This document shows positions 1 to 64,000 of a DNA stretch of 64,000 bases, in pieces (position 1 is the stretch's first letter; the number at the start of each line of letters is the position of its first letter). The stretch spans positions 62,001-126,000 of the forward strand of contig CAJFEE010000010.1 in assembly GCA_904373265.1 (NCBI GenBank), in the 5' to 3' direction. Source of the stretch: Candidatus Harrysmithiimonas galli (GTDB lineage: Bacteria; Bacillota; Bacilli; CAJFEE01). A model generated the notes under the pieces. The model was not told the origin of the DNA and did no database searches. It saw nothing but the letters and a program-made list of their open reading frames with translations. The position numbers were made by a program, and so were the translations under genes.

Positions 1-426
1 GAGAAGTGTGTTTTCCATTTGCCTTGCGTAGCCGATGGATCGTTCTTGTTTGAAATGGGCTTGGTCTGGGTGCAAAAGAATTTTGGCAATCCTTTTTAGT
101 GGTGTGAGTTCTCCACTTTCTGAACCAAAAACAAGATTTTGTGCTTGCATATATTTTAAAATACAGACAGCGGCATCGGAGAATCGTTCGGCATTTTGTG
201 TTGCAAATAAAAACGGGAGTTCTAGCACCAGATCGATACCTGCATGTAAGGCCATTTTAGTTCTTTCCCACTTACTCACAATTGCTGGCTCTCCACGCTG
301 AACAAAATTTCCGCTCATCACAGCAATCAATATTTTTGCATTGCATACCTTTCTAGTTTGCTGAATATGATAAAAATGTCCATTGTGAAGCGGATTATAC
401 TCCGCAATGATTCCGGTTACATTCAT
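1..426 (-). CDS. tmcAL: tRNA(Met) cytidine acetate ligase, N-terminal part (cut by window edge)
   Basis: This is the first 142 codons of a TmcAL/YlbM protein; the rest lies before base 1. The family activates acetate with ATP and forms N4-acetylcytidine at the wobble position of elongator tRNA-Met. The N-terminus reads MNVTGIIAEYNPLHNGHFYH, with the HNGH nucleotidyltransferase motif at residues 14-17, followed by VMSGNFVQRG, both typical of the family. The ATG at 424-426 follows an AAAGAGGTG ribosome binding site at good spacing. In B. subtilis ylbM also sits divergently from ylbN-rpmF, so the position agrees. Function is from family knowledge; the identification from sequence is strong. Confidence 0.93.
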   Translation of the reverse strand, partial: MNVTGIIAEYNPLHNGHFYHIQQTRKVCNAKILIAVMSGNFVQRGEPAIVSKWERTKMALHAGIDLVLELPFLFATQNAERFSDAAVCILKYMQAQNLVFGSESGELTPLKRIAKILLHPDQAHFKQERSIGYARQMENTLL

Positions 427-739
427 GTTAACACCTCTTTTTGCGCGCATAAAAAATTTTTTACAAAAATATTGGCCTCATTTAAATTTAACATAATTCA
501 TTTTTAATCACAAACGAAAGCCGATTGTTTTAAAATAAAAACATATTTTTCCAAAATGTTTAGGAGATAGTTTCAATATATGGATCAAGAAATTAAAATA
601 CAAGGGTTGACACATTTTTGTCACAATGTTATGCTAATAGAAGAAATTACCAGATAGCAATAAGCTTATAACATCATGATAATAGTCGGTAAGATCTGTG
701 GCTGTCTGTAAAACAAATTGGAGAGTGGGAGGAAACGGA
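427..739. other. divergent intergenic region tmcAL / YaaH-type transporter
   Basis: About 310 AT-rich bases with no gene. The right half carries the clear promoter at 607-635 and a leader of about 100 bases for the downstream transporter gene. I see no convincing promoter for tmcAL in the left half, only A/T runs. Confidence 0.6.
607..635 (+). promoter_or_regulatory. sigma-A promoter with overlapping inverted repeat
   Basis: TTGACA at 607-612 and TATGCT at 630-635 are separated by 17 bases. The -35 hexamer is part of a small inverted repeat TGACA-cattttTGTCA, which could bind a repressor. The transcript would start near 642 and run into the YaaH-type transporter gene. Confidence 0.65.
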
Positions 740-1282
740 ATGTCAACAGTTATTAACCCAGAAGTTATTGGTGTATTTGGATTGATGGTGACAGTAATTG
801 TATTTGGTTTAGAACAAGTCGGAGTAGGCGTAAAAGGTGGAAACCTATCAGAGATTTCTAAATCATTGGCGTATATTGCCATTATTTTTGGTGGCGCAAC
901 ACAAATTTTCACATCATTATGTATGTATTTGTTCTCTGTTGGAGGAGATCATAGTTTATACTTAGGAACAGTATTTGGATTTTTTGGATTATTTTGGGTT
1001 ATGGTTGGCGTCTTCTTTATTAAAGGAGGCGACAAGAAGGTTTTGGCTCATTTTTTCGGTGTGAGTTGGTTTTTGATTCTTGCATTTTTAATCATTGCTA
1101 TCCAAGATGCTTTTCCTTGGTATTTTATTACAGTATTGGTATTGATTTTGGGATTATTGGCAGTGCTAATTCCTGCTTGGTATGGAAAGGGTGCCATTTG
1201 GGGAAGAATTGCAGGTGTGATTAATATTTTAATTGGTTTATTTGCGATTCCAATTTTCCTTGGGGCGATTGGTTTAATGTAA
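740..1282 (+). CDS. GPR1/FUN34/YaaH-type small carboxylate transporter
   Basis: A 180-residue integral membrane protein with about six hydrophobic segments. The N-terminal NPEVIGVFGL resembles the NPxPxGL signature of the GPR1/FUN34/YaaH (SatP) family of acetate/succinate transporters, and IIFGGATQIF and FGFFGLFWVMVG match the second and third helix motifs. The start ATG at 740 follows GGGAGGAAAC; a GTG further upstream has no ribosome binding site. It is monocistronic: its own promoter lies at 607-635 and a terminator at 1334-1366. This gene is not part of the usual B. subtilis tmcAL-ylbN neighbourhood, so it is probably inserted. The UreI/AmiS amide channel family is a less likely alternative. 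Substrate is inferred. Confidence 0.75.
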   Translation: MSTVINPEVIGVFGLMVTVIVFGLEQVGVGVKGGNLSEISKSLAYIAIIFGGATQIFTSLCMYLFSVGGDHSLYLGTVFGFFGLFWVMVGVFFIKGGDKKVLAHFFGVSWFLILAFLIIAIQDAFPWYFITVLVLILGLLAVLIPAWYGKGAIWGRIAGVINILIGLFAIPIFLGAIGLM

Positions 1283-1333
1283 AAGAAATTCAGAAATTAA
1301 AGCGATATAGGCAGCCGGTTGAAAAATGGAGAT

Positions 1334-1366
1334 ACAGAGAGGATTAAAATCTTCTCTGTTTTGTTT
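1334..1366 (+). terminator. intrinsic terminator after the transporter gene
   Basis: ACAGAGAGGAT (1334-1344) pairs with ATCTTCTCTGT (1349-1359) with one G-U pair and is followed by TTTGTTTTG. Confidence 0.8.
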
Positions 1367-1567
1367 TGTACTTTATAATAAGAAGATTTTGAGTATTTGT
1401 GATTATGTGAGAAAAATGAGTAAATAATGATCTTTCCTGAAAAGAGGTAGGTATTTTTGTCATTTTTCAGGACATAGTATAGATAAGATCTGATTTTTCA
1501 CTTGATTATTGACAATAAATCTAAATCCATTTATAATAATTTTTGTGCCTTGAATAGGGGTGGTTGG

Positions 1568-2110
1568 ATGAAATGGTCGATTCATCAGCTTCGTAAGTTT
1601 TCGTATACGGATTTTATGTTTGATGAAACAATTGTATTGGATGAGATTTTTGAACAGAAAACAGATTTGTTGGGTTTAAGTCCAATTCATGTTGCTGGAA
1701 AAATGGATTTTAGTGAAAAGAAAATTGTATTTCATTTTACGATTTCTGGTGTTATGACTTTGCCTTGTTCAAGAACGTTAAATCCGGTTGATTATCCTTT
1801 TAAAATTCTTTGTACAGAAACATTTTTTACAGATGCTTCTTATATGACAGATCATGAAGGACAAATTTTGAAATCAGACATGGTTGATTTGCGTCCGATT
1901 GTTTTGGAAAATATTATTTTGGAAATTCCAATGCAAATCTTTTCTGAGGCAGAAAATGATTATAAAATTGCACCTGATCAAGGAAGAGACTGGTCTTTAC
2001 TAACGGAAGAAGAATTTGAAAAAATACAGAAAGAAAGTCAGCCAAGCGTTGATCCAAGATTGGCAGGACTTGCAAAACTTTTGAAAAAAAATAATAAATC
2101 AAATCATTGA
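1568..2110 (+). CDS. ylbN: YceD/DUF177 family protein (23S rRNA accumulation factor)
   Basis: A 180-residue DUF177 protein. The N-terminal MKWSIHQLRKF and the central acidic/beta-rich part ending in the LPCSRTLNPVDYPF segment (residues ~64-77) are typical. The family is linked genetically to 23S rRNA accumulation in other bacteria; its molecular role is not settled. It lies 43 bases before rpmF, the arrangement found across bacteria (yceD-rpmF), consistent with a role in large-subunit biogenesis. I chose ATG 1568 because GGGGTGG precedes it; an in-frame TTG at 1502 would add 22 residues without similarity to the family. The lysine-rich C-terminus ends LAGLAKLLKKNNKSNH. Confidence 0.88.
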   Translation: MKWSIHQLRKFSYTDFMFDETIVLDEIFEQKTDLLGLSPIHVAGKMDFSEKKIVFHFTISGVMTLPCSRTLNPVDYPFKILCTETFFTDASYMTDHEGQILKSDMVDLRPIVLENIILEIPMQIFSEAENDYKIAPDQGRDWSLLTEEEFEKIQKESQPSVDPRLAGLAKLLKKNNKSNH

Positions 2111-2153
2111 TTTGTTTTAGATATGATGTAATCCTTGCAAGGAGGTGGGAAAT

Positions 2154-2330
2154 ATGGCAGTACCTTTTAGAAGAACTTCTAAAGCTGTAAAAAGAAAACG
2201 TCGTACACATTTTAAACTACAAGTTCCAGGTATGGTTGAATGTCCAAGCTGTGGTGAAATGAAGCTTGCTCACCGTGTTTGTAAGGAATGTGGAACCTAC
2301 AAAGGAAGAACAGTTGTAGAAAATAATTAA
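2154..2330 (+). CDS. rpmF: 50S ribosomal protein L32
   Basis: A 58-residue L32. It begins [19 protein letters not shown], the invariant L32 start, and contains a CPSC...CKEC four-cysteine zinc ribbon ([18 protein letters not shown]), so it is the zinc-binding form. The ATG at 2154 follows a strong GGAGGTGG site (2141-2148); the in-frame GTG at 2145 lies inside that site. It is co-transcribed with ylbN and followed by a clear terminator at 2383-2420. Confidence 0.98.
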
Positions 2331-2382
2331 TTTTCATTGAAGAAAATAAGAAAGATCATTGAGATCAAAATGATCCCAAATG

Positions 2383-2420
2383 TAAGACAAAGCTGTTTGT
2401 ATTGGCTTTGTCTTATTTTA
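2383..2420 (+). terminator. intrinsic terminator of ylbN-rpmF
   Basis: TAAGACAAAGC (2383-2393) is perfectly complementary to GCTTTGTCTTA (2405-2415), followed by a T-rich tail. Confidence 0.9.
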
Positions 2421-3504
2421 GTTTGTGCGCCTGTGTGGTGAAATTTCCGTTGTAGTAGGAACAATGGAAGCGAAGGATTCAGAGCAGGTAGAATCATCTT
2501 TTATAGTTTTTGCAATGAATATATGCAAAGAGTAGGGTATAAACTCAAAGTTTGATTGTTGGAGAAATGTATCAGCTCTGGATATTTACAATGTTATTCA
2601 TAAACAATATTGTGTTTGTTGGATATGACAACATGTCCGAAAAATATAAGGTATTGCCCTTAAACCATTGAAATATGGTATACCCAAATGCTACACACAG
2701 TGATGTGAAAGATTGGTTATTCAATGGAGTAACTTTCCGCTTGACTTTATATGTTTTGAAGCAAATAGAGCGTTTCTAAAAAGTCTAATTTTAAAGTTGC
2801 TGTATTCATAAAGTGCCTATAGAAAGAAAAATGATTAGGATCTGTGCTTTTATAGAAGATTTGCGACCTTTAATAGTTTTATATATGAAAAAAGTTATTT
2901 TTTTATTTTTTTAAAATTAATTTAAAAAACGAAAATACAATTATATAATATTGAATTAAGTTTTTTATTATAAATTCTTATATTTTATGTTAATTGTTTA
3001 TTTTAATATATAATTTAAAAATATTAAATAAAGATAATAAAATCAAATAGAAAATATTTTCTTGATCATCATATAATAAATTTACTGATAAAAATATATT
3101 TAAAGATGGCTTTTTTTACTGAATGGGAAAAAGAATTGAGATAAGAAGTAGAGGATTATGTGAAGGGAATGAAAAAACATTTGTTTTGACTGAGTAGTTT
3201 GGTTTCTATATGATTTTATACTTTACTTTATATCATTTCACATGAAAATTTTCGCTGATATTTTTGTATTTTGCATCATGTGATTTGTTTTTTGACTCAT
3301 TATATTGGATAAAAAGAGTTTGAGTCAAAAAAATGAATGATGATGCAAAATTTCACATGAAGTTTGGCACCTGTGCGTTTTTTGATTTTATGAACTTTGT
3401 TATTTAAAAATATTGTTTATGAGAATCAAGCTTCTCGTTTTGTTTCATCTTTTTTTGGGTTTTGTCTCTTTTTTGTTTCAGAAGTCTTTTTATTTTATGA
3501 TTCA
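2421..3504. other. long AT-rich intergenic region with decayed coding traces
   Basis: About 1.1 kb without an intact gene. Around 2560-2775 short open stretches in different frames look like a broken coding sequence: one frame gives NMSEKYKVLPLN before a stop, another gives SDVKDWLFNGVTFRL further on. I cannot assign a family. 2890-3100 is almost pure A/T. A large interrupted palindrome occupies 3269-3350. Confidence 0.4.
3269..3350. repeat. large interrupted inverted repeat
   Basis: Two nested perfect arm pairs share one centre: TTTTGCATCAT (3269-3279) with ATGATGCAAAA (3340-3350), and TTTTTTGACTCA (3288-3299) with TGAGTCAAAAAA (3321-3332). A direct repeat TTTCACATGAA lies just outside on both sides (from 3236 and from 3351). 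It is not followed by a clear T-run, so it is not an obvious terminator. Confidence 0.7.
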
Positions 3505-3534
3505 ATTCTATCATCTCTTTTATATGCATATATT
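3505..3534 (+). promoter_or_regulatory. putative sigma-E promoter of the gerR-like gene
   Basis: ATTCTATC (3505-3512), 14 bases, then CATATATT (3527-3534). The -10 element and the TTCTAT core with identical spacing recur in front of spoVD (11423-11452), a known sigma-E gene in B. subtilis; gerR is also sigma-E dependent there. The match to the sigma-E consensus is partial. Confidence 0.5.
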
Positions 3535-3565
3535 TTTAAAAAGTCTAAGAGAGGAGAAAATAGAA

Positions 3566-4087
3566 ATGGTTTATCGTCAAGACGGATGGACAAAATCGGA
3601 TGATGAAACGTTGGCAAAAGAAGTATTGAAAAAAATTCGTGAAGGAAAAACACAGCTCAGTGCATTTCAAGAAGTGGGAGAACGTTTGAATCGAACACCA
3701 TCTGCTTGTGGATTTCGCTGGAATTCTACGTTGCGCAAAATTTATGCAGATGAAATCCAAGCAGCAAAAGTTGAAAGAAAAATGAAAAAGACACATACAA
3801 AAAAAGCATTGGGCATGCAAATTGAACGCTTGGATTTCATACCTGATCCATCATTTATAGAATCTCTTAAATTAAAAAGGGAGAAAATAGAGAATACAGA
3901 TTTAGAAAAATTATATGGTGCACTATGTGTTTTGCAAAAAAATTATGAAGACATGTTGCCTATATTGCGGCAATTTGAGCAAGTGTATGCGGAAAATGAG
4001 CGCTTGCGTCAAAAAATATTTGAAATGGAAAAAGATTTTCGGATGTTTATTTTGGAGTTTGGGATGAAAAATTTTTTGGACAAATGA
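3566..4087 (+). CDS. gerR: RsfA/GerR-family sporulation transcription regulator
   Basis: A 173-residue protein of the RsfA family. Residues 3-50 form a Myb/SANT-like DNA-binding domain (RQDGWTKSDDETLAKEVL ... RTPSACGFRWNS), and the C-terminal third is a predicted coiled coil (NERLRQKIFEMEKDF). Family members tune transcription of sporulation genes in the mother cell or forespore. Its place between rpmF and panE equals that of ylbO/gerR in B. subtilis, hence the symbol. ATG 3566 is preceded by GAGGAG at 3551; the longer open frame upstream encodes a hydrophobic, unrelated stretch that overlaps the putative sigma-E promoter, so it is rejected. A terminator follows at 4127. Confidence 0.85.
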   Translation: MVYRQDGWTKSDDETLAKEVLKKIREGKTQLSAFQEVGERLNRTPSACGFRWNSTLRKIYADEIQAAKVERKMKKTHTKKALGMQIERLDFIPDPSFIESLKLKREKIENTDLEKLYGALCVLQKNYEDMLPILRQFEQVYAENERLRQKIFEMEKDFRMFILEFGMKNFLDK

Positions 4088-4126
4088 TCGTAGAATCTGA
4101 ATGAAAAGTATAGTATAGTTAAGTAT

Positions 4127-4163
4127 AATCCTCTTTTATAAAACGATATTAGAGGATTTTTTC
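4127..4163 (+). terminator. intrinsic terminator after gerR
   Basis: AATCCTCT (4127-4134) pairs with AGAGGATT (4151-4158), followed by a T-run. Confidence 0.8.
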
Positions 4164-4186
4164 GTTTGAATAGAAAACTGAATTTG

Positions 4187-4202
4187 ATTTGTAAATACAA
4201 AT
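4187..4202. promoter_or_regulatory. perfect palindrome upstream of panE, possible operator
   Basis: ATTTGTA-AA-TACAAAT is a perfect 7-base-arm palindrome 54 bases before the panE start. It overlaps a weak promoter-like region (TTGATT at 4184; TGATAT at 4207). Confidence 0.35.
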
Positions 4203-4255
4203 GGGATGATATAGTGTAGTATGCTTTTTAAGTCAAAAAACTGGAAGGTGTGATG

Positions 4256-5167
4256 ATGGATATGAATGTTGGGATTGTTGGTGGCGGTGCAATGGGGCAG
4301 TTTTTATATACACAATTGCAGCAAAAACATTTGTTTTGTTTGACGTTATATACAAGAACGAAGGAGCAGGCAAACCAAGTAAGCCAGCAAGGTATTTACC
4401 TTTATAATGGAAATCAACGAAAACATTATTCTGCCATTGCTGAATCGATTGATAAAATTAAGCAGACAGATGTCCTGATTGTGACACTTAAACAATATGC
4501 ATTGAAAAAAATTTTACCGATTTTATATTGCCAAGAATTTCAAAATACAACACTTGTTTTTTTACAAAACGGGATGGGGCATTTAGAGGAGATTGAGAAG
4601 TTGCCCCAAAGTAAAATTTATGTTGGAACCGTATCACATGGTGTGACAAAGGTTCATACAAATGAAATTATACATAAAGGTATTGGACCCATTTTGTTTG
4701 GTCGTTTTCGGGGAATTGATAATAATTTTGAAAATCATATGTTGACTTTCAATCAAGAAAAATTCCCACTACAATTTCTTTCGGATTTCCAAAAAGTATT
4801 ATTGGACAAGCTATATATCAATGCGGTTATTAATCCGTTAACGGCTCTTTTAAATGTAAAAAATGGTGCGTTGATTCAAAATGAAAATTTTCGGGAAATG
4901 GCGCATAGTATTTTTGAAGAGTTGGATTTGGTTTTTTCATTTCAAGAGAAAAAAGAAGAGGTTTGGCATTCGATTGTTCAGGTTATTCAAGCAACCGCAC
5001 ACAATGAATCATCCATGTTGCAGGATTTGAAAAATAATAAATTAACTGAGATTGACGGGATTTATGGTTATATTATGCGTGAAGCAAACAAGAAGAAAAA
5101 AGATATTCGTTATATTCCTTTTCTTTATAATGCAATTTCTGGGCTAGAGAGGAGAAATTTGCAATGA
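4256..5167 (+). CDS. panE: 2-dehydropantoate 2-reductase (ketopantoate reductase)
   Basis: A 303-residue PanE/ApbA protein. Residues 4-14 hold the Rossmann NADPH loop GIVGGGAMGQF; VLIVTLKQYAL (residues ~74-84) is the conserved lysine region after the beta-sheet; and INAVINPLTALLNVKNG (residues ~194-210) is the conserved C-terminal helical motif with the catalytic Lys/Asn environment. It reduces 2-dehydropantoate to pantoate in CoA synthesis. Several ATGs are clustered (4253, 4256, 4262) after GGAAGG; I chose 4256 for spacing but the start is uncertain by two or three codons. Its stop overlaps the next gene by four bases, so the two are co-translated. B. subtilis has the same gene (ylbQ) here. 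Confidence 0.9.
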   Translation: MDMNVGIVGGGAMGQFLYTQLQQKHLFCLTLYTRTKEQANQVSQQGIYLYNGNQRKHYSAIAESIDKIKQTDVLIVTLKQYALKKILPILYCQEFQNTTLVFLQNGMGHLEEIEKLPQSKIYVGTVSHGVTKVHTNEIIHKGIGPILFGRFRGIDNNFENHMLTFNQEKFPLQFLSDFQKVLLDKLYINAVINPLTALLNVKNGALIQNENFREMAHSIFEELDLVFSFQEKKEEVWHSIVQVIQATAHNESSMLQDLKNNKLTEIDGIYGYIMREANKKKKDIRYIPFLYNAISGLERRNLQ

Positions 5168-5556
5168 AAGAAATTTTGCTAGGAATCGTGGGTTTTTTTA
5201 TTCTTGTTCCGTTTTTGCCAATGTTCATTAGCCGCAAAATTTTAAACCGTTTTGTGAAAAATAAAAGGAAGGCGAAACGAATAGCATTTGAAATTGCCAC
5301 ACCATTTTTTCTGCTGGCCATTTATGCATTGTTGGACGTCATTTATGATGTGAAGATTTTATGGATTATTTTTTTAATCATATTGATTTTAGCTATGATA
5401 ACAACTGTTGTACAATGGAAAATAAATGATGAGGTACAGATTTTGAAAATCGCGAGATCAACCATTCGAGTTGTGTTCCCGATTTCATTTTTTGTTTACA
5501 TTATTTTAATGTGTAATGGTTTAATCGTTTATTATTTGAATTATATTTATAAGTGA
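5164..5556 (+). CDS. DUF3397 family membrane protein
   Basis: A 130-residue protein with about four membrane segments (residues 4-22, 43-60, 63-82, 100-122) separated by a basic loop NRFVKNKRKAKR. It matches the small DUF3397 proteins that sit between panE and bshC in Bacillales. Function is unknown. The ATG overlaps the panE stop (ATGA), and bshC starts 16 bases downstream, so the three genes form an operon. Confidence 0.8.
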   Translation: MKEILLGIVGFFILVPFLPMFISRKILNRFVKNKRKAKRIAFEIATPFFLLAIYALLDVIYDVKILWIIFLIILILAMITTVVQWKINDEVQILKIARSTIRVVFPISFFVYIILMCNGLIVYYLNYIYK

Positions 5557-5572
5557 GGGGTAAGGATTGTAA

Positions 5573-7192
5573 ATGGAAGTTACTGAATACAAAGAGGAAA
5601 AGCGCTCCCTTTTTTTACACAACTATATCGAGCAAAAAGAAGATGTACGATCCTTTTATAATTATGCACTTGATGAGGCAGCTTATCGACAACGTTATCA
5701 AGACATTACAGAACAGACAGATACGCGTGAGCATCTGATAAATTGCATGCTTGATTATCATCGGCCTCTGACGGATACAAAAGCGGTGTATGATAATATT
5801 GAAAAACTTCGGGATCCAAAAACTGTTGTTGTGATTGGAGGACAACAGGCTGGTCTTTTGACAGGACCACTGCTTACAATTTATAAAATTATGACCATTA
5901 TTTTGGATGCCAAACAGAAATCTGAACATCTGAATGTCCCTGTTGTTCCTGTATTTTGGATTGCTGGTGAAGATCATGATTTTGATGAGATTAACCATGT
6001 TTTTGTTGAAAGTTTGGATGGGATGAAGAAGAAAGCATGGAAAACAAAAGGCATTCAAAAGCCATCTATGTCACAAAAAAAATTGAATCATGATGAAATG
6101 GAAAACTGGATTGAAGATATTTTTGTTTCATTTGGAGAGACACAGCATACTGTCTCCTTATTGAATCTGGTGAAACATCATTTGAAACAGTCTGAAACCG
6201 TCTCGGATTTTTTTGCACATCTGATTATGGCGTTTTTTGCGAAATATGGTTTAATTTTATATGATTCAGGGTCGCCATTGTTTAAACCATTGTGTGTGCC
6301 TTTTTTTGCACAACTCATTGAAAATGTTGAAGCGGTGCAAAAACATTTTATGCTTGGAACAGAAAAGTTAGAACAGGCGGGTTATCAAAAAGCAGTTGTA
6401 ACTTCAAAAACGAGTGCACATCTTTTTTATTACTATAAAGGAAGTCGGATGATGCTGGAATATGAAGCTGATCTTTTCTTTATAAAAAATACAGATTTTT
6501 CTTGTACCAAAGAAGAATTATTGGTGCTGTTAAAAAATAACCCAGAGCATTTTTCCAATAATGTTGTTACAAGACCACTGATGCAAGAGTTTTTATTTCC
6601 GTGTCTTTCTTTTGTAGCGGGTCCTGGAGAGCTTGTGTATTGGGCACAAATCCATCCTCTTTTTTCACTTTTCCAAATGAAAATGCCGATTGTGCGTCCG
6701 CGAATGGGAATTACACTATTGGAACGAAATGTGTTGTCCTATTTAGATATGTTTTCATTGGAAGTAAAAGATGTTTTTACATCTGTTTATCAGGACAAAA
6801 AAGAAAATTTGCTGCGGGAGCTGACTGGGCATGATATAAAAAAAGAAATGTCTTCTTTTTATGACCAGTTCTCCTCTTTTCATCAGCAATTGACACAATA
6901 TGTGGAAACAATTGAGCCTGCATATCATGATATGATGCAAAAAAATTATCTGATTTTACAAGATGAAATTCAATTTGTTGAGAAAAAACTTCGTTTGCGA
7001 ATGGAAGAAAGAATTTCTGTTGAACGGAATCGATTGAGAAAAATTGAACATCATCTTTATCCAGATGGGATATTGCAAGAGCGGATATGGAATGTATTTT
7101 ATTTTATAAACCGATATGGTTTGGATTTTGTCGATCATTTAATGAAACTACGATATTCTGATCAATTCTATCATTATTTTGTAAAAATTTGA
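5573..7192 (+). CDS. bshC: putative cysteine ligase of bacillithiol synthesis BshC
   Basis: A 539-residue BshC, the usual family length. Conserved blocks are visible: VVVIGGQQAGLLTGPLLTIYK (residues ~88-108), VFWIAGEDHDFDEINH (~127-142) and the C-terminal coiled coil between residues ~430 and 500 rich in E/K/R. BshC is thought to add cysteine to glucosaminyl-malate in the last step of bacillithiol synthesis, so the organism probably uses bacillithiol as its low-molecular-weight thiol. ATG 5573 follows GGGGTAAGG. A terminator follows at 7195, separating this operon from the division cluster, as in B. subtilis (yllA-mraZ). Confidence 0.95.
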   Translation: MEVTEYKEEKRSLFLHNYIEQKEDVRSFYNYALDEAAYRQRYQDITEQTDTREHLINCMLDYHRPLTDTKAVYDNIEKLRDPKTVVVIGGQQAGLLTGPLLTIYKIMTIILDAKQKSEHLNVPVVPVFWIAGEDHDFDEINHVFVESLDGMKKKAWKTKGIQKPSMSQKKLNHDEMENWIEDIFVSFGETQHTVSLLNLVKHHLKQSETVSDFFAHLIMAFFAKYGLILYDSGSPLFKPLCVPFFAQLIENVEAVQKHFMLGTEKLEQAGYQKAVVTSKTSAHLFYYYKGSRMMLEYEADLFFIKNTDFSCTKEELLVLLKNNPEHFSNNVVTRPLMQEFLFPCLSFVAGPGELVYWAQIHPLFSLFQMKMPIVRPRMGITLLERNVLSYLDMFSLEVKDVFTSVYQDKKENLLRELTGHDIKKEMSSFYDQFSSFHQQLTQYVETIEPAYHDMMQKNYLILQDEIQFVEKKLRLRMEERISVERNRLRKIEHHLYPDGILQERIWNVFYFINRYGLDFVDHLMKLRYSDQFYHYFVKI

Positions 7193-7194
7193 TG

Positions 7195-7220
7195 GCCTGT
7201 GTATGAACACAGGCTTTTTT
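7195..7220 (+). terminator. intrinsic terminator of the panE-bshC operon
   Basis: GCCTGTGT (7195-7202), loop ATGA, ACACAGGC (7207-7214), then TTTTTT. A textbook terminator two bases after the bshC stop. Confidence 0.95.
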
Positions 7221-7250
7221 GTTGAACAAAACTGAGCATATTGAAAAATA

Positions 7251-7285
7251 AAAAGGTGGTGGATTGTGGTAGAATGTGGTAAAAT
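7251..7285 (+). promoter_or_regulatory. MraZ-box direct repeats upstream of mraZ
   Basis: GTGGT occurs at 7256, 7266 and 7276, exactly 10 bases apart (contexts GTGGTGG, GTGGTAG, GTGGTAA). MraZ in other bacteria binds tandem G-rich repeats with one-helical-turn spacing upstream of its own gene, so this is most likely the autorepression site of the mraZ-rsmH-ftsL-pbpB operon. Confidence 0.8.
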
Positions 7286-7360
7286 GCTAAATATAAAAGG
7301 TTTTTTGCATGCAAACAAAGGTATTAACTCTTGTCGCTGATCGTAACTGAGGTGATCATA

Positions 7361-7792
7361 ATGTTCATGGGGGAATTTCATCATTCAATTGATACAAAGG
7401 GAAGATTGATTATCCCTGCGAAATTCCGTGAATTATTAGGTGATTGCTTTGTAGTTACAAGAGGGTTAGATCAATGCTTATTTGTATATTCCATGGCAGA
7501 GTGGCAGATCTTGGAAGAAAAAATGAAAACCTTACCACTTACCAAAAAGGATGCACGTGCTTTTACACGTTTTTTCTTTTCCGGTGCTTTAGAATGTGAA
7601 TTAGATAAACAGGGAAGAATAAATTTATCATCACCACTGATTCGTTATGCCGGTTTAGAGAAAGACTGTGTAATTATTGGCGTTTCTAATCGGCTTGAAA
7701 TTTGGGCAAAACAAAGCTGGGAAGTTTATTTGGAAGCGCAAGAAAATTCTTTTGCAGAAATTGCAGAAAATATGTTGGATTTTGATTTGTAA
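7361..7792 (+). CDS. mraZ: transcriptional regulator MraZ
   Basis: A 143-residue MraZ with two SpoVT/AbrB-like halves. Each half carries a DxxGR motif: [16 protein letters not shown] (residues ~8-23) and [15 protein letters not shown] (~81-95). MraZ forms ring-shaped multimers that bind direct repeats upstream of the division and cell wall cluster; three such repeats are present at 7256-7280. ATG 7361 is preceded by GAGGTGATC; the in-frame TTG at 7331 would lengthen the protein beyond the family. It is the first gene of the operon, 15 bases before rsmH. Confidence 0.97.
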
Positions 7793-7807
7793 TAAAGAGG
7801 TGCCAAT

Positions 7808-8746
7808 ATGTTTGAACATATGACTGTACTACGACAAGAAGCTGTTGCCGGTTTAAGTATGAAAGAAAATGGGATTTATGTAGATTGTACATTAGGTGGT
7901 GCCGGACATAGTATGTTCATTCTATCTCAATTAAACGAAAGAGGGAAGCTATTTTGTTTTGATCAAGATCAGATGGCATTGAACCATGCAAAAGAAAAAT
8001 TTTCTCAGGATCCGCGTGTGACCTTAATAAAAAGTAACTTTCGGTTTATAAAAGAAATGCTGGGGCAATATGGGGTAAAAAAAGTTGATGGGATTTTATT
8101 TGATTTAGGTGTTTCTTCACCACAGTTGGATATTCCCGAACGTGGTTTTAGCTACCAACATGATGCGCCACTGGATATGCGTATGAATCAAGAACATGGT
8201 ACAAATGCATATGATTTTGTAAATTATTCTTCATATGAGGACATGGTACGTGTGTTTTTTATGTATGGGGAAGAAAAATATGCAAAGAGAATTGCAAGAC
8301 AAATTGAAGCAGTCAGAAAAACGAGTCCCATTCAAACAACTTTAGAGCTAGTGGAAATTATTAAGACAGCGATTCCTGCTGCCGCAAGACGTGAGGGTGG
8401 GCATCCTGCCAAACGTGTGTTTCAAGCAATACGGATTGCAGTAAATGATGAATTGAAAGCATTTGAAGATGCACTACAGGCAAGTTTGGGATTACTGAAT
8501 ACAAACGGGAGAATTTGTGTCATTACGTTTCATTCGTTAGAAGATCGGATTTGTAAACAATTTTTCAAAAAGTATAGTACATTACCGCATGTTCCGAGAG
8601 GATTGCCTTTACCTTTGGATCAAATGCAGCCACCACTTCGTTTAATTACGAAAAAACCCATTCTTCCTTCCCAGGAGGAAGTTCGTATAAATAAGCGGTC
8701 GCGGTCTTCTAAATTACGAATTGCCGAAAGAACAGAAGCAAAGTAA
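7808..8746 (+). CDS. rsmH: 16S rRNA (cytosine-1402-N4)-methyltransferase
   Basis: A 312-residue RsmH (MraW). It has the SAM motif [12 protein letters not shown] (residues ~21-32), the [15 protein letters not shown] block (~96-110), the [14 protein letters not shown] substrate region (~115-128) and the C-terminal [16 protein letters not shown] motif (~238-253). It methylates C1402 of 16S rRNA together with RsmI. ATG 7808 follows AAAGAGGTG. It is the second gene of the dcw operon. Confidence 0.98.
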
Positions 8747-8778
8747 AAATAAAAATCAGATTTTTAAGGAGGAGAAAT

Positions 8779-9150
8779 ATGGCACAAACAGCGAGAAAAT
8801 ATCAAACATATCCTACACCGTTAGAACAGTCTCCGAAACAACCGCGGCAGCCAAAACAGTTGGTTGCTCGTAAACAGCGTGTGCACTATTCATTATTTGA
8901 AGTGTTTTTTGTGATTGGAATTTTAGCAATGGGACTCACAATGTCTTTAATCATTATTCAAAATTCGATTGCATTGCATGATGTCAATACAAAAACGAAC
9001 CAATTACAGCGAGATATTCAGGCACAAATAGAAAGAAACAACGAGCTGGATGCAAAAATTCTTGAATTGAGTAATCCAGAGCGTATTTTAAAAAAAGCAG
9101 AAGAACTTGGTTTAATGATAAACGAAAAAAATATTCAAGTGATTCGATAA
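8779..9150 (+). CDS. ftsL: cell division protein FtsL
   Basis: A 123-residue FtsL: a basic, proline-rich cytoplasmic N-terminus (residues 1-38), one membrane segment (FEVFFVIGILAMGLTMSLII, ~40-59), then a leucine-zipper-like coiled coil (TNQLQRDIQAQIERNNELDAKILELS) and a conserved tail NPERILKKAEELGL. FtsL recruits DivIC/DivIB and PBP2B to the septum. It has a strong AAGGAGGAG site and sits between rsmH and pbpB as in all Bacillales. Sequence is poorly conserved in this family, so the call rests on length, architecture and position. Confidence 0.93.
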   Translation: MAQTARKYQTYPTPLEQSPKQPRQPKQLVARKQRVHYSLFEVFFVIGILAMGLTMSLIIIQNSIALHDVNTKTNQLQRDIQAQIERNNELDAKILELSNPERILKKAEELGLMINEKNIQVIR

Positions 9151-9192
9151 TGTGTTTGAGAAATAGATATGGACAGTTTGGAGAGATCTGTT

Positions 9193-11400
9193 TTGAAAAA
9201 TAAAAATATTAATCGTGGAGCAGCCCTTATTTTCGCTTTAATAGTGGTTGCTTTTTTGTATATTTATGTATCAATTATAAATGTACAAGTTACAAAACAA
9301 TATAAAGGAACCAACTTGACTGAGGCTTCTACTCAAAAATATACAAGTTATACGAATGTACTGGCAAAGCGAGGTACCATCTATGATGCCAACGGTTTAC
9401 CATTGGCACAAGATATTCCATCTTATACATTGGTTGCTGTATTGGATAAGGAAAAGTTTAGTGTAGGAAAAGATAAACAGCCATTGCATGTTGTAGATGC
9501 CAAACAAACGGCTGAATTGATTGCACCAATCATTGATATGGATATAGATGAAATGTTGCAAATCTTATCTAAAGATAAACTGCAAGTTGAATTTGGTGTG
9601 AAAGGAAAAAATTTGACGATTGAACAAAAAGAGCAAATTGAAGCTTTAGATCTGCCAGGCATTGAATTTATTGAAGGAAAACGAAGATTTTATCCAAACG
9701 GAACATTGGCTGCGCATACCATTGGTTTTTCACAATTGACAGATGATACGAAAGCAGAGAGTCAAAGTGAAGGAAAGCTTGGTTTAGAGAAAAGTATGGA
9801 TGAATTTCTGGCAGAGAAAAACGGGCAAGCCGTTTATCGACTCAGCAGTTTTGGTGTGATGTTAAAGGATCAAGATCAATCAAAAGACCCAATCGATGGG
9901 AAAAATGTGTACTTGACGTTGGATCAAAAAATTCAAATTTTTTTAGAAGATGCGATGGATGCGGTTGTTGAAGATTATGAACCAGAAGAGATCATTGGAA
10001 TCGTAGCTGATCCGAAAACTGGGAAAATTTTGGCGATGGCACAACGTCCAACTTTCGATTTAAATGAACGTAATATTGAAAATTATCTTAATACAGCAGT
10101 TGGTTATGCTTATGAACCTGGTTCAACTATGAAAATATTTACGTTGGCAGCAGCAATTGAAGAAGGTGTTTGGAATCCAAATTTGACTTTTAAATCCGGA
10201 AAATACAAAGTGGGTCCCTCTGTTATTTCTGATCATAATGGAGTTGGTTGGGGAACCATTACATTCTTGGAAGGAGTTCAACGTTCTTCCAATGTATTGT
10301 TTATCAATATTGGAGAAAAATATTTGGGTTATGATACGTTTCGGACTTATTTGGATAAATTCGGATTTAATCAAAAGGTCGGTATAGACTTGCCAAATGA
10401 ATCTGCTGGTAAAATTTTATTTAATTATGAGGTTGAAAAAGCGACCTCGACTTTTGGTCAAGGGACATCTGTCACGCCATTACAACAAATTCAAGCTGCA
10501 ACGGCAATTGCCAATGATGGAAAAATGATGAAGCCATATTTGATTGAACGAATTGAGGATGCCAATACAAAAGAAGTAATTCAACAGACTAAGCCGGAAG
10601 TAGTAGGGACACCAGTTTCTGCTAAAACGGCCAAGGAAGTTCGAGAGATTTTACAGACAACTGTAACAAGTGAAGTTGGGACAGCTCAAAATTATAATAT
10701 TGACGAATATGAGGTGGCTGGAAAAACCGGCACCGCACAGTTGCCTGCAAAGGGTGGCGGCTATTTAACAGGTTGGAACAATTACTTTTTCTCATTTTTA
10801 GGTATGGTACCTGCAGATGACCCAGAATTGCTTGTCTATATTTCTGTCAAACAGCCAAAGTTGGATGCAAAAAAATACGAAGCGGGGAGTGTGCCAGTAT
10901 CAAAAATATTTAATCGTGTTGTGATCAATACTTTGCAATATATGAATGTGCAGCCGAATGAAGAAAAGGTGTCTGTAACGAAATATGAAACAAAACTACC
11001 AGATTTTATCGGTTTATCATTGGCAGAAGCGAAAAAAATGGCAAAATCAAAAGAATTGTCTGTTACAGTTGTCGGAAATGGAAAAAAAATTGTTAGTCAA
11101 TATCCTGAACAAGATAGTACGGTTCCTTTGACAGAAAAAATTCTTTTATTTACAGATGGCAAACTGACAATGCCAGATTTAACTGGCTGGTCCATGCGGG
11201 AAATTATGAATATATCTTCGCTGTTAAATTTGAATGTGACTTTTGAAGGGGAAGGTTATGCATACGCACAAACCATTCCCTCTGGAAGAACGCTGGAGGG
11301 AGAAAAGATTGATTTAATTGTACAGATGAAGCCTCCAAATGAAAAAAATAAGAAAACCACATCAGTAGTTCAAGATGGAACTGAGGTACCATTGAACTAG
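9193..11400 (+). CDS. pbpB: penicillin-binding protein 2B, septal transpeptidase
   Basis: A 735-residue class B PBP. A membrane anchor lies at residues ~10-30, a PBP dimerisation domain begins with AKRGTIYDANGLPLA (~56-70), the transpeptidase active-site STMK has Ser311, SSN is at 365-367 and KTGT at 511-514, and two PASTA domains follow (PDFIGLSLAEAKKMA; MPDLTGWSMREIMN). It cross-links septal peptidoglycan. I chose TTG 9193 because GGAGAG lies seven bases before it and the product LKNKNINRGAA aligns with the B. subtilis N-terminus; ATG 9169 in frame lacks a good site and would add eight residues. A terminator overlapping spoVD follows. Confidence 0.95.
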   Translation: MKNKNINRGAALIFALIVVAFLYIYVSIINVQVTKQYKGTNLTEASTQKYTSYTNVLAKRGTIYDANGLPLAQDIPSYTLVAVLDKEKFSVGKDKQPLHVVDAKQTAELIAPIIDMDIDEMLQILSKDKLQVEFGVKGKNLTIEQKEQIEALDLPGIEFIEGKRRFYPNGTLAAHTIGFSQLTDDTKAESQSEGKLGLEKSMDEFLAEKNGQAVYRLSSFGVMLKDQDQSKDPIDGKNVYLTLDQKIQIFLEDAMDAVVEDYEPEEIIGIVADPKTGKILAMAQRPTFDLNERNIENYLNTAVGYAYEPGSTMKIFTLAAAIEEGVWNPNLTFKSGKYKVGPSVISDHNGVGWGTITFLEGVQRSSNVLFINIGEKYLGYDTFRTYLDKFGFNQKVGIDLPNESAGKILFNYEVEKATSTFGQGTSVTPLQQIQAATAIANDGKMMKPYLIERIEDANTKEVIQQTKPEVVGTPVSAKTAKEVREILQTTVTSEVGTAQNYNIDEYEVAGKTGTAQLPAKGGGYLTGWNNYFFSFLGMVPADDPELLVYISVKQPKLDAKKYEAGSVPVSKIFNRVVINTLQYMNVQPNEEKVSVTKYETKLPDFIGLSLAEAKKMAKSKELSVTVVGNGKKIVSQYPEQDSTVPLTEKILLFTDGKLTMPDLTGWSMREIMNISSLLNLNVTFEGEGYAYAQTIPSGRTLEGEKIDLIVQMKPPNEKNKKTTSVVQDGTEVPLN

Positions 11401-11422
11401 AAGCCGTATTTTTTGCAGAAAT

Positions 11423-11452
11423 GTTCTATTTTAGACAGCTTATACATATATT
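11423..11452 (+). promoter_or_regulatory. putative sigma-E promoter of spoVD inside a terminator arm
   Basis: GTTCTATT (11423-11430), 14 bases, CATATATT (11445-11452): six of eight matches to each commonly cited sigma-E element (GTCATATT, CATACAAT). Transcription would begin near 11459, just past the upstream arm (11434-11455) of the terminator hairpin. The same -10 and TTCTAT core occur before gerR. Confidence 0.55.
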
Positions 11453-11508
11453 GAAACATATTAAATGGCGACTTATGGAGGTTCAATATATGTATGCTGT
11501 CTTTTTTT
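11434..11508 (+). terminator. intrinsic terminator overlapping the spoVD start codon
   Basis: The arm at 11434-11455 (GACAGC, two extra T, ATACATATATTGAA) pairs over 20 bases with 11482-11501 (TTCAATATATGTATGCTGTC), followed at once by seven T (11502-11508). The spoVD ATG (11490) lies in the second arm and the T-run forms codons 5-7 of spoVD; the GGAGG site closes the loop. It would end pbpB read-through before spoVD. Confidence 0.75.
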
Positions 11509-13433
11509 CTTTAAAGCGCAGACTGGTTATTTTTTTTGCAGTTGTATTCTTTTTGTTAGGTGCTGTATTGTTTCGGCTTGGATATGTTCAATTTTTTATG
11601 GGGGACATGCTTACCAAACGTGCAGAAGATTCTTGGAGTCGTGATGTCCCTTTTGAAGCGCAGCGTGGAGATATTTTAGATGTAAATGGTGTGAAGCTGG
11701 CAACCAATCAAACGGCGCCTACAGTATTTGTCGTACCACGTCAAGTGGAGAATTCTATTTTGACTGCTAAAAAGCTTTCAGAGATTCTTGATGTTCCAGA
11801 GCAGCAGATATATAAGCAAATTACGAAAAATTCTTCCATTGAGCGAATCAATCCAGGAGGAAGAAAAATCAGTGTGGAACTTGCCAACCAAGTCCGGGAT
11901 TTGGATTTAAAAGGTGTATTTGTTGCTGAAGATTCTAAGCGTTATTATCCATTTGGAAAATATTTGTCGCATGTACTGGGGTTTGCTGGAATTGATAATC
12001 AAGGATTGAATGGTTTAGAGCTGTATTACGATCGTCATTTAAGCGGGCAAGCAGGGAGGGTTAGTTTTTTTTCTGATGCCAAAGGAAAAAGATTGCCCAA
12101 TTTGGCAGATCAGTATGTTCAAGCCACAGATGGGGCGGATCTGCAATTGACTATTGATGCACGAATTCAAACCATTGTTGAACGGGAAATGGAACTTGCT
12201 GAAGAACGCTATCATCCAGACAGTATGATTGCCATTGCAATGAATCCAAAAAATGGTGAAATTTTGGCGATGAGCAGTCGCCCAAGTTTTGATCCGGGTG
12301 ATTATAAAAATGTTGATCCATTGATTTATAATCGGAATTTGCCAGTGTGGAGCAGTTATGAGCCAGGATCTACGTTTAAAATTATTACATTGGCTTCAGC
12401 TCTTGAGGAAGATATGGTTGATTTGGAAACGGAGCAATTTCATGATCATGGAAGTGTTGAGGTAGATGGAGCCAGATTGAAATGTTGGAAAGCTGGTGGA
12501 CATGGCACACAAACTTTTTTGGAAGTTGTGCAAAATTCTTGTAACCCAGGATTTGTTGAGCTTGGACAACGTTTAGGAAAGGAAAAGTTGTTTTCTTATA
12601 TTGAAAAATTCGGATTTGGTAGTAAAACGGGAATTGATTTGGCGGGTGAAGCGACTGGAATTTTGTTTTCGCTTGATAAAGTCGGACCTGTGGAATTGGC
12701 AACTACAGCTTTCGGTCAAGGGGTTTCTGTTACACCAATTCAACAAATTGCTGCGGTTTCCGCTGCGATAAATGGTGGGAAATTATATACGCCTAAAATT
12801 GCCAAGCAGCTTGTAGACTCTGAATCGGGAAAAATCCTTCAAAAGTTTCCAACTGAAATGAAACGTCAAGTAATTTCAGAAAAAACATCAAAAAAAGTTC
12901 GATTGGCTTTGGAAACTGTTGTTGCACAAGGATCTGGGAAAGGAGCCTTTGTCGATGGGTTCCGTGTTGGAGGAAAAACTGGAACGGCTCAGAAGGTGAA
13001 AAATGGTGTTTATATGCAGGGAAATTATATTTTGTCTTTTATTGGCTTTGCACCAGCTAATGATCCGCAGATTATTGTATATGTTGCAGTTGATAATCCA
13101 AAAGATACGGTGCAATTTGGAGGTACTGTTTCTGCGCCAATTGTAGGAAATATTTTACGTGATGCACAAAAAGTTTTACAGATTCCTTCTATTAAAAATC
13201 AAGTGGAAAAAGAATATACACCTTGGCTGGATCCAAAGCCGATTGAGGTACCGAATTTTGTTGGAATGAAAAAATCGGAGGTGCTTACACAACTCATTGA
13301 TTTAAATGTTGAAGCAGAAGGAGAAGGAGAACTTGTATTTGCACAATCTCCAAAAGCTGGTACAAAATTGGACGCAGGGTCTACGGTTCGTCTGTATTTT
13401 ATTGATGAAAAGGAAAAAGCTAAGAAAAAATAA
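11490..13433 (+). CDS. spoVD: stage V sporulation protein D, sporulation transpeptidase
   Basis: A 647-residue class B PBP nearly collinear with B. subtilis SpoVD. There is one membrane anchor (residues ~9-28), a dimerisation domain starting FEAQRGDILDVNGVKLATN, an active-site Ser294 in EPGSTFKI, the SCNPGF region, KTGT at 496-499, and one C-terminal PASTA domain (VPNFVGMKKSEVL). SpoVD is a mother-cell enzyme needed, with SpoVE, for spore cortex synthesis. Start ATG 11490 follows GGAGG (11477-11481) and gives the family N-terminus; an upstream in-frame start at 11421 would translate the terminator arm. The start region is embedded in a terminator hairpin and its promoter looks sigma-E like. 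Confidence 0.96.
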   Translation: MYAVFFSLKRRLVIFFAVVFFLLGAVLFRLGYVQFFMGDMLTKRAEDSWSRDVPFEAQRGDILDVNGVKLATNQTAPTVFVVPRQVENSILTAKKLSEILDVPEQQIYKQITKNSSIERINPGGRKISVELANQVRDLDLKGVFVAEDSKRYYPFGKYLSHVLGFAGIDNQGLNGLELYYDRHLSGQAGRVSFFSDAKGKRLPNLADQYVQATDGADLQLTIDARIQTIVEREMELAEERYHPDSMIAIAMNPKNGEILAMSSRPSFDPGDYKNVDPLIYNRNLPVWSSYEPGSTFKIITLASALEEDMVDLETEQFHDHGSVEVDGARLKCWKAGGHGTQTFLEVVQNSCNPGFVELGQRLGKEKLFSYIEKFGFGSKTGIDLAGEATGILFSLDKVGPVELATTAFGQGVSVTPIQQIAAVSAAINGGKLYTPKIAKQLVDSESGKILQKFPTEMKRQVISEKTSKKVRLALETVVAQGSGKGAFVDGFRVGGKTGTAQKVKNGVYMQGNYILSFIGFAPANDPQIIVYVAVDNPKDTVQFGGTVSAPIVGNILRDAQKVLQIPSIKNQVEKEYTPWLDPKPIEVPNFVGMKKSEVLTQLIDLNVEAEGEGELVFAQSPKAGTKLDAGSTVRLYFIDEKEKAKKK

Positions 13434-13548
13434 TTTTTTATCGTTGTTTTTGGTTTTTGTAAAAATACATCTGTACGGGAGAAAAATTTCATATATAATG
13501 AAATAAGTTGTGATGAAAAATAAAGTCAATTGAAAAGGAGTGCCCAAA

Positions 13549-15027
13549 ATGAATTTATTGAAGCTAATTCAAGTTCTGCCTACAAAAAAGGTAGTGCATG
13601 CAACAACAGTTGAAGTTACCTCGCTTGAAATGGATTCAAGAAAAGTGACACCAGGAGCACTCTTTTTCTGCATTTTTGGTCAGACAGTAGATGGACATCA
13701 ATTTGTGTCTCAAGCGATTGCAAACGGTGCCTGTGCTATTGTTGCACAAAAGCCTGTGCAAATAGAGACATGTCCAATCGTGTATGTGCCAGATACCACC
13801 CGTGCAATGGCTGTGCTTGCCGATTATTTTTACGGACATCCTTCACAGCAGTTTAAGTTGATCGGAATTACAGGGACAAACGGAAAAACAACTACCAGTC
13901 AGTTGATTGATCAATTTTTTATAAATATCGGTGAAGTAACCGGATTGTTCGGTACCATGTATATTAAAATGAAACAGGAATATTTTCCTACTAAAAATAC
14001 AACTCCAGATGCTCTGGTACTGCAAAAAACAATGTATGAGATGGTGAAAAACAGTATTTCTGTTTGTACGATGGAAGTTTCCTCACATGCTTTGCAGCTA
14101 GGGCGTGTACATGGCTGTGATTTTGATATTGCAGTATTTACCAATTTAACACAGGATCATCTCGATTTTCATCAAACCATGGATGAGTACCGATTTGCAA
14201 AAAGTTTATTGTTTTCACAGCTTGGCAGTGCTTTTGATGAAAGAAAACCAAAATTTGCCATTTTGAATGCAGATGATCCGGCAATACAATTTTTTAAAAT
14301 GGCAACCGTAGCACATATTTTGACTTATGGGATAGATACCAAAAGTGATGTTATGGCAACAAAAATTGAATATCAAGCCAATGGAACACGGTTTTGGCTG
14401 CAATTTGCAGATCAAACTTATCCGGTTCAAACCCATTTGCTTGGAAAATTTAATATTTATAATTTATTGGCGGCTGTTGCAGTTCTTTTGGCATATGGGG
14501 TTGAGATACAAACCATTGTTTCTCTAATTCCAAATTTAAAGGGTGTCAAAGGGCGCTTTGAACTTGTTCCTAATTCGCTTGGTTTTTCCGTTGTTGTGGA
14601 CTATGCTCATACACCAGATGGACTGGTTCATATTTTACAATCTGCCAAAATGATTGCAAAAGGGCAAACGATTGTTGTAATCGGGTGTGGCGGTGATCGT
14701 GATGAAACGAAGCGACCACAAATGGGCAGAGCAGCAACACAATATGCCGATTTTGCTATTTTCACTTCGGATAATCCAAGAAGTGAAGATCCAATGAAAA
14801 TTTTAAAGCAAATGGAAATGGGAACAGTAACCAATTCATATGAATTGCTTGTAGATCGTAGTGCAGCTATAGAAAAGGCATTAAAAATGGCTAGAAAGGA
14901 CGATATGATTATCATAGCGGGAAAAGGACATGAAACAACGCAAATATTTAAGGATAGAAAGATTCATTTTGATGATGTCGAAGTTGTTACCGATTTATTA
15001 GGAAAAATGAGAGAAGACAAAGGGTAG
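13549..15027 (+). CDS. murE: UDP-MurNAc-tripeptide synthetase (meso-diaminopimelate-adding)
   Basis: A 492-residue Mur ligase. It has the ATP loop GITGTNGKTTTSQ (residues ~107-119), the central HALQLGRVHGCDFDIAVFTNLTQDHLDFH block, and the DNPR motif at 408-411, which marks preference for meso-diaminopimelate rather than lysine. It adds the third residue of the stem peptide. ATG 13549 follows AAAAGGAG; a GTG nine bases upstream lies in that site. It begins the murE-mraY-murD-spoVE group, 115 bases after spoVD. No terminator was seen between spoVD and murE. Confidence 0.97.
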   Translation: MNLLKLIQVLPTKKVVHATTVEVTSLEMDSRKVTPGALFFCIFGQTVDGHQFVSQAIANGACAIVAQKPVQIETCPIVYVPDTTRAMAVLADYFYGHPSQQFKLIGITGTNGKTTTSQLIDQFFINIGEVTGLFGTMYIKMKQEYFPTKNTTPDALVLQKTMYEMVKNSISVCTMEVSSHALQLGRVHGCDFDIAVFTNLTQDHLDFHQTMDEYRFAKSLLFSQLGSAFDERKPKFAILNADDPAIQFFKMATVAHILTYGIDTKSDVMATKIEYQANGTRFWLQFADQTYPVQTHLLGKFNIYNLLAAVAVLLAYGVEIQTIVSLIPNLKGVKGRFELVPNSLGFSVVVDYAHTPDGLVHILQSAKMIAKGQTIVVIGCGGDRDETKRPQMGRAATQYADFAIFTSDNPRSEDPMKILKQMEMGTVTNSYELLVDRSAAIEKALKMARKDDMIIIAGKGHETTQIFKDRKIHFDDVEVVTDLLGKMREDKG

Positions 15028-15046
15028 CATCTGAGGGGGATTATAT

Positions 15047-16021
15047 ATGCAACTACAAAACATTTTACTGACTTTGGTTTTCAGCTTTTTAGTTACAGTG
15101 CTTTTATGTCCGTTTTTTATTCCTTATTTGAAACGTTTAAAGTTTGGGCAAAATATTCGTGAAGATGGTCCAGCTTCTCATCAAACGAAATCTGGTACGC
15201 CAACTATGGGTGGGATTGTAATTTTATTGGCGTTGATATTGGCGACCATTGTGATGAGCGTGAAAACAGGTTTGTTTTCTGGAGAAATGGTCATTTTATT
15301 ATTTGTAACCGCAGCTTACGGAACCATTGGTTTTTTGGATGATTACATAAAGGTAGTAAAAAAGCGAAATCTTGGCTTAACAGCGAAACAAAAACTGATC
15401 GGTCAAATTATGATTGCTGTTGTTTTCTCAGTAGTTTATTTTCAACAGAAGTTTTCAACTATTTTGGAAATTCCTGGAATTGATTTTACATTTGAATTGG
15501 GGTGGCTGTATCCACTTTTAATTTTAATTATGTTGGTTGGAAGTTCTAATGCGGTAAATCTGACAGATGGTTTGGATGGCTTATTGGCAGGTACCAGTGC
15601 AATTGCGTTTGGTGCTTTTACAGTGATTGCTTATGCACAAGGACAGACTGAAATCGCTTTATTTTGCTTGGCTGTAACTGGAGCGGTTTTGGGATTTTTG
15701 GTGTTTAACGCACATCCGGCAAAAGTGTTTATGGGAGACACTGGTTCCTTGGCATTGGGTGGAGCTTTAGCAGCTGTTGCTATTTTGCTAAAGACGGAGA
15801 TTCTCTTAATTTTAATTGGTGGAATTTTCGTTATTGAGGCGCTTTCTGTGATTTTACAGGTTATTTCATTTCAAACGACAGGAAGACGAATTTTTCGTAT
15901 GGCTCCTTTACACCATCATTATGAGTTAAAAGGGTGGTCAGAATGGACCGTTGTTGTTGTTTTTTGGCTTGTTGGTTTGTTATTTGCAATTTTAGGCATT
16001 TATATTGAGGTGTGGAAATAA
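15047..16021 (+). CDS. mraY: phospho-MurNAc-pentapeptide transferase (lipid I synthase)
   Basis: A 324-residue polytopic membrane enzyme with ten predicted helices. Signature blocks are GTPTMGG (residues ~48-54), [21 protein letters not shown] (~96-116) with the two Mg-binding aspartates, [12 protein letters not shown] (~174-185), and the [12 protein letters not shown] histidine loop (~286-297). It transfers phospho-MurNAc-pentapeptide to undecaprenyl phosphate on the inner membrane face. It starts 19 bases after murE, and murD follows two bases after its stop. Confidence 0.98.
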
Positions 16022-16023
16022 AA

Positions 16024-17376
16024 ATGGGGAATCGAATGTTTCAAAATCAAACGATACTTGTACTAGGAATTGCTAAGAGCGGGAATGCAGTCAGCCGCTT
16101 GTTAAAAAAACTGGGAGCACATGTTGTTGTAAATGATAAAAATAAGGTTGAACCTGCAAGCTATGGTGAACAATTGCGAATACTTGGCTGTGAAGTCTAC
16201 GATGGTGGGCACCCAATTGAATTATTTGACAAATATCATTTTTCTCTTGTGGTAAAAAATCCAGGGATTCCATATCAAAATATAATGGTTCAAACTGCAC
16301 TGAAACGAGGGATTTCTGTTGTAACAGAAGTTGAAATTGCTTATTTGATCAATCCAGCTCCGATGATTGGGATCACAGGATCCAATGGAAAGACAACTAC
16401 AACAACTTTGATTTTTCAAATGCTGGCAGAAAGCGCGAAGCATCCTCTCATTGCAGGAAATATTGGAGAGGTTGCATCTGAGGTTGTACAAAATGCTACA
16501 AAAGAAAATGTTGTTGTAACAGAACTTTCTTCCTTTCAGTTAATGGGTACCAAGAAATTTCGTCCACATATTGCAGTTGTCTTAAATATTTTTGATGCAC
16601 ATTTGGATTATCATGGCACCAAAGCGGAGTATATTCGTGCAAAGATGAAGATATTTGCCAATCAGACAAAAACAGATTTTGCTGTAATAAATATAGATGA
16701 TGAATATTTGGCAGCCGAAAGAAAAAATTTATCTGGGACGGTGATTCCCTTTTCTGTTCATACTGTTGATTTAGCCGGTGCATACATTCAAAATGAAGCC
16801 ATTTATTTTCAACAAGAAAAAATTATTGATATCAAAGATATTCTTTTACCTGGAGTACATAATTTAGAAAATATTTTGGCTGCTGTTTGTGCTGTGAAAG
16901 CATATGGTGGTACTACAGAAGCCATTGTGCATATTTTAAAAACTTTTCAAGGTGTGACACATCGTCTACAATTTATTAAAGAGTGGAACGGACGCAAATT
17001 TTATAATGATTCTAAGGCAACCAATATTCTTGCAACGCAAAAAGCCATTGCTTCCTTTTCCAATCGTCTTGTTTTAATTGCAGGAGGTTTGGATCGAGGA
17101 AATTCTTTTGATGCCTTAATTCCTTCATTGAAAAATGTAGCTGTATTGATTGCATATGGTGAAACCAAGGAGAAACTATGTGAGTCGGCACAACAAGCTA
17201 GGGTTTCGGAAATCATTACAGTTTCAGATTTACCAGCAGCTTTTCACAAAGCTGTCACAGTATCAAAAGCAGGTGATACGATTTTATTATCGCCAGCTTG
17301 TGCAAGTTGGGATCAATTTAAAACATTTGAAGAAAGAGGCGGCATGTTTGTACAGCTTGTGAATACATTAGTATAA
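16024..17376 (+). CDS. murD: UDP-N-acetylmuramoylalanine--D-glutamate ligase
   Basis: A 450-residue Mur ligase adding D-glutamate. The N-terminal Rossmann part reads ILVLGIAKSGNAVSRLLKKLG; the ATP loop is GITGSNGKTTTTTL (residues ~115-128); the ELSSFQLMGTKKFRPHIAVVLNI block and the C-terminal YNDSKATNILATQKA and LIAGGLDRG motifs are all present. Start ATG 16024 follows GAGGTG in the mraY tail; an upstream GTG at 16012 would overlap mraY by ten bases and a downstream ATG at 16036 is possible. It belongs to the murE-mraY-murD unit. Confidence 0.97.
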   Translation: MGNRMFQNQTILVLGIAKSGNAVSRLLKKLGAHVVVNDKNKVEPASYGEQLRILGCEVYDGGHPIELFDKYHFSLVVKNPGIPYQNIMVQTALKRGISVVTEVEIAYLINPAPMIGITGSNGKTTTTTLIFQMLAESAKHPLIAGNIGEVASEVVQNATKENVVVTELSSFQLMGTKKFRPHIAVVLNIFDAHLDYHGTKAEYIRAKMKIFANQTKTDFAVINIDDEYLAAERKNLSGTVIPFSVHTVDLAGAYIQNEAIYFQQEKIIDIKDILLPGVHNLENILAAVCAVKAYGGTTEAIVHILKTFQGVTHRLQFIKEWNGRKFYNDSKATNILATQKAIASFSNRLVLIAGGLDRGNSFDALIPSLKNVAVLIAYGETKEKLCESAQQARVSEIITVSDLPAAFHKAVTVSKAGDTILLSPACASWDQFKTFEERGGMFVQLVNTLV

Positions 17377-17433
17377 AACCAAGTTGTCAGCTTCAGATAA
17401 ACATCAGGATTGGTATATGTAGGGGTGTTTATC

Positions 17434-18540
17434 ATGTCTAAGAGAAAAACTGCACCAACACCAGATTTTCTTTTAATCGTTATTATTTTATCTTTATTGG
17501 TAATTGGCTTGATTATGGTTTACAGTGCCAGCTCGGCATGGGCAATGTATAAGTTTCAGGACAGTTTTTACTTTGCTAAAAGACAGCTCTTATTTGCCGG
17601 GATCGGTGTTTTGGCTATGTTTTTTACTGCAACCATTCACTATATGGTATGGAAAAAATATGCAAATATTTTGTTGATTAGCTGTTTTGCTTTATTAATT
17701 TTGGTGTTAATACCTGGTATTGGATTGGTTCGAAACGGTGCACAAAGTTGGATTGGTGTTGGTGCTTTTTCCATTCAGCCTTCAGAGTTTATTAAGTTTG
17801 CCTTACTTTGTTATTTGGCCAAATATTGTGAAGCACACCGAACAGAGATGCCTACATTGAAAAAAGGGTTGTTCCCGACCTTGGGACTTGTGTTTCTTGC
17901 CTTTGCACTTATTATGTTGCAACCAGATTTGGGAAGTGGAGCAGTTTTGGTTGGGACTTGTATGGTTGTAATTTTTATTGCAGGTGTAGCAATTCGTCAT
18001 TATGTGATGTTAGGGTTTATCGGGGTAATTGGTTTTGTTGTATTGGTTTTATCTGCACCTTATCGAATGGAAAGGATTACATCTTATTTGGACCCGTGGT
18101 CTGATCCATTGGGTTCTGGTTTTCAAATGATTCAATCTTTATATGCAATCGGTCCGGGTGGTTTATTTGGTTTAGGTCTTGGAGAAAGTCGGCAAAAGTA
18201 TTTTTATTTACCTGAGCCACAAACAGATTTTATTTTTGCAATTATTAGTGAGGAACTGGGATTTTTTGGTGGTGCGTTGATTATTATTTTATTCTTTCTT
18301 CTTTTATGGCGTGGCATTCGCATTGCTTTAGGTGCACCGGATATGTTTAGCAGTCTTTTGGCAGCCGGGATTATTACAATGGTGACTTTGCAGGCAACCA
18401 TCAATATTGGCGTTGTTACAGGTTTGTTCCCAGTAACAGGAATCACTTTGCCGTTTTTAAGCTATGGTGGTTCATCACTTACATTGATTTTGGCAACAGT
18501 CGGTGTTCTTTTGAATATCAGCAAATATTCAAAAATATAG
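17434..18540 (+). CDS. spoVE: SEDS-family protein SpoVE, cortex glycosyltransferase
   Basis: A 368-residue SEDS protein with about ten membrane helices. It aligns closely to B. subtilis SpoVE, including IGLIMVYSASSAWA, DSFYFAKRQLLFAGIGV, NGAQSWIGVGAFSIQPSEF, PYRMERITSYLDPWSDPLG, YLPEPQTDFIFAIISEELG and PFLSYGGSSL. SEDS proteins polymerise lipid II together with a class B PBP; SpoVE pairs with SpoVD in the spore cortex. FtsW is the alternative, but position between murD and murG and the close match favour SpoVE. ATG 17434 follows AGGGGTG; an upstream in-frame start at 17410 has no site. Confidence 0.92.
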   Translation: MSKRKTAPTPDFLLIVIILSLLVIGLIMVYSASSAWAMYKFQDSFYFAKRQLLFAGIGVLAMFFTATIHYMVWKKYANILLISCFALLILVLIPGIGLVRNGAQSWIGVGAFSIQPSEFIKFALLCYLAKYCEAHRTEMPTLKKGLFPTLGLVFLAFALIMLQPDLGSGAVLVGTCMVVIFIAGVAIRHYVMLGFIGVIGFVVLVLSAPYRMERITSYLDPWSDPLGSGFQMIQSLYAIGPGGLFGLGLGESRQKYFYLPEPQTDFIFAIISEELGFFGGALIIILFFLLLWRGIRIALGAPDMFSSLLAAGIITMVTLQATINIGVVTGLFPVTGITLPFLSYGGSSLTLILATVGVLLNISKYSKI

Positions 18541-18687
18541 TTTGAGTGTGTTCGATTGTATAAAAGAAACAGAGTGAGGATAAAGAGAGATTTGCTCATC
18601 AATAGGAAATCATATAAAATCAAAATAGAAATCTCTGAAAAAAAGTAGTTAAAATTGTTTTGCTTATTTTCAATTGGGTGAATGGCT

Positions 18688-18718
18688 TTAGACGAAAATC
18701 AGAAAAATATGTTAAAAT
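18688..18718 (+). promoter_or_regulatory. possible extended -10 promoter before murG
   Basis: TTAGAC (18688-18693) and TGTTAAAAT, with an extended TGnTAAAAT -10 ending at 18718, spaced 19. It lies in the 241-base gap after spoVE. An AGAGATTT/AAATCTCT inverted repeat (18586 and 18629) lies upstream. Confidence 0.4.
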
Positions 18719-18781
18719 CGTTTCATAAAAATAAAAGAAAAGGATTGAGCGATGCATATGGAAGACTCGGGAGTCGAAAAG

Positions 18782-19891
18782 ATGAAAATTTTGGTCAGCG
18801 GTGGGGGAACTGGTGGACATATTTATCCAGCCTTGGCACTGATTCGTGGGCTGAAGAAAAAATATTTTCATTTGGAAACACTTTATGTTGGAACGGAAGA
18901 AGGGTTGGAATCCTCAATCGTACCGAAAGCTGGTATTCTTTTTAAAACGATAAAAATCTCAGGATTTCGTCGCCGGATTAGTTTTGAAAATGTTAAAACC
19001 GTTGCTCGTTTTCTTTCTGCATATCAAAAAGCAAAAAAATATTTAAAGGAATTTCAACCCGATGTTGTTATTGGAACTGGTGGATATGTCAGCGGTCCGG
19101 TTTTATTTGCAGCTGCCCGCTTAAAAATACCAACGGTTATTCATGAACAAAACAGTGTGCCAGGTATTACCAATATTTTTCTAAGTAAATTTGTGACAAA
19201 GGTGGCCATTTCATTTGAAGCAGTTTCCGAATATTTTCCGAAAGAAAAATTATATTTTACTGGTAATCCGCGTGCCAGTGAAGTTGTAAGAAACAGTAAA
19301 GGAATTTCCAAAAAAAGGTTTGGCTTTCAAGAAAATAAAAAGTTGGTTGTGATTTCCGGTGGAAGTCGTGGGGCGCGTCCGATTAATGACGCTGTACGCA
19401 TGTATATTCAATTATCGGATATTTTAGATTATGAAGTGCTTTATATTACCGGAGATGTGCATTATGATCGTGTAATGGAACAACTAAAAAATATGCAAAT
19501 TCCTAAAGGCTTTAAATTGGTACCTTATATGGCTGAGATGCAGGAATTGCTAACAGTTACTGATTTGATTGTCAATCGTGCTGGTGCAACAACACTTGCA
19601 GAAATTACAGCTTTGGGTTTGCCGAGTATACTGATACCAAGTCCGCATGTCACTAATAATCATCAAGAGAAAAATGCACGTGTACTTGAAGAACATGGTG
19701 CATGCAAGGTAATTTTAGAGTCGGAACTGACTGGTGAGAAATTAAAGCAGGCGATTGAATCTTTGTTACAAGATGAAGATGAATTGAAAAGAATGAGTGA
19801 AGGCTCTTTTACATTAGGTGTTCGTGATTCAATTGAACGTTTTGATATGTTGATCCAAGAAATCAAAAATAATAGAGGATGTGGGGGATAA
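18782..19891 (+). CDS. murG: UDP-GlcNAc:lipid I GlcNAc transferase
   Basis: A 369-residue GT28 enzyme that makes lipid II from lipid I. It starts MKILVSGGGTGGHIYPALAL with the glycine-rich loop, then IGTGGYVSGPVLFAAA, TVIHEQNSVPGITN, YFTGNPRASEVV and the C-terminal RAGATTLAEITALGLPSILIPSP, which binds UDP-GlcNAc. I chose ATG 18782 because the family begins here and GGGAG lies eight bases upstream; ATG 18752, preceded by AAAGGA, would add ten residues and cannot be excluded. The stop is one base before the murB start. Confidence 0.97.
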   Translation: MKILVSGGGTGGHIYPALALIRGLKKKYFHLETLYVGTEEGLESSIVPKAGILFKTIKISGFRRRISFENVKTVARFLSAYQKAKKYLKEFQPDVVIGTGGYVSGPVLFAAARLKIPTVIHEQNSVPGITNIFLSKFVTKVAISFEAVSEYFPKEKLYFTGNPRASEVVRNSKGISKKRFGFQENKKLVVISGGSRGARPINDAVRMYIQLSDILDYEVLYITGDVHYDRVMEQLKNMQIPKGFKLVPYMAEMQELLTVTDLIVNRAGATTLAEITALGLPSILIPSPHVTNNHQEKNARVLEEHGACKVILESELTGEKLKQAIESLLQDEDELKRMSEGSFTLGVRDSIERFDMLIQEIKNNRGCGG

Positions 19892-19892
19892 G

Positions 19893-20786
19893 TTGCAGTC
19901 ACTTTTTCAAGATTATTTTGCAGGGCAATTGCGTTTTGATGAACCTTTAAGCCGACACACGACCATCCGTGTTGGAGGTCCTGCTGATATGTTACTGATT
20001 CCAAAAAATATTTCTGATATTTTACAAGCCCTTCGACTGGCAAAAGAACAAAATCTTCCCATAAAAGTAATTGGTAAAGGTTCAAACCTCCTAGTTTCAG
20101 ATGCAGGGATCCGAGGGCTTGTTTTAAAAATATCTGATACACTGGATACACTCCAAATTGAAGGAAATGAAATAACAATCGGAGCCGGACATGGGTTATC
20201 CAAATTGGCATTTCGATTAGGAAAAAAGGGTTTTTCTGGTTTGGAATTTGCATCGGGAATCCCAGGTTCTATCGGTGGAGCAGTATACATGAATGCTGGT
20301 GCACATGGTAAGGATATGGCTCAGATTATTCACAAAGTGCAAGTTATTGATGAAAAATGTCATTGTTTTTGGTTATCACATGATGAAATGCAATTTGCTT
20401 ACCGTACATCTGTCCTTCAGTCACAGAGCCTGTATTGTATTCAAGTGGTTTTACTTTTAGAAAAAAGTAATCAAGAACAAATTATACTTGAAACCGAAAA
20501 AAATAAAACTTATCGTCAGAAAACGCAACCGATTGACTTTCCCAATTGTGGGAGTGTGTTCCGAAATCCATTGCCAAATTATGCCGGAAAATTGATTGAA
20601 GATGCGGGATTGAAAGGATATCGTATCGGAAATGCTATGGTATCTGAAAAACATGCAAATTTTATTGTTAATATTGGTGGCGCAACTGCCAAAGATATAT
20701 TAGATTTAATTTCGTATATACAAGAGAAAGTTGAAACTTTATATCAAATCCGTTTGCAAACTGAAGTTGAAATCGTTGGAAAATAA
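19893..20786 (+). CDS. murB: UDP-N-acetylenolpyruvoylglucosamine reductase
   Basis: A type II MurB of about 297 residues, reducing UDP-enolpyruvyl-GlcNAc to UDP-MurNAc with FAD and NADPH. Visible motifs are SRHTTIRVGGPADMLLIP (FAD region), VIGKGSNLLVSD, GLEFASGIPGSIGGAVYMNAGAHG, the YRTS segment, the catalytic serine in NCGSVFRNP, and a C-terminal glutamate in LQTEVEIVG. I chose TTG 19893, one base after the murG stop and four bases after GGGGGA; GTG 19881 is the alternative but has its site only one base away. The tight junction suggests translational coupling to murG. A terminator follows at 20795. Confidence 0.95.
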   Translation: MQSLFQDYFAGQLRFDEPLSRHTTIRVGGPADMLLIPKNISDILQALRLAKEQNLPIKVIGKGSNLLVSDAGIRGLVLKISDTLDTLQIEGNEITIGAGHGLSKLAFRLGKKGFSGLEFASGIPGSIGGAVYMNAGAHGKDMAQIIHKVQVIDEKCHCFWLSHDEMQFAYRTSVLQSQSLYCIQVVLLLEKSNQEQIILETEKNKTYRQKTQPIDFPNCGSVFRNPLPNYAGKLIEDAGLKGYRIGNAMVSEKHANFIVNIGGATAKDILDLISYIQEKVETLYQIRLQTEVEIVGK

Positions 20787-20794
20787 AAAGCAAC

Positions 20795-20844
20795 AAAAAA
20801 CTGAAAAATATCTGTTATAATATAGGTATTATTTCAGTTTTTTT
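20795..20844 (+). terminator. intrinsic terminator after murB
   Basis: AAAAAACTGAAA (20795-20806) pairs with TTTCAGTTTTTT (20832-20843); the loop is 25 bases and the second arm forms the T-run. It separates murG-murB from divIB. Confidence 0.65.
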
Positions 20845-20995
20845 GTTTGCGATTTTTTGGTATGATAAAAGATACGTTGCAGAAATATATTTGTTTTAAA
20901 TTGAAGGTAGCATTGATTTTGAAATTGTTCTATCCTGCGTGCATCTCCATTGAATCAGATAAGGAAACCTGAAGATTTGGAAAGGTTGAAAGAAA

Positions 20996-21748
20996 ATGGA
21001 TGAAACAAAAATCATTTCCTTAGAGGAGAGAATTCCGAAATTCAGAAAAAGAAGACGAAAAAAAATCAATCGAATATTGATTCTTTATATTAGTATTTTT
21101 TTTCTGTTGGCATTGGGGATTTTATATTTTCAGTCTTCTTTAAGTGAAGTAAAAAAAATAGAAATTATCGGTGTGGAAACGATTGACCATAAAACGGTAA
21201 AAGAATGGTCTGAAATTCAAATAGGTTCTAATATTTGGAATGTTCATACAACGAAGGTAGAACAAAACATTCAGAAAAACACCAATCTGATTAAAGAAGT
21301 TACAGTAACACGAAAACTTCCAACAACCATTTCCATTGAAATCAAAGAACGAAAAAGAGTAGCTTTACTGAAAACAGAAGAGGGATTTCAGACTTTGTTG
21401 GAAAATGGTGCAGTTTTAAAAGGATGGGAGCTTTCAGTTGAGAAAATCAAAGGACCAGTTTTAATTGGTTGGGAGCAAGGAACACATTTAGATGATTTAA
21501 TTCAACAATTGTATCAAATTCCAGATAGTGTTTTAAAATCTATTTCTGAAATCCATCCAATGGATTCGTCTAAAGTGTCAAATGCGCTTCGCTTGTATAT
21601 GAATGATGGTTACGAGGTTCACGCATCAATCGTTGACTTGGCAGAGAAGATTCGCTTGTATCCTTCCATTGTTGCTACATTAGAAAAAAACCAAAAGGGA
21701 TATATTGATCTTAGTGTTGGTGCCTTTTTTAAGGAATATGAATCATAA
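20996..21748 (+). CDS. divIB: cell division protein DivIB (FtsQ)
   Basis: A 250-residue bitopic protein: a basic cytoplasmic N-terminus (RIPKFRKRRRKKINR), one membrane segment (residues ~23-41), then a POTRA domain (SEVKKIEIIGVETIDHKTVKEWSEIQIGSNIW, ~46-77) and the FtsQ beta domain (KLPTTISIEIKERKRVALLK). DivIB forms a complex with FtsL and DivIC that controls septal PBP2B. It starts the divIB-ylxW-ylxX-sbp group; TGG-TATGAT at 20858-20866 could be an extended -10 promoter for it. The ribosome binding site (AAAGG, spacing 10) is modest. Confidence 0.94.
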   Translation: MDETKIISLEERIPKFRKRRRKKINRILILYISIFFLLALGILYFQSSLSEVKKIEIIGVETIDHKTVKEWSEIQIGSNIWNVHTTKVEQNIQKNTNLIKEVTVTRKLPTTISIEIKERKRVALLKTEEGFQTLLENGAVLKGWELSVEKIKGPVLIGWEQGTHLDDLIQQLYQIPDSVLKSISEIHPMDSSKVSNALRLYMNDGYEVHASIVDLAEKIRLYPSIVATLEKNQKGYIDLSVGAFFKEYES

Positions 21749-21766
21749 AATAAAGAGGGACTTATA

Positions 21767-22492
21767 ATGAAAACAAAAGATAGGAAAACAATGGTTTTAT
21801 ATACGATTGTATCTTTGCTTGTAGGCTTTTTAATTAGTTATTCCTATCAATTGACAAAAGAAGAAAGTGTGAAAGAAACAGAACCTAAGAAAGTTTGGAC
21901 GCAAGAGTATAAATATCAGAAAAAATTAGAAGAAAAAATTGAAGAAAACAAAGTGTTTGAGATGCGACTAAATGAGGTACAGGAATCTATAAGAAAAATT
22001 GAAAAACAGTTGGCTACTGATGAGGATCATTTAAAATCATTGATTGAAACATTGAATGATTATCGCATGTACTTAGGTGAAATACCAGTGAAAGGAAGAG
22101 GCATTGAGTTGATTTTGTCAGATGCATCTTATTCTCCAGCAGATGGTACAGTGAATCGTTATTTGGTTCATGAACAGCATATTTATAAGGTACTTAATGA
22201 ATTATACATATCTGGAGCCATTGCCATTTCTGTCAATCAACAGCGGTTGACCAAAACCTCCTATATCAAATGTATTGGTCCAGTTTTATCGATTGACGGA
22301 TATGAACATCCAGCTCCTTTTGTAATTCAGGCAATTGGAAACCCGAATACATTGGAAAAATCTCTTTTATTATCTGGTGGTGTAATAGATCAATTGAGGT
22401 ATGATCATGTAGATGTACAGTTGAAAAAACTTGATGAGATAAAAATGGATACAGTGATTCAGACTATTGAGCCAAAGGAGTCAAAAAAGTGA
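21767..22492 (+). CDS. ylxW: DUF881 family protein YlxW
   Basis: A 241-residue DUF881 protein with an N-terminal membrane anchor (residues ~9-26), a coiled-coil stretch rich in K/E (~45-90) and a conserved extracytoplasmic domain containing VKGRGIELILSDASYSPADGTVNRYLVHEQHI and INQQRLTKTSYIKCIGPVLSIDG-like segments. Position between divIB and sbp equals B. subtilis ylxW. Function is unknown; DUF881 genes are always close to division genes, which suggests an envelope role. It overlaps the following DUF881 gene by four bases. Confidence 0.85.
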   Translation: MKTKDRKTMVLYTIVSLLVGFLISYSYQLTKEESVKETEPKKVWTQEYKYQKKLEEKIEENKVFEMRLNEVQESIRKIEKQLATDEDHLKSLIETLNDYRMYLGEIPVKGRGIELILSDASYSPADGTVNRYLVHEQHIYKVLNELYISGAIAISVNQQRLTKTSYIKCIGPVLSIDGYEHPAPFVIQAIGNPNTLEKSLLLSGGVIDQLRYDHVDVQLKKLDEIKMDTVIQTIEPKESKK

Positions 22493-23193
22493 AGAAAAAA
22501 ATTCATTTCAGTCTGGCTGCTGTAACCTTCTTTTTTGGTTTATTGCTCGCTGTTCAATATACAAATGTACAAGATCCAATTGTTGTAGATACAAGAGATA
22601 TTAATCAATTGAGAGATGAGCTGAAAAAGCAGGAAGAATTGCAGACCCATTTGGTAGCTGAAATTAAAAAAAATGAAGCCCAGCTAGAATCTTTTCATAT
22701 GAGTTTAGACAATGAATACGCAGATGTTTTAAATGAAAATATTGATCAACGTCGCGAAGAAATCGGTTTGACCGAGGTAAAAGGAAAAGGTTTGATGATC
22801 ACAATTGATGTAATGGATTTTGGCATTGTTTCTGACAATTTTACGCCTTATTTATCACCAGATTTACTCAATCGTTTTTTAAATGAATTGAAATCATTAG
22901 GTGCTGAGGAAATTTGTGTTGGAGATGAAAGAATCATTGCAACCAGTGCGGTTCGGGAAGTAAATGGGCGTGTACTGCTCAATCATACACCTTTACCGTC
23001 TTTTCCGATTGAGATCAAAATCATTACAAACCATCCATTACGAATGGAAAGTGGGCTAGATATTTCATATATCCAAGACGATTTTGCCTTGGAAAATCTG
23101 CAAATGAAAATTTCAAAAGTAGATGAAATAATAACACTTCCTGCGTATTCTAAGCCCATACATTTTCAAGGAATTGAGTCAAATGAAAAATAG
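22489..23193 (+). CDS. ylxX: DUF881 family protein YlxX
   Basis: A 234-residue second DUF881 protein, similar in design to its neighbour: a short membrane anchor (residues ~5-22), a coiled coil (DELKKQEELQTHLVAEIKKN) and the DUF881 domain with EVKGKGLMITIDVMD, a PDLLNRFLNELKSLGAEEI helix and DERIIATSAVREVNG. GTG 22489 overlaps the ylxW stop as GTGA and follows AAAGGAG at eight bases, so the pair is translationally coupled. The two probably arose by an old tandem duplication; B. subtilis has the same pair. Function unknown. Confidence 0.85.
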   Translation: MKKKIHFSLAAVTFFFGLLLAVQYTNVQDPIVVDTRDINQLRDELKKQEELQTHLVAEIKKNEAQLESFHMSLDNEYADVLNENIDQRREEIGLTEVKGKGLMITIDVMDFGIVSDNFTPYLSPDLLNRFLNELKSLGAEEICVGDERIIATSAVREVNGRVLLNHTPLPSFPIEIKIITNHPLRMESGLDISYIQDDFALENLQMKISKVDEIITLPAYSKPIHFQGIESNEK

Positions 23194-23206
23194 GGGGTTG
23201 GAGTGA

Positions 23207-23557
23207 ATGTGGCTTCCTGCAGTAGGTCTAATATTGGGTATTATTTTAGGAGCGATATTGGACATTCGAATTCCTAGTGTGTATTTAAATTATTTATCAA
23301 TCGCTGTTTTGGCTTCGCTTGACACCATTGTGGGAGGCATTCGGGCACATTTACAGCATGTGTATGATGAGAAGGTTTTTGTTTCTGGCTTCTTTTTTAA
23401 TATTATTTTAGCTGTAGGTTTAGCTTTTCTCGGTGTACAACTTGGTGTAGACTTATATTTGGCAGCTATATTTGCATTTGGTGTAAGATTGTTTCAAAAT
23501 ATTGCTGTGATTCGCAGGATTTTATTGAAAAAATATGAAATGCGTAAGGAAAAATAG
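23207..23557 (+). CDS. sbp: small basic protein Sbp (DUF1290)
   Basis: A 116-residue membrane protein nearly identical in layout to B. subtilis Sbp. It starts MWLPAVGLILGIILGAILD and contains the conserved YLNYLSIAVLASLDTIVGGIRAHL and VFVSGFFFNIILA segments, then GVDLYLAAIFAFGVRLFQNIAVIRR. About four membrane segments and a basic C-terminus are present. Function is unknown. ATG 23207 follows GGGGGTTGGAG, and the gene is the last of the divIB unit before ftsA. Confidence 0.92.
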   Translation: MWLPAVGLILGIILGAILDIRIPSVYLNYLSIAVLASLDTIVGGIRAHLQHVYDEKVFVSGFFFNIILAVGLAFLGVQLGVDLYLAAIFAFGVRLFQNIAVIRRILLKKYEMRKEK

Positions 23558-23646
23558 GTGGAAAAAGGGATTTTAGGTGACTTGTAGAATATGAATATTT
23601 ATCAAATGTTTATGATAGATGGAAGAACACTGCGGAGGTGTACGTT

Positions 23647-24942
23647 TTGAATCGGCAAGAATTGTATATTAGTCTGGACGTGGGAACTTCTACAACAAAG
23701 GTTGTTGTAGCAGAAATACTTGGCGATGATTTAAATATTATTGGTGCATGCTATGTGAAATCAAAAGGGATTCGTAAAGGATCTGTCATTGATATAGATG
23801 AAACCATTCAAACGATCAATCAAGCAATGAAGCAAATGGAATTAATTGTGGATTTGAAGATTGCAAATGTATTGCTTTGTGTATCATCGATTGGTGTTGA
23901 GCTAAGCCCATGTTTTGGCGTCGTTGCTGTTGCCAATCAGGATAAAGAAATTATGACCGAAGATGTATCACGTGTATTGGATGCGGCAAGTGTTGTTTCT
24001 CTTTCGCAGGATAAAGAATTCTTAACCGTTATCCCGAATCGTTTTACAGTCGATGGAGTTGATGAAATCAAAGATCCGCGCGGGATGATTGGTATACGTT
24101 TAGAAATGAACGGAACCCTGGTTACTGTGAAGAAAACAAGCTTTTATAATATTATTCGCTGTGTTGAACGCGCGGGATTGGAAATATTGGAGCCCTTTTT
24201 ACAAACCTTGGGGGCAAGTGCGTTAAGTTTATCAAAAGAGGAATGTGAATTAGGTGCAGTTTTAATTGATTTTGGGGGCGGTACAACAACAGTCTCCTAT
24301 TATCTTGATGGTTGTTTACAGGATACGGTTGTTATGCTGTTTGGGAGCGATTTAATTACTAAAGATTTATCAACTGTTTTGGAAACTTCATTTGAAGAAG
24401 CAGAAAGAATAAAGGAAAAATATGGTCGAGCTTATTTGCCTGCTGCCGATCCAAATCAAGTTGTTGATGTGAAAATTTTAGGGACACAGGAACAACACCA
24501 GTTTACTCAATATGAAATAACTGATATTATAGAAGCGAGGATGGAAGAAATATTCCGTTTTATTTATCAGACATTAGATCATATGGGAATTGGACAAGCA
24601 CCACACTCCATTGTAATCAGTGGTGGTGGTGCGATGATGCATGGTATATATGAGTTGGCTCAGGAAATTTTTGATACACGTGTGCGTGTCTATGTTCCCG
24701 ATTTTATCGGGGTTCGTAATGCAATGTATACAAATGCACTTGGAACCATTCTTTTTGCACATCAGTATGGGAAATTAACCGGACAAAAGTTTCATATGGG
24801 GATTAAAAATATGACGGTACAGGAGGATGCACCGTTGATTCATCATATGTCGAAGAAAAGACAAGAACAGGAACCAAAAGAAGTAAAAACAAAAGGCGAA
24901 AAAGCAGCGCTTAAAAAGATTTTCAAATATTTTTGGGATTAA
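23647..24942 (+). CDS. ftsA: cell division actin-like protein FtsA
   Basis: A 431-residue actin-fold ATPase that tethers FtsZ to the membrane. Motifs are YISLDVGTSTTKVVVAE (phosphate 1), VLIDFGGGTTTVSYY (phosphate 2), SIVISGGGAMMHGI (adenosine region), and a C-terminal amphipathic helix KAALKKIFKYFWD that binds the membrane. Start TTG 23647 lies six bases after GGAGGTG and gives the family N-terminus; the GTG at 23638 lies in the ribosome binding site. The linker before the C-terminal helix is charged and variable as usual. It lies 34 bases upstream of ftsZ. Confidence 0.96.
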   Translation: MNRQELYISLDVGTSTTKVVVAEILGDDLNIIGACYVKSKGIRKGSVIDIDETIQTINQAMKQMELIVDLKIANVLLCVSSIGVELSPCFGVVAVANQDKEIMTEDVSRVLDAASVVSLSQDKEFLTVIPNRFTVDGVDEIKDPRGMIGIRLEMNGTLVTVKKTSFYNIIRCVERAGLEILEPFLQTLGASALSLSKEECELGAVLIDFGGGTTTVSYYLDGCLQDTVVMLFGSDLITKDLSTVLETSFEEAERIKEKYGRAYLPAADPNQVVDVKILGTQEQHQFTQYEITDIIEARMEEIFRFIYQTLDHMGIGQAPHSIVISGGGAMMHGIYELAQEIFDTRVRVYVPDFIGVRNAMYTNALGTILFAHQYGKLTGQKFHMGIKNMTVQEDAPLIHHMSKKRQEQEPKEVKTKGEKAALKKIFKYFWD

Positions 24943-24976
24943 TTAGGCGCTTATCATGAGCAGGAGGAAACGAAAT

Positions 24977-26125
24977 ATGGACTTTGACAATAATTTTGAC
25001 CAGGCTGCCGTTATTAAAGTCATTGGTGTTGGCGGCGGAGGGAATAACGCAGTAAACCGAATGATTGAGCATGGTGTAGACGGTGTTGAGTTTATTGCGG
25101 TAAATACAGATGCACAGGCATTAAAGCTGTCTCAAGCGGAAACAAAATTACAAATCGGTGTAAAACTAACACGCGGACTGGGTGCTGGAGGGAATCCTGA
25201 AATCGGGATGAAATCTGCCGAAGAAAGTAAGGAACAAATTGAGGAAGTTTTGCGTGGTGCGGACATGGTGTTTGTAACAGCAGGCATGGGCGGTGGAACT
25301 GGTACTGGAGCTGCACCAGTTATTGCAAAGATAGCAAAAGATGCAGGTGCACTTACAGTCGGTGTTGTCACACGTCCATTTGCTTTTGAGCAACGAAAAA
25401 GAAGTGTACAGGCATTTAATGGGATTAATAATTTGAAGGAAAATGTGGATACATTAATTGTTATTCCGAATGACCGCTTATTGGAAATTGTAGATAAAAA
25501 TACGCCATTATTGGAAGCTTTTCGTGAGGCTGATAATGTATTGCGTCAAGGGGTTCAAGGGATTTCGGATTTGATTTCCAATCCAGGACTTATTAATGCG
25601 GATTTTGCGGATGTAAAAACAATTATGTCTATACATGGAATGGCTCTTATGGGAATTGGTATTGCAACTGGTGAAAATCGTGCAATTGAAGCAGCAAGAA
25701 AAGCAATTTCATCTCCATTACTTGAAGTATCCATTGATGGTGCCAAAGGTGTGTTGATGAATGTAACTGGTGGCTTATCAGCTAGCCTACATGAATTTCG
25801 TGAGGCTGCAGATATTGTATCCAATCTGGTTGATCCGGATTGTAACTTTATTTTCGGTTCCGTTTTAAATCCAGATTTGAATGATGAAATTATTGTTACT
25901 GTCATTGCAACCGGATTTGATCAGAATGAAAAGCGACCAGCAGAAACACAACCATTGATGGCACGCGGTCATGATTCGCTTTCTAATACACAACAACAAC
26001 GTTCCGAGAGGGATAGATTAAAAACTTCTCCTGCAAAATCAAGACCGATTTCACGTTCAGAGGGAAATACGATTGATTATGATTGGGGAGACATTCCAGA
26101 TTTTGTCCGGAAGCGTCAAAAATAA
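24977..26125 (+). CDS. ftsZ: cell division GTPase FtsZ
   Basis: A 382-residue tubulin-like GTPase forming the division ring. The GTP loop [10 protein letters not shown] is at residues ~105-114; [17 protein letters not shown] (~15-30) and [11 protein letters not shown] (T7 loop, ~205-215) are present, followed by a variable linker and the C-terminal peptide [11 protein letters not shown] that binds FtsA, SepF and others. ATG 24977 follows AGGAGG at nine bases; an in-frame ATG at 24956 would place that site inside the gene. A strong terminator follows at 26139. Confidence 0.99.
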
Positions 26126-26138
26126 TAGTTTCAATGGA

Positions 26139-26178
26139 AACAACCACAAATGCGGCAAAGCATATGTGGTTGTTTTAT
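26139..26178 (+). terminator. intrinsic terminator of ftsA-ftsZ
   Basis: AACAACCACAAATGC (26139-26153) pairs with GCATATGTGGTTGTT (26160-26174) with one mismatch, followed by TTATT. Confidence 0.9.
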
Positions 26179-26495
26179 TGAATAAAAAATTTATTTTTTA
26201 TTTATTGATATATTTCTAAATAATAAAATTAAAAATTAAAAAATTAATAATGTATTTTTTATAAAATATTTTAAAAATAATTGTATAAAGTATTAGCATA
26301 TTAAAAAAATATATATAAAACAAGAAGATAGACCTATTTCTTAAGAAGAATGATTTACATGTAATTTTTCATTTGGCTCACTTTTTATTCCAAATCATTT
26401 TCATTTCTGTTTTATGATCTAGTTGGAAGAAGAAATAAAAGATGAGGTATGAGTATATATTTTTAGAGAATATAAAAAGTATTTTTGTTGTTTTA
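26179..26495. other. AT-rich intergenic region after ftsZ
   Basis: About 320 bases of very AT-rich sequence without a gene. It leads into the promoter and palindromes at 26496-26545. I see nothing else in it. Confidence 0.5.
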
Positions 26496-26545
26496 AATAT
26501 AGTTATAAAAACTATATTGACAGCTTCTATATACTATATTATATT
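26496..26545 (+). promoter_or_regulatory. sigma-A promoter with nested palindrome before the DUF1836 gene
   Basis: TTGACA (26517-26522), 17 bases, TATATT (26540-26545). AATATAGTT (26496-26504) and AACTATATT (26510-26518) form a perfect inverted repeat that runs into the -35 box, and CTATATACTATATT follows in the spacer. This looks like an operator, possibly for autoregulation. Confidence 0.6.
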
Positions 26546-26574
26546 TTATATATGTTTATGGGGTGATGGATTCA

Positions 26575-27126
26575 ATGTCAGAACAAATGATGAATATGCA
26601 CTGGCTGACAGAAATGGTAAACTATCATTTACCTAGATGGGAAGAACTGCCAGAAATTGATTTATATATGGATCAAGTTTTACATTTTATTGAAAAGTAT
26701 GCAATTTTTCCAGTTGATGAAGAAGGACAAAGCATTACAAAATCAATGATTAATAATTATGTCAAGCTTGGTTTGATGCCTAAGCCGATAAAGAAGAAAT
26801 ATTCTCGTACACATGTTGCTTATTTGATTGCCATTACAACTTTGAAGCAAGTATTAACCATTTCTGAGGTACAGCAAGCTTGCATTCAACAAATCAAAAA
26901 ATGTGGAGAAAGAGAATCTTATAATTTGTTTTGTCAAGAACAAGAAAACGCAATGAAATATGTAATCGGTAAAATGACCGGACAAAATTTCCTGGCAGAT
27001 GAAATTCAAACAGAGAAATTGACTTCAGAAAATAGAACCATTAAATTGGCAACTTTGGCCTTTGCTAGTAAAGTGATGACACAAAAGATCATTCAATATG
27101 AAGCATTGGAACAATCAAATCTGTAG
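26575..27126 (+). CDS. DUF1836 domain protein, probable DNA-binding regulator
   Basis: A 183-residue DUF1836 protein. Residues ~30-95 contain the domain core: a LPEIDLYMDQVLHFIEKY helix, ITKSMINNYVKLGLMPKPIKKKYSRTHVAYLIAI, which resembles a MerR-like winged helix, and a helical C-terminus. DUF1836 proteins are uncharacterised, and DNA binding is inferred from the helix-turn-helix-like fold. ATG 26575 is eight bases after GGGGTGA; starts at 26563 and 26566 lie in or too close to it. It has its own promoter with palindromes and a terminator, so it is a single-gene unit. It sits where B. subtilis has other genes between ftsZ and spoIIGA. Confidence 0.8.
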   Translation: MSEQMMNMHWLTEMVNYHLPRWEELPEIDLYMDQVLHFIEKYAIFPVDEEGQSITKSMINNYVKLGLMPKPIKKKYSRTHVAYLIAITTLKQVLTISEVQQACIQQIKKCGERESYNLFCQEQENAMKYVIGKMTGQNFLADEIQTEKLTSENRTIKLATLAFASKVMTQKIIQYEALEQSNL

Positions 27127-27194
27127 GCACATTTGGTTCTTGACTTATTGAGAATATACTTAATTTGATTCATAAATTTAATTTCTTATATAGA

Positions 27195-27226
27195 GTCGCT
27201 TGTCTATTTTGACAGGGCGATTTTTT
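27195..27226 (+). terminator. intrinsic terminator after the DUF1836 gene
   Basis: GTCGCTTGTC pairs imperfectly with GACAGGGCGAT, followed by TTTTTTG. Confidence 0.7.
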
Positions 27227-27783
27227 GTTTTAATTTTGTAAAATCGTAAATAAAATGATAAAAGCTTTTCAGGTAGTTTCGTTTCTTTTTGAGAGAGTAG
27301 ATAACCAGGTTTGTTTGGATTTCTTTGTTTACTTCTTCTGAAAAATAGATGGGCAAATTTATTTTTCTTGATGCAATAACCAAAACAATTTTTATAAAAA
27401 TTTATGTAAAATGTTTGAGAACAGATTTTTTCGTATATCCGTTTGTTTCCTCTTTTCGCTTCTTTACAGTTATCGTTTTAGAAAATTGTTATCATTTAAA
27501 AATATTTATTTCTTTAAATAAGAATTATTATTTTATTTGAGTCTTTTGAAATATTTAATTTTCCTTTATATACTGTATGAAGATTTTACTTGTTCAGAAG
27601 TATCTTAAACCCCATTGAATAGGATTATTAGCATTTATTTCTATTCACCTAAAAAGCAAGTGACAAAAAGAATTGTGTAAGGTACAATATGAATCAAAAA
27701 TAACTTGCTATACAGAGATTTGTTAAAATGTTAATCCAGTTGTAAGGCTTTATGATAAAAAAATGATTTTAAGGAGACACTGT
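27227..27783. other. AT-rich intergenic region before the GNAT gene
   Basis: About 560 bases with no supported gene. A 63-codon open frame at 27349-27540 lacks a ribosome binding site and is compositionally non-coding. I see no recognisable repeat or RNA. Confidence 0.5.
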
Positions 27784-27819
27784 TTGAAAAAGAATAATAC
27801 TTTGGAGATTGTAGGCTAA
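27784..27819 (+). CDS. possible 11-codon leader peptide upstream of the GNAT gene
   Basis: TTG at 27784 lies six bases after AAGGAGA and opens an 11-codon frame, MKKNNTLEIVG, ending at TAA 27817-27819. The stop is immediately followed by a hairpin (TGGGGAG 27820-27826 with CTCCCCA 27851-27857). Together they look like a translational leader, but a degraded gene start or chance is equally possible. Confidence 0.25.
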   Translation: MKKNNTLEIVG

Positions 27820-27857
27820 TGGGGAGGGTTATGCAATATTTTCTCACATACTCCCCA
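27820..27857 (+). repeat. hairpin upstream of the GNAT gene
   Basis: TGGGGAG (27820-27826) and CTCCCCA (27851-27857) are perfectly complementary with a 24-base loop. No T-run follows, so it is not a terminator. Confidence 0.6.
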
Positions 27858-27892
27858 ATATTGACAGTCAACAATTTTTAGGAGGAAAATCC

Positions 27893-28519
27893 ATGAGTAA
27901 AGATGATTATATCATTCGTTTGGAAACATCTGCTGATTATCGTGAGGTAGAGAACTTAACACGAGAAGCATTTTGGAATATTTATCGCCCAGGATGTCTA
28001 GAACATTATTTGGTACACTGTTATCGTGATCGAGAGGATTTTGTGCCAGAACTTGATTTTGTAATGGAGAAAGATGGAAAAATTATTGGTCATATCATGT
28101 ATGTACGTGCAAAGATTCAGGCTGATGATGGCAGAGAAATTCCTATTATGACCTTTGGTCCGATTAGCATTATACCAGAGTATAAGCGTAAGGGTTATGG
28201 CAAAGCATTGCTTGACTATTCTATGGAGAAAGCAAAGGCACGTGGCGTAGGTGCACTCTGTATAGAAGGAAACATTGGATTTTATGGTAAATCTGGTTTT
28301 GTGGTTGCCAGTACAAAGGGAATCTACTATCATACAAAATCGAGAAATGAGGAGGCTCCTTATTTTTTGCTCAAGGAACTGAAGGCAGGGTTCTTAGATG
28401 GCGTTACAGGCGTGTATTATGTGCCAGAAGGTTACTTTGTTGACGAGAAAGAAGCTGAAAAATTTGATGTACAGTTCCCACCAAAAAAGAAATTGAAGTT
28501 GCCTGGACAACTTGTGTAG
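27893..28519 (+). CDS. GNAT family N-acetyltransferase
   Basis: A 208-residue GNAT protein. The acetyl-CoA-binding motif A is FGPISIIPEYKRKGYGKALLDYSMEKAKARG (residues ~84-114), with the RxxGxG/A loop written as RKGYGK, and GNIGFYGKSGFVVASTKGI (~123-141) is motif B. The substrate is unknown. A C-terminal extension (GVYYVPEGYFVDEKEAEKFD) resembles GNATs common in anaerobic Firmicutes, so horizontal transfer is possible. ATG 27893 follows AGGAGG. It has its own terminator at 28539 and, upstream, a possible leader frame and hairpin. Confidence 0.88.
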   Translation: MSKDDYIIRLETSADYREVENLTREAFWNIYRPGCLEHYLVHCYRDREDFVPELDFVMEKDGKIIGHIMYVRAKIQADDGREIPIMTFGPISIIPEYKRKGYGKALLDYSMEKAKARGVGALCIEGNIGFYGKSGFVVASTKGIYYHTKSRNEEAPYFLLKELKAGFLDGVTGVYYVPEGYFVDEKEAEKFDVQFPPKKKLKLPGQLV

Positions 28520-28538
28520 ACAAAAATGAATAAAAGGG

Positions 28539-28574
28539 AAGCCGGTAAGTCCCCCGTTGACTTATCGGCTTTTA
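28539..28574 (+). terminator. intrinsic terminator after the GNAT gene
   Basis: AAGCCGGTAAGTC (28539-28551) pairs with GACTTATCGGCTT (28559-28571) with one mismatch, followed by TT. Confidence 0.88.
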
Positions 28575-29085
28575 AATGTATAAATTCCAATTTATTGATG
28601 GAGACTACAGAAGTTTTCAATCAGTGGTTGGCAAGATGAATGGTGCAAGTTTCCTTATTGTTGGTAGTCCTAGCAGTTTTCATTTATAAAGAATTGAGCA
28701 AAAACAATGAACATTTTTTATTATATTTGTATAATTCAATATAAAGATTTTCCTTTAGTGTTTTCATTTTCTTTATAACTTTTTGTATCTTACGATAAAA
28801 TTTGACATCATTTGTAGAATTTTTATATTGTGAAAGAAATTGAAAGCAAGGAAAATATCTAGTGTTTATGCGGTTTTTAGCGTTTCTTATTTTTTGACAG
28901 GGTAAAATATTATTCTATTTTTTTATTTCCTCTTAATCTTTTCCTTAGTTTAAACTATAAATCTGCATATTTTCTTCTTTGATACTCCTGTTCTGTATTT
29001 TTATTCAGAACAAATTGATTTCCATCTATATTTTTGTAAAAATTTGTTGATAAAACTTGTGAATAAATTGATTCTTCTCTAATTG
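28575..29085. other. intergenic region upstream of the spoIIG promoter
   Basis: About 510 AT-rich bases with no gene. The spoIIG-type promoter follows at 29086. Other TTGACA-like boxes (for example TTGACA at 28896) lack a good -10. Confidence 0.5.
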
Positions 29086-29119
29086 TTAGACAGACTTTGC
29101 AAAAAGAAAATGAGATACT
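29086..29119 (+). promoter_or_regulatory. spoIIG-type Spo0A-dependent promoter
   Basis: TTAGAC (29086-29091) and GATACT (29114-29119) are 22 bases apart, the unusual spacing of the B. subtilis spoIIG promoter, where Spo0A-P activates sigma-A polymerase. TTAGACA is the complement of TGTCTAA, one base from the 0A box TGTCGAA, and overlaps the -35. It ends 47 bases before spoIIGA. Confidence 0.5.
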
Positions 29120-29166
29120 GTTTTTACCAATTTGAGAATGAAAATATTTAAAGGAAAGAGTGATTT

Positions 29167-30060
29167 ATGACTGTTTATCTAGATGTGATTTTTTTACTCA
29201 ATATTTTATTTGATGCCTGTATTTTATTGATTGTTGCATTGATTCGTAAGCAAAAGGTTCGAATATATCGTTTGTTAATTGGAGCAGTTTATGCCGCGTC
29301 TTTTGTTTTTTTTCTGTTGGGACCCTATGCCGCGTTATTTTCCTCACCAGTTGTTAAATTACTTTTTTCAATCGGTATGATATGGGTAACCTTTTTTCCT
29401 TTTACATTTCGTACCGGACTTTGTTTGTTGTTTGATTTATACGTTGTTACGTTTTCACTTGGCGGTGCTTTATTCGGTCTGCATTATTTTTTTGGACAAT
29501 CACTGGAAATGCGAAGTGGTGCACTTGTAACGAGAAATGGGGGATATGGTGATCCAGTTACGTGGGGGTTTGTTTGTATATTATTTCCAATTCTAGCTTA
29601 TTTGTATATAAAAAATGATCAACATCGAAAAATGAAAAAGATCCAGGACAACTCAATCTATAACTGCCAATTTGATTTTCTCAATTTTCAAATTATCTGT
29701 AAGGGATTGTTGGATACAGGAAATCGTCTTGTTGATCCACTGACCAATCGTCCAGTTGTTATCTTGGATGTCAAACGATTTCGGCAAGCTTTACCAAATG
29801 ATCTGTATGAAAAAATGATACAGCCCAATCAAGCGGTTCCAGATTTTGATAAAGTTTGGATAAAATATCGTTTACATTGGATTCCATACCGATCACTTGG
29901 AAATTCAAATGGTAGGTTAATTGGTATGGAAGCTGTTAAACTAAAAGTTTCTAACCAAGATGAAACAGTTTGTTTTTTTAAAGTGTTGGTTGCCTTTGCC
30001 TCAGAGCCATTACATACGGAGGCGTTTTCATGTATTTTAAATCCAAAACTTTGGATATAA
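29167..30060 (+). CDS. spoIIGA: pro-sigma-E processing protease SpoIIGA
   Basis: A 297-residue membrane-embedded aspartic protease. The first ~155 residues hold five membrane segments (YLDVIFLLNILFDACILLIV begins the first), and the cytoplasmic C-terminal half carries GLLDTGNRLVDPLTNRPVVI with the catalytic Asp183 of the DTG motif. It dimerises in the sporulation septum and cleaves pro-sigma-E on receiving SpoIIR signalling from the forespore. ATG 29167 follows AAAGGAAAG. It forms the spoIIG operon with sigE, 30 bases downstream. Confidence 0.96.
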   Translation: MTVYLDVIFLLNILFDACILLIVALIRKQKVRIYRLLIGAVYAASFVFFLLGPYAALFSSPVVKLLFSIGMIWVTFFPFTFRTGLCLLFDLYVVTFSLGGALFGLHYFFGQSLEMRSGALVTRNGGYGDPVTWGFVCILFPILAYLYIKNDQHRKMKKIQDNSIYNCQFDFLNFQIICKGLLDTGNRLVDPLTNRPVVILDVKRFRQALPNDLYEKMIQPNQAVPDFDKVWIKYRLHWIPYRSLGNSNGRLIGMEAVKLKVSNQDETVCFFKVLVAFASEPLHTEAFSCILNPKLWI

Positions 30061-30090
30061 GTAAACAGATTAAATGAAAGGTTGAATGAG

Positions 30091-30810
30091 ATGAAAAGAA
30101 TCCTATTAAAAATCCGAGTGTTGATGCAAAACATATTGAGGCGTCTGCGTTTAAAGGATGAAGAGGTTTTTTATATTGGAGGAAGTGAAGCCTTGCCTTC
30201 ACCATTAGAAAAAAGTGAAGAGGCATATTATTTACATTTATTCAGTCAGGGAGATATGGAGGCAAGGAGTATTTTGATTGAACATAATTTGCGTTTGGTT
30301 GTTTATATTGCAAGGAAATTTGAGAATACAGGCATTCATATTGAGGATTTAATTTCTATTGGTTCTATTGGGTTAATTAAGGCAGTTAATACATTTAATT
30401 TAGAGAAAAAAATAAAGCTGGCAACCTATGCCTCAAGATGTATAGAAAATGAAATTTTGATGTTTTTACGCAGAAACAATAAACGTCGTTCAGAAGTTTC
30501 GTTTGACGAACCATTAAATATTGATTGGGATGGAAATGAGCTTTTGCTTTCAGATGTGCTTGGTACGGATGATAATTTGATTACCAAAGATTTGGAAGCA
30601 AGTGTAGACCGTGTTTTGTTAAAAAAGGCAATGCATCAATTAAATGCAAGAGAAAAACAAATTATGGAGTTGCGTTTTGGATTGAACGGAGAAGAAGAAA
30701 AAACACAAAAGGATGTAGCAGATTTATTGGGAATTTCTCAGTCTTATATTTCCAGGTTGGAAAAACGAATTATCAAGCGACTGCGAAAAGAGTTTAATAA
30801 AATGGTGTAA
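30091..30810 (+). CDS. sigE: RNA polymerase sporulation sigma factor E precursor
   Basis: A 239-residue pro-sigma-E, exactly the B. subtilis length. The N-terminal ~28 residues ([20 protein letters not shown]...) are the amphipathic pro-sequence that holds it at the membrane; cleavage by SpoIIGA occurs just before the YIGGSEALP segment. Region 2 ([17 protein letters not shown]-like, [31 protein letters not shown]) and region 4 ([21 protein letters not shown]) are nearly unchanged. It drives early mother-cell genes such as spoVD. I chose ATG 30091 over TTG 30082 by spacing to AAAGG and by family length. Confidence 0.98.
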
Positions 30811-30840
30811 ATTTTGATTTTTTTAATATCGTTTAAGAAA

Positions 30841-30869
30841 GAATATTTCTTTTGTCCATGGAAATACTT
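30841..30869 (+). promoter_or_regulatory. putative sigma-F/sigma-G promoter of sigG
   Basis: GAATA (30841-30845), 17 bases, AATACTT (30863-30869), five of seven matches to the sigma-G -10 CATWMTA. sigG of B. subtilis is read by sigma-F and sigma-G. Confidence 0.5.
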
Positions 30870-30912
30870 GTCACTGTAAGATAACCTTTACAACTTCTAG
30901 GAGGGGACTTTT

Positions 30913-31689
30913 GTGGCAAGAAACAAGGTAGAAATTTGCGGTGTGGATACATCAAAGCTGCCAGTCATTAAAAATGATAAAATGCGGCAGCTATTTGCCG
31001 AAATGCAGGCGGGAAACCGTGAAGCAAGAGAAGAGTTAATCTACGGGAATTTACGACTTGTTTTGAGCGTGATTCAAAGGTTTCATAATCGTGGCGAGTA
31101 TGTGGACGATTTATTTCAGGTAGGTTGCATTGGCTTAATGAAATCAATTGATAACTTTGATTTAAGTCAAAATGTGCGTTTTTCCACTTATGCAGTTCCA
31201 ATGATTATCGGTGAAATCAGAAGATATTTGCGGGACAATAATCCGATTCGTGTGTCACGTTCACTGCGTGATATTGCTTATAAAGCCTTGCAAGTACGTG
31301 AGCGTTTAATTGGAGAAAATGCAAAAGACCCGACACCAGAGCAAATTGCCAAGGAGCTGGATGTTAGTCAGGAAGAGGTTGTTTTTGCATTGGATGCAAT
31401 TCAAGATCCGGTTTCATTGTTTGAGCCGATTTATAATGATGGGGGAGATCCAATTTTTGTTATGGATCAGTTGGGAGATGAACGGGTAAAAGACGAGCAC
31501 TGGCTTGATGAGCTTGCACTGCGAGAAGGTTTGAAACTGTTGAATGCAAGAGAAAAGTTGATTATTGGTAAACGTTTTTTTCAAGGGAAAACACAAATGG
31601 AAGTTGCAGAAGAAATTGGAATCAGTCAAGCGCAGGTTTCACGTTTGGAGAAAGCTGCAATTAAACAAATGAATAAAAATATTCAATGA
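30913..31689 (+). CDS. sigG: RNA polymerase sporulation sigma factor G
   Basis: A 258-residue late forespore sigma factor, almost identical in layout to B. subtilis SigG. It starts MARNKVEICGVDTSKLPV and has region 2 (NLRLVLSVIQRFHNRGEYVDDLFQVGCIGLMKSIDNFD), region 3 and region 4 with the helix-turn-helix GKTQMEVAEEIGISQAQVSRLEK. It activates genes for spore DNA protection and germination. The start is GTG 30913, six bases after AGGAGGGGAC. It follows sigE by 102 bases with its own putative promoter. Confidence 0.98.
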   Translation: MARNKVEICGVDTSKLPVIKNDKMRQLFAEMQAGNREAREELIYGNLRLVLSVIQRFHNRGEYVDDLFQVGCIGLMKSIDNFDLSQNVRFSTYAVPMIIGEIRRYLRDNNPIRVSRSLRDIAYKALQVRERLIGENAKDPTPEQIAKELDVSQEEVVFALDAIQDPVSLFEPIYNDGGDPIFVMDQLGDERVKDEHWLDELALREGLKLLNAREKLIIGKRFFQGKTQMEVAEEIGISQAQVSRLEKAAIKQMNKNIQ

Positions 31690-32365
31690 CAAACTGGAAT
31701 CCTGTTACTTTTTTCCAAGAAAAATCTGGTTGGATTTCTGATGGAAAAATTTTATGTAGCCAATATATAGTAACATTCAGTTGAGTTGAACAGCTTGCTG
31801 TTTTTTGTATGAGATAACAAGGTAAATACCTTAACAAAATTGCATGATTCTAAATGACAAATAATTTATATTATATATAATTTATTTTAAAAATATTAGG
31901 ATTTTATTGTTTAAGATCTGGTTTTGTACAGATTAAATAACCGAAAAAATGCTTATATCTTTTTATAGATGTTTAAAGAAGCGGAAAAAAGCTTTTGTTT
32001 TTAAGGGTTTTACCGTTTCTTTTTATATCTTGCTGTATTTTTCGCATAACTTTCTTTTGTACGCTGAAGGGTTCAAATATATGTGACATAATAACATCTG
32101 CAATTTGAAGTTTAGTCGGTTTGATCTTACTGTCTCTTTTCTATTTCTTTCCTTTTTTAGCATCCAGAAATTCCATAGTAAGTCAAGCACAGAAACTTCA
32201 TATTTTTGTTCTTCAAATGTTGGTTGAAAAGCGTTTTAACTCCTTTTATATGAAAAGTGGTCATGGAAATGTTTATATTTTTGTAGTAATATGTATTGAT
32301 AAATAATAGAGAATCCATTCATATAATGAAATAACAATAAATCAGAATTTAAGGGGATTGAAACG
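31690..32365. other. intergenic region after sigG
   Basis: About 680 AT-rich bases without a gene. A short hairpin AACAG-CTTG-wise stem plus T-run at 31789-31806 may terminate sigG. CATATAAT at 32320-32327, inside the palindrome TTCATATAATGAA, may be the -10 of the next gene. In B. subtilis ylmA-ylmC lie here. Confidence 0.5.
31789..31806 (+). terminator. weak terminator-like hairpin after sigG
   Basis: AACAG and CTGTT flank a four-base loop and a TTTTTT run follows. The stem is only five pairs. Confidence 0.4.
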
Positions 32366-32935
32366 ATGGGCTTGTTTGACCAATTCAAAAATAATAATGT
32401 AAATATCAAGGAGCAGATTCAAGAAACAAATGCCAAATTGTTAATAGAAATTGCACGAATTGTTACTCGTGGAAGTGAAAATATAATGTCTGAAATTGCA
32501 GATTGTATTTCAGATACAAAGACTTATTTTTATAGACATATTGAACGATTTCAAGAACGTGGGATAAATGAATTCGATGATAAAAGTTTTATTCAATGGA
32601 TTTCTCTTGTTGATATTTTAGAAAAAACTCAATATGTATTTGAATGTGACTGGAAAGAAGAAAAAGAAGAGTTTGTTTATGGTATTCAAAGCTTGTTTTT
32701 TGTTGAGCTGGATCATTTACCAGCAGAAGAGACATGGTTTGATGAAACTGAAGGCGTAACAATGTGGTGTATGATTCTTGATGATAAATGGAGGAAGCAA
32801 GGAATTGGTATTTATGCTTTTGATATTGATAGTGATAGCTATGTGCTTTTTCCTTGTAAAACACAAGAATTTTCCAAATTGAGAGCCTATGCCAAACAAT
32901 TGGGATTTAGGATTGATTACGCAAAAAATATGTAA
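32366..32935 (+). CDS. DUF6630-like protein of unknown function
   Basis: A 189-residue soluble, acidic protein. The C-terminal GIYAFDIDSDSYVLFPC segment (residues ~151-167) resembles the conserved FDIDSDSY motif of DUF6630 proteins; the N-terminal half is helical (IKEQIQETNAKLLIEIARIV). No signal peptide or membrane segment is seen. ATG 32366 follows AAGGGG at eight bases. The gene replaces ylmA-ylmC between sigG and pgeF and lies next to a transposon remnant, so it is accessory. The family assignment is tentative. Confidence 0.55.
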   Translation: MGLFDQFKNNNVNIKEQIQETNAKLLIEIARIVTRGSENIMSEIADCISDTKTYFYRHIERFQERGINEFDDKSFIQWISLVDILEKTQYVFECDWKEEKEEFVYGIQSLFFVELDHLPAEETWFDETEGVTMWCMILDDKWRKQGIGIYAFDIDSDSYVLFPCKTQEFSKLRAYAKQLGFRIDYAKNM

Positions 32936-33504
32936 TGAAGCTTTATATAAGTGACTTTTTATTTTAGGTAGGATTATAAGCATTTTAGAACATCGTTGTA
33001 AGATGCCAAAATTATAGCAAAGCACTTTTTCTTGTCAATTGATGAAATGAATGGTCAGTCATGATGAACAAGTCTGTTTTCTTTTATCCAGTAATTAAGA
33101 TCATGCAATAGAGGCTAAAAACTTGATTTAATTGATTTTTCAAATACGATAGCAGTAGAGATAGAGGATTGTATTTTCATCCACTTTGAAATACTCTATA
33201 TCTATTGCTAATGATAAGCAGTTATAAAGGAATCAATTTTTTACTATCGTTTTGATTGATTGTAACACTTTTTATACGTTTAGGATGTAAAAAAGTATCA
33301 GCGCATTTTTGTCATTGTCCGAGAACATATTATCAAAAAATCAAAATTAATTTTTATATATTTGTCGGAATATATTTATATTTTATCATATTTTTTTCAT
33401 AACAGGAAAAGCTGTTTTTGTGGTGGATCATTTTTTTAATCTAGCAGTTGTTTTTTCAGCAGACTATAGTAGAAAAAATCCGATATAGTTTTGTTTCCAT
33501 TTCA
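32936..33504. other. intergenic region with a long imperfect inverted repeat
   Basis: About 570 bases with no gene. TAGCAGTAGAGATAG (33150-33164) pairs with CTATATCTATTGCTA (33196-33210) with two non-Watson-Crick positions over a 31-base loop. The left end of an IS605-like element begins near 33505. Confidence 0.45.
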
Positions 33505-33663
33505 TTTAGGCAGAAGTCGCCCATCCTTTATCAGGGTGATGAATGCCGTTTTGGTTATGCGAGCTATCAAAGATCACTCGAAAACCGGCATAAAAGGCAA
33601 TATTGCCTTTTTATTTTGCCCTATGTTATAATCAGTATATAAATGAAATGGATTGATATAACA

Positions 33664-34060
33664 ATGGATTTAGATACAAATAATCATTCAGTATTTCTTT
33701 TACATTATCATCTTGTCTTGGTGACAAAATATCGTAGACAAGTTATTGATGATGAAATATCTGAGTTTGCTAAAGATACTTTTATACGAATTGCAGAATC
33801 TTATCACATTACGCTAGTTGAATGGAATCATGATAAAGACCATGTTCATATTGTGTTCAAGGCGCAACCGAAAACGGAACTCACAAAATTTATATAAAAG
33901 CGCTAGCTCTCGATTGATCAAACGTGACTTTCCAAGAATAAAAAAATCACTATGGAAAGAAATGTTCTGGTCTAAAAGTTTTTGTCTTTTGACAATAGGC
34001 AGTGCCCCAATGGATGTCATAAAAAAATATATTCAAAATCAAAGAAATAACCATAAATAG
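33664..34060 (+). pseudogene. tnpA: IS200-type Y1 transposase TnpA, frameshifted
   Basis: Two overlapping frames together encode an almost complete Y1 HUH transposase. The first gives HSVFLLHYHLVLVTKYRR, and the HUH metal site is HVH in KDHVHIVFKAQPKTELTKFI; it stops at 33895. The second frame resumes at once with YKSASSRLIKRDFPRIKK and ends with the catalytic-tyrosine helix VIKKYIQNQ. Intact relatives usually read KFINAYKSASSRLIK here, so a deletion of a few bases at about 33890 explains the break. The enzyme would cut and join single-stranded ends; this copy cannot. Start ATG 33664 is by family alignment. Confidence 0.85.
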
Positions 34061-34081
34061 AAAACAGGTATGCCTTATAGA

Positions 34082-34166
34082 ATGAGTAAAAGTTTATCAA
34101 TTCAGAATCTATACTACATATGAACAGGAAGTTTTCTTCATGAAATCTTTTGGTTGCGTTCATTAG
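34082..34166 (+). pseudogene. tnpB: N-terminal remnant of TnpB (IS605 OrfB)
   Basis: After tnpA, ATG AGT AAA at 34082, one extra A (34091), then the frame VYQFRIYTTYEQEVFFMKSF, GCVH and a stop at 34164. This is the start of TnpB (typically FRIYPTxEQ...FGCxR). The remaining ~350 codons with the RuvC and zinc-finger regions are gone; the sequence continues straight into the element's right end. TnpB is an RNA-guided nuclease in intact elements. Confidence 0.65.
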
Positions 34167-34199
34167 GAACTATGGGGATAGTTTGGTAAATAAGAGAAA

Positions 34200-34305
34200 C
34201 TACTGTTCATAAAGAAAGACGCTTGTGTGTTTATTCCCTCAAAGCTCCCACTTCAAGCGCTAAGAACCGTTAGGTTTAGCTAGGTGGCGAGTGGTTCACG
34301 AGTTA
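34200..34305 (+). ncRNA. possible omega-RNA scaffold remnant / right end of the IS605 element
   Basis: The segment with GCTCCCACTTCAAGCGC, CTAAGAACCGTTAGG and GCTAGGTGGCGAGTGGTTC has the look of the conserved 3' region of IS605-type elements, where the right end doubles as the TnpB guide-RNA scaffold; GAACC and GGTT flank a short loop. Expression and function are unlikely without tnpB. The call rests on my memory of similar ends, not on a search. Confidence 0.45.
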
Positions 34306-34639
34306 CTGGTAAACTATTGGGATGAACTGTAAAAAATGATCTGACTCCATGTTATAAAATCTAAATTTTAAAAAAGTAAGCCTGAGATAAAAGTGTTTTT
34401 TCAGGATGGATTGATGGAAAATCTTTTTAAAAGAAAGATAGAAAAAGCAGTTGGTTTCTATAAAAAAGGGTAAGTTAAGCTTTGCTTTAAAATTCAACAA
34501 TCGTTTCAATGACTTATGAATGAGCCGTTAAAAAGCAATTGTTTTTTATATTTTTTACCATTATTTTTCATGATATGGATCATAAATCAAGCCAACCAAA
34601 TTTGACGAAGAAGGTCTCTTTAGAAATGACAAAAATTCA
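34306..34639. other. intergenic region between IS remnant and pgeF
   Basis: About 330 AT-rich bases. No gene, repeat or RNA is recognisable; the pgeF promoter follows. Confidence 0.5.
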
Positions 34640-34667
34640 TTGGTTTCGTGAAAAAGTATGGTAAAAT
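34640..34667 (+). promoter_or_regulatory. probable sigma-A promoter of the pgeF-ylmG cluster
   Basis: TTGGTT (34640-34645), 16 bases, TAAAAT (34662-34667), 22 bases before the pgeF start. Confidence 0.5.
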
Positions 34668-34688
34668 AAACATAAAAGGGGGCTTTTG

Positions 34689-35513
34689 ATGCAGGATTTG
34701 TTTGAGCCAACTGATTGGGTGGGCATATACGAACCGAAACGTGTTACATCGAAATTTCCAAATTTAACCATTGGTTTTACTACGCGAAACGGCGGTGTAT
34801 CTACAGAACCATTTCATTCGTTGAATGTGGGTTTGCATGTGCAAGATCATCAAGAGTGCATCATTCAAAACCGTACATATATTGCTGAGCAAATTGGTTT
34901 TCCACTCTCTGCTTGGGTAACCATTGAACAGGTTCATGGTTCCCATATTCAAAAGCTGTGCATAAAAGATTTATATCAAGAGAACCAGACGTCTCATGTA
35001 CCTTTATATTCAGCATGTGATGGGATTTATACAAATCATAGGGGAGTTTTGTTGGTAACCTTCTATGCGGATTGTGTTCCTTTATACTTCTATGCCCCCA
35101 AGCATCATTTAATTGGACTTGCACATAGCGGGTGGAAAGGAACCGCAGCACAAATCGGGCGAAAGATGATTGATACTTGGATGCAAGAGGAAGGTGTTTT
35201 GCCCAAGGAAGTCTATGTTATCATTGGTCCGGCAATCGGTTCTTGCTGTTATACTGTAGATTCAAAAGTTCAATCTGCCATAGCCAACACATTGCCACCC
35301 AAATGGGTAGAGAAAATTTATAGACCTATTTTTGATGGGAAGTATGCTATTGATTTAAAATTGACTTGTTACTATCAAATATTAGAGTGTAATATACCTG
35401 AGAACCAAATTTATCAAACAAACCATTGTACAAGTTGTTTAAATGAAGTATATTTTTCTTATCGAAGAGATCAAGGGAAAACGGGAAGAATGATGAGCTT
35501 TATTGGATTATAG
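34689..35513 (+). CDS. pgeF: PgeF/LACC1-family purine nucleoside phosphorylase (YlmD)
   Basis: A 274-residue YfiH/LACC1 protein. TRNGGVSTEPFHSLNVGLHV (residues ~32-51) and the zinc/copper site residues in EQVHGSHI, ADCVPLYFY, LAHSGWKGTAAQIG and the C-terminal CTSCLNEVYFSYRRDQGKTGR are all present. Family members show purine nucleoside phosphorylase activity or edit peptidoglycan precursors. The start ATG 34689 follows AAGGGGGC. It is the first gene of the pgeF-ylmE-sepF-ylmG cluster, 13 bases before ylmE. Confidence 0.93.
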   Translation: MQDLFEPTDWVGIYEPKRVTSKFPNLTIGFTTRNGGVSTEPFHSLNVGLHVQDHQECIIQNRTYIAEQIGFPLSAWVTIEQVHGSHIQKLCIKDLYQENQTSHVPLYSACDGIYTNHRGVLLVTFYADCVPLYFYAPKHHLIGLAHSGWKGTAAQIGRKMIDTWMQEEGVLPKEVYVIIGPAIGSCCYTVDSKVQSAIANTLPPKWVEKIYRPIFDGKYAIDLKLTCYYQILECNIPENQIYQTNHCTSCLNEVYFSYRRDQGKTGRMMSFIGL

Positions 35514-35526
35514 GGAGGTTTTTTAT

Positions 35527-36201
35527 ATGAAGGTGGCACAGCAGCTTGCAAAAGTAAAGGAAAAAATTCAAGCCGCGTGTACACGTGTTGGACGAAATCC
35601 GGAAGAAGTAAAGATTGTGGCAGTAACAAAATATGCCAGCAATGAACGGACAAAAGAAGCTATAGAGGCGGGCTTGCTTCATATTGGAGAAAATCGACTT
35701 GAAGGATTAAAAGAAAAACAAGCATTTTTAACGGATTTCAATATACAGTGGCATTTTATTGGTTCTTTGCAAAGCCGAAAGGTAAAGGAGGTTTTGCATT
35801 CTGGTGTTCACTATATTCATTCTTTAGATCGTTTATCATTGGCAGAAGAAATTCAAAAGCGGAGTATCTCAGTGGTTCGTTGCTTCGTTCAAGTGAATGT
35901 TTCAAAAGAAGAATCCAAACATGGACTGGCTGTTTGGGAATTGAATCCATTTATTCAAGCATTGGAGCAATTTCCAAATATTTGTGTGGTCGGCTTGATG
36001 ACAATGGCACCTTTAAAAGCAACAAAAGAAGAGCTTCGTTTGTATTTTCGCCAATTGAAAAAACTACAATTAGAAATTGAAGCTATGCAGCTTTCTTATG
36101 CTCCTTGTCATGAATGTTCCATGGGAATGTCCAATGATTTTGAAATTGCTGTTGAAGAAGGTGCAACGTTTATTCGGTTAGGGACTGTTTTAGTGGGATA
36201 A
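35527..36201 (+). CDS. ylmE: pyridoxal phosphate homeostasis protein (YggS/PLPBP family)
   Basis: A 224-residue PLP-binding protein. The lysine that holds PLP is in VKIVAVTKYAS (residue ~36), followed by IGENRLEGLKEK, WHFIGSLQSRKVKEV, VQVNVSKEESKHGL, VGLMTMAPL and the C-terminal CHECSMGMSNDFEIAVEEGATFIRLGTVLVG. It has no known catalytic activity and buffers PLP in related bacteria. ATG 35527 follows GGGAGG; an earlier in-frame start would overlap pgeF. It precedes sepF as in other Gram-positives. Confidence 0.95.
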   Translation: MKVAQQLAKVKEKIQAACTRVGRNPEEVKIVAVTKYASNERTKEAIEAGLLHIGENRLEGLKEKQAFLTDFNIQWHFIGSLQSRKVKEVLHSGVHYIHSLDRLSLAEEIQKRSISVVRCFVQVNVSKEESKHGLAVWELNPFIQALEQFPNICVVGLMTMAPLKATKEELRLYFRQLKKLQLEIEAMQLSYAPCHECSMGMSNDFEIAVEEGATFIRLGTVLVG

Positions 36202-36241
36202 TGAATAATGAAAATGTATAAAAATATAGGGGGGAAAGAAG

Positions 36242-36715
36242 ATGTTTCAAAAACTAAAGCAATATTTGTCCTTAAATGATGATGAAGATTTTATCGATGA
36301 ATATGAAGAAAAGCAACATGATAAATTTGAATCTGAGGCAAGAGCAAATGCGTTTTTAGAAAAACCAGAGACAGGAGCTGGAAAGGCCAAGGTGCTAAGC
36401 TTGGTGTCATCCAATCCTTCAAGAGGCGAAACCATGCCCAAAGTAGTTTTGGTGGAGCCACGTTCTTATCAAGAGGTACAGGATATTGCAGATCATTTAA
36501 AAGGTCGAAAAGCAGTTATTATTAATTTACAGCGGATGCCAAAGGATCAAGCCAAGCGTGTTGTTGATTTTTTGAGCGGAACCGTTTATGCAATTAACGG
36601 TGACATTCAAAAGTTGGGGCTACAAACTTTTATTTGTACTCCAGATAATGTGGATGTTAGTGGTACAATTACAGACTATATTCAAGAAACAGATCAAATG
36701 GATAAAAGGTGGTAA
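36242..36715 (+). CDS. sepF: cell division protein SepF
   Basis: A 157-residue SepF. The N-terminal [11 protein letters not shown] is the amphipathic membrane-binding helix, followed by an acidic linker and the conserved core [59 protein letters not shown] (residues ~68-127) that polymerises into rings and binds the FtsZ C-terminus. The FtsZ in this window has a matching C-terminal peptide. ATG 36242 follows GGGGGGAAAG. ylmG starts six bases after its stop. Confidence 0.97.
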
Positions 36716-36720
36716 ATATT

Positions 36721-36984
36721 TTGGATTTATTATATACAGTTTTATATTATGCCTTGCAGCTTTATACTTTCGCGATTATTGCCTATATTTTCATGTCATG
36801 GTTTCCTGGTGCAAGAGAAAGTGCGTTTGGTGAATTTTTGTCGAATATATGCGAACCGTATTTAGCACCTTTTCGTCGTATCATTCCTCCGATTGGTATG
36901 TTTGATTTTTCGCCAATTGTCGCTATTTTTCTATTGCAGTTTGCCGTGTATGGTTTGAATTTTATTTTCAGCAGGATTTCATAG
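36721..36984 (+). CDS. ylmG: YggT family membrane protein YlmG
   Basis: An 87-residue protein with two membrane segments and the YggT signature [50 protein letters not shown]. Members influence division or nucleoid placement in plastids and cyanobacteria; the role in Firmicutes is unknown. TTG 36721 lies eight bases after AAGGTGG; a GTG at 36709 lies in that site and overlaps sepF. A weak hairpin (AAAGAGA 36990 with TCTCTTT 37011) follows. Confidence 0.9.
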
Positions 36985-37131
36985 TATGTAAAGAGAAGAA
37001 GGTCAATCCCTCTCTTTTCGTCCTCTAATTTGGTAAACCAATTGGATTTTGGGATTTGATGACTGAATTTTATTTATGAATTGGGTTATGGTGTCTATGA
37101 GATATAAGTTTTTAGAAAGGATTTTATACAT

Positions 37132-37905
37132 TTGAGTATTTACCATCATTTTTCATTGGATGAACGTGAATGGGTTGATCGTGTTTTGGATTGGAAAAAT
37201 CAAGTAAAAACTGCTTATATAATGAAAAGAACACCTTTTTTAAATCCACGTGAACAATATATTGTAGAATGTGTAATCGGAGCTTCAGATACGGTTCAAA
37301 TTTTTAAAAACAAGGAATTTGAGGGTCTGGAGCGTCAACGTTTTATTCTTGCTCCGTCATTTTATGAAATTCATCCAGAAGATTTTCATGTTTCTTTATT
37401 GCAAATCAACTATCCGACTAAATTTCATACACTGAAACATTCGCAGGTACTTGGTGCATGTATGAATTTAGGCATAAAACGTCAAATGCTGGGGGATATT
37501 TTGGTTGTTGATAAGAGAATTCAAATCATTGCTGCAAAAGAGATTATTCCTTTTGTGTATACGCATTTAACGATGATTCATCATGTAAAGGTGAATATAA
37601 CAGAAATTACCTTTTCTGAACGTCTGAAACCAAAAGAGGTGTGGAAAGAGGAGCAGACTACAATTTCATCTCGTCGCTTGGATATCATTGTTAGCAAAGT
37701 GGCAAAGCTTTCCCGACAGAAAGCACAAGATTTAATTGAAAAGGAATATGTTCAAGTCAATTACCAAATTTGTGTGAAACCAGATCGTCTTATTCAGACA
37801 GGAGATTTTTTGTCGATTCGGAAAGCAGGCAGAGTAAAAATCAAAAGTTTTTTAGAAAAAACAAAAAAAGATAAAGAAAGAATGGTTTACGAGCAATTGG
37901 GTTAA
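37132..37905 (+). CDS. ylmH: S4-domain RNA-binding protein YlmH
   Basis: A 257-residue YlmH. The N-terminal two-thirds include FLNPREQYIVECVIG, FHVSLLQINYPTKFHTLKHSQVLGACMNLGIKRQMLGDILV, and the S4 domain is at residues ~181-240 (SRRLDIIVSKVAKLSRQKAQDLIEKEYVQVN). YlmH is a ribosome-associated RNA-binding protein linked to rescue of stalled 50S subunits. The start is TTG 37132 with AGAAAGG eleven bases upstream. It lies between ylmG and divIVA as in B. subtilis. Confidence 0.94.
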   Translation: MSIYHHFSLDEREWVDRVLDWKNQVKTAYIMKRTPFLNPREQYIVECVIGASDTVQIFKNKEFEGLERQRFILAPSFYEIHPEDFHVSLLQINYPTKFHTLKHSQVLGACMNLGIKRQMLGDILVVDKRIQIIAAKEIIPFVYTHLTMIHHVKVNITEITFSERLKPKEVWKEEQTTISSRRLDIIVSKVAKLSRQKAQDLIEKEYVQVNYQICVKPDRLIQTGDFLSIRKAGRVKIKSFLEKTKKDKERMVYEQLG

Positions 37906-37958
37906 CGGTATAATAGGATATTGAGCATAATGTGCAATAAAATATAGGAGGAAATCAT

Positions 37959-38654
37959 ATGCCATTAACGCCCCTAGATATTCATAATAAAGAATTTTCC
38001 AGAGGCTTCAGAGGATTTGTTGAAGATGAAGTCAATGAATTTTTAGACCAAGTGATTAAAGATTATGAGTTGATCATTCGAGAGAAAAAAGATATTGAAC
38101 AACAATTAAAAGCAGCCAATACACGTTTGGATCATTATGTAAAAATTGAGGATACTTTAAAACAATCCATTATTATTGCGCAAGAAGCAGCAGAGGAAGT
38201 AAAGAAAAATGCCAATCAGGAGGCAAAGCTGATTGTAGGTGAAGCAGAAAAAAATGCGGATCGTATTGTTCAGGAAGCCATCGCCAAATCGCGGCAAGTG
38301 ATGATGGATATGGAAGAATTAAAAAAACAAGTCATGATTTATAAATCTCGATTCCGTATGCTTGTTGAATCACAGCTTGAGCTGATTGAAAATGGTGAAT
38401 GGGAACGGTCTTTAAGCTTTGATGCGCCTGCTTCAGATAACAGTATGCATGTTCTGTCTTCTTTTGATGGATTCTCTAAGCAGTCTGATCGTGAATCGGA
38501 AATATCAGTGACAAAGCCATTGAAAGATGAATCGGATTTATCTTCCTATATCAGTGATGAAACGCAGGAAATTCCGTTTGATCCGCTTTTATCTAGAGAT
38601 CAAGTCAGTGACTTGAGAGAAAAAGTTGCAGCAACACTTGACAAACAATCATAA
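37959..38654 (+). CDS. divIVA: cell division initiation protein DivIVA
   Basis: A 231-residue coiled-coil protein. The N-terminal lipid-binding domain reads MPLTPLDIHNKEFSRGFRGF and is followed by VEDEVNEFLDQVIKDYELIIREKK; the long coiled coil covers residues ~28-150. DivIVA gathers at curved membranes and directs the Min system, and at sporulation it anchors chromosome origins. The C-terminal acidic tail is longer than in B. subtilis (164 residues). ATG 37959 follows AGGAGG. The -35 box of the ileS T-box promoter (TTGACA 38638) lies in its last codons. Confidence 0.95.
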   Translation: MPLTPLDIHNKEFSRGFRGFVEDEVNEFLDQVIKDYELIIREKKDIEQQLKAANTRLDHYVKIEDTLKQSIIIAQEAAEEVKKNANQEAKLIVGEAEKNADRIVQEAIAKSRQVMMDMEELKKQVMIYKSRFRMLVESQLELIENGEWERSLSFDAPASDNSMHVLSSFDGFSKQSDRESEISVTKPLKDESDLSSYISDETQEIPFDPLLSRDQVSDLREKVAATLDKQS

Positions 38655-38667
38655 TTTTTTTTAGAAT
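38638..38667 (+). promoter_or_regulatory. sigma-A promoter of the ileS T-box leader
   Basis: TTGACA (38638-38643) in the 3' end of divIVA, 18 bases, TAGAAT (38662-38667). Transcription would begin near 38674, at the foot of the T-box leader. Confidence 0.6.
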
Positions 38668-38673
38668 ATCTCA

Positions 38674-38937
38674 TATACGTAGATGAGGGCAAGTACGTTT
38701 TATAACAGAAGCAGCGAATCAGGGAATGGTGAGAGCCTGATCAGAAGTTATAAACCGGAAAATCACCTTTGAGTTTTTATTCTGAACATGTATTAAAGTA
38801 AGAATAAACGTATCATTTGGCGTTAACAAATGCAAAGTGGATCTTCATAGTTAGTAAAACTGCGAAAATCAAAACCGGGTGGTACCGCGGGTATGTTAAA
38901 ATACAAGCTCGTCCCTTTTTAGGGACGAGCTTTTTTG
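38674..38937 (+). ncRNA. T-box riboswitch, isoleucine specific
   Basis: The T-box sequence with the conserved GGGTGGTACCGCGG core (38877-38890) is followed by the terminator AAGCTCGTCCCT (38905-38916) / AGGGACGAGCTT (38921-38932) with T-run. In stem I the specifier loop appears to be AAAATCACCTTTGAG, giving ATC (Ile) at 38762-38764, which fits the downstream ileS. Uncharged tRNA-Ile binding at specifier and T-box stabilises the antiterminator. Confidence 0.95.
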
Positions 38938-39174
38938 TCTAATCAGAAGGTATAGCCTTTGTGTACAAAGACAAAACAATTGTTTCTGCAAGTTTTAATC
39001 ATTTTTAAAGTACAAAATTTTTTAATCTGTTAATCAAAAAATCTGGCTTTTCATTGATGTACAGTAAAATATTATGCTACATAAAAAAGTATTTTATTTG
39101 AAAACTGAAATATCCAATTAGATGAAAAATTTTATTTTTAATTAAAAACCAAAGATCAAAAAGGGGTGTTTGAT
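38938..39174. other. spacer between T-box terminator and ileS
   Basis: About 240 AT-rich bases, longer than usual between a T-box and its gene. No further structure or promoter is clear. Confidence 0.5.
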
Positions 39175-41928
39175 TTGGAATATAAGCACACATTAAACAT
39201 GATGCAAACGAAATTTCCAATGAAGGGAGGATTGCCAACCAAAGAACCGAAAATTCAGGAGAACTGGAAAGCAAATAAAATTTATCAAAAGGTACTGGAA
39301 CGGACAAAAGATTGTCCCTCTTTTATTTTGCATGATGGACCACCCTATGCCAATGGAGATATTCATATTGGACATGCTTTAAACAAGATTTTAAAGGATA
39401 TGATTGTTCGTTATAAATCTATGACTGGTTATTATGCACCGTATGTTCCAGGTTGGGATACACATGGTTTGCCAATTGAACAAGCTTTGACCAACCAAAA
39501 GGGCATTGATCGAAAAAAAATGTCCATTGCTGAATTTCGCAAGCGCTGTGAGGAATATGCCTATGAACAAATTGAGCGTCAAAAAGTACAATTTGAACGG
39601 TTGGGAGTTCGTGGAGATTTTGAAAATCCATATATTACATTAAAGCCGCATTATGAAGCCAGACAAATTCTTGTATTTGGTGAAATGGCAAAAAAGGGCT
39701 ATATTTATAAAGGTTTGAAGCCAGTCTATTGGTCACCTTCTTCTGAATCGGCATTGGCAGAAGCAGAAATTGAATATCATGATAAAAAATCTCCTTCCAT
39801 TTATGTTGCCTTTCAGGTAGAGGATGGAAAAGGTATTTTATCAGCAGAGGAAGAGGTGATTATTTGGACAACTACACCTTGGACGTTACCAGCCAATCTT
39901 GGGATTTCTGTCCATCCAGATTTAACTTATATTGTTGTTGCAGTTAACCATCGTAAGTTTGTGATTTGTAAAGACTTGTTAGAGGCGGTAACGACGGAGC
40001 TGGCGTGGGAAAATCCGAGTGTACTTCGTGAAATCAAAGGGAAGGATTTGGAAAATATTACATGCAAGCATCCGTTTTATTCCCGTACCTCTTTGGTAAT
40101 GTGTGGTGAGCATGTTACAACTGATGCCGGGACTGGCTGTGTTCACACTGCACCAGGACATGGGGAGGATGACTTTTACATTGGACAGAAATATGGTCTT
40201 AGTGTACTTTGTCCAGTGGATGATCGCGGTTATATGACTGAGGAAGCACCAGGTTTTGAAGGAATGTTTATCGAAGATGCCAATAAAGCTATTGGGATGA
40301 AACTAGAGGAAAACGATCGTTTATTAAAATTGAAATTTATTACCCATAGTTACCCGCACGATTGGCGGACAAAAAAACCTGTTATTTTCCGTGCAACTGC
40401 ACAATGGTTTGCATCCATTGCTGATTTCCGTGAAGAACTGCTTCAAGCAATTCGAACCGTCGATTGGATTCCAGCATGGGGTGAAACCCGTTTGTATAAT
40501 ATGGTTCGAGACCGAGGTGATTGGTGTATTTCCCGTCAAAGAACATGGGGTGTACCGATTCCGGTATTTTATGGAGAAAACGGTGAGGCAATTCTTACCG
40601 ATGAAACCATTGGTCATGTTGCAAAGTTATTTCGTGAATATGGCAGCAATGTGTGGTTTGAAAGGGAAGCGAAGGATTTGTTACCAGAAGGTTTTACCCA
40701 TCCGTCTAGTCCAAACGGACAATTTACAAAAGAAATGGACATTATGGATGTGTGGTTTGATTCAGGTTCCTCGCACCAAGGCGTTTTATCCGAAAGAGAC
40801 GATTTAAGTTATCCAGCTGACCTTTATCTAGAAGGATCTGACCAATATCGCGGTTGGTTTAATTCATCTTTATCGACTGGAGTTGCAGTAACTGGACAGG
40901 CACCTTATAAAGCTGTATTATCACATGGATTTACTCTGGACGGTGAAGGAAGAAAAATGTCTAAATCTTTGGGGAATACCATTGTTCCACAAAAGGTTAT
41001 GGATCAAATGGGGGCAGATATTTTACGCTTATGGGTTTCTTCTACTGATTATCAAGCTGATGTTCGGGTATCCGATGCCATCTTAAAACAAGTTTCCGAA
41101 GTGTATCGTAAACTGCGTAATACTTTCCGCTTTTTGCTTGGAAATTTGTATGATTTTGATGCAAAAAAAGATTTTGTCTCCTATGAAAATTTGCATGAGG
41201 TAGATCAATATATGCTCATTCGTCTGAACGAGGTTGTAAAATCTGTTCGTGCAGCATATGATTCCTATAATTTTGGTAGTATTTATCAGACCATTAACAA
41301 TTTTGTTACTTTGGATATGAGTGCTTTTTATTTAAATTTTGGAAAAGATGTGTTGTATATTGATGCACCAAATAGCTTAGCACGCCGTGGTATGCAAACG
41401 GTACTTTATGAAACTTTGGAAAGTTTGGTGAAGCTGGTTTGCCCAATTTTACCACATACGGCTGAAGAAGTATGGTCATATATGGAAATGGAAGCCCAAA
41501 GCGTGCAATTAACGGACATGCCAAAGGCCAAAACATATACTGGTGCTAAGCAATTAAAAGAGAAGTTTACCAAGTTCTTGCATGTTCGTGATGAAGTTGC
41601 AAAAGCAATAGAGGATGCCCGTAATGAGAAAATTATTGGAAAATCGCTAGAAGCAAAGGTTATCATTTACCCATCAAAAGAGATAGAGGAAATTTTATCA
41701 GAAATGAAGGACGATGTACGGTTATTGTTGATTGTATCCAATTTGGAAATTCATTCATCAACGGATGATGCACCAAATGATGTGAAAGAGTTTGATGGAT
41801 TGAAGATAAAAATTGAAAAAGCACCAGGCCAAACTTGTGGTCGTTGCTGGGTCATTAAAGAAGATGTCGGCGTCAATCCGAAACATCCAGAAATCTGCTG
41901 TCGTTGTGCTGATATTATAGAAGCATAA
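39175..41928 (+). CDS. ileS: isoleucyl-tRNA synthetase
   Basis: A 917-residue class I synthetase charging tRNA-Ile. HIGH box is [11 protein letters not shown] (residues ~60-70); the editing domain has [19 protein letters not shown] and [15 protein letters not shown]; the KMSKS box is [10 protein letters not shown] (~595-604); the C-terminal zinc finger uses CGRC and CCRC. It starts at TTG 39175, six bases after AAGGGGTG, matching the family N-terminus ([19 protein letters not shown]). Expression is controlled by the T-box at 38674-38937. A terminator follows at 41944. Confidence 0.98.
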
Positions 41929-41943
41929 AAAAATTTTTTTAAG

Positions 41944-41981
41944 GTCTGTTTAAGAAAAGGAGTTCTTAAGCAGGCTTTTTT
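41944..41981 (+). terminator. intrinsic terminator after ileS
   Basis: GTCTGTTTAAGAA (41944-41956) pairs with TTCTTAAGCAGGC (41963-41975), followed by TTTTTT. Confidence 0.85.
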
Positions 41982-42132
41982 ATGAAATAATAAAGTATAG
42001 ATGTTTTTATTATATGAAAAAATATTTTTTTATAAAAAATGGTTGGTTTTAGAATCAGTTAATGAGCACTTTTTTGTGGTTTTCTTTGTTATGAACAAAG
42101 ATATAGAATCAATACGTGCCTAGAATCTTTCA

Positions 42133-42161
42133 TTGGCTTATGTTATGATAAACCGTATAAA
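42133..42161 (+). promoter_or_regulatory. sigma-A promoter of lspA-rluD
   Basis: TTGGCT (42133-42138), 17 bases, TATAAA (42156-42161). The transcript would start near 42168, so the leader is very short. Confidence 0.6.
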
Positions 42162-42187
42162 AATGAAGGGAATGGAGTGTGTATGGT

Positions 42188-42682
42188 TTGTTAAAATATA
42201 AATGGTTATACATTGTTTTGCTCTTGGTTATCGGAATAGATCAGTTGACCAAGTGGTTGGTTTTGAAAAATATGTACGTAACAGAATCAATTTCTATCAT
42301 TGGGGAATTTTTGAAATTTACTTCTCATCGAAATCGTGGCGCGGCGTGGGGTATGCTGGAAGGACAGTTCTGGCTTTTTTATATTGTGACAGCAATTGTA
42401 GTTGGCTTTATTTTATATTATATTATTCGATTTAAAATTACAGATTTTCTTTCACTGCTGACATTTGGTTTCATTATGGGTGGTGCAGTTGGAAATTTTC
42501 TCGATCGTTTCTTTCGTGGGGAGGTTGTTGATTTTATTGAAGTGAATTTCTCCTTTTATAATCGTTTTCCGATTTTCAATATCGCAGATGCGGCATTGAC
42601 AATCGGTGTCCTTTTGTTTGCCTTTGTTATTTTAACAGAAGGAAAAGCAGCAAAGGAGGAATCAGTGAAAAATGGAGAATAA
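42188..42682 (+). CDS. lspA: lipoprotein signal peptidase (signal peptidase II)
   Basis: A membrane protein of about 164 residues with four helices. It contains GIDQLTKWLVLKNM, FKFTSHRNRGAAWGML-type blocks, and the two catalytic aspartates in VGNFLDRFFRGEVVDFI and FNIADAALTIG. It removes signal peptides from prolipoproteins at the cytoplasmic membrane. TTG 42188 is chosen because GGAG lies ten bases upstream and the promoter at 42133-42161 leaves too little leader for GTG 42179, though that start remains possible. It overlaps rluD by 11 bases. Confidence 0.95.
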   Translation: MLKYKWLYIVLLLVIGIDQLTKWLVLKNMYVTESISIIGEFLKFTSHRNRGAAWGMLEGQFWLFYIVTAIVVGFILYYIIRFKITDFLSLLTFGFIMGGAVGNFLDRFFRGEVVDFIEVNFSFYNRFPIFNIADAALTIGVLLFAFVILTEGKAAKEESVKNGE

Positions 42683-43592
42683 AGTATTTCACGTTACTGA
42701 AGCACAACAATTTTTTCGACTGGATAAATTTTTGACAGATCAGTTGCCAGGAGTTTCACGTTCACAAATTCAAAGCTGGATTAAAAATGGACATGTCCAG
42801 ATTAACGGAACAGCTTCTAAGATAAACTATAAGGTTAAGCTTACAGATAAAATTCATGTAACGATACCAAAAGTGACTGAAGCAGAAATTTTGCCTGAGG
42901 AAATTTTGCTGGACATTTATTATGAAGATGCGGATGTTATTGTGGTTAATAAACCTAAAGGTATGGTGGTACATCCATCAGCTGGACATACTTCTGGTAC
43001 GCTTGTCAATGCACTTTTGTTTCATTGTCAAGACTCGCTTAGCGGCATTAATGGCATCAGTCGTCCGGGTATTGTGCATCGCATTGATAAAGATACATCT
43101 GGACTATTGATGGTAGCAAAAAATGACCATGCGCATCAAAGCCTAGTCAAACAGTTGCAAAACAAAACGGTTACGAGAAAATATATCGCATTGGTGCACG
43201 GTAAGATTTTGCATGAGAAGGGCACGATTGATGCACCGATTGGTAGAGATCCACAAGATCGGCAGAAAATGACAGTAACGGATGCCAATTCCAGAGATGC
43301 CATAACACATTTCAATGTGTTGGAGTATTTTGAAGATGCTTACACATTGATTGAGTGTATTTTAGAAACGGGTCGGACGCATCAAATTCGTGTACATATG
43401 AAGTATATTGGATTTCCGCTTGTTGGTGATCCGAAATATGGTCCGCGAAAAACTTTGGACATTGGAGGACAAGCTTTACATGCATCAGTTCTTGGCTTTG
43501 ATCATCCTGTTACAGCCACGTATATTGAACGAACGGCACCTTTGCCAACAGACTTTCAAAAACTTCTTGAAAATCTTCGTTTAAATGCTTGA
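42672..43592 (+). CDS. rluD: RluD-type 23S rRNA pseudouridine synthase (YlyB)
   Basis: A 306-residue pseudouridine synthase with an N-terminal S4 domain (FRLDKFLTDQLPGVSRSQIQSWIKNGHVQING, residues ~15-46) and the catalytic domain VVNKPKGMVVHPSAGHTSGTLVNALL ... GIVHRIDKDTSGLLMVAK with the catalytic Asp139, ending in GRTHQIRVHMKYIGFPLVGDPKYG. It likely modifies helix 69 of 23S rRNA, as RluD does. ATG 42672 lies within the end of lspA after AAGGAGG. Its stop codon overlaps the -35 box of the pyr promoter. Confidence 0.93.
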   Translation: MENKVFHVTEAQQFFRLDKFLTDQLPGVSRSQIQSWIKNGHVQINGTASKINYKVKLTDKIHVTIPKVTEAEILPEEILLDIYYEDADVIVVNKPKGMVVHPSAGHTSGTLVNALLFHCQDSLSGINGISRPGIVHRIDKDTSGLLMVAKNDHAHQSLVKQLQNKTVTRKYIALVHGKILHEKGTIDAPIGRDPQDRQKMTVTDANSRDAITHFNVLEYFEDAYTLIECILETGRTHQIRVHMKYIGFPLVGDPKYGPRKTLDIGGQALHASVLGFDHPVTATYIERTAPLPTDFQKLLENLRLNA

Positions 43593-43617
43593 TTGTTATA
43601 TATGGAAGGCGTATAAT
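43589..43617 (+). promoter_or_regulatory. pyr operon promoter
   Basis: TTGATT (43589-43594), 17 bases, perfect TATAAT (43612-43617). The -35 overlaps the rluD stop codon. The transcript would start near 43624 at the attenuator. Confidence 0.8.
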
Positions 43618-43624
43618 GAAAAAC

Positions 43625-43776
43625 AAATAGAGACCTTTTAAATCAGTCCCGTGAGTCTGAGAAGGGTTCGTGTTTGCTGTGGCGAAAATGCCAATGCGTC
43701 CATGTTTTCAATTCGGCGTGTAGTATCCGTTTCAATTAACACACCTTCGAGTTCACAAGGCTCGGAGGTTTTTTTA
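43625..43776 (+). promoter_or_regulatory. PyrR-binding attenuator of the pyr operon
   Basis: The leader carries CCTTTTAAATCAGTCCCGTG with TGAGAAGGG (43634-43675), matching the PyrR anti-antiterminator (CCTTTTAA...AGTCC..GAG...AAGGG). It ends in a terminator: ACCTTCGAG (43743-43751) with CTCGGAGGT (43761-43769) and a T-run. With UMP bound, PyrR stabilises the first hairpin and transcription stops. I see only this one attenuator in the operon. Confidence 0.85.
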
Positions 43777-44506
<730 letters not shown>

Positions 44507-44589
44507 ATTTAAAAATGCCGAAGTGAAAAAATGATTAGGCGGATGCAAAAGAAAAAAGAACTTCTATCAATAAAGCTTACCGTCAATCT

Positions 44590-44644
44590 AAAGGATGCGG
44601 TCTCTATTTTGTACAGGGAAAGAAAAGGAAGATTTGCTGCATAA
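44590..44644 (+). pseudogene. partial duplicate of the pyrR 3' end
   Basis: GATGCGGTCTCTATTTTGTAC (44594-44614) differs at two positions from GATGCAGTCTCTATTTTATAC near the end of pyrR and encodes the same DAVSILY. It continues RERKGRFAA to a stop at about 44644. It lies where pyrP is found in B. subtilis and probably records a deletion or duplication there. Confidence 0.5.
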
Positions 44645-44707
44645 TAAGAAGACCGGAACCAGTTGTTCATAAAAAATTGTGTCCATATGTCTGGTCTCAA
44701 GTTATGA

Positions 44708-46943
<2,236 letters not shown>

Positions 46944-46947
<4 letters not shown>

Positions 46948-48026
46948 CAAAAAGATTGCTTATTTTAGAAGACGGAACATTTTTTGAAGGGAAAGCATTT
47001 GGTGCATCGGTAGAGAAAACTGGAGAAGTTGTTTTTAACACAGGAATGACTGGATATCAGGAAATTTTGACCGATCCGTCTTATTGCGATCAAATCGTTT
47101 GTTTGACCTATCCGTTAATCGGAAACTATGGAATCAACCGGGATGATTTTGAATCCATCAAACCATCTGTACATGGACTGATCGTAAAAGAAGCTTGTGA
47201 CACACCTTCTAATTTCAGAAGTCAAATGACTTTACATAAATATTTGGAAATTAATCAAATTCCTGGCATTATGGGAATTGATACACGGAAGCTAACGCGT
47301 CTTATTCGTTCACATGGTACAATGAAAGGCAGACTATGCAATGGGGATGTAGATGTCCATGCGATTGTCGAGGAGCTAAAAAATACGAGTTTAATGACAG
47401 ATCAAGTTTCTCGTGTATCAACCAAAAGTACATATTCGTCTCCAGGAAAAAAGGAACGTATTGTATTAATGGATTTTGGCATGAAACATGGTATTTTGCG
47501 AGAATTAAATGATCGCGGCTGTGATGTGCGTGTTGTACCCTATAATACAACTGCTGAGGAAATTTTAAATTTAAAGCCAGACGGCATTATGTTAAGTAAT
47601 GGTCCTGGTGATCCAAAAGATGTACCTGTTGCCATTGACACTGTTCGTACACTGCTTGGAAAAGTTCCGCTTTTTGGCATTTGTTTGGGACATCAACTCT
47701 TTGCATTGGCATGTGGTGCAGATACGATACGTTTGAAATTCGGACATCGCGGCTCCAATCATCCAGTGAAAAATTTAGAGACCAAAGAAGTCTATATTAC
47801 CAGTCAAAATCATGGATATACAGTCGATTTGGCCTCACTCGAAGGGAAGCCGATTCATATGACACATATTGCGGTAAATGATGGAACCTGTGAAGGCTTA
47901 CGTCATGATGAGTTTCCAGCTTTTACCGTTCAATACCATCCTGAAGCCTCACCGGGACCGGAGGATGCAAATTTATTGTTCGATCAGTTTATTGAAATGA
48001 TTCGTGAAAATAAAAAGCAGAAGTAG
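46944..48026 (+). CDS. carA: carbamoyl phosphate synthase small subunit
   Basis: A 360-residue glutaminase subunit. It starts [20 protein letters not shown], has [13 protein letters not shown] and GMDTRKLTR-like ([15 protein letters not shown]) blocks, and the class I amidotransferase domain with nucleophile Cys in [15 protein letters not shown], plus [10 protein letters not shown] for the catalytic His/Glu. It releases ammonia from glutamine for CarB. ATG 46944 overlaps the pyrC stop (ATGA). In B. subtilis it is called pyrAA. Confidence 0.97.
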
Positions 48027-48037
48027 GGGGATTTATT

Positions 48038-51000
48038 ATGCCAAAACGTTCAGATATTCACACCATTTTAGTCATCGGTTCCGGTCCGATTATTATTGGT
48101 CAGGCTGCTGAATTTGATTATTCAGGTACACAGGCTTGTCAAGCTTTACGTGAGGAAGGATACAGTGTCATTCTTGTTAATTCAAATCCTGCCACAATTA
48201 TGACTGATACAGCAACGGCAGATAAAGTATATATTGAGCCATTGACACTAGAAGCACTAACGGAAATTATTCGTAAGGAACGACCGGATGCGATTTTACC
48301 AACCTTGGGCGGACAAACTGGGCTCAATATGGCGGTTGAATTGGCCAAAAGCGGTGTTCTAAAGGAATGTGATGTTGAAATTTTAGGAACAAAATTGTCA
48401 TCGATTGAAAAAGCAGAAGATCGGGATATGTTTCGTCAACTGATGTATGAGATTGGCGAACCAGTTCCAGAAAGCGATATCATCTATTCTTTAGAAGAGG
48501 CACGTGCCTTTGTGAACAAAATCGGATTTCCAGTGATTGTTCGTCCAGCATTTACCTTGGGCGGGACTGGAGGGGGAATCTGCTCCAATGACGAGGAATT
48601 GGAAGAGATTGTTACCTCTGGTCTAAAAAACAGTCCAGTTCACCAATGCCTATTAGAAAAAAGCATTGCGGGTTTTAAAGAAATTGAATATGAAGTGATG
48701 CGTGATTCTGGCAACCATGCAATTGTTGTTTGTAATATGGAAAACATTGATCCCGTTGGTGTTCATACTGGAGACAGCATTGTAGTAGCACCAAGTCAAA
48801 CTTTATCTGACCGTGAGTATCAACTTTTGCGGAATGTGTCCTTGAAAATTATTCGTGCTTTAGAAATCGAAGGTGGCTGCAATGTACAGCTAGCTTTGGA
48901 TCCGAATTCCATGAATTATTATATTATTGAAGTCAATCCAAGAGTGAGTCGTTCCTCTGCGTTAGCCTCTAAAGCAACTGGATATCCGATTGCTAAACTA
49001 GCAGCGAAAATCGCAGTTGGATTAACATTGGATGAAATTGAAAATCCAGTAACCAAAAAAACCTTTGCCAGTTTTGAGCCTGCCTTGGACTATGTCGTAT
49101 CAAAAATTCCACGCTGGCCGTTTGATAAATTTCAAAACGGGAATCGCCGCTTAGGTACGCAAATGAAAGCAACTGGCGAAGTAATGGCTATTGGACGCAC
49201 TTTAGAGGAATCTTTATTAAAAGCGGTTCGTTCGTTAGAGTACGGTGTGCATCATCTACAGTTGAAAGATTTTCCGAAGATGGATAAGGAAGCGTTTAAA
49301 ACACGTGTTGTAAAAGCAGATGACGAAAGAATGTTTATTGTATCTGAGGCAATTCGTCAGGGCATCAGTATTGAGGAAATTCATGATTGGACGAAAATTG
49401 ATTTATTCTTTCTGAAAAAATTTCAAAACATTATCGATTTGGAAGAAAAAATCGCAGTTTCTAAAATGAATTTGGATGTTTTGGCAGAAGCTAAGAAGAT
49501 GGGGTACAGCGACAAATATTTGGCCGAAGTTTGGCAGACAACCGAGTTTGAAGTTTATCGATTGAGAAAGCAAAATGGTTTGATCCCAGTGTATAAAATG
49601 GTCGATACTTGTGCTGGAGAATTTGAGGCCTATACGCCGTATTATTATGGAACTTATGAAGATGAAAATGAATCCGTGATTACCGAGAAAAAAAGCATTA
49701 TTGTACTTGGCTCTGGTCCGATCCGTATCGGTCAAGGGATTGAATTCGATTATGCTACTGTACATGCAGTGTGGGCAATTAAGGAAGCTGGTTATGAAGC
49801 AATTATTATTAATAACAATCCAGAAACAGTTTCAACTGATTTTACGATTTCCGATAAATTATATTTTGAACCGCTGACTATTGAGGATGTTATGCATGTG
49901 ATCGATCATGAACAGCCAGAAGGTGTACTTGTGCAATTTGGTGGTCAAACAGCAATCAATTTGGCGGAGAAACTGGTTGAACGTGGTGTAAAAATTTTAG
50001 GTACATCATTAGAAGCTCTAAATCGTGCCGAAGATCGAAAGCAATTTGAAAAAGCGTTGTCCGAATTAGAAATTCCACAGCCGCTTGGAAAAACTGCTAC
50101 AAATGTGAAAGATGCGGTGAAAATCGCAAAGGAAATTGGATTTCCCGTGTTGGTTCGTCCATCCTTTGTTCTTGGTGGTCGTGCGATGGAAATTGTTGAA
50201 AATGAAGATGAGCTGGTTTACTATATGGAGCATGCTGTTCAGGCAAGTCCAGAACATCCAATTTTAATTGATCGGTACTTAATTGGCAAGGAAGTTGAGG
50301 TTGATGCCATTTCTGATGGTGAAACGGTATTTATCCCAGGAATTATGGAGCATATTGAAAGAGCAGGCGTACACTCTGGAGATTCCATTGCCGTTTATCC
50401 GCCACAAAGCTTATCAAAGAACATCAAAAAACAGCTTGTTGACTACACCATCCGTTTGGCAAAGGGTTTAGAGATTGTCGGATTATTAAACATCCAATTT
50501 GTGATCGCAAACGATCAAGCCTATGTGCTTGAAGTCAACCCACGTGCTAGCCGAACCATTCCGTTTTTAAGTAAAATTACTTGTGTACCGATGGCAAATG
50601 TTGCAACAAAAGTGATGCTTGGTCATTCATTGAAGGAACTTGGTTACCAAACCGGATACCGAAAAGAAAGAGAAGGTGTATTTATTAAGGCGCCTGTGTT
50701 CTCTTTTGCTAAATTGGGTGATGTGGATATTACATTGGGACCGGAAATGAAATCGACTGGTGAAGTTATGGGAAAAGATGTCAATATGGAAAAAGCCTTA
50801 TATAAAGCGTTGGTTGCTTCTGGTATTCAAATTCCACGATTCGGTACAGTTGTGCTAACCGTTTCTGATAAAGATAAAAAAGAGGTGCTTGAAATTGCTC
50901 GACGTTTTAAAGCAATTGGTTATCATGTCGTTGCAACAAGTGGCACGCAAAAGTATTTAGCCAAGCATGATATTGTAGTTGATAAGGTGGGAAAAATTTC

Positions 51001-51246
51001 CGATGAAGATCAAAAATCTTTGTTGGATATGATTCGAGAAGGAAAAGCACAGTATATTGTTAATACCTTGACCAAAGGAAAGCAGCCGATGCGCGATGGT
51101 TATCAAATTCGCCGCAATGCAGTTGAAAATGGTGTAGCTTGTTTAACTTCTTTAGATACAGCCCATGCAATTTTGACTGTTTTGGAAATGATGAAATTTT
51201 CTGTAGAGGTAATGGATGCCGAAATGGTACATGAGGTGATTGAGCT

Positions 51247-51250
<4 letters not shown>
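48038..51250 (+). CDS. carB: carbamoyl phosphate synthase large subunit
   Basis: A 1070-residue synthetase with two homologous ATP-grasp halves: [33 protein letters not shown] starts the first and [25 protein letters not shown] (from ~residue 549) the second. The conserved [16 protein letters not shown] and [15 protein letters not shown] loops and a C-terminal MGS-like regulatory domain (residues ~930-1070, [11 protein letters not shown]) are present. It makes carbamoyl phosphate from bicarbonate, ammonia and two ATP. pyrK overlaps its stop by four bases. Confidence 0.98.
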
Positions 51251-53634
<2,384 letters not shown>

Positions 53635-53638
<4 letters not shown>

Positions 53639-54267
53639 AACAAAGCATTGCTCATGAATTGTTAGAAATCGGTGCGTTGCATTTGCGTCCAGAAAATCCA
53701 TTTACTTGGACAAGCGGCATTCGGTCGCCAATTTATTGTGACAACCGTCTCATTCTTTCCTTTCCTAAAACAAGAGATTTGGTGCTCAAAGGATTCGTTG
53801 ATTTGATCCGCGAAAAATATCCGGAAGTAAATATGATTTCTGGTTGTGCAACAGCAGGCATTCCGGCAGCCACTTTGATTGCTCATGTGTTAAATCTTCC
53901 AATGACTTATGTTCGTGGTGAAGCAAAAAAGCATGGTCGTCAAAATCAAATTGAAGGTTTGGCAAATCCAGGACAAAAGGTGGTCGTAATTGAAGATTTA
54001 TTGTCAACTGGAAAGTCTTCTATTGCCTGTGTGAAAGCATTGCGCGAGGCAGGCTGTGAAGTTTTAGGCATCGTTGCGATTTTCTCTTATGATTTGCCAA
54101 TTTTACGGGAGCAATTGAAAGCCGCGAAGGTTGAAGCAACTGCATTAAGCAATTATGATACACTGATTCAGGTTGCCATTTCTCGTGGCATTGTTGCCCG
54201 AGAAACAGAAGAAAAATTGTTTGCTTTTCGCGCCAATCCACAGGATCCAGCATGGATGGAAATATAA
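53635..54267 (+). CDS. pyrE: orotate phosphoribosyltransferase
   Basis: A 210-residue PRTase. The PRPP loop is VVVIEDLLSTGKSSIACVKALREAG (residues ~118-142), and GCATAGIPAATLIAHVLNLPMTYVRGEAKKHGRQNQIEG holds the flexible loop with RxxxKxHG. It makes OMP from orotate and PRPP. ATG 53635 overlaps the pyrF stop (ATGA) after GGAGGAGG. It is the last gene of the operon; two hairpins follow. Confidence 0.98.
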
Positions 54268-54293
54268 AAAACAAGAGTGTTTTTGTTTTTTAT
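54264..54293 (+). terminator. AT-only hairpin at the pyrE stop codon
   Basis: ATAAAAAACAA (54264-54274) and TTGTTTTTTAT (54283-54293) are perfect complements and include the pyrE TAA stop. The stem is A/T only and followed by CGG, so it is a weak or partial terminator. Confidence 0.5.
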
Positions 54294-54341
54294 CGGATAA
54301 ACGAATCGTATAAAAATAATGTTATAGGGATATAGAAAGAA

Positions 54342-54376
54342 ATGGGTTTGTGATGTGTAGCACATCACAAACCCAT
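54342..54376. terminator. perfect 16-bp hairpin, probable pyr operon terminator
   Basis: ATGGGTTTGTGATGTG (54342-54357), loop TAG, CACATCACAAACCCAT (54361-54376): a perfect 16-base stem. There is no T-run at once on the plus strand (a TTTTTTT run starts about 13 bases later); on the minus strand the stem is followed by TTCTTTC. It may act in both directions. Confidence 0.6.
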
Positions 54377-54666
54377 ACAAAAACCGGATTTTTTTGTCTA
54401 TTTTCTTTGTAACTTAAAAGTTTCTGCAAATGGTGTCTAAATTTTATTAAGATATGAAAAGTTATAAAGTGCGTTAAAACGATTATGAGAAGCTCTGCAA
54501 TTTGTTGCGTATATATCAGATCAAATGCTCTATTGCATGATTATGTTTGATTGTCTCATACTGGATTTGGTAGGACTGTTAGTGGGTAGCATATTTTCAC
54601 CATTTCTCTCATCCTTTGTGAACTGTATCATTTCTGCTATTTTCTCGCTAAACGAGAATTTATCTC
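54377..54666. other. intergenic region between pyrE and the methyltransferase
   Basis: About 290 bases without a recognisable gene. Confidence 0.5.
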
Positions 54667-55359
54667 CTATTGTTTTCTCACGCGTACAATAATTATATCA
54701 GGCTTTTCTTTATGTTTAAAATTTTCTTCATAAAAACCGTCAATTACAAAACCATGCATAAAGCAAACATGAAAAATATCTTGTAAAGAGCGATGGTAAT
54801 AATTGTGTAACTGCGGTTGCCCCAAAATTGCCTCCCCCAGATAGCTATGGGCTGATAAATATTTGTCTGTCAATGTTACAAAGCATGGATGTTGTGTAGC
54901 AAATACAAATATTCCGTTTTCTTCAAGCAATTCATTTAAGCTTTGAAACAGAGGGATAATATTGGATATATCCATAATTGCCATAAGCGATACTGCTTTA
55001 TTATAGCACCTTACCTTTTTTAGAGACAGAAGTTCTGTTTTACTTGTTGCATCGATCACATAAAACTCAATTTTATCCAAAAATCGTTCTTGTCTCTTTT
55101 TCGCAAGTTCGATCATTTTTTTGCTATAGTCAAAAGCAACGACATTTGCTTTTCTTTCTGCCATGTATGCTGAATAGTTTCCATTGCCACAAGCAACATC
55201 AAGAATAAAATCACCATCTTTGATGTCAAGCAATTCATTTATTCTCGGTCTTACTACTTCTCTGTGAAATTGATTTGATTCATCTCCCATATAATTATCC
55301 CAAAATTCTGCGTTGGCTTCCCATGCTTGTATGCTTTTTTCGTGAGTTTGCTTTTTCAT
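54667..55359 (-). CDS. class I SAM-dependent methyltransferase
   Basis: A 230-residue methyltransferase. Motif I is FILDVACGNGNYSAYMAER (residues ~51-69), with VVAFDYSKKMIELAKKRQ as the adenosine-binding strand (~74-91) and FVFATQHPCFVTL (~151-163) in the substrate part. The substrate is unknown; the short N-terminus (EANAEFWDNYMGDESNQFHREVVRP) is typical of small-molecule methyltransferases of the UbiE/BioC type. ATG on the minus strand is preceded by GCAGGAGAT. It is the only minus-strand gene between 427 and 58 kb and lies in a gene-poor region, so it is probably acquired. Confidence 0.88.
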   Translation of the reverse strand: MKKQTHEKSIQAWEANAEFWDNYMGDESNQFHREVVRPRINELLDIKDGDFILDVACGNGNYSAYMAERKANVVAFDYSKKMIELAKKRQERFLDKIEFYVIDATSKTELLSLKKVRCYNKAVSLMAIMDISNIIPLFQSLNELLEENGIFVFATQHPCFVTLTDKYLSAHSYLGEAILGQPQLHNYYHRSLQDIFHVCFMHGFVIDGFYEENFKHKEKPDIIIVRVRKQ

Positions 55360-55699
55360 ATCGTTATCTCCTGCAAATTTTGATTGATAGGTTCGTTTCT
55401 TTCATAATATGGTAATATGTTAGTCATTCATCTTGTCATTGACTCTGGGATCATAAGTATCATGTTGACTTTTCTCATCTGAGCTGGCTGAGATCATATT
55501 GAAATTTATTTGGCACCAAATGCCAGTCGATACAGGTTATAAGTAACGAGTATCACGAAAGAAAATCCACATGGGTGTCTGCTATAATGATTTTCTATTG
55601 TCTGATCTCTTTTTTATCTGTATTTTAGTGAAATTGGACTGTTTTTGACTTCATTTTTATTATACATCATCCAGTTTGTCCAGTCACTTTATACATGTG

Positions 55700-55723
55700 A
55701 ATATTCAAAACTGTATTAAGATA
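55700..55723 (+). repeat. diverged direct repeat, copy 1
   Basis: Begins AATATTCAAAACTGTATT and matches copy 2 at 56147 in 21 of 24 positions, all differences being transitions. Confidence 0.5.
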
Positions 55724-56146
55724 TATGTACTGGTTTAACTATGTCCAAAAAACAATTTGAACTTAGTGTATAGCATATGTTGTCGCGTTTGAACCATCTA
55801 AAACATCATAACTTACATATTTGGCTTCTATGAATTGATTTTCATGTTTTCCTATCACTTGCAGATTTTTTATTTGTTGTTTCTTCTGTATCGGAATTTG
55901 TCTCCAAGTGTTTTTATCTACATTCATTCAAATCAAAAGCATTATACGAAACGATACGTGAATTTGATGGGATCTAATGGAATATAAAGAAAATGGATTG
56001 TAAATATTTTTATTTGAAATAGCCTATAATCGATATGGAAACAATAAGTATAAATCTTAAAAATATATAGATTATAATTTAAATACATTGATTTTTGTGA
56101 TATATTTTCCTTATAAAATATTTTTGATTGAATAGTGGTGCCATTA

Positions 56147-56170
56147 AATACTCAAAATTGTATCAAGATA
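56147..56170 (+). repeat. diverged direct repeat, copy 2
   Basis: Begins AATACTCAAAATTGTATC; same orientation as copy 1, 447 bases downstream. Confidence 0.5.
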
Positions 56171-56783
56171 GCAAATATATTGTAATATGGATATTGAGGA
56201 GTACATCAAAACAAGGATGATAAGAAAGTCTATTCAAGTTTGAATCCAACTGTTAACCAAATTATATGAAACTTTTATATAGTTATTAATAAAATGACCA
56301 AAGGGTTTCTGCCAAGAGCAGAATAAGAAAATCTTTGAGATTAAAGTGGTTTGACTGCTAGACAGACAATGAAATCTAAACTATACTTAAAGTACAGAAT
56401 AGAAGGGATTAACTGTCAAAAATGAAGGAATTTATGAATAGACAATCAATCTGGAACTGAGTTACTTTCCTTTATCCAACCTTGAACAAGGTTGATAAAC
56501 TGTAAAGCTGGAATAGTAGCATTTCCAATCAGAAATAGATTTTACAAGATTATGCCCCAAAAAGCGGTTATGTTAATCTGTGGTTTTATACAAATGATCG
56601 TTATTTAGATGCTTGTTTTGACAGACTACATTTTCATAAATATATACGTGACAGTTTGTTTTTATATCTTATTTTTGAGTTTGTATTATTATGCACTACA
56701 ATCAATTGTAGTGTGAAACAAAAAAAGTATATGATGGATTATACTGGTTTTTCATGATATTTTGTTCCAAAAAGGGGAGTAAG

Positions 56784-57116
56784 ATGGATAAGAAAATTTT
56801 GTTTAGAAATATTTTGCTTTGGCTTATTTTAATTGGACTCATGTTTCCACTTCGAGCTGTTTATATGCATTATGCTGTGCTGCTAAGTCTGGAGGCCTCT
56901 TATGCCGTTTTTCTTTATGCGTTTATTGCTGGTGGACTTGTGATGTGTATGGATTTTTCATCACGAAAAATTAATATAATTATTTTTTTACTACAATTGA
57001 TTCTTGTTATATACAATATTTGGAATCCGATTCTTCTGTTTTCATCAACCATTTTGATTCATGGTGTAGTTTTAGGCATGTTTTTTCTATCTATATTTTT
57101 TCAACAAAGAAAATAA
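56784..57116 (+). CDS. small hydrophobic membrane protein of unknown function
   Basis: A 110-residue protein with about four membrane segments (residues ~8-21, 28-52, 62-77, 83-104) and basic ends (MDKKILFRN, FFQQRK). It resembles no family I can name. ATG 56784 lies after AAGGGGAG at five bases, a good site, and codon use is like that of its neighbours, so it is probably a real gene. It is alone, with gene-free DNA of more than 1 kb on both sides. Confidence 0.65.
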   Translation: MDKKILFRNILLWLILIGLMFPLRAVYMHYAVLLSLEASYAVFLYAFIAGGLVMCMDFSSRKINIIIFLLQLILVIYNIWNPILLFSSTILIHGVVLGMFFLSIFFQQRK

Positions 57117-58147
57117 ATATACTATATGCAATTTATTGGATTGTTCAAGTTGTCATCAGAAATAGTACATGCCGATATTCACTTTTTTAGTATCTTAATT
57201 CAAATTGGTAACGATTGTATGATAAAGATTGTTTCGAATAGAAACTTTATTGATATTGCTACTGTTTACAAAATATCAAGATGCATTTTTATTATTTCAC
57301 TTAAGGAGATAGGATACTTTTCATTTTCTAGATCAAAAAATATAGCCATTTTTATGTAATCCAAAGCCTTTCTTTTTTCATTTTTTGCTGTACTATGGTA
57401 AATATATTTGCGTCTAGTGATTTTGGTCAATTTTCTTTTATTTCTTGTTAAGAAGATTTTCTATAATAAAAATAAATGTATAGAAAACAATATTCAGATT
57501 TTAAAAAAGCACTTTATTATACATGTAAAGGTAATATATTTGTAGTTTGACGTTAAAATTGCTTAGATTATAGTATATAAAATTTGATTCAAATTGCGAT
57601 TTCAATCATAATGATATTTACTTTTGTAATCAAAAAATATAATAAATAAAAACAATATTATAGAATAATAATTCAATTTTATTGATTTATAACTTTTTTG
57701 AGGTTTGAATGTAACTGAATAAAAGAAAGATGCGCGATGGGGTAGGCAAGAGGAAGATTCAGTAACAGACTTGAAAAGTTTGAACTGAAAGATACCAAAA
57801 TGACAAGATTTTTCGTTGGAAATGAAACGCAATCAAAGATGTTGCTGGAAGATGGGATATATCTTGCACTACAATTTATTACGATCTTAAAAGATCAATA
57901 GGGAATTTTAAGATTTACTGATTGGTATGAATTTGGTGGATAATTTTGTTAAAAATAATCAAATGATTTTATTTTTTGTTATAATATTACGATAAATCAT
58001 ATTATATGTTTATGAAATGTTTTTTTATATGCTATTATTTTAGAATTTTATCTATATCGAATTCCTAAATTTTAAAATTACATTTAATATATTTGGTTTT
58101 ACGATGAATTGCCGCAGGTCATTTGACAATTTATCTACAAAGAAAGC
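57117..58147. other. AT-rich gene-free region
   Basis: About 1 kb. GTAACTGAAT (57711-57720) and ATTCAGTAAC (57757-57766) form a perfect 10-base inverted repeat around a short G-rich stretch. Short open frames here lack ribosome binding sites. Nothing else is recognisable. Confidence 0.5.
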
Positions 58148-58180
58148 GCTGCAATTTCCAAAGAAATTGCAGCATTTTTT
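58148..58180. terminator. bidirectional terminator next to the DUF1540 gene
   Basis: GCTGCAATTTC (58148-58158), loop CAAA, GAAATTGCAGC (58163-58173): a perfect 11-base stem with ATTTTTTC on the plus side and GCTTTCTTT on the minus side. It serves the minus-strand DUF1540 gene. Confidence 0.8.
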
Positions 58181-58193
58181 CATTTCTAAAATT

Positions 58194-58394
58194 TTATTTT
58201 TCTTTAAAAGTGATGCAGCAGGTTTCTGCTGATTCATATACATCTGTTTTGAAGCTGTCATCATTGGCAGCATTCATCAAATGCTCATTTGTACCTTGGG
58301 TTTCATCCGAACTGACAAGAATTTCTCCGGCGTTACAGTAATTATGTTCGCCGTAATATACACAGTTTGAAACTGTACAACGAATGGTTGGCAT
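58194..58394 (-). CDS. DUF1540 cysteine-rich small protein
   Basis: A 66-residue protein MPTIRCTVSNCVYYGEHNYC... with six cysteines (residues 6, 11, 20 and a CC pair near residue 61 among them), the DUF1540 pattern of a probable small metal-binding protein. DUF1540 genes occur in spore formers and their function is unknown. The minus-strand ATG at 58392-58394 follows GAAAGGAGTG. It has its own terminator and faces away from mutS. B. subtilis has cotE upstream of mutS; that gene is not in this window. Confidence 0.85.
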   Translation of the reverse strand: MPTIRCTVSNCVYYGEHNYCNAGEILVSSDETQGTNEHLMNAANDDSFKTDVYESAETCCITFKEK

Positions 58395-58626
58395 CAAAAA
58401 CACTCCTTTCAAGTTTAATTTGCACAAAAAAAATTTTTTTATGTAAGGTGATGATATTTTAGCTGGAGGTTTTTCAACCGTTTGATGCAAAAAATATGAT
58501 ATACTTTTAAAAGCATATTTTAGGAAGTGTTTAGGTAAGATAAATCGCTGCGACATAAAGAGGTTTTGGATTTTCTGTCTGATGATAGACAGCAGGATTT
58601 GGCGACAATGGAGGCGTAAAGTAAAA

Positions 58627-61263
58627 GTGGCAAAATATACACCAATGATTGAGCAATATTTAAAGATAAAGAACAAATACCCCGATGCTTTTTTGTTTTT
58701 TCGACTTGGAGATTTTTATGAAATGTTTTTTGAAGATGCAAAGTTAGCGGCAAGAGAATTGGAAATTACCTTGACAGCAAGAGATGGAGGCGGTAAGGAA
58801 AAAATCCCGATGTGCGGCATTCCACATCATTCGGTCCAAGGATATATTCAGACCTTAATTGATAAAGGCTATAAAATTGCCATTTGTGAGCAAGTTGAAG
58901 ATGCAAAGCAAGTAAAGGGCATTGTAAAACGTGATGTGGTGCGGATTATTACACCTGGAACTTTATTGGATATGATACCAGGAAGCGAACGTGATAATAT
59001 TTATTTGGCATCGCTAGCTTTTGGGGGAAAAAATCAATATGCCATTTCTTATTGTGATTTAACCACAGGAGAATTGTTCGCTGTTGATTTAAATGGCTCT
59101 TGGCAACAGGTTATTTTGGAATTGGCGGCGATACAGCCAAAAGAAATCATCTTACCAGTAGACTTTGATCCAGAGAAAATACGTGAGGTACAAAACGTGT
59201 TAAACATTGCGGTTTCCTTTGAGGACTCTACCTGTTTATCCGGTGAGATGACCCATTTATGCAATCAGTTACATGAGGTGCATATTATCCAATCGATTGC
59301 ACGATTGTATGCCTATATTGAAAAAACACAAAAAATGCTCTTTTCCCATTTACAGCCAGTGAAACAGGTCCATTCTAATACATATTTGCATATGGATTAT
59401 CAAACCAAACGAAATTTGGAACTTGTAGAAACTTTGCGTACAAAGGATCGAAAAGGCTCATTGCTGCATTTATTGGATGATACAATGACTGCTATGGGTG
59501 GACGTACACTGAAGCGATGGATTGAGTATCCACTTATGCAGCAAGAGGAAATCCGATGGAGACATACGTTGGTACAATATTTTTTTGAGGATATATTTTT
59601 ACGTGAAGAAATTCAAGAAGCATTAAAAAATGTATATGATTTAGAACGAATTTGTGGGCGAATTTCGTTTGGGAATGCCAATCCGAAAGAACTGAAGCAG
59701 CTAAAACATTCATTACAAAATATTCCGCTGATTCGTAATTTATTGATACAAACAAAATCTGCCTCTTTTCATCGTTTGATTGAAGAACTAGATGATTGTA
59801 AAGAACTGGCTGAAAAAATTGAACAGGCATTAGTTGAAAATCCTGCCATGACTATAAAAGAGGGTGACATCATCCGAGATGGTTTCCATCAAACATTGGA
59901 TGAATACCGTTATACTCGAAAAAATGGAAAAAAGTGGATTCAAGAATTGGAACAAAAGGAACGAAAAGAAACAGGAATTAAATCTCTAAAAATCGGATAC
60001 AACCGTATTTTTGGCTATTATATTGAGGTTACACGCACCAATCTAAAGCAGCTTCCTGAGGGAAAATATATTCGAAAGCAAACACTAGCCAATGCTGAGC
60101 GTTTTATTACCGAAGATTTAAAAGAGAAAGAAAGTATGATTCTAGAAGCTGAGGAGAAAATTAGTCATTTGGAACATGAGTTATTTTTGGCATTGAGAAA
60201 TGAAGCACAAGCTTTTATTCCAAGAATTCAAAAGACAGCTAAAGCGATTTCTGCATTGGATGTACTGGTTGCTTTTGCTAAGGTCAGTCAAGAAAATCAC
60301 TATGTACGACCGGTGCTTGTTCAAAACAAAAAGATAAAGATTGTCAATGGGCGACATCCGGTTGTTGAACAAACACTACAACGGGGAAGCTATGTAGCAA
60401 ATGATTTATATTTAGATGAAAAGCAGACGATGCTTTTGATTACTGGACCAAATATGTCTGGAAAAAGTACATATATGCGCCAAGTGATTTTAATTGCCAT
60501 TATGAATCAGATTGGTTGCTTTGTTCCGGCCGATCTTGCTGAATTGCCTGTTTTTGATCAAATTTTCACACGGATTGGTGCTGCAGATGATTTAATTTCT
60601 GGACAGAGTACATTTATGGTGGAAATGATGGAATCCAGATATGCCATCGAAAATGGGACAAAAGACAGCTTAATTTTGCTTGATGAAATTGGGCGAGGCA
60701 CTTCAACATACGATGGGATGGCACTGGCTCAAGCCATTATTGAGTATATTCATAATCATATTGGTGCGTTTACATTGTTTTCAACACATTACCACGAGTT
60801 AACCGATTTGGAAAATGAACTTCCACTTTTAAAAAATGTACATGTTTGTGCACATGAAGAGAATGGTTTGGTTACCTTTTTACATAAAATTGCAGATGGA
60901 AGTGCAGATAAAAGCTATGGGATTCATGTTGCCAAGCTTGCACAAATGCCTGAGACATTGATTAAACGGGCAGAGGAGCTGCTCGAAACTTTTGAGGTAA
61001 AAAGCGAGGCCATCCGTTTGGCCGATCATCAGCCTTTAAAGCGATTTCAAAAGGTTGGGGAACCACGAACTTCCAAATCACGAAATGATGAAGCAATTTA
61101 TCAAATGTCTCTATTTGACAATATGTCTGCATGGACAGAGGAGCTTATCATAGAACTTGAAGACTTAGATATTGTTCATATGACACCCATGCAGGCACTC
61201 GTTTATTTGGATACATTGAAGCAAAAAATAAAAGAAAAAACAAATGACCGAACGATTAAATAA
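58627..61263 (+). CDS. mutS: DNA mismatch repair protein MutS
   Basis: An 878-residue MutS. The mismatch-reading Phe-X-Glu is in LGDFYEMFFEDA (residues ~29-40), the Walker A is GPNMSGKS at 607-614, Walker B is LILLDEIGRGTSTYDGMALAQA, and the FSTHYHELTDLE switch and C-terminal helices follow. It recognises mismatches and calls MutL. GTG 58627 matches the family start (VAKYTPMIEQYLKIK) although GGAGG lies twelve bases away; an ORF-initial ATG 58582 would add unrelated residues. mutL follows 33 bases downstream. Confidence 0.97.
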   Translation: MAKYTPMIEQYLKIKNKYPDAFLFFRLGDFYEMFFEDAKLAARELEITLTARDGGGKEKIPMCGIPHHSVQGYIQTLIDKGYKIAICEQVEDAKQVKGIVKRDVVRIITPGTLLDMIPGSERDNIYLASLAFGGKNQYAISYCDLTTGELFAVDLNGSWQQVILELAAIQPKEIILPVDFDPEKIREVQNVLNIAVSFEDSTCLSGEMTHLCNQLHEVHIIQSIARLYAYIEKTQKMLFSHLQPVKQVHSNTYLHMDYQTKRNLELVETLRTKDRKGSLLHLLDDTMTAMGGRTLKRWIEYPLMQQEEIRWRHTLVQYFFEDIFLREEIQEALKNVYDLERICGRISFGNANPKELKQLKHSLQNIPLIRNLLIQTKSASFHRLIEELDDCKELAEKIEQALVENPAMTIKEGDIIRDGFHQTLDEYRYTRKNGKKWIQELEQKERKETGIKSLKIGYNRIFGYYIEVTRTNLKQLPEGKYIRKQTLANAERFITEDLKEKESMILEAEEKISHLEHELFLALRNEAQAFIPRIQKTAKAISALDVLVAFAKVSQENHYVRPVLVQNKKIKIVNGRHPVVEQTLQRGSYVANDLYLDEKQTMLLITGPNMSGKSTYMRQVILIAIMNQIGCFVPADLAELPVFDQIFTRIGAADDLISGQSTFMVEMMESRYAIENGTKDSLILLDEIGRGTSTYDGMALAQAIIEYIHNHIGAFTLFSTHYHELTDLENELPLLKNVHVCAHEENGLVTFLHKIADGSADKSYGIHVAKLAQMPETLIKRAEELLETFEVKSEAIRLADHQPLKRFQKVGEPRTSKSRNDEAIYQMSLFDNMSAWTEELIIELEDLDIVHMTPMQALVYLDTLKQKIKEKTNDRTIK

Positions 61264-61296
61264 CAAATGATTTTTTACCAATAGGGGGAAAAGACA

Positions 61297-63219
61297 ATGC
61301 CATCCATTCACAAACTGGATGAAACATTATCCAACCAGATTGCAGCTGGAGAAGTGGTTGAACGTCCAGCTTCTGTTGTAAAAGAGCTATTGGAAAATGC
61401 CATTGATGGTGGAGGAAAGAATATTGAAATTGTACTTGAAGACGGTGGACTCGAACTGATTCGTATTGTAGACGATGGGATTGGCATGGACGAGGAAGAT
61501 GCGATCTTATCATTGCAACGGCATGCAACCAGCAAAATTTCCAATGTACATGATTTATTTCGCATTCAATCGCTTGGATTTCGCGGCGAAGCTTTGCCAA
61601 GCATTGCTTCTGTTAGTCATTTTGAAATGATCACCTCCACGGGAAGCGGTCCGGGAACACGCTTGGTAGCAGAAGGCGGGAAAATCATGGAGCAATCCAA
61701 AGCGCAAAGCCGAAAGGGTACCGATATTCTTGTAAAAAATCTATTTTACAACACACCAGCACGTTTAAAATATATGAAATCTATCTCAACCGAACTTGGG
61801 CATATTTTAGATGTGGTACAAAAGCTTTCTTTATCTTTTCCTGAAATTTCTTTTCGTGTTGTACATAACAATCGACGTGTGTATCAGACATTGGGAACAG
61901 GAAACGTTTTACATGTGCTTAGTATGCTATATGGCAGAGAAGCTGGAAAAAATATGCAGGAGATTGCTGCAGTTGGTGAAGGTTTTTTTGTTTCCGGCTA
62001 TATTGCAGCACCCGATTTAAACCGAAGCAATCGAAACGCAATGTATTTATCTGTCAATCACCGAATGATTAAAAACTATAATTTGAATCGCAGCATCGTA
62101 CTTGGCTATGAAGGACAATTGATGAAAGGGCGCTTTCCAGTTGTCTACTGCAATATAGAAGTCGAACCGATTTTAGTGGATGTCAATGTCCATCCGTCTA
62201 AACAGGAGGTGAGACTAAGCAAGGAAAGAGAAATTGGACTCGCTATGGAACAAGCGATTGCTGCAAAGCTTAGGGAAAGTCAGTATATTGCACATGGATT
62301 ACATCCGAAACAAGCCCAAAAACAGCAAGACAAAGTCAAAAAAGAAAAATTCGAGCAGCAAAATTTTCTTTTTGCAAAACATCAGGAAACTTTTATTTCT
62401 GATGACCCTAAGCAATTGATTCAGTACCCCATTCCAAACAAAACTTGGCAAACAGATCAAACAGCATCAGAAAAGAAAACGGTTGATATTGTGCAGGAGA
62501 TACCTCAAAAATATGTTGTATCTAATCATCAAAAAGATAAGATGCAGAATATAAAACGAAAAGAAAAAACAACGGATCATTTGCCTAAAACACAAGTAGG
62601 AACAAAAACGGAAGCAAAAACAAATACCAATCATCCAAAACTGGATACTTTATATCCAGTTGGACAAGTTCATGGTACTTATATTGTAGCGCAAAATCAA
62701 GACGGCATGTATTTGATTGATCAGCATGCAGCTCAAGAGCGGTTATTTTATGATAAAAATCGACAAAAGTATTTACATAAACGTTTTATTTATCAGTCGC
62801 TATTGGTTCCAGTTACCATTGAAGTTACAAAAGCAGAAGCATTTATTTTAGAAGATAAACATGAGATTTTACAACAAATTGGTATCAATCTAGAACCGTT
62901 TGGGGAGCGTACATATATGGTTCGAGAATGTCCTGATTTTTTTCCTGCTGGAAAAGAGGAAGTATGTGTTCGGGAATTAATTGATTATGTATTGGCAGCA
63001 AAAGAAATTCGTGAGGAGCAAATTCGTGAAGACGCACTGGCTTTAATGAGTTGTAAAGCATCCATTAAAGCCAATCATCATTTGAGCGAGCAAGAAATGT
63101 TTCAATTACTTGAAGATTTACGTCATTCAAAATCACCATACACCTGTCCACATGGTCGACCCATTTTACTTTGTTTTACCCAGTCTGATTTAGAAAAAAT
63201 GTTTAAACGTCAAGTATAA
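61297..63219 (+). CDS. mutL: DNA mismatch repair endonuclease MutL
   Basis: A 640-residue MutL. The GHKL ATPase has IHKLDETLSNQIAAGEVVERPASVVKELLENAID, DDGIGMDEEDA and SLGFRGEALPSIASV. The C-terminal nuclease domain has DQHAAQERLFYD (residues 475-486), SCKASIKAN, CPHGRPI and the final FKR. The usual motif is DQHA(X)2E(X)4E; here the last glutamate is Asp486. The linker (~340-440) is long, charged and low in complexity. It nicks the new strand in methyl-independent repair. ATG 61297 follows AGGGGG. Confidence 0.97.
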   Translation: MPSIHKLDETLSNQIAAGEVVERPASVVKELLENAIDGGGKNIEIVLEDGGLELIRIVDDGIGMDEEDAILSLQRHATSKISNVHDLFRIQSLGFRGEALPSIASVSHFEMITSTGSGPGTRLVAEGGKIMEQSKAQSRKGTDILVKNLFYNTPARLKYMKSISTELGHILDVVQKLSLSFPEISFRVVHNNRRVYQTLGTGNVLHVLSMLYGREAGKNMQEIAAVGEGFFVSGYIAAPDLNRSNRNAMYLSVNHRMIKNYNLNRSIVLGYEGQLMKGRFPVVYCNIEVEPILVDVNVHPSKQEVRLSKEREIGLAMEQAIAAKLRESQYIAHGLHPKQAQKQQDKVKKEKFEQQNFLFAKHQETFISDDPKQLIQYPIPNKTWQTDQTASEKKTVDIVQEIPQKYVVSNHQKDKMQNIKRKEKTTDHLPKTQVGTKTEAKTNTNHPKLDTLYPVGQVHGTYIVAQNQDGMYLIDQHAAQERLFYDKNRQKYLHKRFIYQSLLVPVTIEVTKAEAFILEDKHEILQQIGINLEPFGERTYMVRECPDFFPAGKEEVCVRELIDYVLAAKEIREEQIREDALALMSCKASIKANHHLSEQEMFQLLEDLRHSKSPYTCPHGRPILLCFTQSDLEKMFKRQV

Positions 63220-63274
63220 ATGAAATCGGATGTATGAAGAAACCAATTTTCGGAAAAAATAAAGGAGTATCAAA

Positions 63275-64000
63275 TTGAAAAATAAGGAAGTTGTAGCGAT
63301 TATTGGACCGACCGCCGTCGGAAAGACTGCACTGAGTTTAAAGTTGGCACACATCTTTCAAGGTGAGATTATTAATGGTGATGCAATGCAGGTGTATAAA
63401 GGATTTCATATCGGAACCGCAAAAATTTCAAAAAAAGAAATGCAAGGAATTTCTCATCATTTATTTGATATATGTACAGTGGATGAAGCTTATAATGTGG
63501 CACGGTTTCAAAAAGATGTGCGACAAAAGATTGAGGAAATTCATGCACGTGGACATCTTCCCATTTTAGTTGGTGGTACAGGATTATACATTCAAGCGGC
63601 ATTGTATAATTTTCAATTTCATTCGGTAAAACCTACATCTGCTACAATGCGGCGCAGAAAAGAGTTGGAAATGCTTGCTGAACGTGAAGGCGCCTTTAGG
63701 CTGTATCAAATATTATCTTCCTTTCCAAAAGAGAAAATTCCGCATGACCTACATCCAAACAATGTGAAGCGGGTTATTCGGACCATTGAAAAATTGGAAA
63801 ATGCAGAATGTGTAGGCATGCAGCCCCAAGCGCTTCAGCCATATTATTCTGTTCATCTTTTTGGACTCACAATGGATAAAGAAAAGCTTTATGCACGTAT
63901 TAATCAGAGAGTGGATATGATGATGAAAGAGGGCTTGTTAGAAGAAGCAAAAGCTTTATACGCCAGTCCGCAAAAGTCAAAGGATGGATTATTTGCAGCG
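63275..64000 (+). CDS. miaA: tRNA dimethylallyltransferase, N-terminal part (cut by window edge)
   Basis: The first 242 codons of MiaA; the rest lies beyond base 64000. The P-loop is VAIIGPTAVGKTALS (residues ~7-21), then GDAMQVYKGFHIGTAKIS (where most relatives have GDSMQVY), HHLFDICTVDEAYNVARFQKD and LVGGTGLYIQAALY. It adds a dimethylallyl group to A37 of tRNAs reading UNN codons. The start is TTG 63275, seven bases after AAAGGAG. It follows mutL by 55 bases, the same order as mutSL-miaA in B. subtilis. Confidence 0.95.
   Translation, partial: MKNKEVVAIIGPTAVGKTALSLKLAHIFQGEIINGDAMQVYKGFHIGTAKISKKEMQGISHHLFDICTVDEAYNVARFQKDVRQKIEEIHARGHLPILVGGTGLYIQAALYNFQFHSVKPTSATMRRRKELEMLAEREGAFRLYQILSSFPKEKIPHDLHPNNVKRVIRTIEKLENAECVGMQPQALQPYYSVHLFGLTMDKEKLYARINQRVDMMMKEGLLEEAKALYASPQKSKDGLFAA

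Follow-up and report, generated by a model that had tools for sequence, protein, structure and literature searches.

Because spoVD lies behind the vegetative genes of a wall and division cluster, its position raises the question of how a sporulation gene can be kept silent during growth. We addressed this question in a 64,000-nt stretch of Candidatus Harrysmithiimonas galli (GCA_904373265.1, contig CAJFEE010000010.1, positions 62,001-126,000 of the forward strand). This whole stretch is referred to as the window; positions are numbered within it, and all parts of the junction described below lie on its plus strand. The gene order is mraZ-mraW-ftsL-pbpB, spoVD, murE, mraY, murD, spoVE, murG. 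Names within this dcw-type block were taken from the reading frames and the known gene order, and only those of pbpB and spoVD were checked against profiles. The open reading frame of pbpB (9169-11400), which closes the mraZ-mraW-ftsL-pbpB block and encodes the vegetative division transpeptidase with PASTA domains, matches class B PBP profiles. The sporulation-specific transpeptidase gene spoVD (11490-13433) matches NCBIfam TIGR02214 (spoVD_pbp) with 844 bits against a cut-off of 688, and the SpoVD of the relative genome G001 likewise exceeds this cut-off. An in-frame ATG at 11421 was considered as the spoVD start and rejected; G001 carries ATG TTC TAA at this place, and since a stop soon follows there, the upstream ATG is not a conserved start.

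Putative promoter and hairpin at the pbpB-spoVD junction

Most Bacillaceae spoVD junctions carry a putative promoter of the form GTTCTA-N16-CATATA, often GTACAAGCATATATTTGAACGAGCC, in which the two elements keep a constant distance. In the window, the -35-like element GTTCTATT (11423-11430) and the -10-like element CATATATT (11445-11452) are separated by a 14-nt spacer and stand in the register of the conserved promoter of the relatives. The initial annotation had placed a sigma-E-like promoter in and before the first arm of a hairpin, and this shared register supports the placement; the factor is presumably sigma-E. Recognition of the spoVD promoter by sigma-E would follow from known spoVD biology. 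Going by where the -10 element lies, the sporulation transcript would start near 11459 (+/-2), downstream of the first arm. The -35 sequence GTTCTA of this promoter is very conserved across Bacilli and differs from the textbook sigma-E hexamer, while in more distant families the -10 element of spoVD reads GAATAGGGT in place of CATATA.

Folding of the junction RNA (11423-11515) yielded a minimum free energy of -24.4 kcal/mol; shuffled sequences averaged -11.3, and none of the 200 folded as well (z -5.1). The first arm (11433-11455) and the second arm (11482-11502) form a stem of 21 bp, in which a 7-bp basal part (11433-11439 with 11496-11502) is followed by a 2-nt bulge (11440-11441) and a 14-bp upper part (11442-11455 with 11482-11495). 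The 26-nt loop (11456-11481) contains the Shine-Dalgarno sequence GGAGG (11477-11481) on the side of the second arm. The second arm itself holds the spoVD start codon (11490-11492) and codons 2-4, and the ATG pairs exactly with the CAT (11445-11447) of the -10 box CATATATT. The start codon is therefore paired with sequence upstream of the putative start of the gene's own transcript. Directly after the stem, a run of seven T (11502-11508) forms codons 5-7. The initial annotation had described a 20-bp stem followed at once by seven T; the stem and the T-run were borne out and the length was corrected to 21 bp, while its assignment of the ATG to the second arm and of the T-run to codons 5-7 agrees with both sequence and fold.

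In the form expected of a terminator, a stable stem (21 bp, -24 kcal/mol) thus passes directly into a U-tract. The stem base GACAGC/GCTGTC includes four G-C pairs; the loop is 26 nt long, and a short-loop scan of the window does not list this hairpin. Judged by folding energy alone, equally strong hairpins precede T-runs elsewhere in the window (26119, 39995 and 54328), and energy alone is therefore unconvincing for the spoVD hairpin. The case beyond chance is made by the near-perfect stem, the overlap of its parts and the comparative data. At 54342-54376, a terminator-like hairpin with 16 perfect base pairs was detected on both strands. A search of the window at Rfam gathering thresholds found no curated RNA family at the spoVD junction and matched only a T-box leader (RF00230, 114.9 bits) at 38671-38919.

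Arm pairing in the nearest relative and across Bacilli

The comparison within the family was made with one relative genome, G001 (junction L004). Its architecture is alike although the letters differ: the promoter is present, the start codon lies in the second arm, T7 follows directly after the stem, and a 2-nt bulge occurs near the matching place in the first arm. The basal stem reads AGACAGC/GCTGTCT in the window and AGTGGTA/TGCCACT in G001, so that both partners differ at 5 of the 7 basal pairs, yet pairing is kept throughout, one U-G wobble included. Own arms pair with -26.6 in the window and -21.3 in G001, as compared with -7.7 and -16.9 for the crossed arms. The G001 hairpin folds with a z of -2.6, and the end of pbpB is able to compete for its first arm. 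Compensatory changes in the two arms of a relative, which the initial annotation had proposed as a check, were thus found in G001 with T7 retained.

Junctions of spoVD were then gathered from the class Bacilli in sets of 60 (dereplicated) and 84. In many Bacillaceae the promoter is complementary to the ribosome-binding and start region of spoVD, the -10 and first-transcribed block pairing with the block around the start. A swap test, in which 5' arms were exchanged between lineages, asked whether own arms pair beyond the fixed common motifs. Among the 60 junctions, own arms paired better than swapped ones for the -10 box (-8..+14) against the start (-16..+6), with z -7.3 and 0/4000. The signal was strongest for this combination: moving the analysed block away from either the -10 box or the start region left z values of -3.1 to +1.3, and the overlapping block 0..+22 gave -5.7. 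The set of 84 junctions gave z -8.5 (0/5000). Within single families, the test gave z -4.6 (0/5000) in f33 and z -1.0, with little pairing, in f14, presumably the genus Bacillus proper; in f37 swapping had no effect because the helix is strong but uniform. As a limit of the test, the comparison gene spoVE gave z values of -1 to -2.2 in most windows and -4.4 in one, which may be a real signal or a baseline bias of the swap test.

Matched helices with differing letters include CATATAGTGGAAC/GTTCCACTATATG (L201), ATTTAAACGAGCC/GGTTCGTTTAGAT (L262), AAATGGAACGAGCC/GGTTCGTTCCATTT (L294) and TGAATG/CATTCA, and depending on the lineage, the -10 box and the start codon lie 36 to 76 nt apart. Taken with the changes in G001, the swap tests indicate that the start-masking pairing is selected and kept by compensatory change. 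The U-tract is confined to the two-genome family of the window and G001, and relatives outside it pair without one. In f14 junctions (e.g. L122, L129), GAACGAGCC is conserved directly after the -10 box without a pairing partner, which suggests another role for it, in the initially transcribed region or as a regulator site. In Fictibacillus (L033-L042), the spacer and the -10 element pair instead with spoVD codons 3-11, which encode the conserved VSNVTVRRR; this hairpin, with an energy of roughly -36 to -44 kcal/mol, holds the Shine-Dalgarno sequence and a GTG in its loop and has no clean U-tract.

In many Bacilli (e.g. L005, L006, L007), an ordinary intrinsic terminator likewise insulates spoVD from pbpB transcription. 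Such terminators precede the promoter and are not part of the gene, whereas the hairpin of the window is itself promoter and coding sequence; neither the window nor G001 was found to have another terminator in the interval from pbpB to the spoVD promoter. Across the 84 junctions, mean pairing was -8.2 where a terminator lies upstream of the promoter (n=32) and -12.4 where none does (n=52), with p 1e-4. The same contrast is weaker within families (p 0.066 in f33, p 0.38 in f14), and shared descent therefore explains part of it. An earlier and smaller within-family test of pairing against upstream terminators was not significant (p 0.25). In f33, the swap signal was z -4.6 for the 27 terminator-free junctions and z -0.9 for the 10 with a terminator, a set of low power. 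A trade-off between terminator and pairing is thus suggestive in f33, and a phylogeny-corrected trade-off is not claimed.

Proposed translation block, probable termination and alternative explanations

The sequence, the fold, the compensation in G001 and the coevolution of the arms are observed, and we consider it probable that together they represent a promoter-encoded silencer of read-through RNA. Vegetative RNA of the pbpB operon would carry both arms and fold the hairpin, and pairing of the spoVD start codon with the transcribed -10 box would leave spoVD untranslated. RNA from the sporulation promoter, presumably made by sigma-E polymerase, would begin a few bases past the -10 box without the first arm, so that the Shine-Dalgarno sequence and the start codon would be open and translated. 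Should this RNA start 4-5 nt upstream of the expected site, about 9 bp would be left in the sporulation RNA of f33 and only 3 bp in that of the window. Predicted openness of the region -14..+6 in the window is 0.24 in read-through RNA versus 0.52 in RNA from 11459. Over the 60 junctions, mean predicted openness of the ribosome-binding and start region is 0.30 in read-through RNA versus 0.44 in promoter-started RNA, and 0.35 +/- 0.012 with the upstream arm of another species. As read-through RNA contains both arms and differs in this way in openness, we see the ancestral function as keeping spoVD untranslated in growth-phase RNA, to which the U-tract would be a later gain in the window's family.

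In the window's lineage the stem would have been lengthened into codons 2-4 with U7 directly after it, and some of the polymerases that read through probably terminate there; in this family the hairpin and U7 would thus probably act as a terminator as well. The initial annotation had proposed that read-through transcription is cut before spoVD. The hairpin is indeed terminator-like, but this proposal was revised: what is widely conserved is the hairpin that masks the start codon. Complete termination is doubtful because none of the sequence ahead of murE makes a convincing promoter. A TATAAT upstream of murE (13494-13499), absent from the promoter scan and lacking a recognisable -35, is a possible weak vegetative promoter, and a search for a vegetative murE promoter in G001 found none recognisable. 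Expression of murE-mraY-murD probably depends on a certain amount of read-through.

If the hairpin and U7 were instead purely an intrinsic terminator that stops vegetative transcription before spoVD, masking of the start would be a by-product. Such a role would fit U7, which adjoins the stem in the window and in G001 alike and occupies codons that encode VSNVT in other SpoVD genes, as well as the compensatory changes in the basal stem adjoining the U-tract and the lack of another terminator ahead of the promoter. We nevertheless regard it as unlikely, given that in relatives beyond the family the arms still pair although a U-tract is lacking, and that murE-mraY-murD need vegetative transcription with no good murE promoter seen. 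The 26-nt loop also speaks against it and, together with the A/T-rich upper stem, is unusual for a strong terminator; the U-tract, moreover, could be two Phe codons retained for the sake of the protein. With the U-tract limited to two genomes, the common function is more likely a translation block to which termination was added in this family.

The inverted repeat could also be a DNA element, such as the operator of a dimeric regulator, or a product of constraints acting on each arm separately (the CATAT of the -10 element and the ATATG at the start). CAT and ATG are indeed fixed on the two sides, and GAACGAGCC is conserved even in f14 without a partner, so part of the complementarity comes free. 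The fixed motifs are, however, part of the swap test, which gives z -8.5 all the same, and the paired letters vary by matched changes. An operator was rejected on the variable spacing of the arms, as a protein dimer would not tolerate distances of 36 to 76 nt, and we judge this pair of explanations very improbable. That the hairpin is a chance structure, with spoVD silent in growth because little RNA reads through, is hardly credible to us: the window does hold several T-run hairpins of similar energy, but chance accounts poorly for a 21-bp stem with a z of -5, for the compensatory change in G001 and for the localised coevolution in relatives.

Beyond the silencer itself, we tentatively suggest, with rather less than even confidence, that Bacillaceae have two interchangeable insulations of spoVD in the dcw cluster, a terminator or a promoter/start hairpin, which the window's family would have fused, and that spoVE is perhaps alike. 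In the fused form, start codon, codons 2-7, promoter and terminator would lie within one 80-base stretch. Like spoVD, spoVE is a sporulation gene behind vegetative genes, and it gave the swap z of -4.4 in one window. At the murD-spoVE junction (17395-17436; L358) its start lies beside or inside a hairpin of 10 bp in the window and 12 bp in G001, with differing letters; the fold of this junction in the window is no better than shuffles.

Known systems and biological meaning

The transposase genes of IS10 and IS50 are protected from outside transcription in a similar way: read-through RNA folds over the ribosome site, while the genes' own promoter initiates beyond the first arm. These systems belong to mobile elements and are not known to have a U-tract. 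In phage T4, the start of gene e (lysozyme), and also of soc, 49 and I-TevI, is masked in early read-through RNA, the late promoter lies within the 5' strand of the structure, and a 100-fold reduction is reported for gene e (PMC3014915). The likeness to spoVD is close: RNA initiated upstream hides the Shine-Dalgarno sequence and AUG, whereas the DNA of the gene's own promoter encodes the 5' strand and leaves its own transcript free. Gene e differs as a phage gene with a T4 late promoter, and the passages of PMC3014915 cited here do not mention a U-tract or a role in termination. In B. subtilis, sigG (spoIIIG) lies downstream of spoIIG, and translation of its read-through RNA was proposed to be blocked by a 20+ bp hairpin, a structure that cannot arise in RNA from PsigG (PMC5942855, citing Masuda 1988 and Sun 1991). 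As proposed for spoVD, a hairpin would act against read-through translation of a sporulation gene behind another operon, although the gene and the sigma factor are different and a terminator role is not described in the cited passages of PMC5942855. The window contains its own spoIIGA-sigE-sigG cluster (29167-31689), and unlike in B. subtilis a strong read-through hairpin is not evident at its sigG junction (fold z -0.9).

Since the proposed spoVD silencer would work like those of T4 gene e and B. subtilis sigG, its mechanism is of a known kind. A text search of the literature for spoVD with hairpin returned nothing relevant. The earlier view that the arrangement had not been described therefore holds for spoVD in the literature searched, but not for the underlying logic, which is documented for the cited T4 (PMC3014915) and sigG (PMC5942855) cases. 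We regard spoVD as a new instance, and the form with the start codon inside a terminator looks new.

If true, this reading would account for the silence of spoVD, without extra DNA or a regulator, within the growth-phase cluster for wall synthesis and division that is conserved most. One sequence could then combine the functions of a promoter and an RNA structure with those of a start codon and coding sequence, and the structure coevolves across many genera. A search for coevolution between a -10 box and a downstream start codon could, in turn, uncover further genes that are silenced in read-through RNA.
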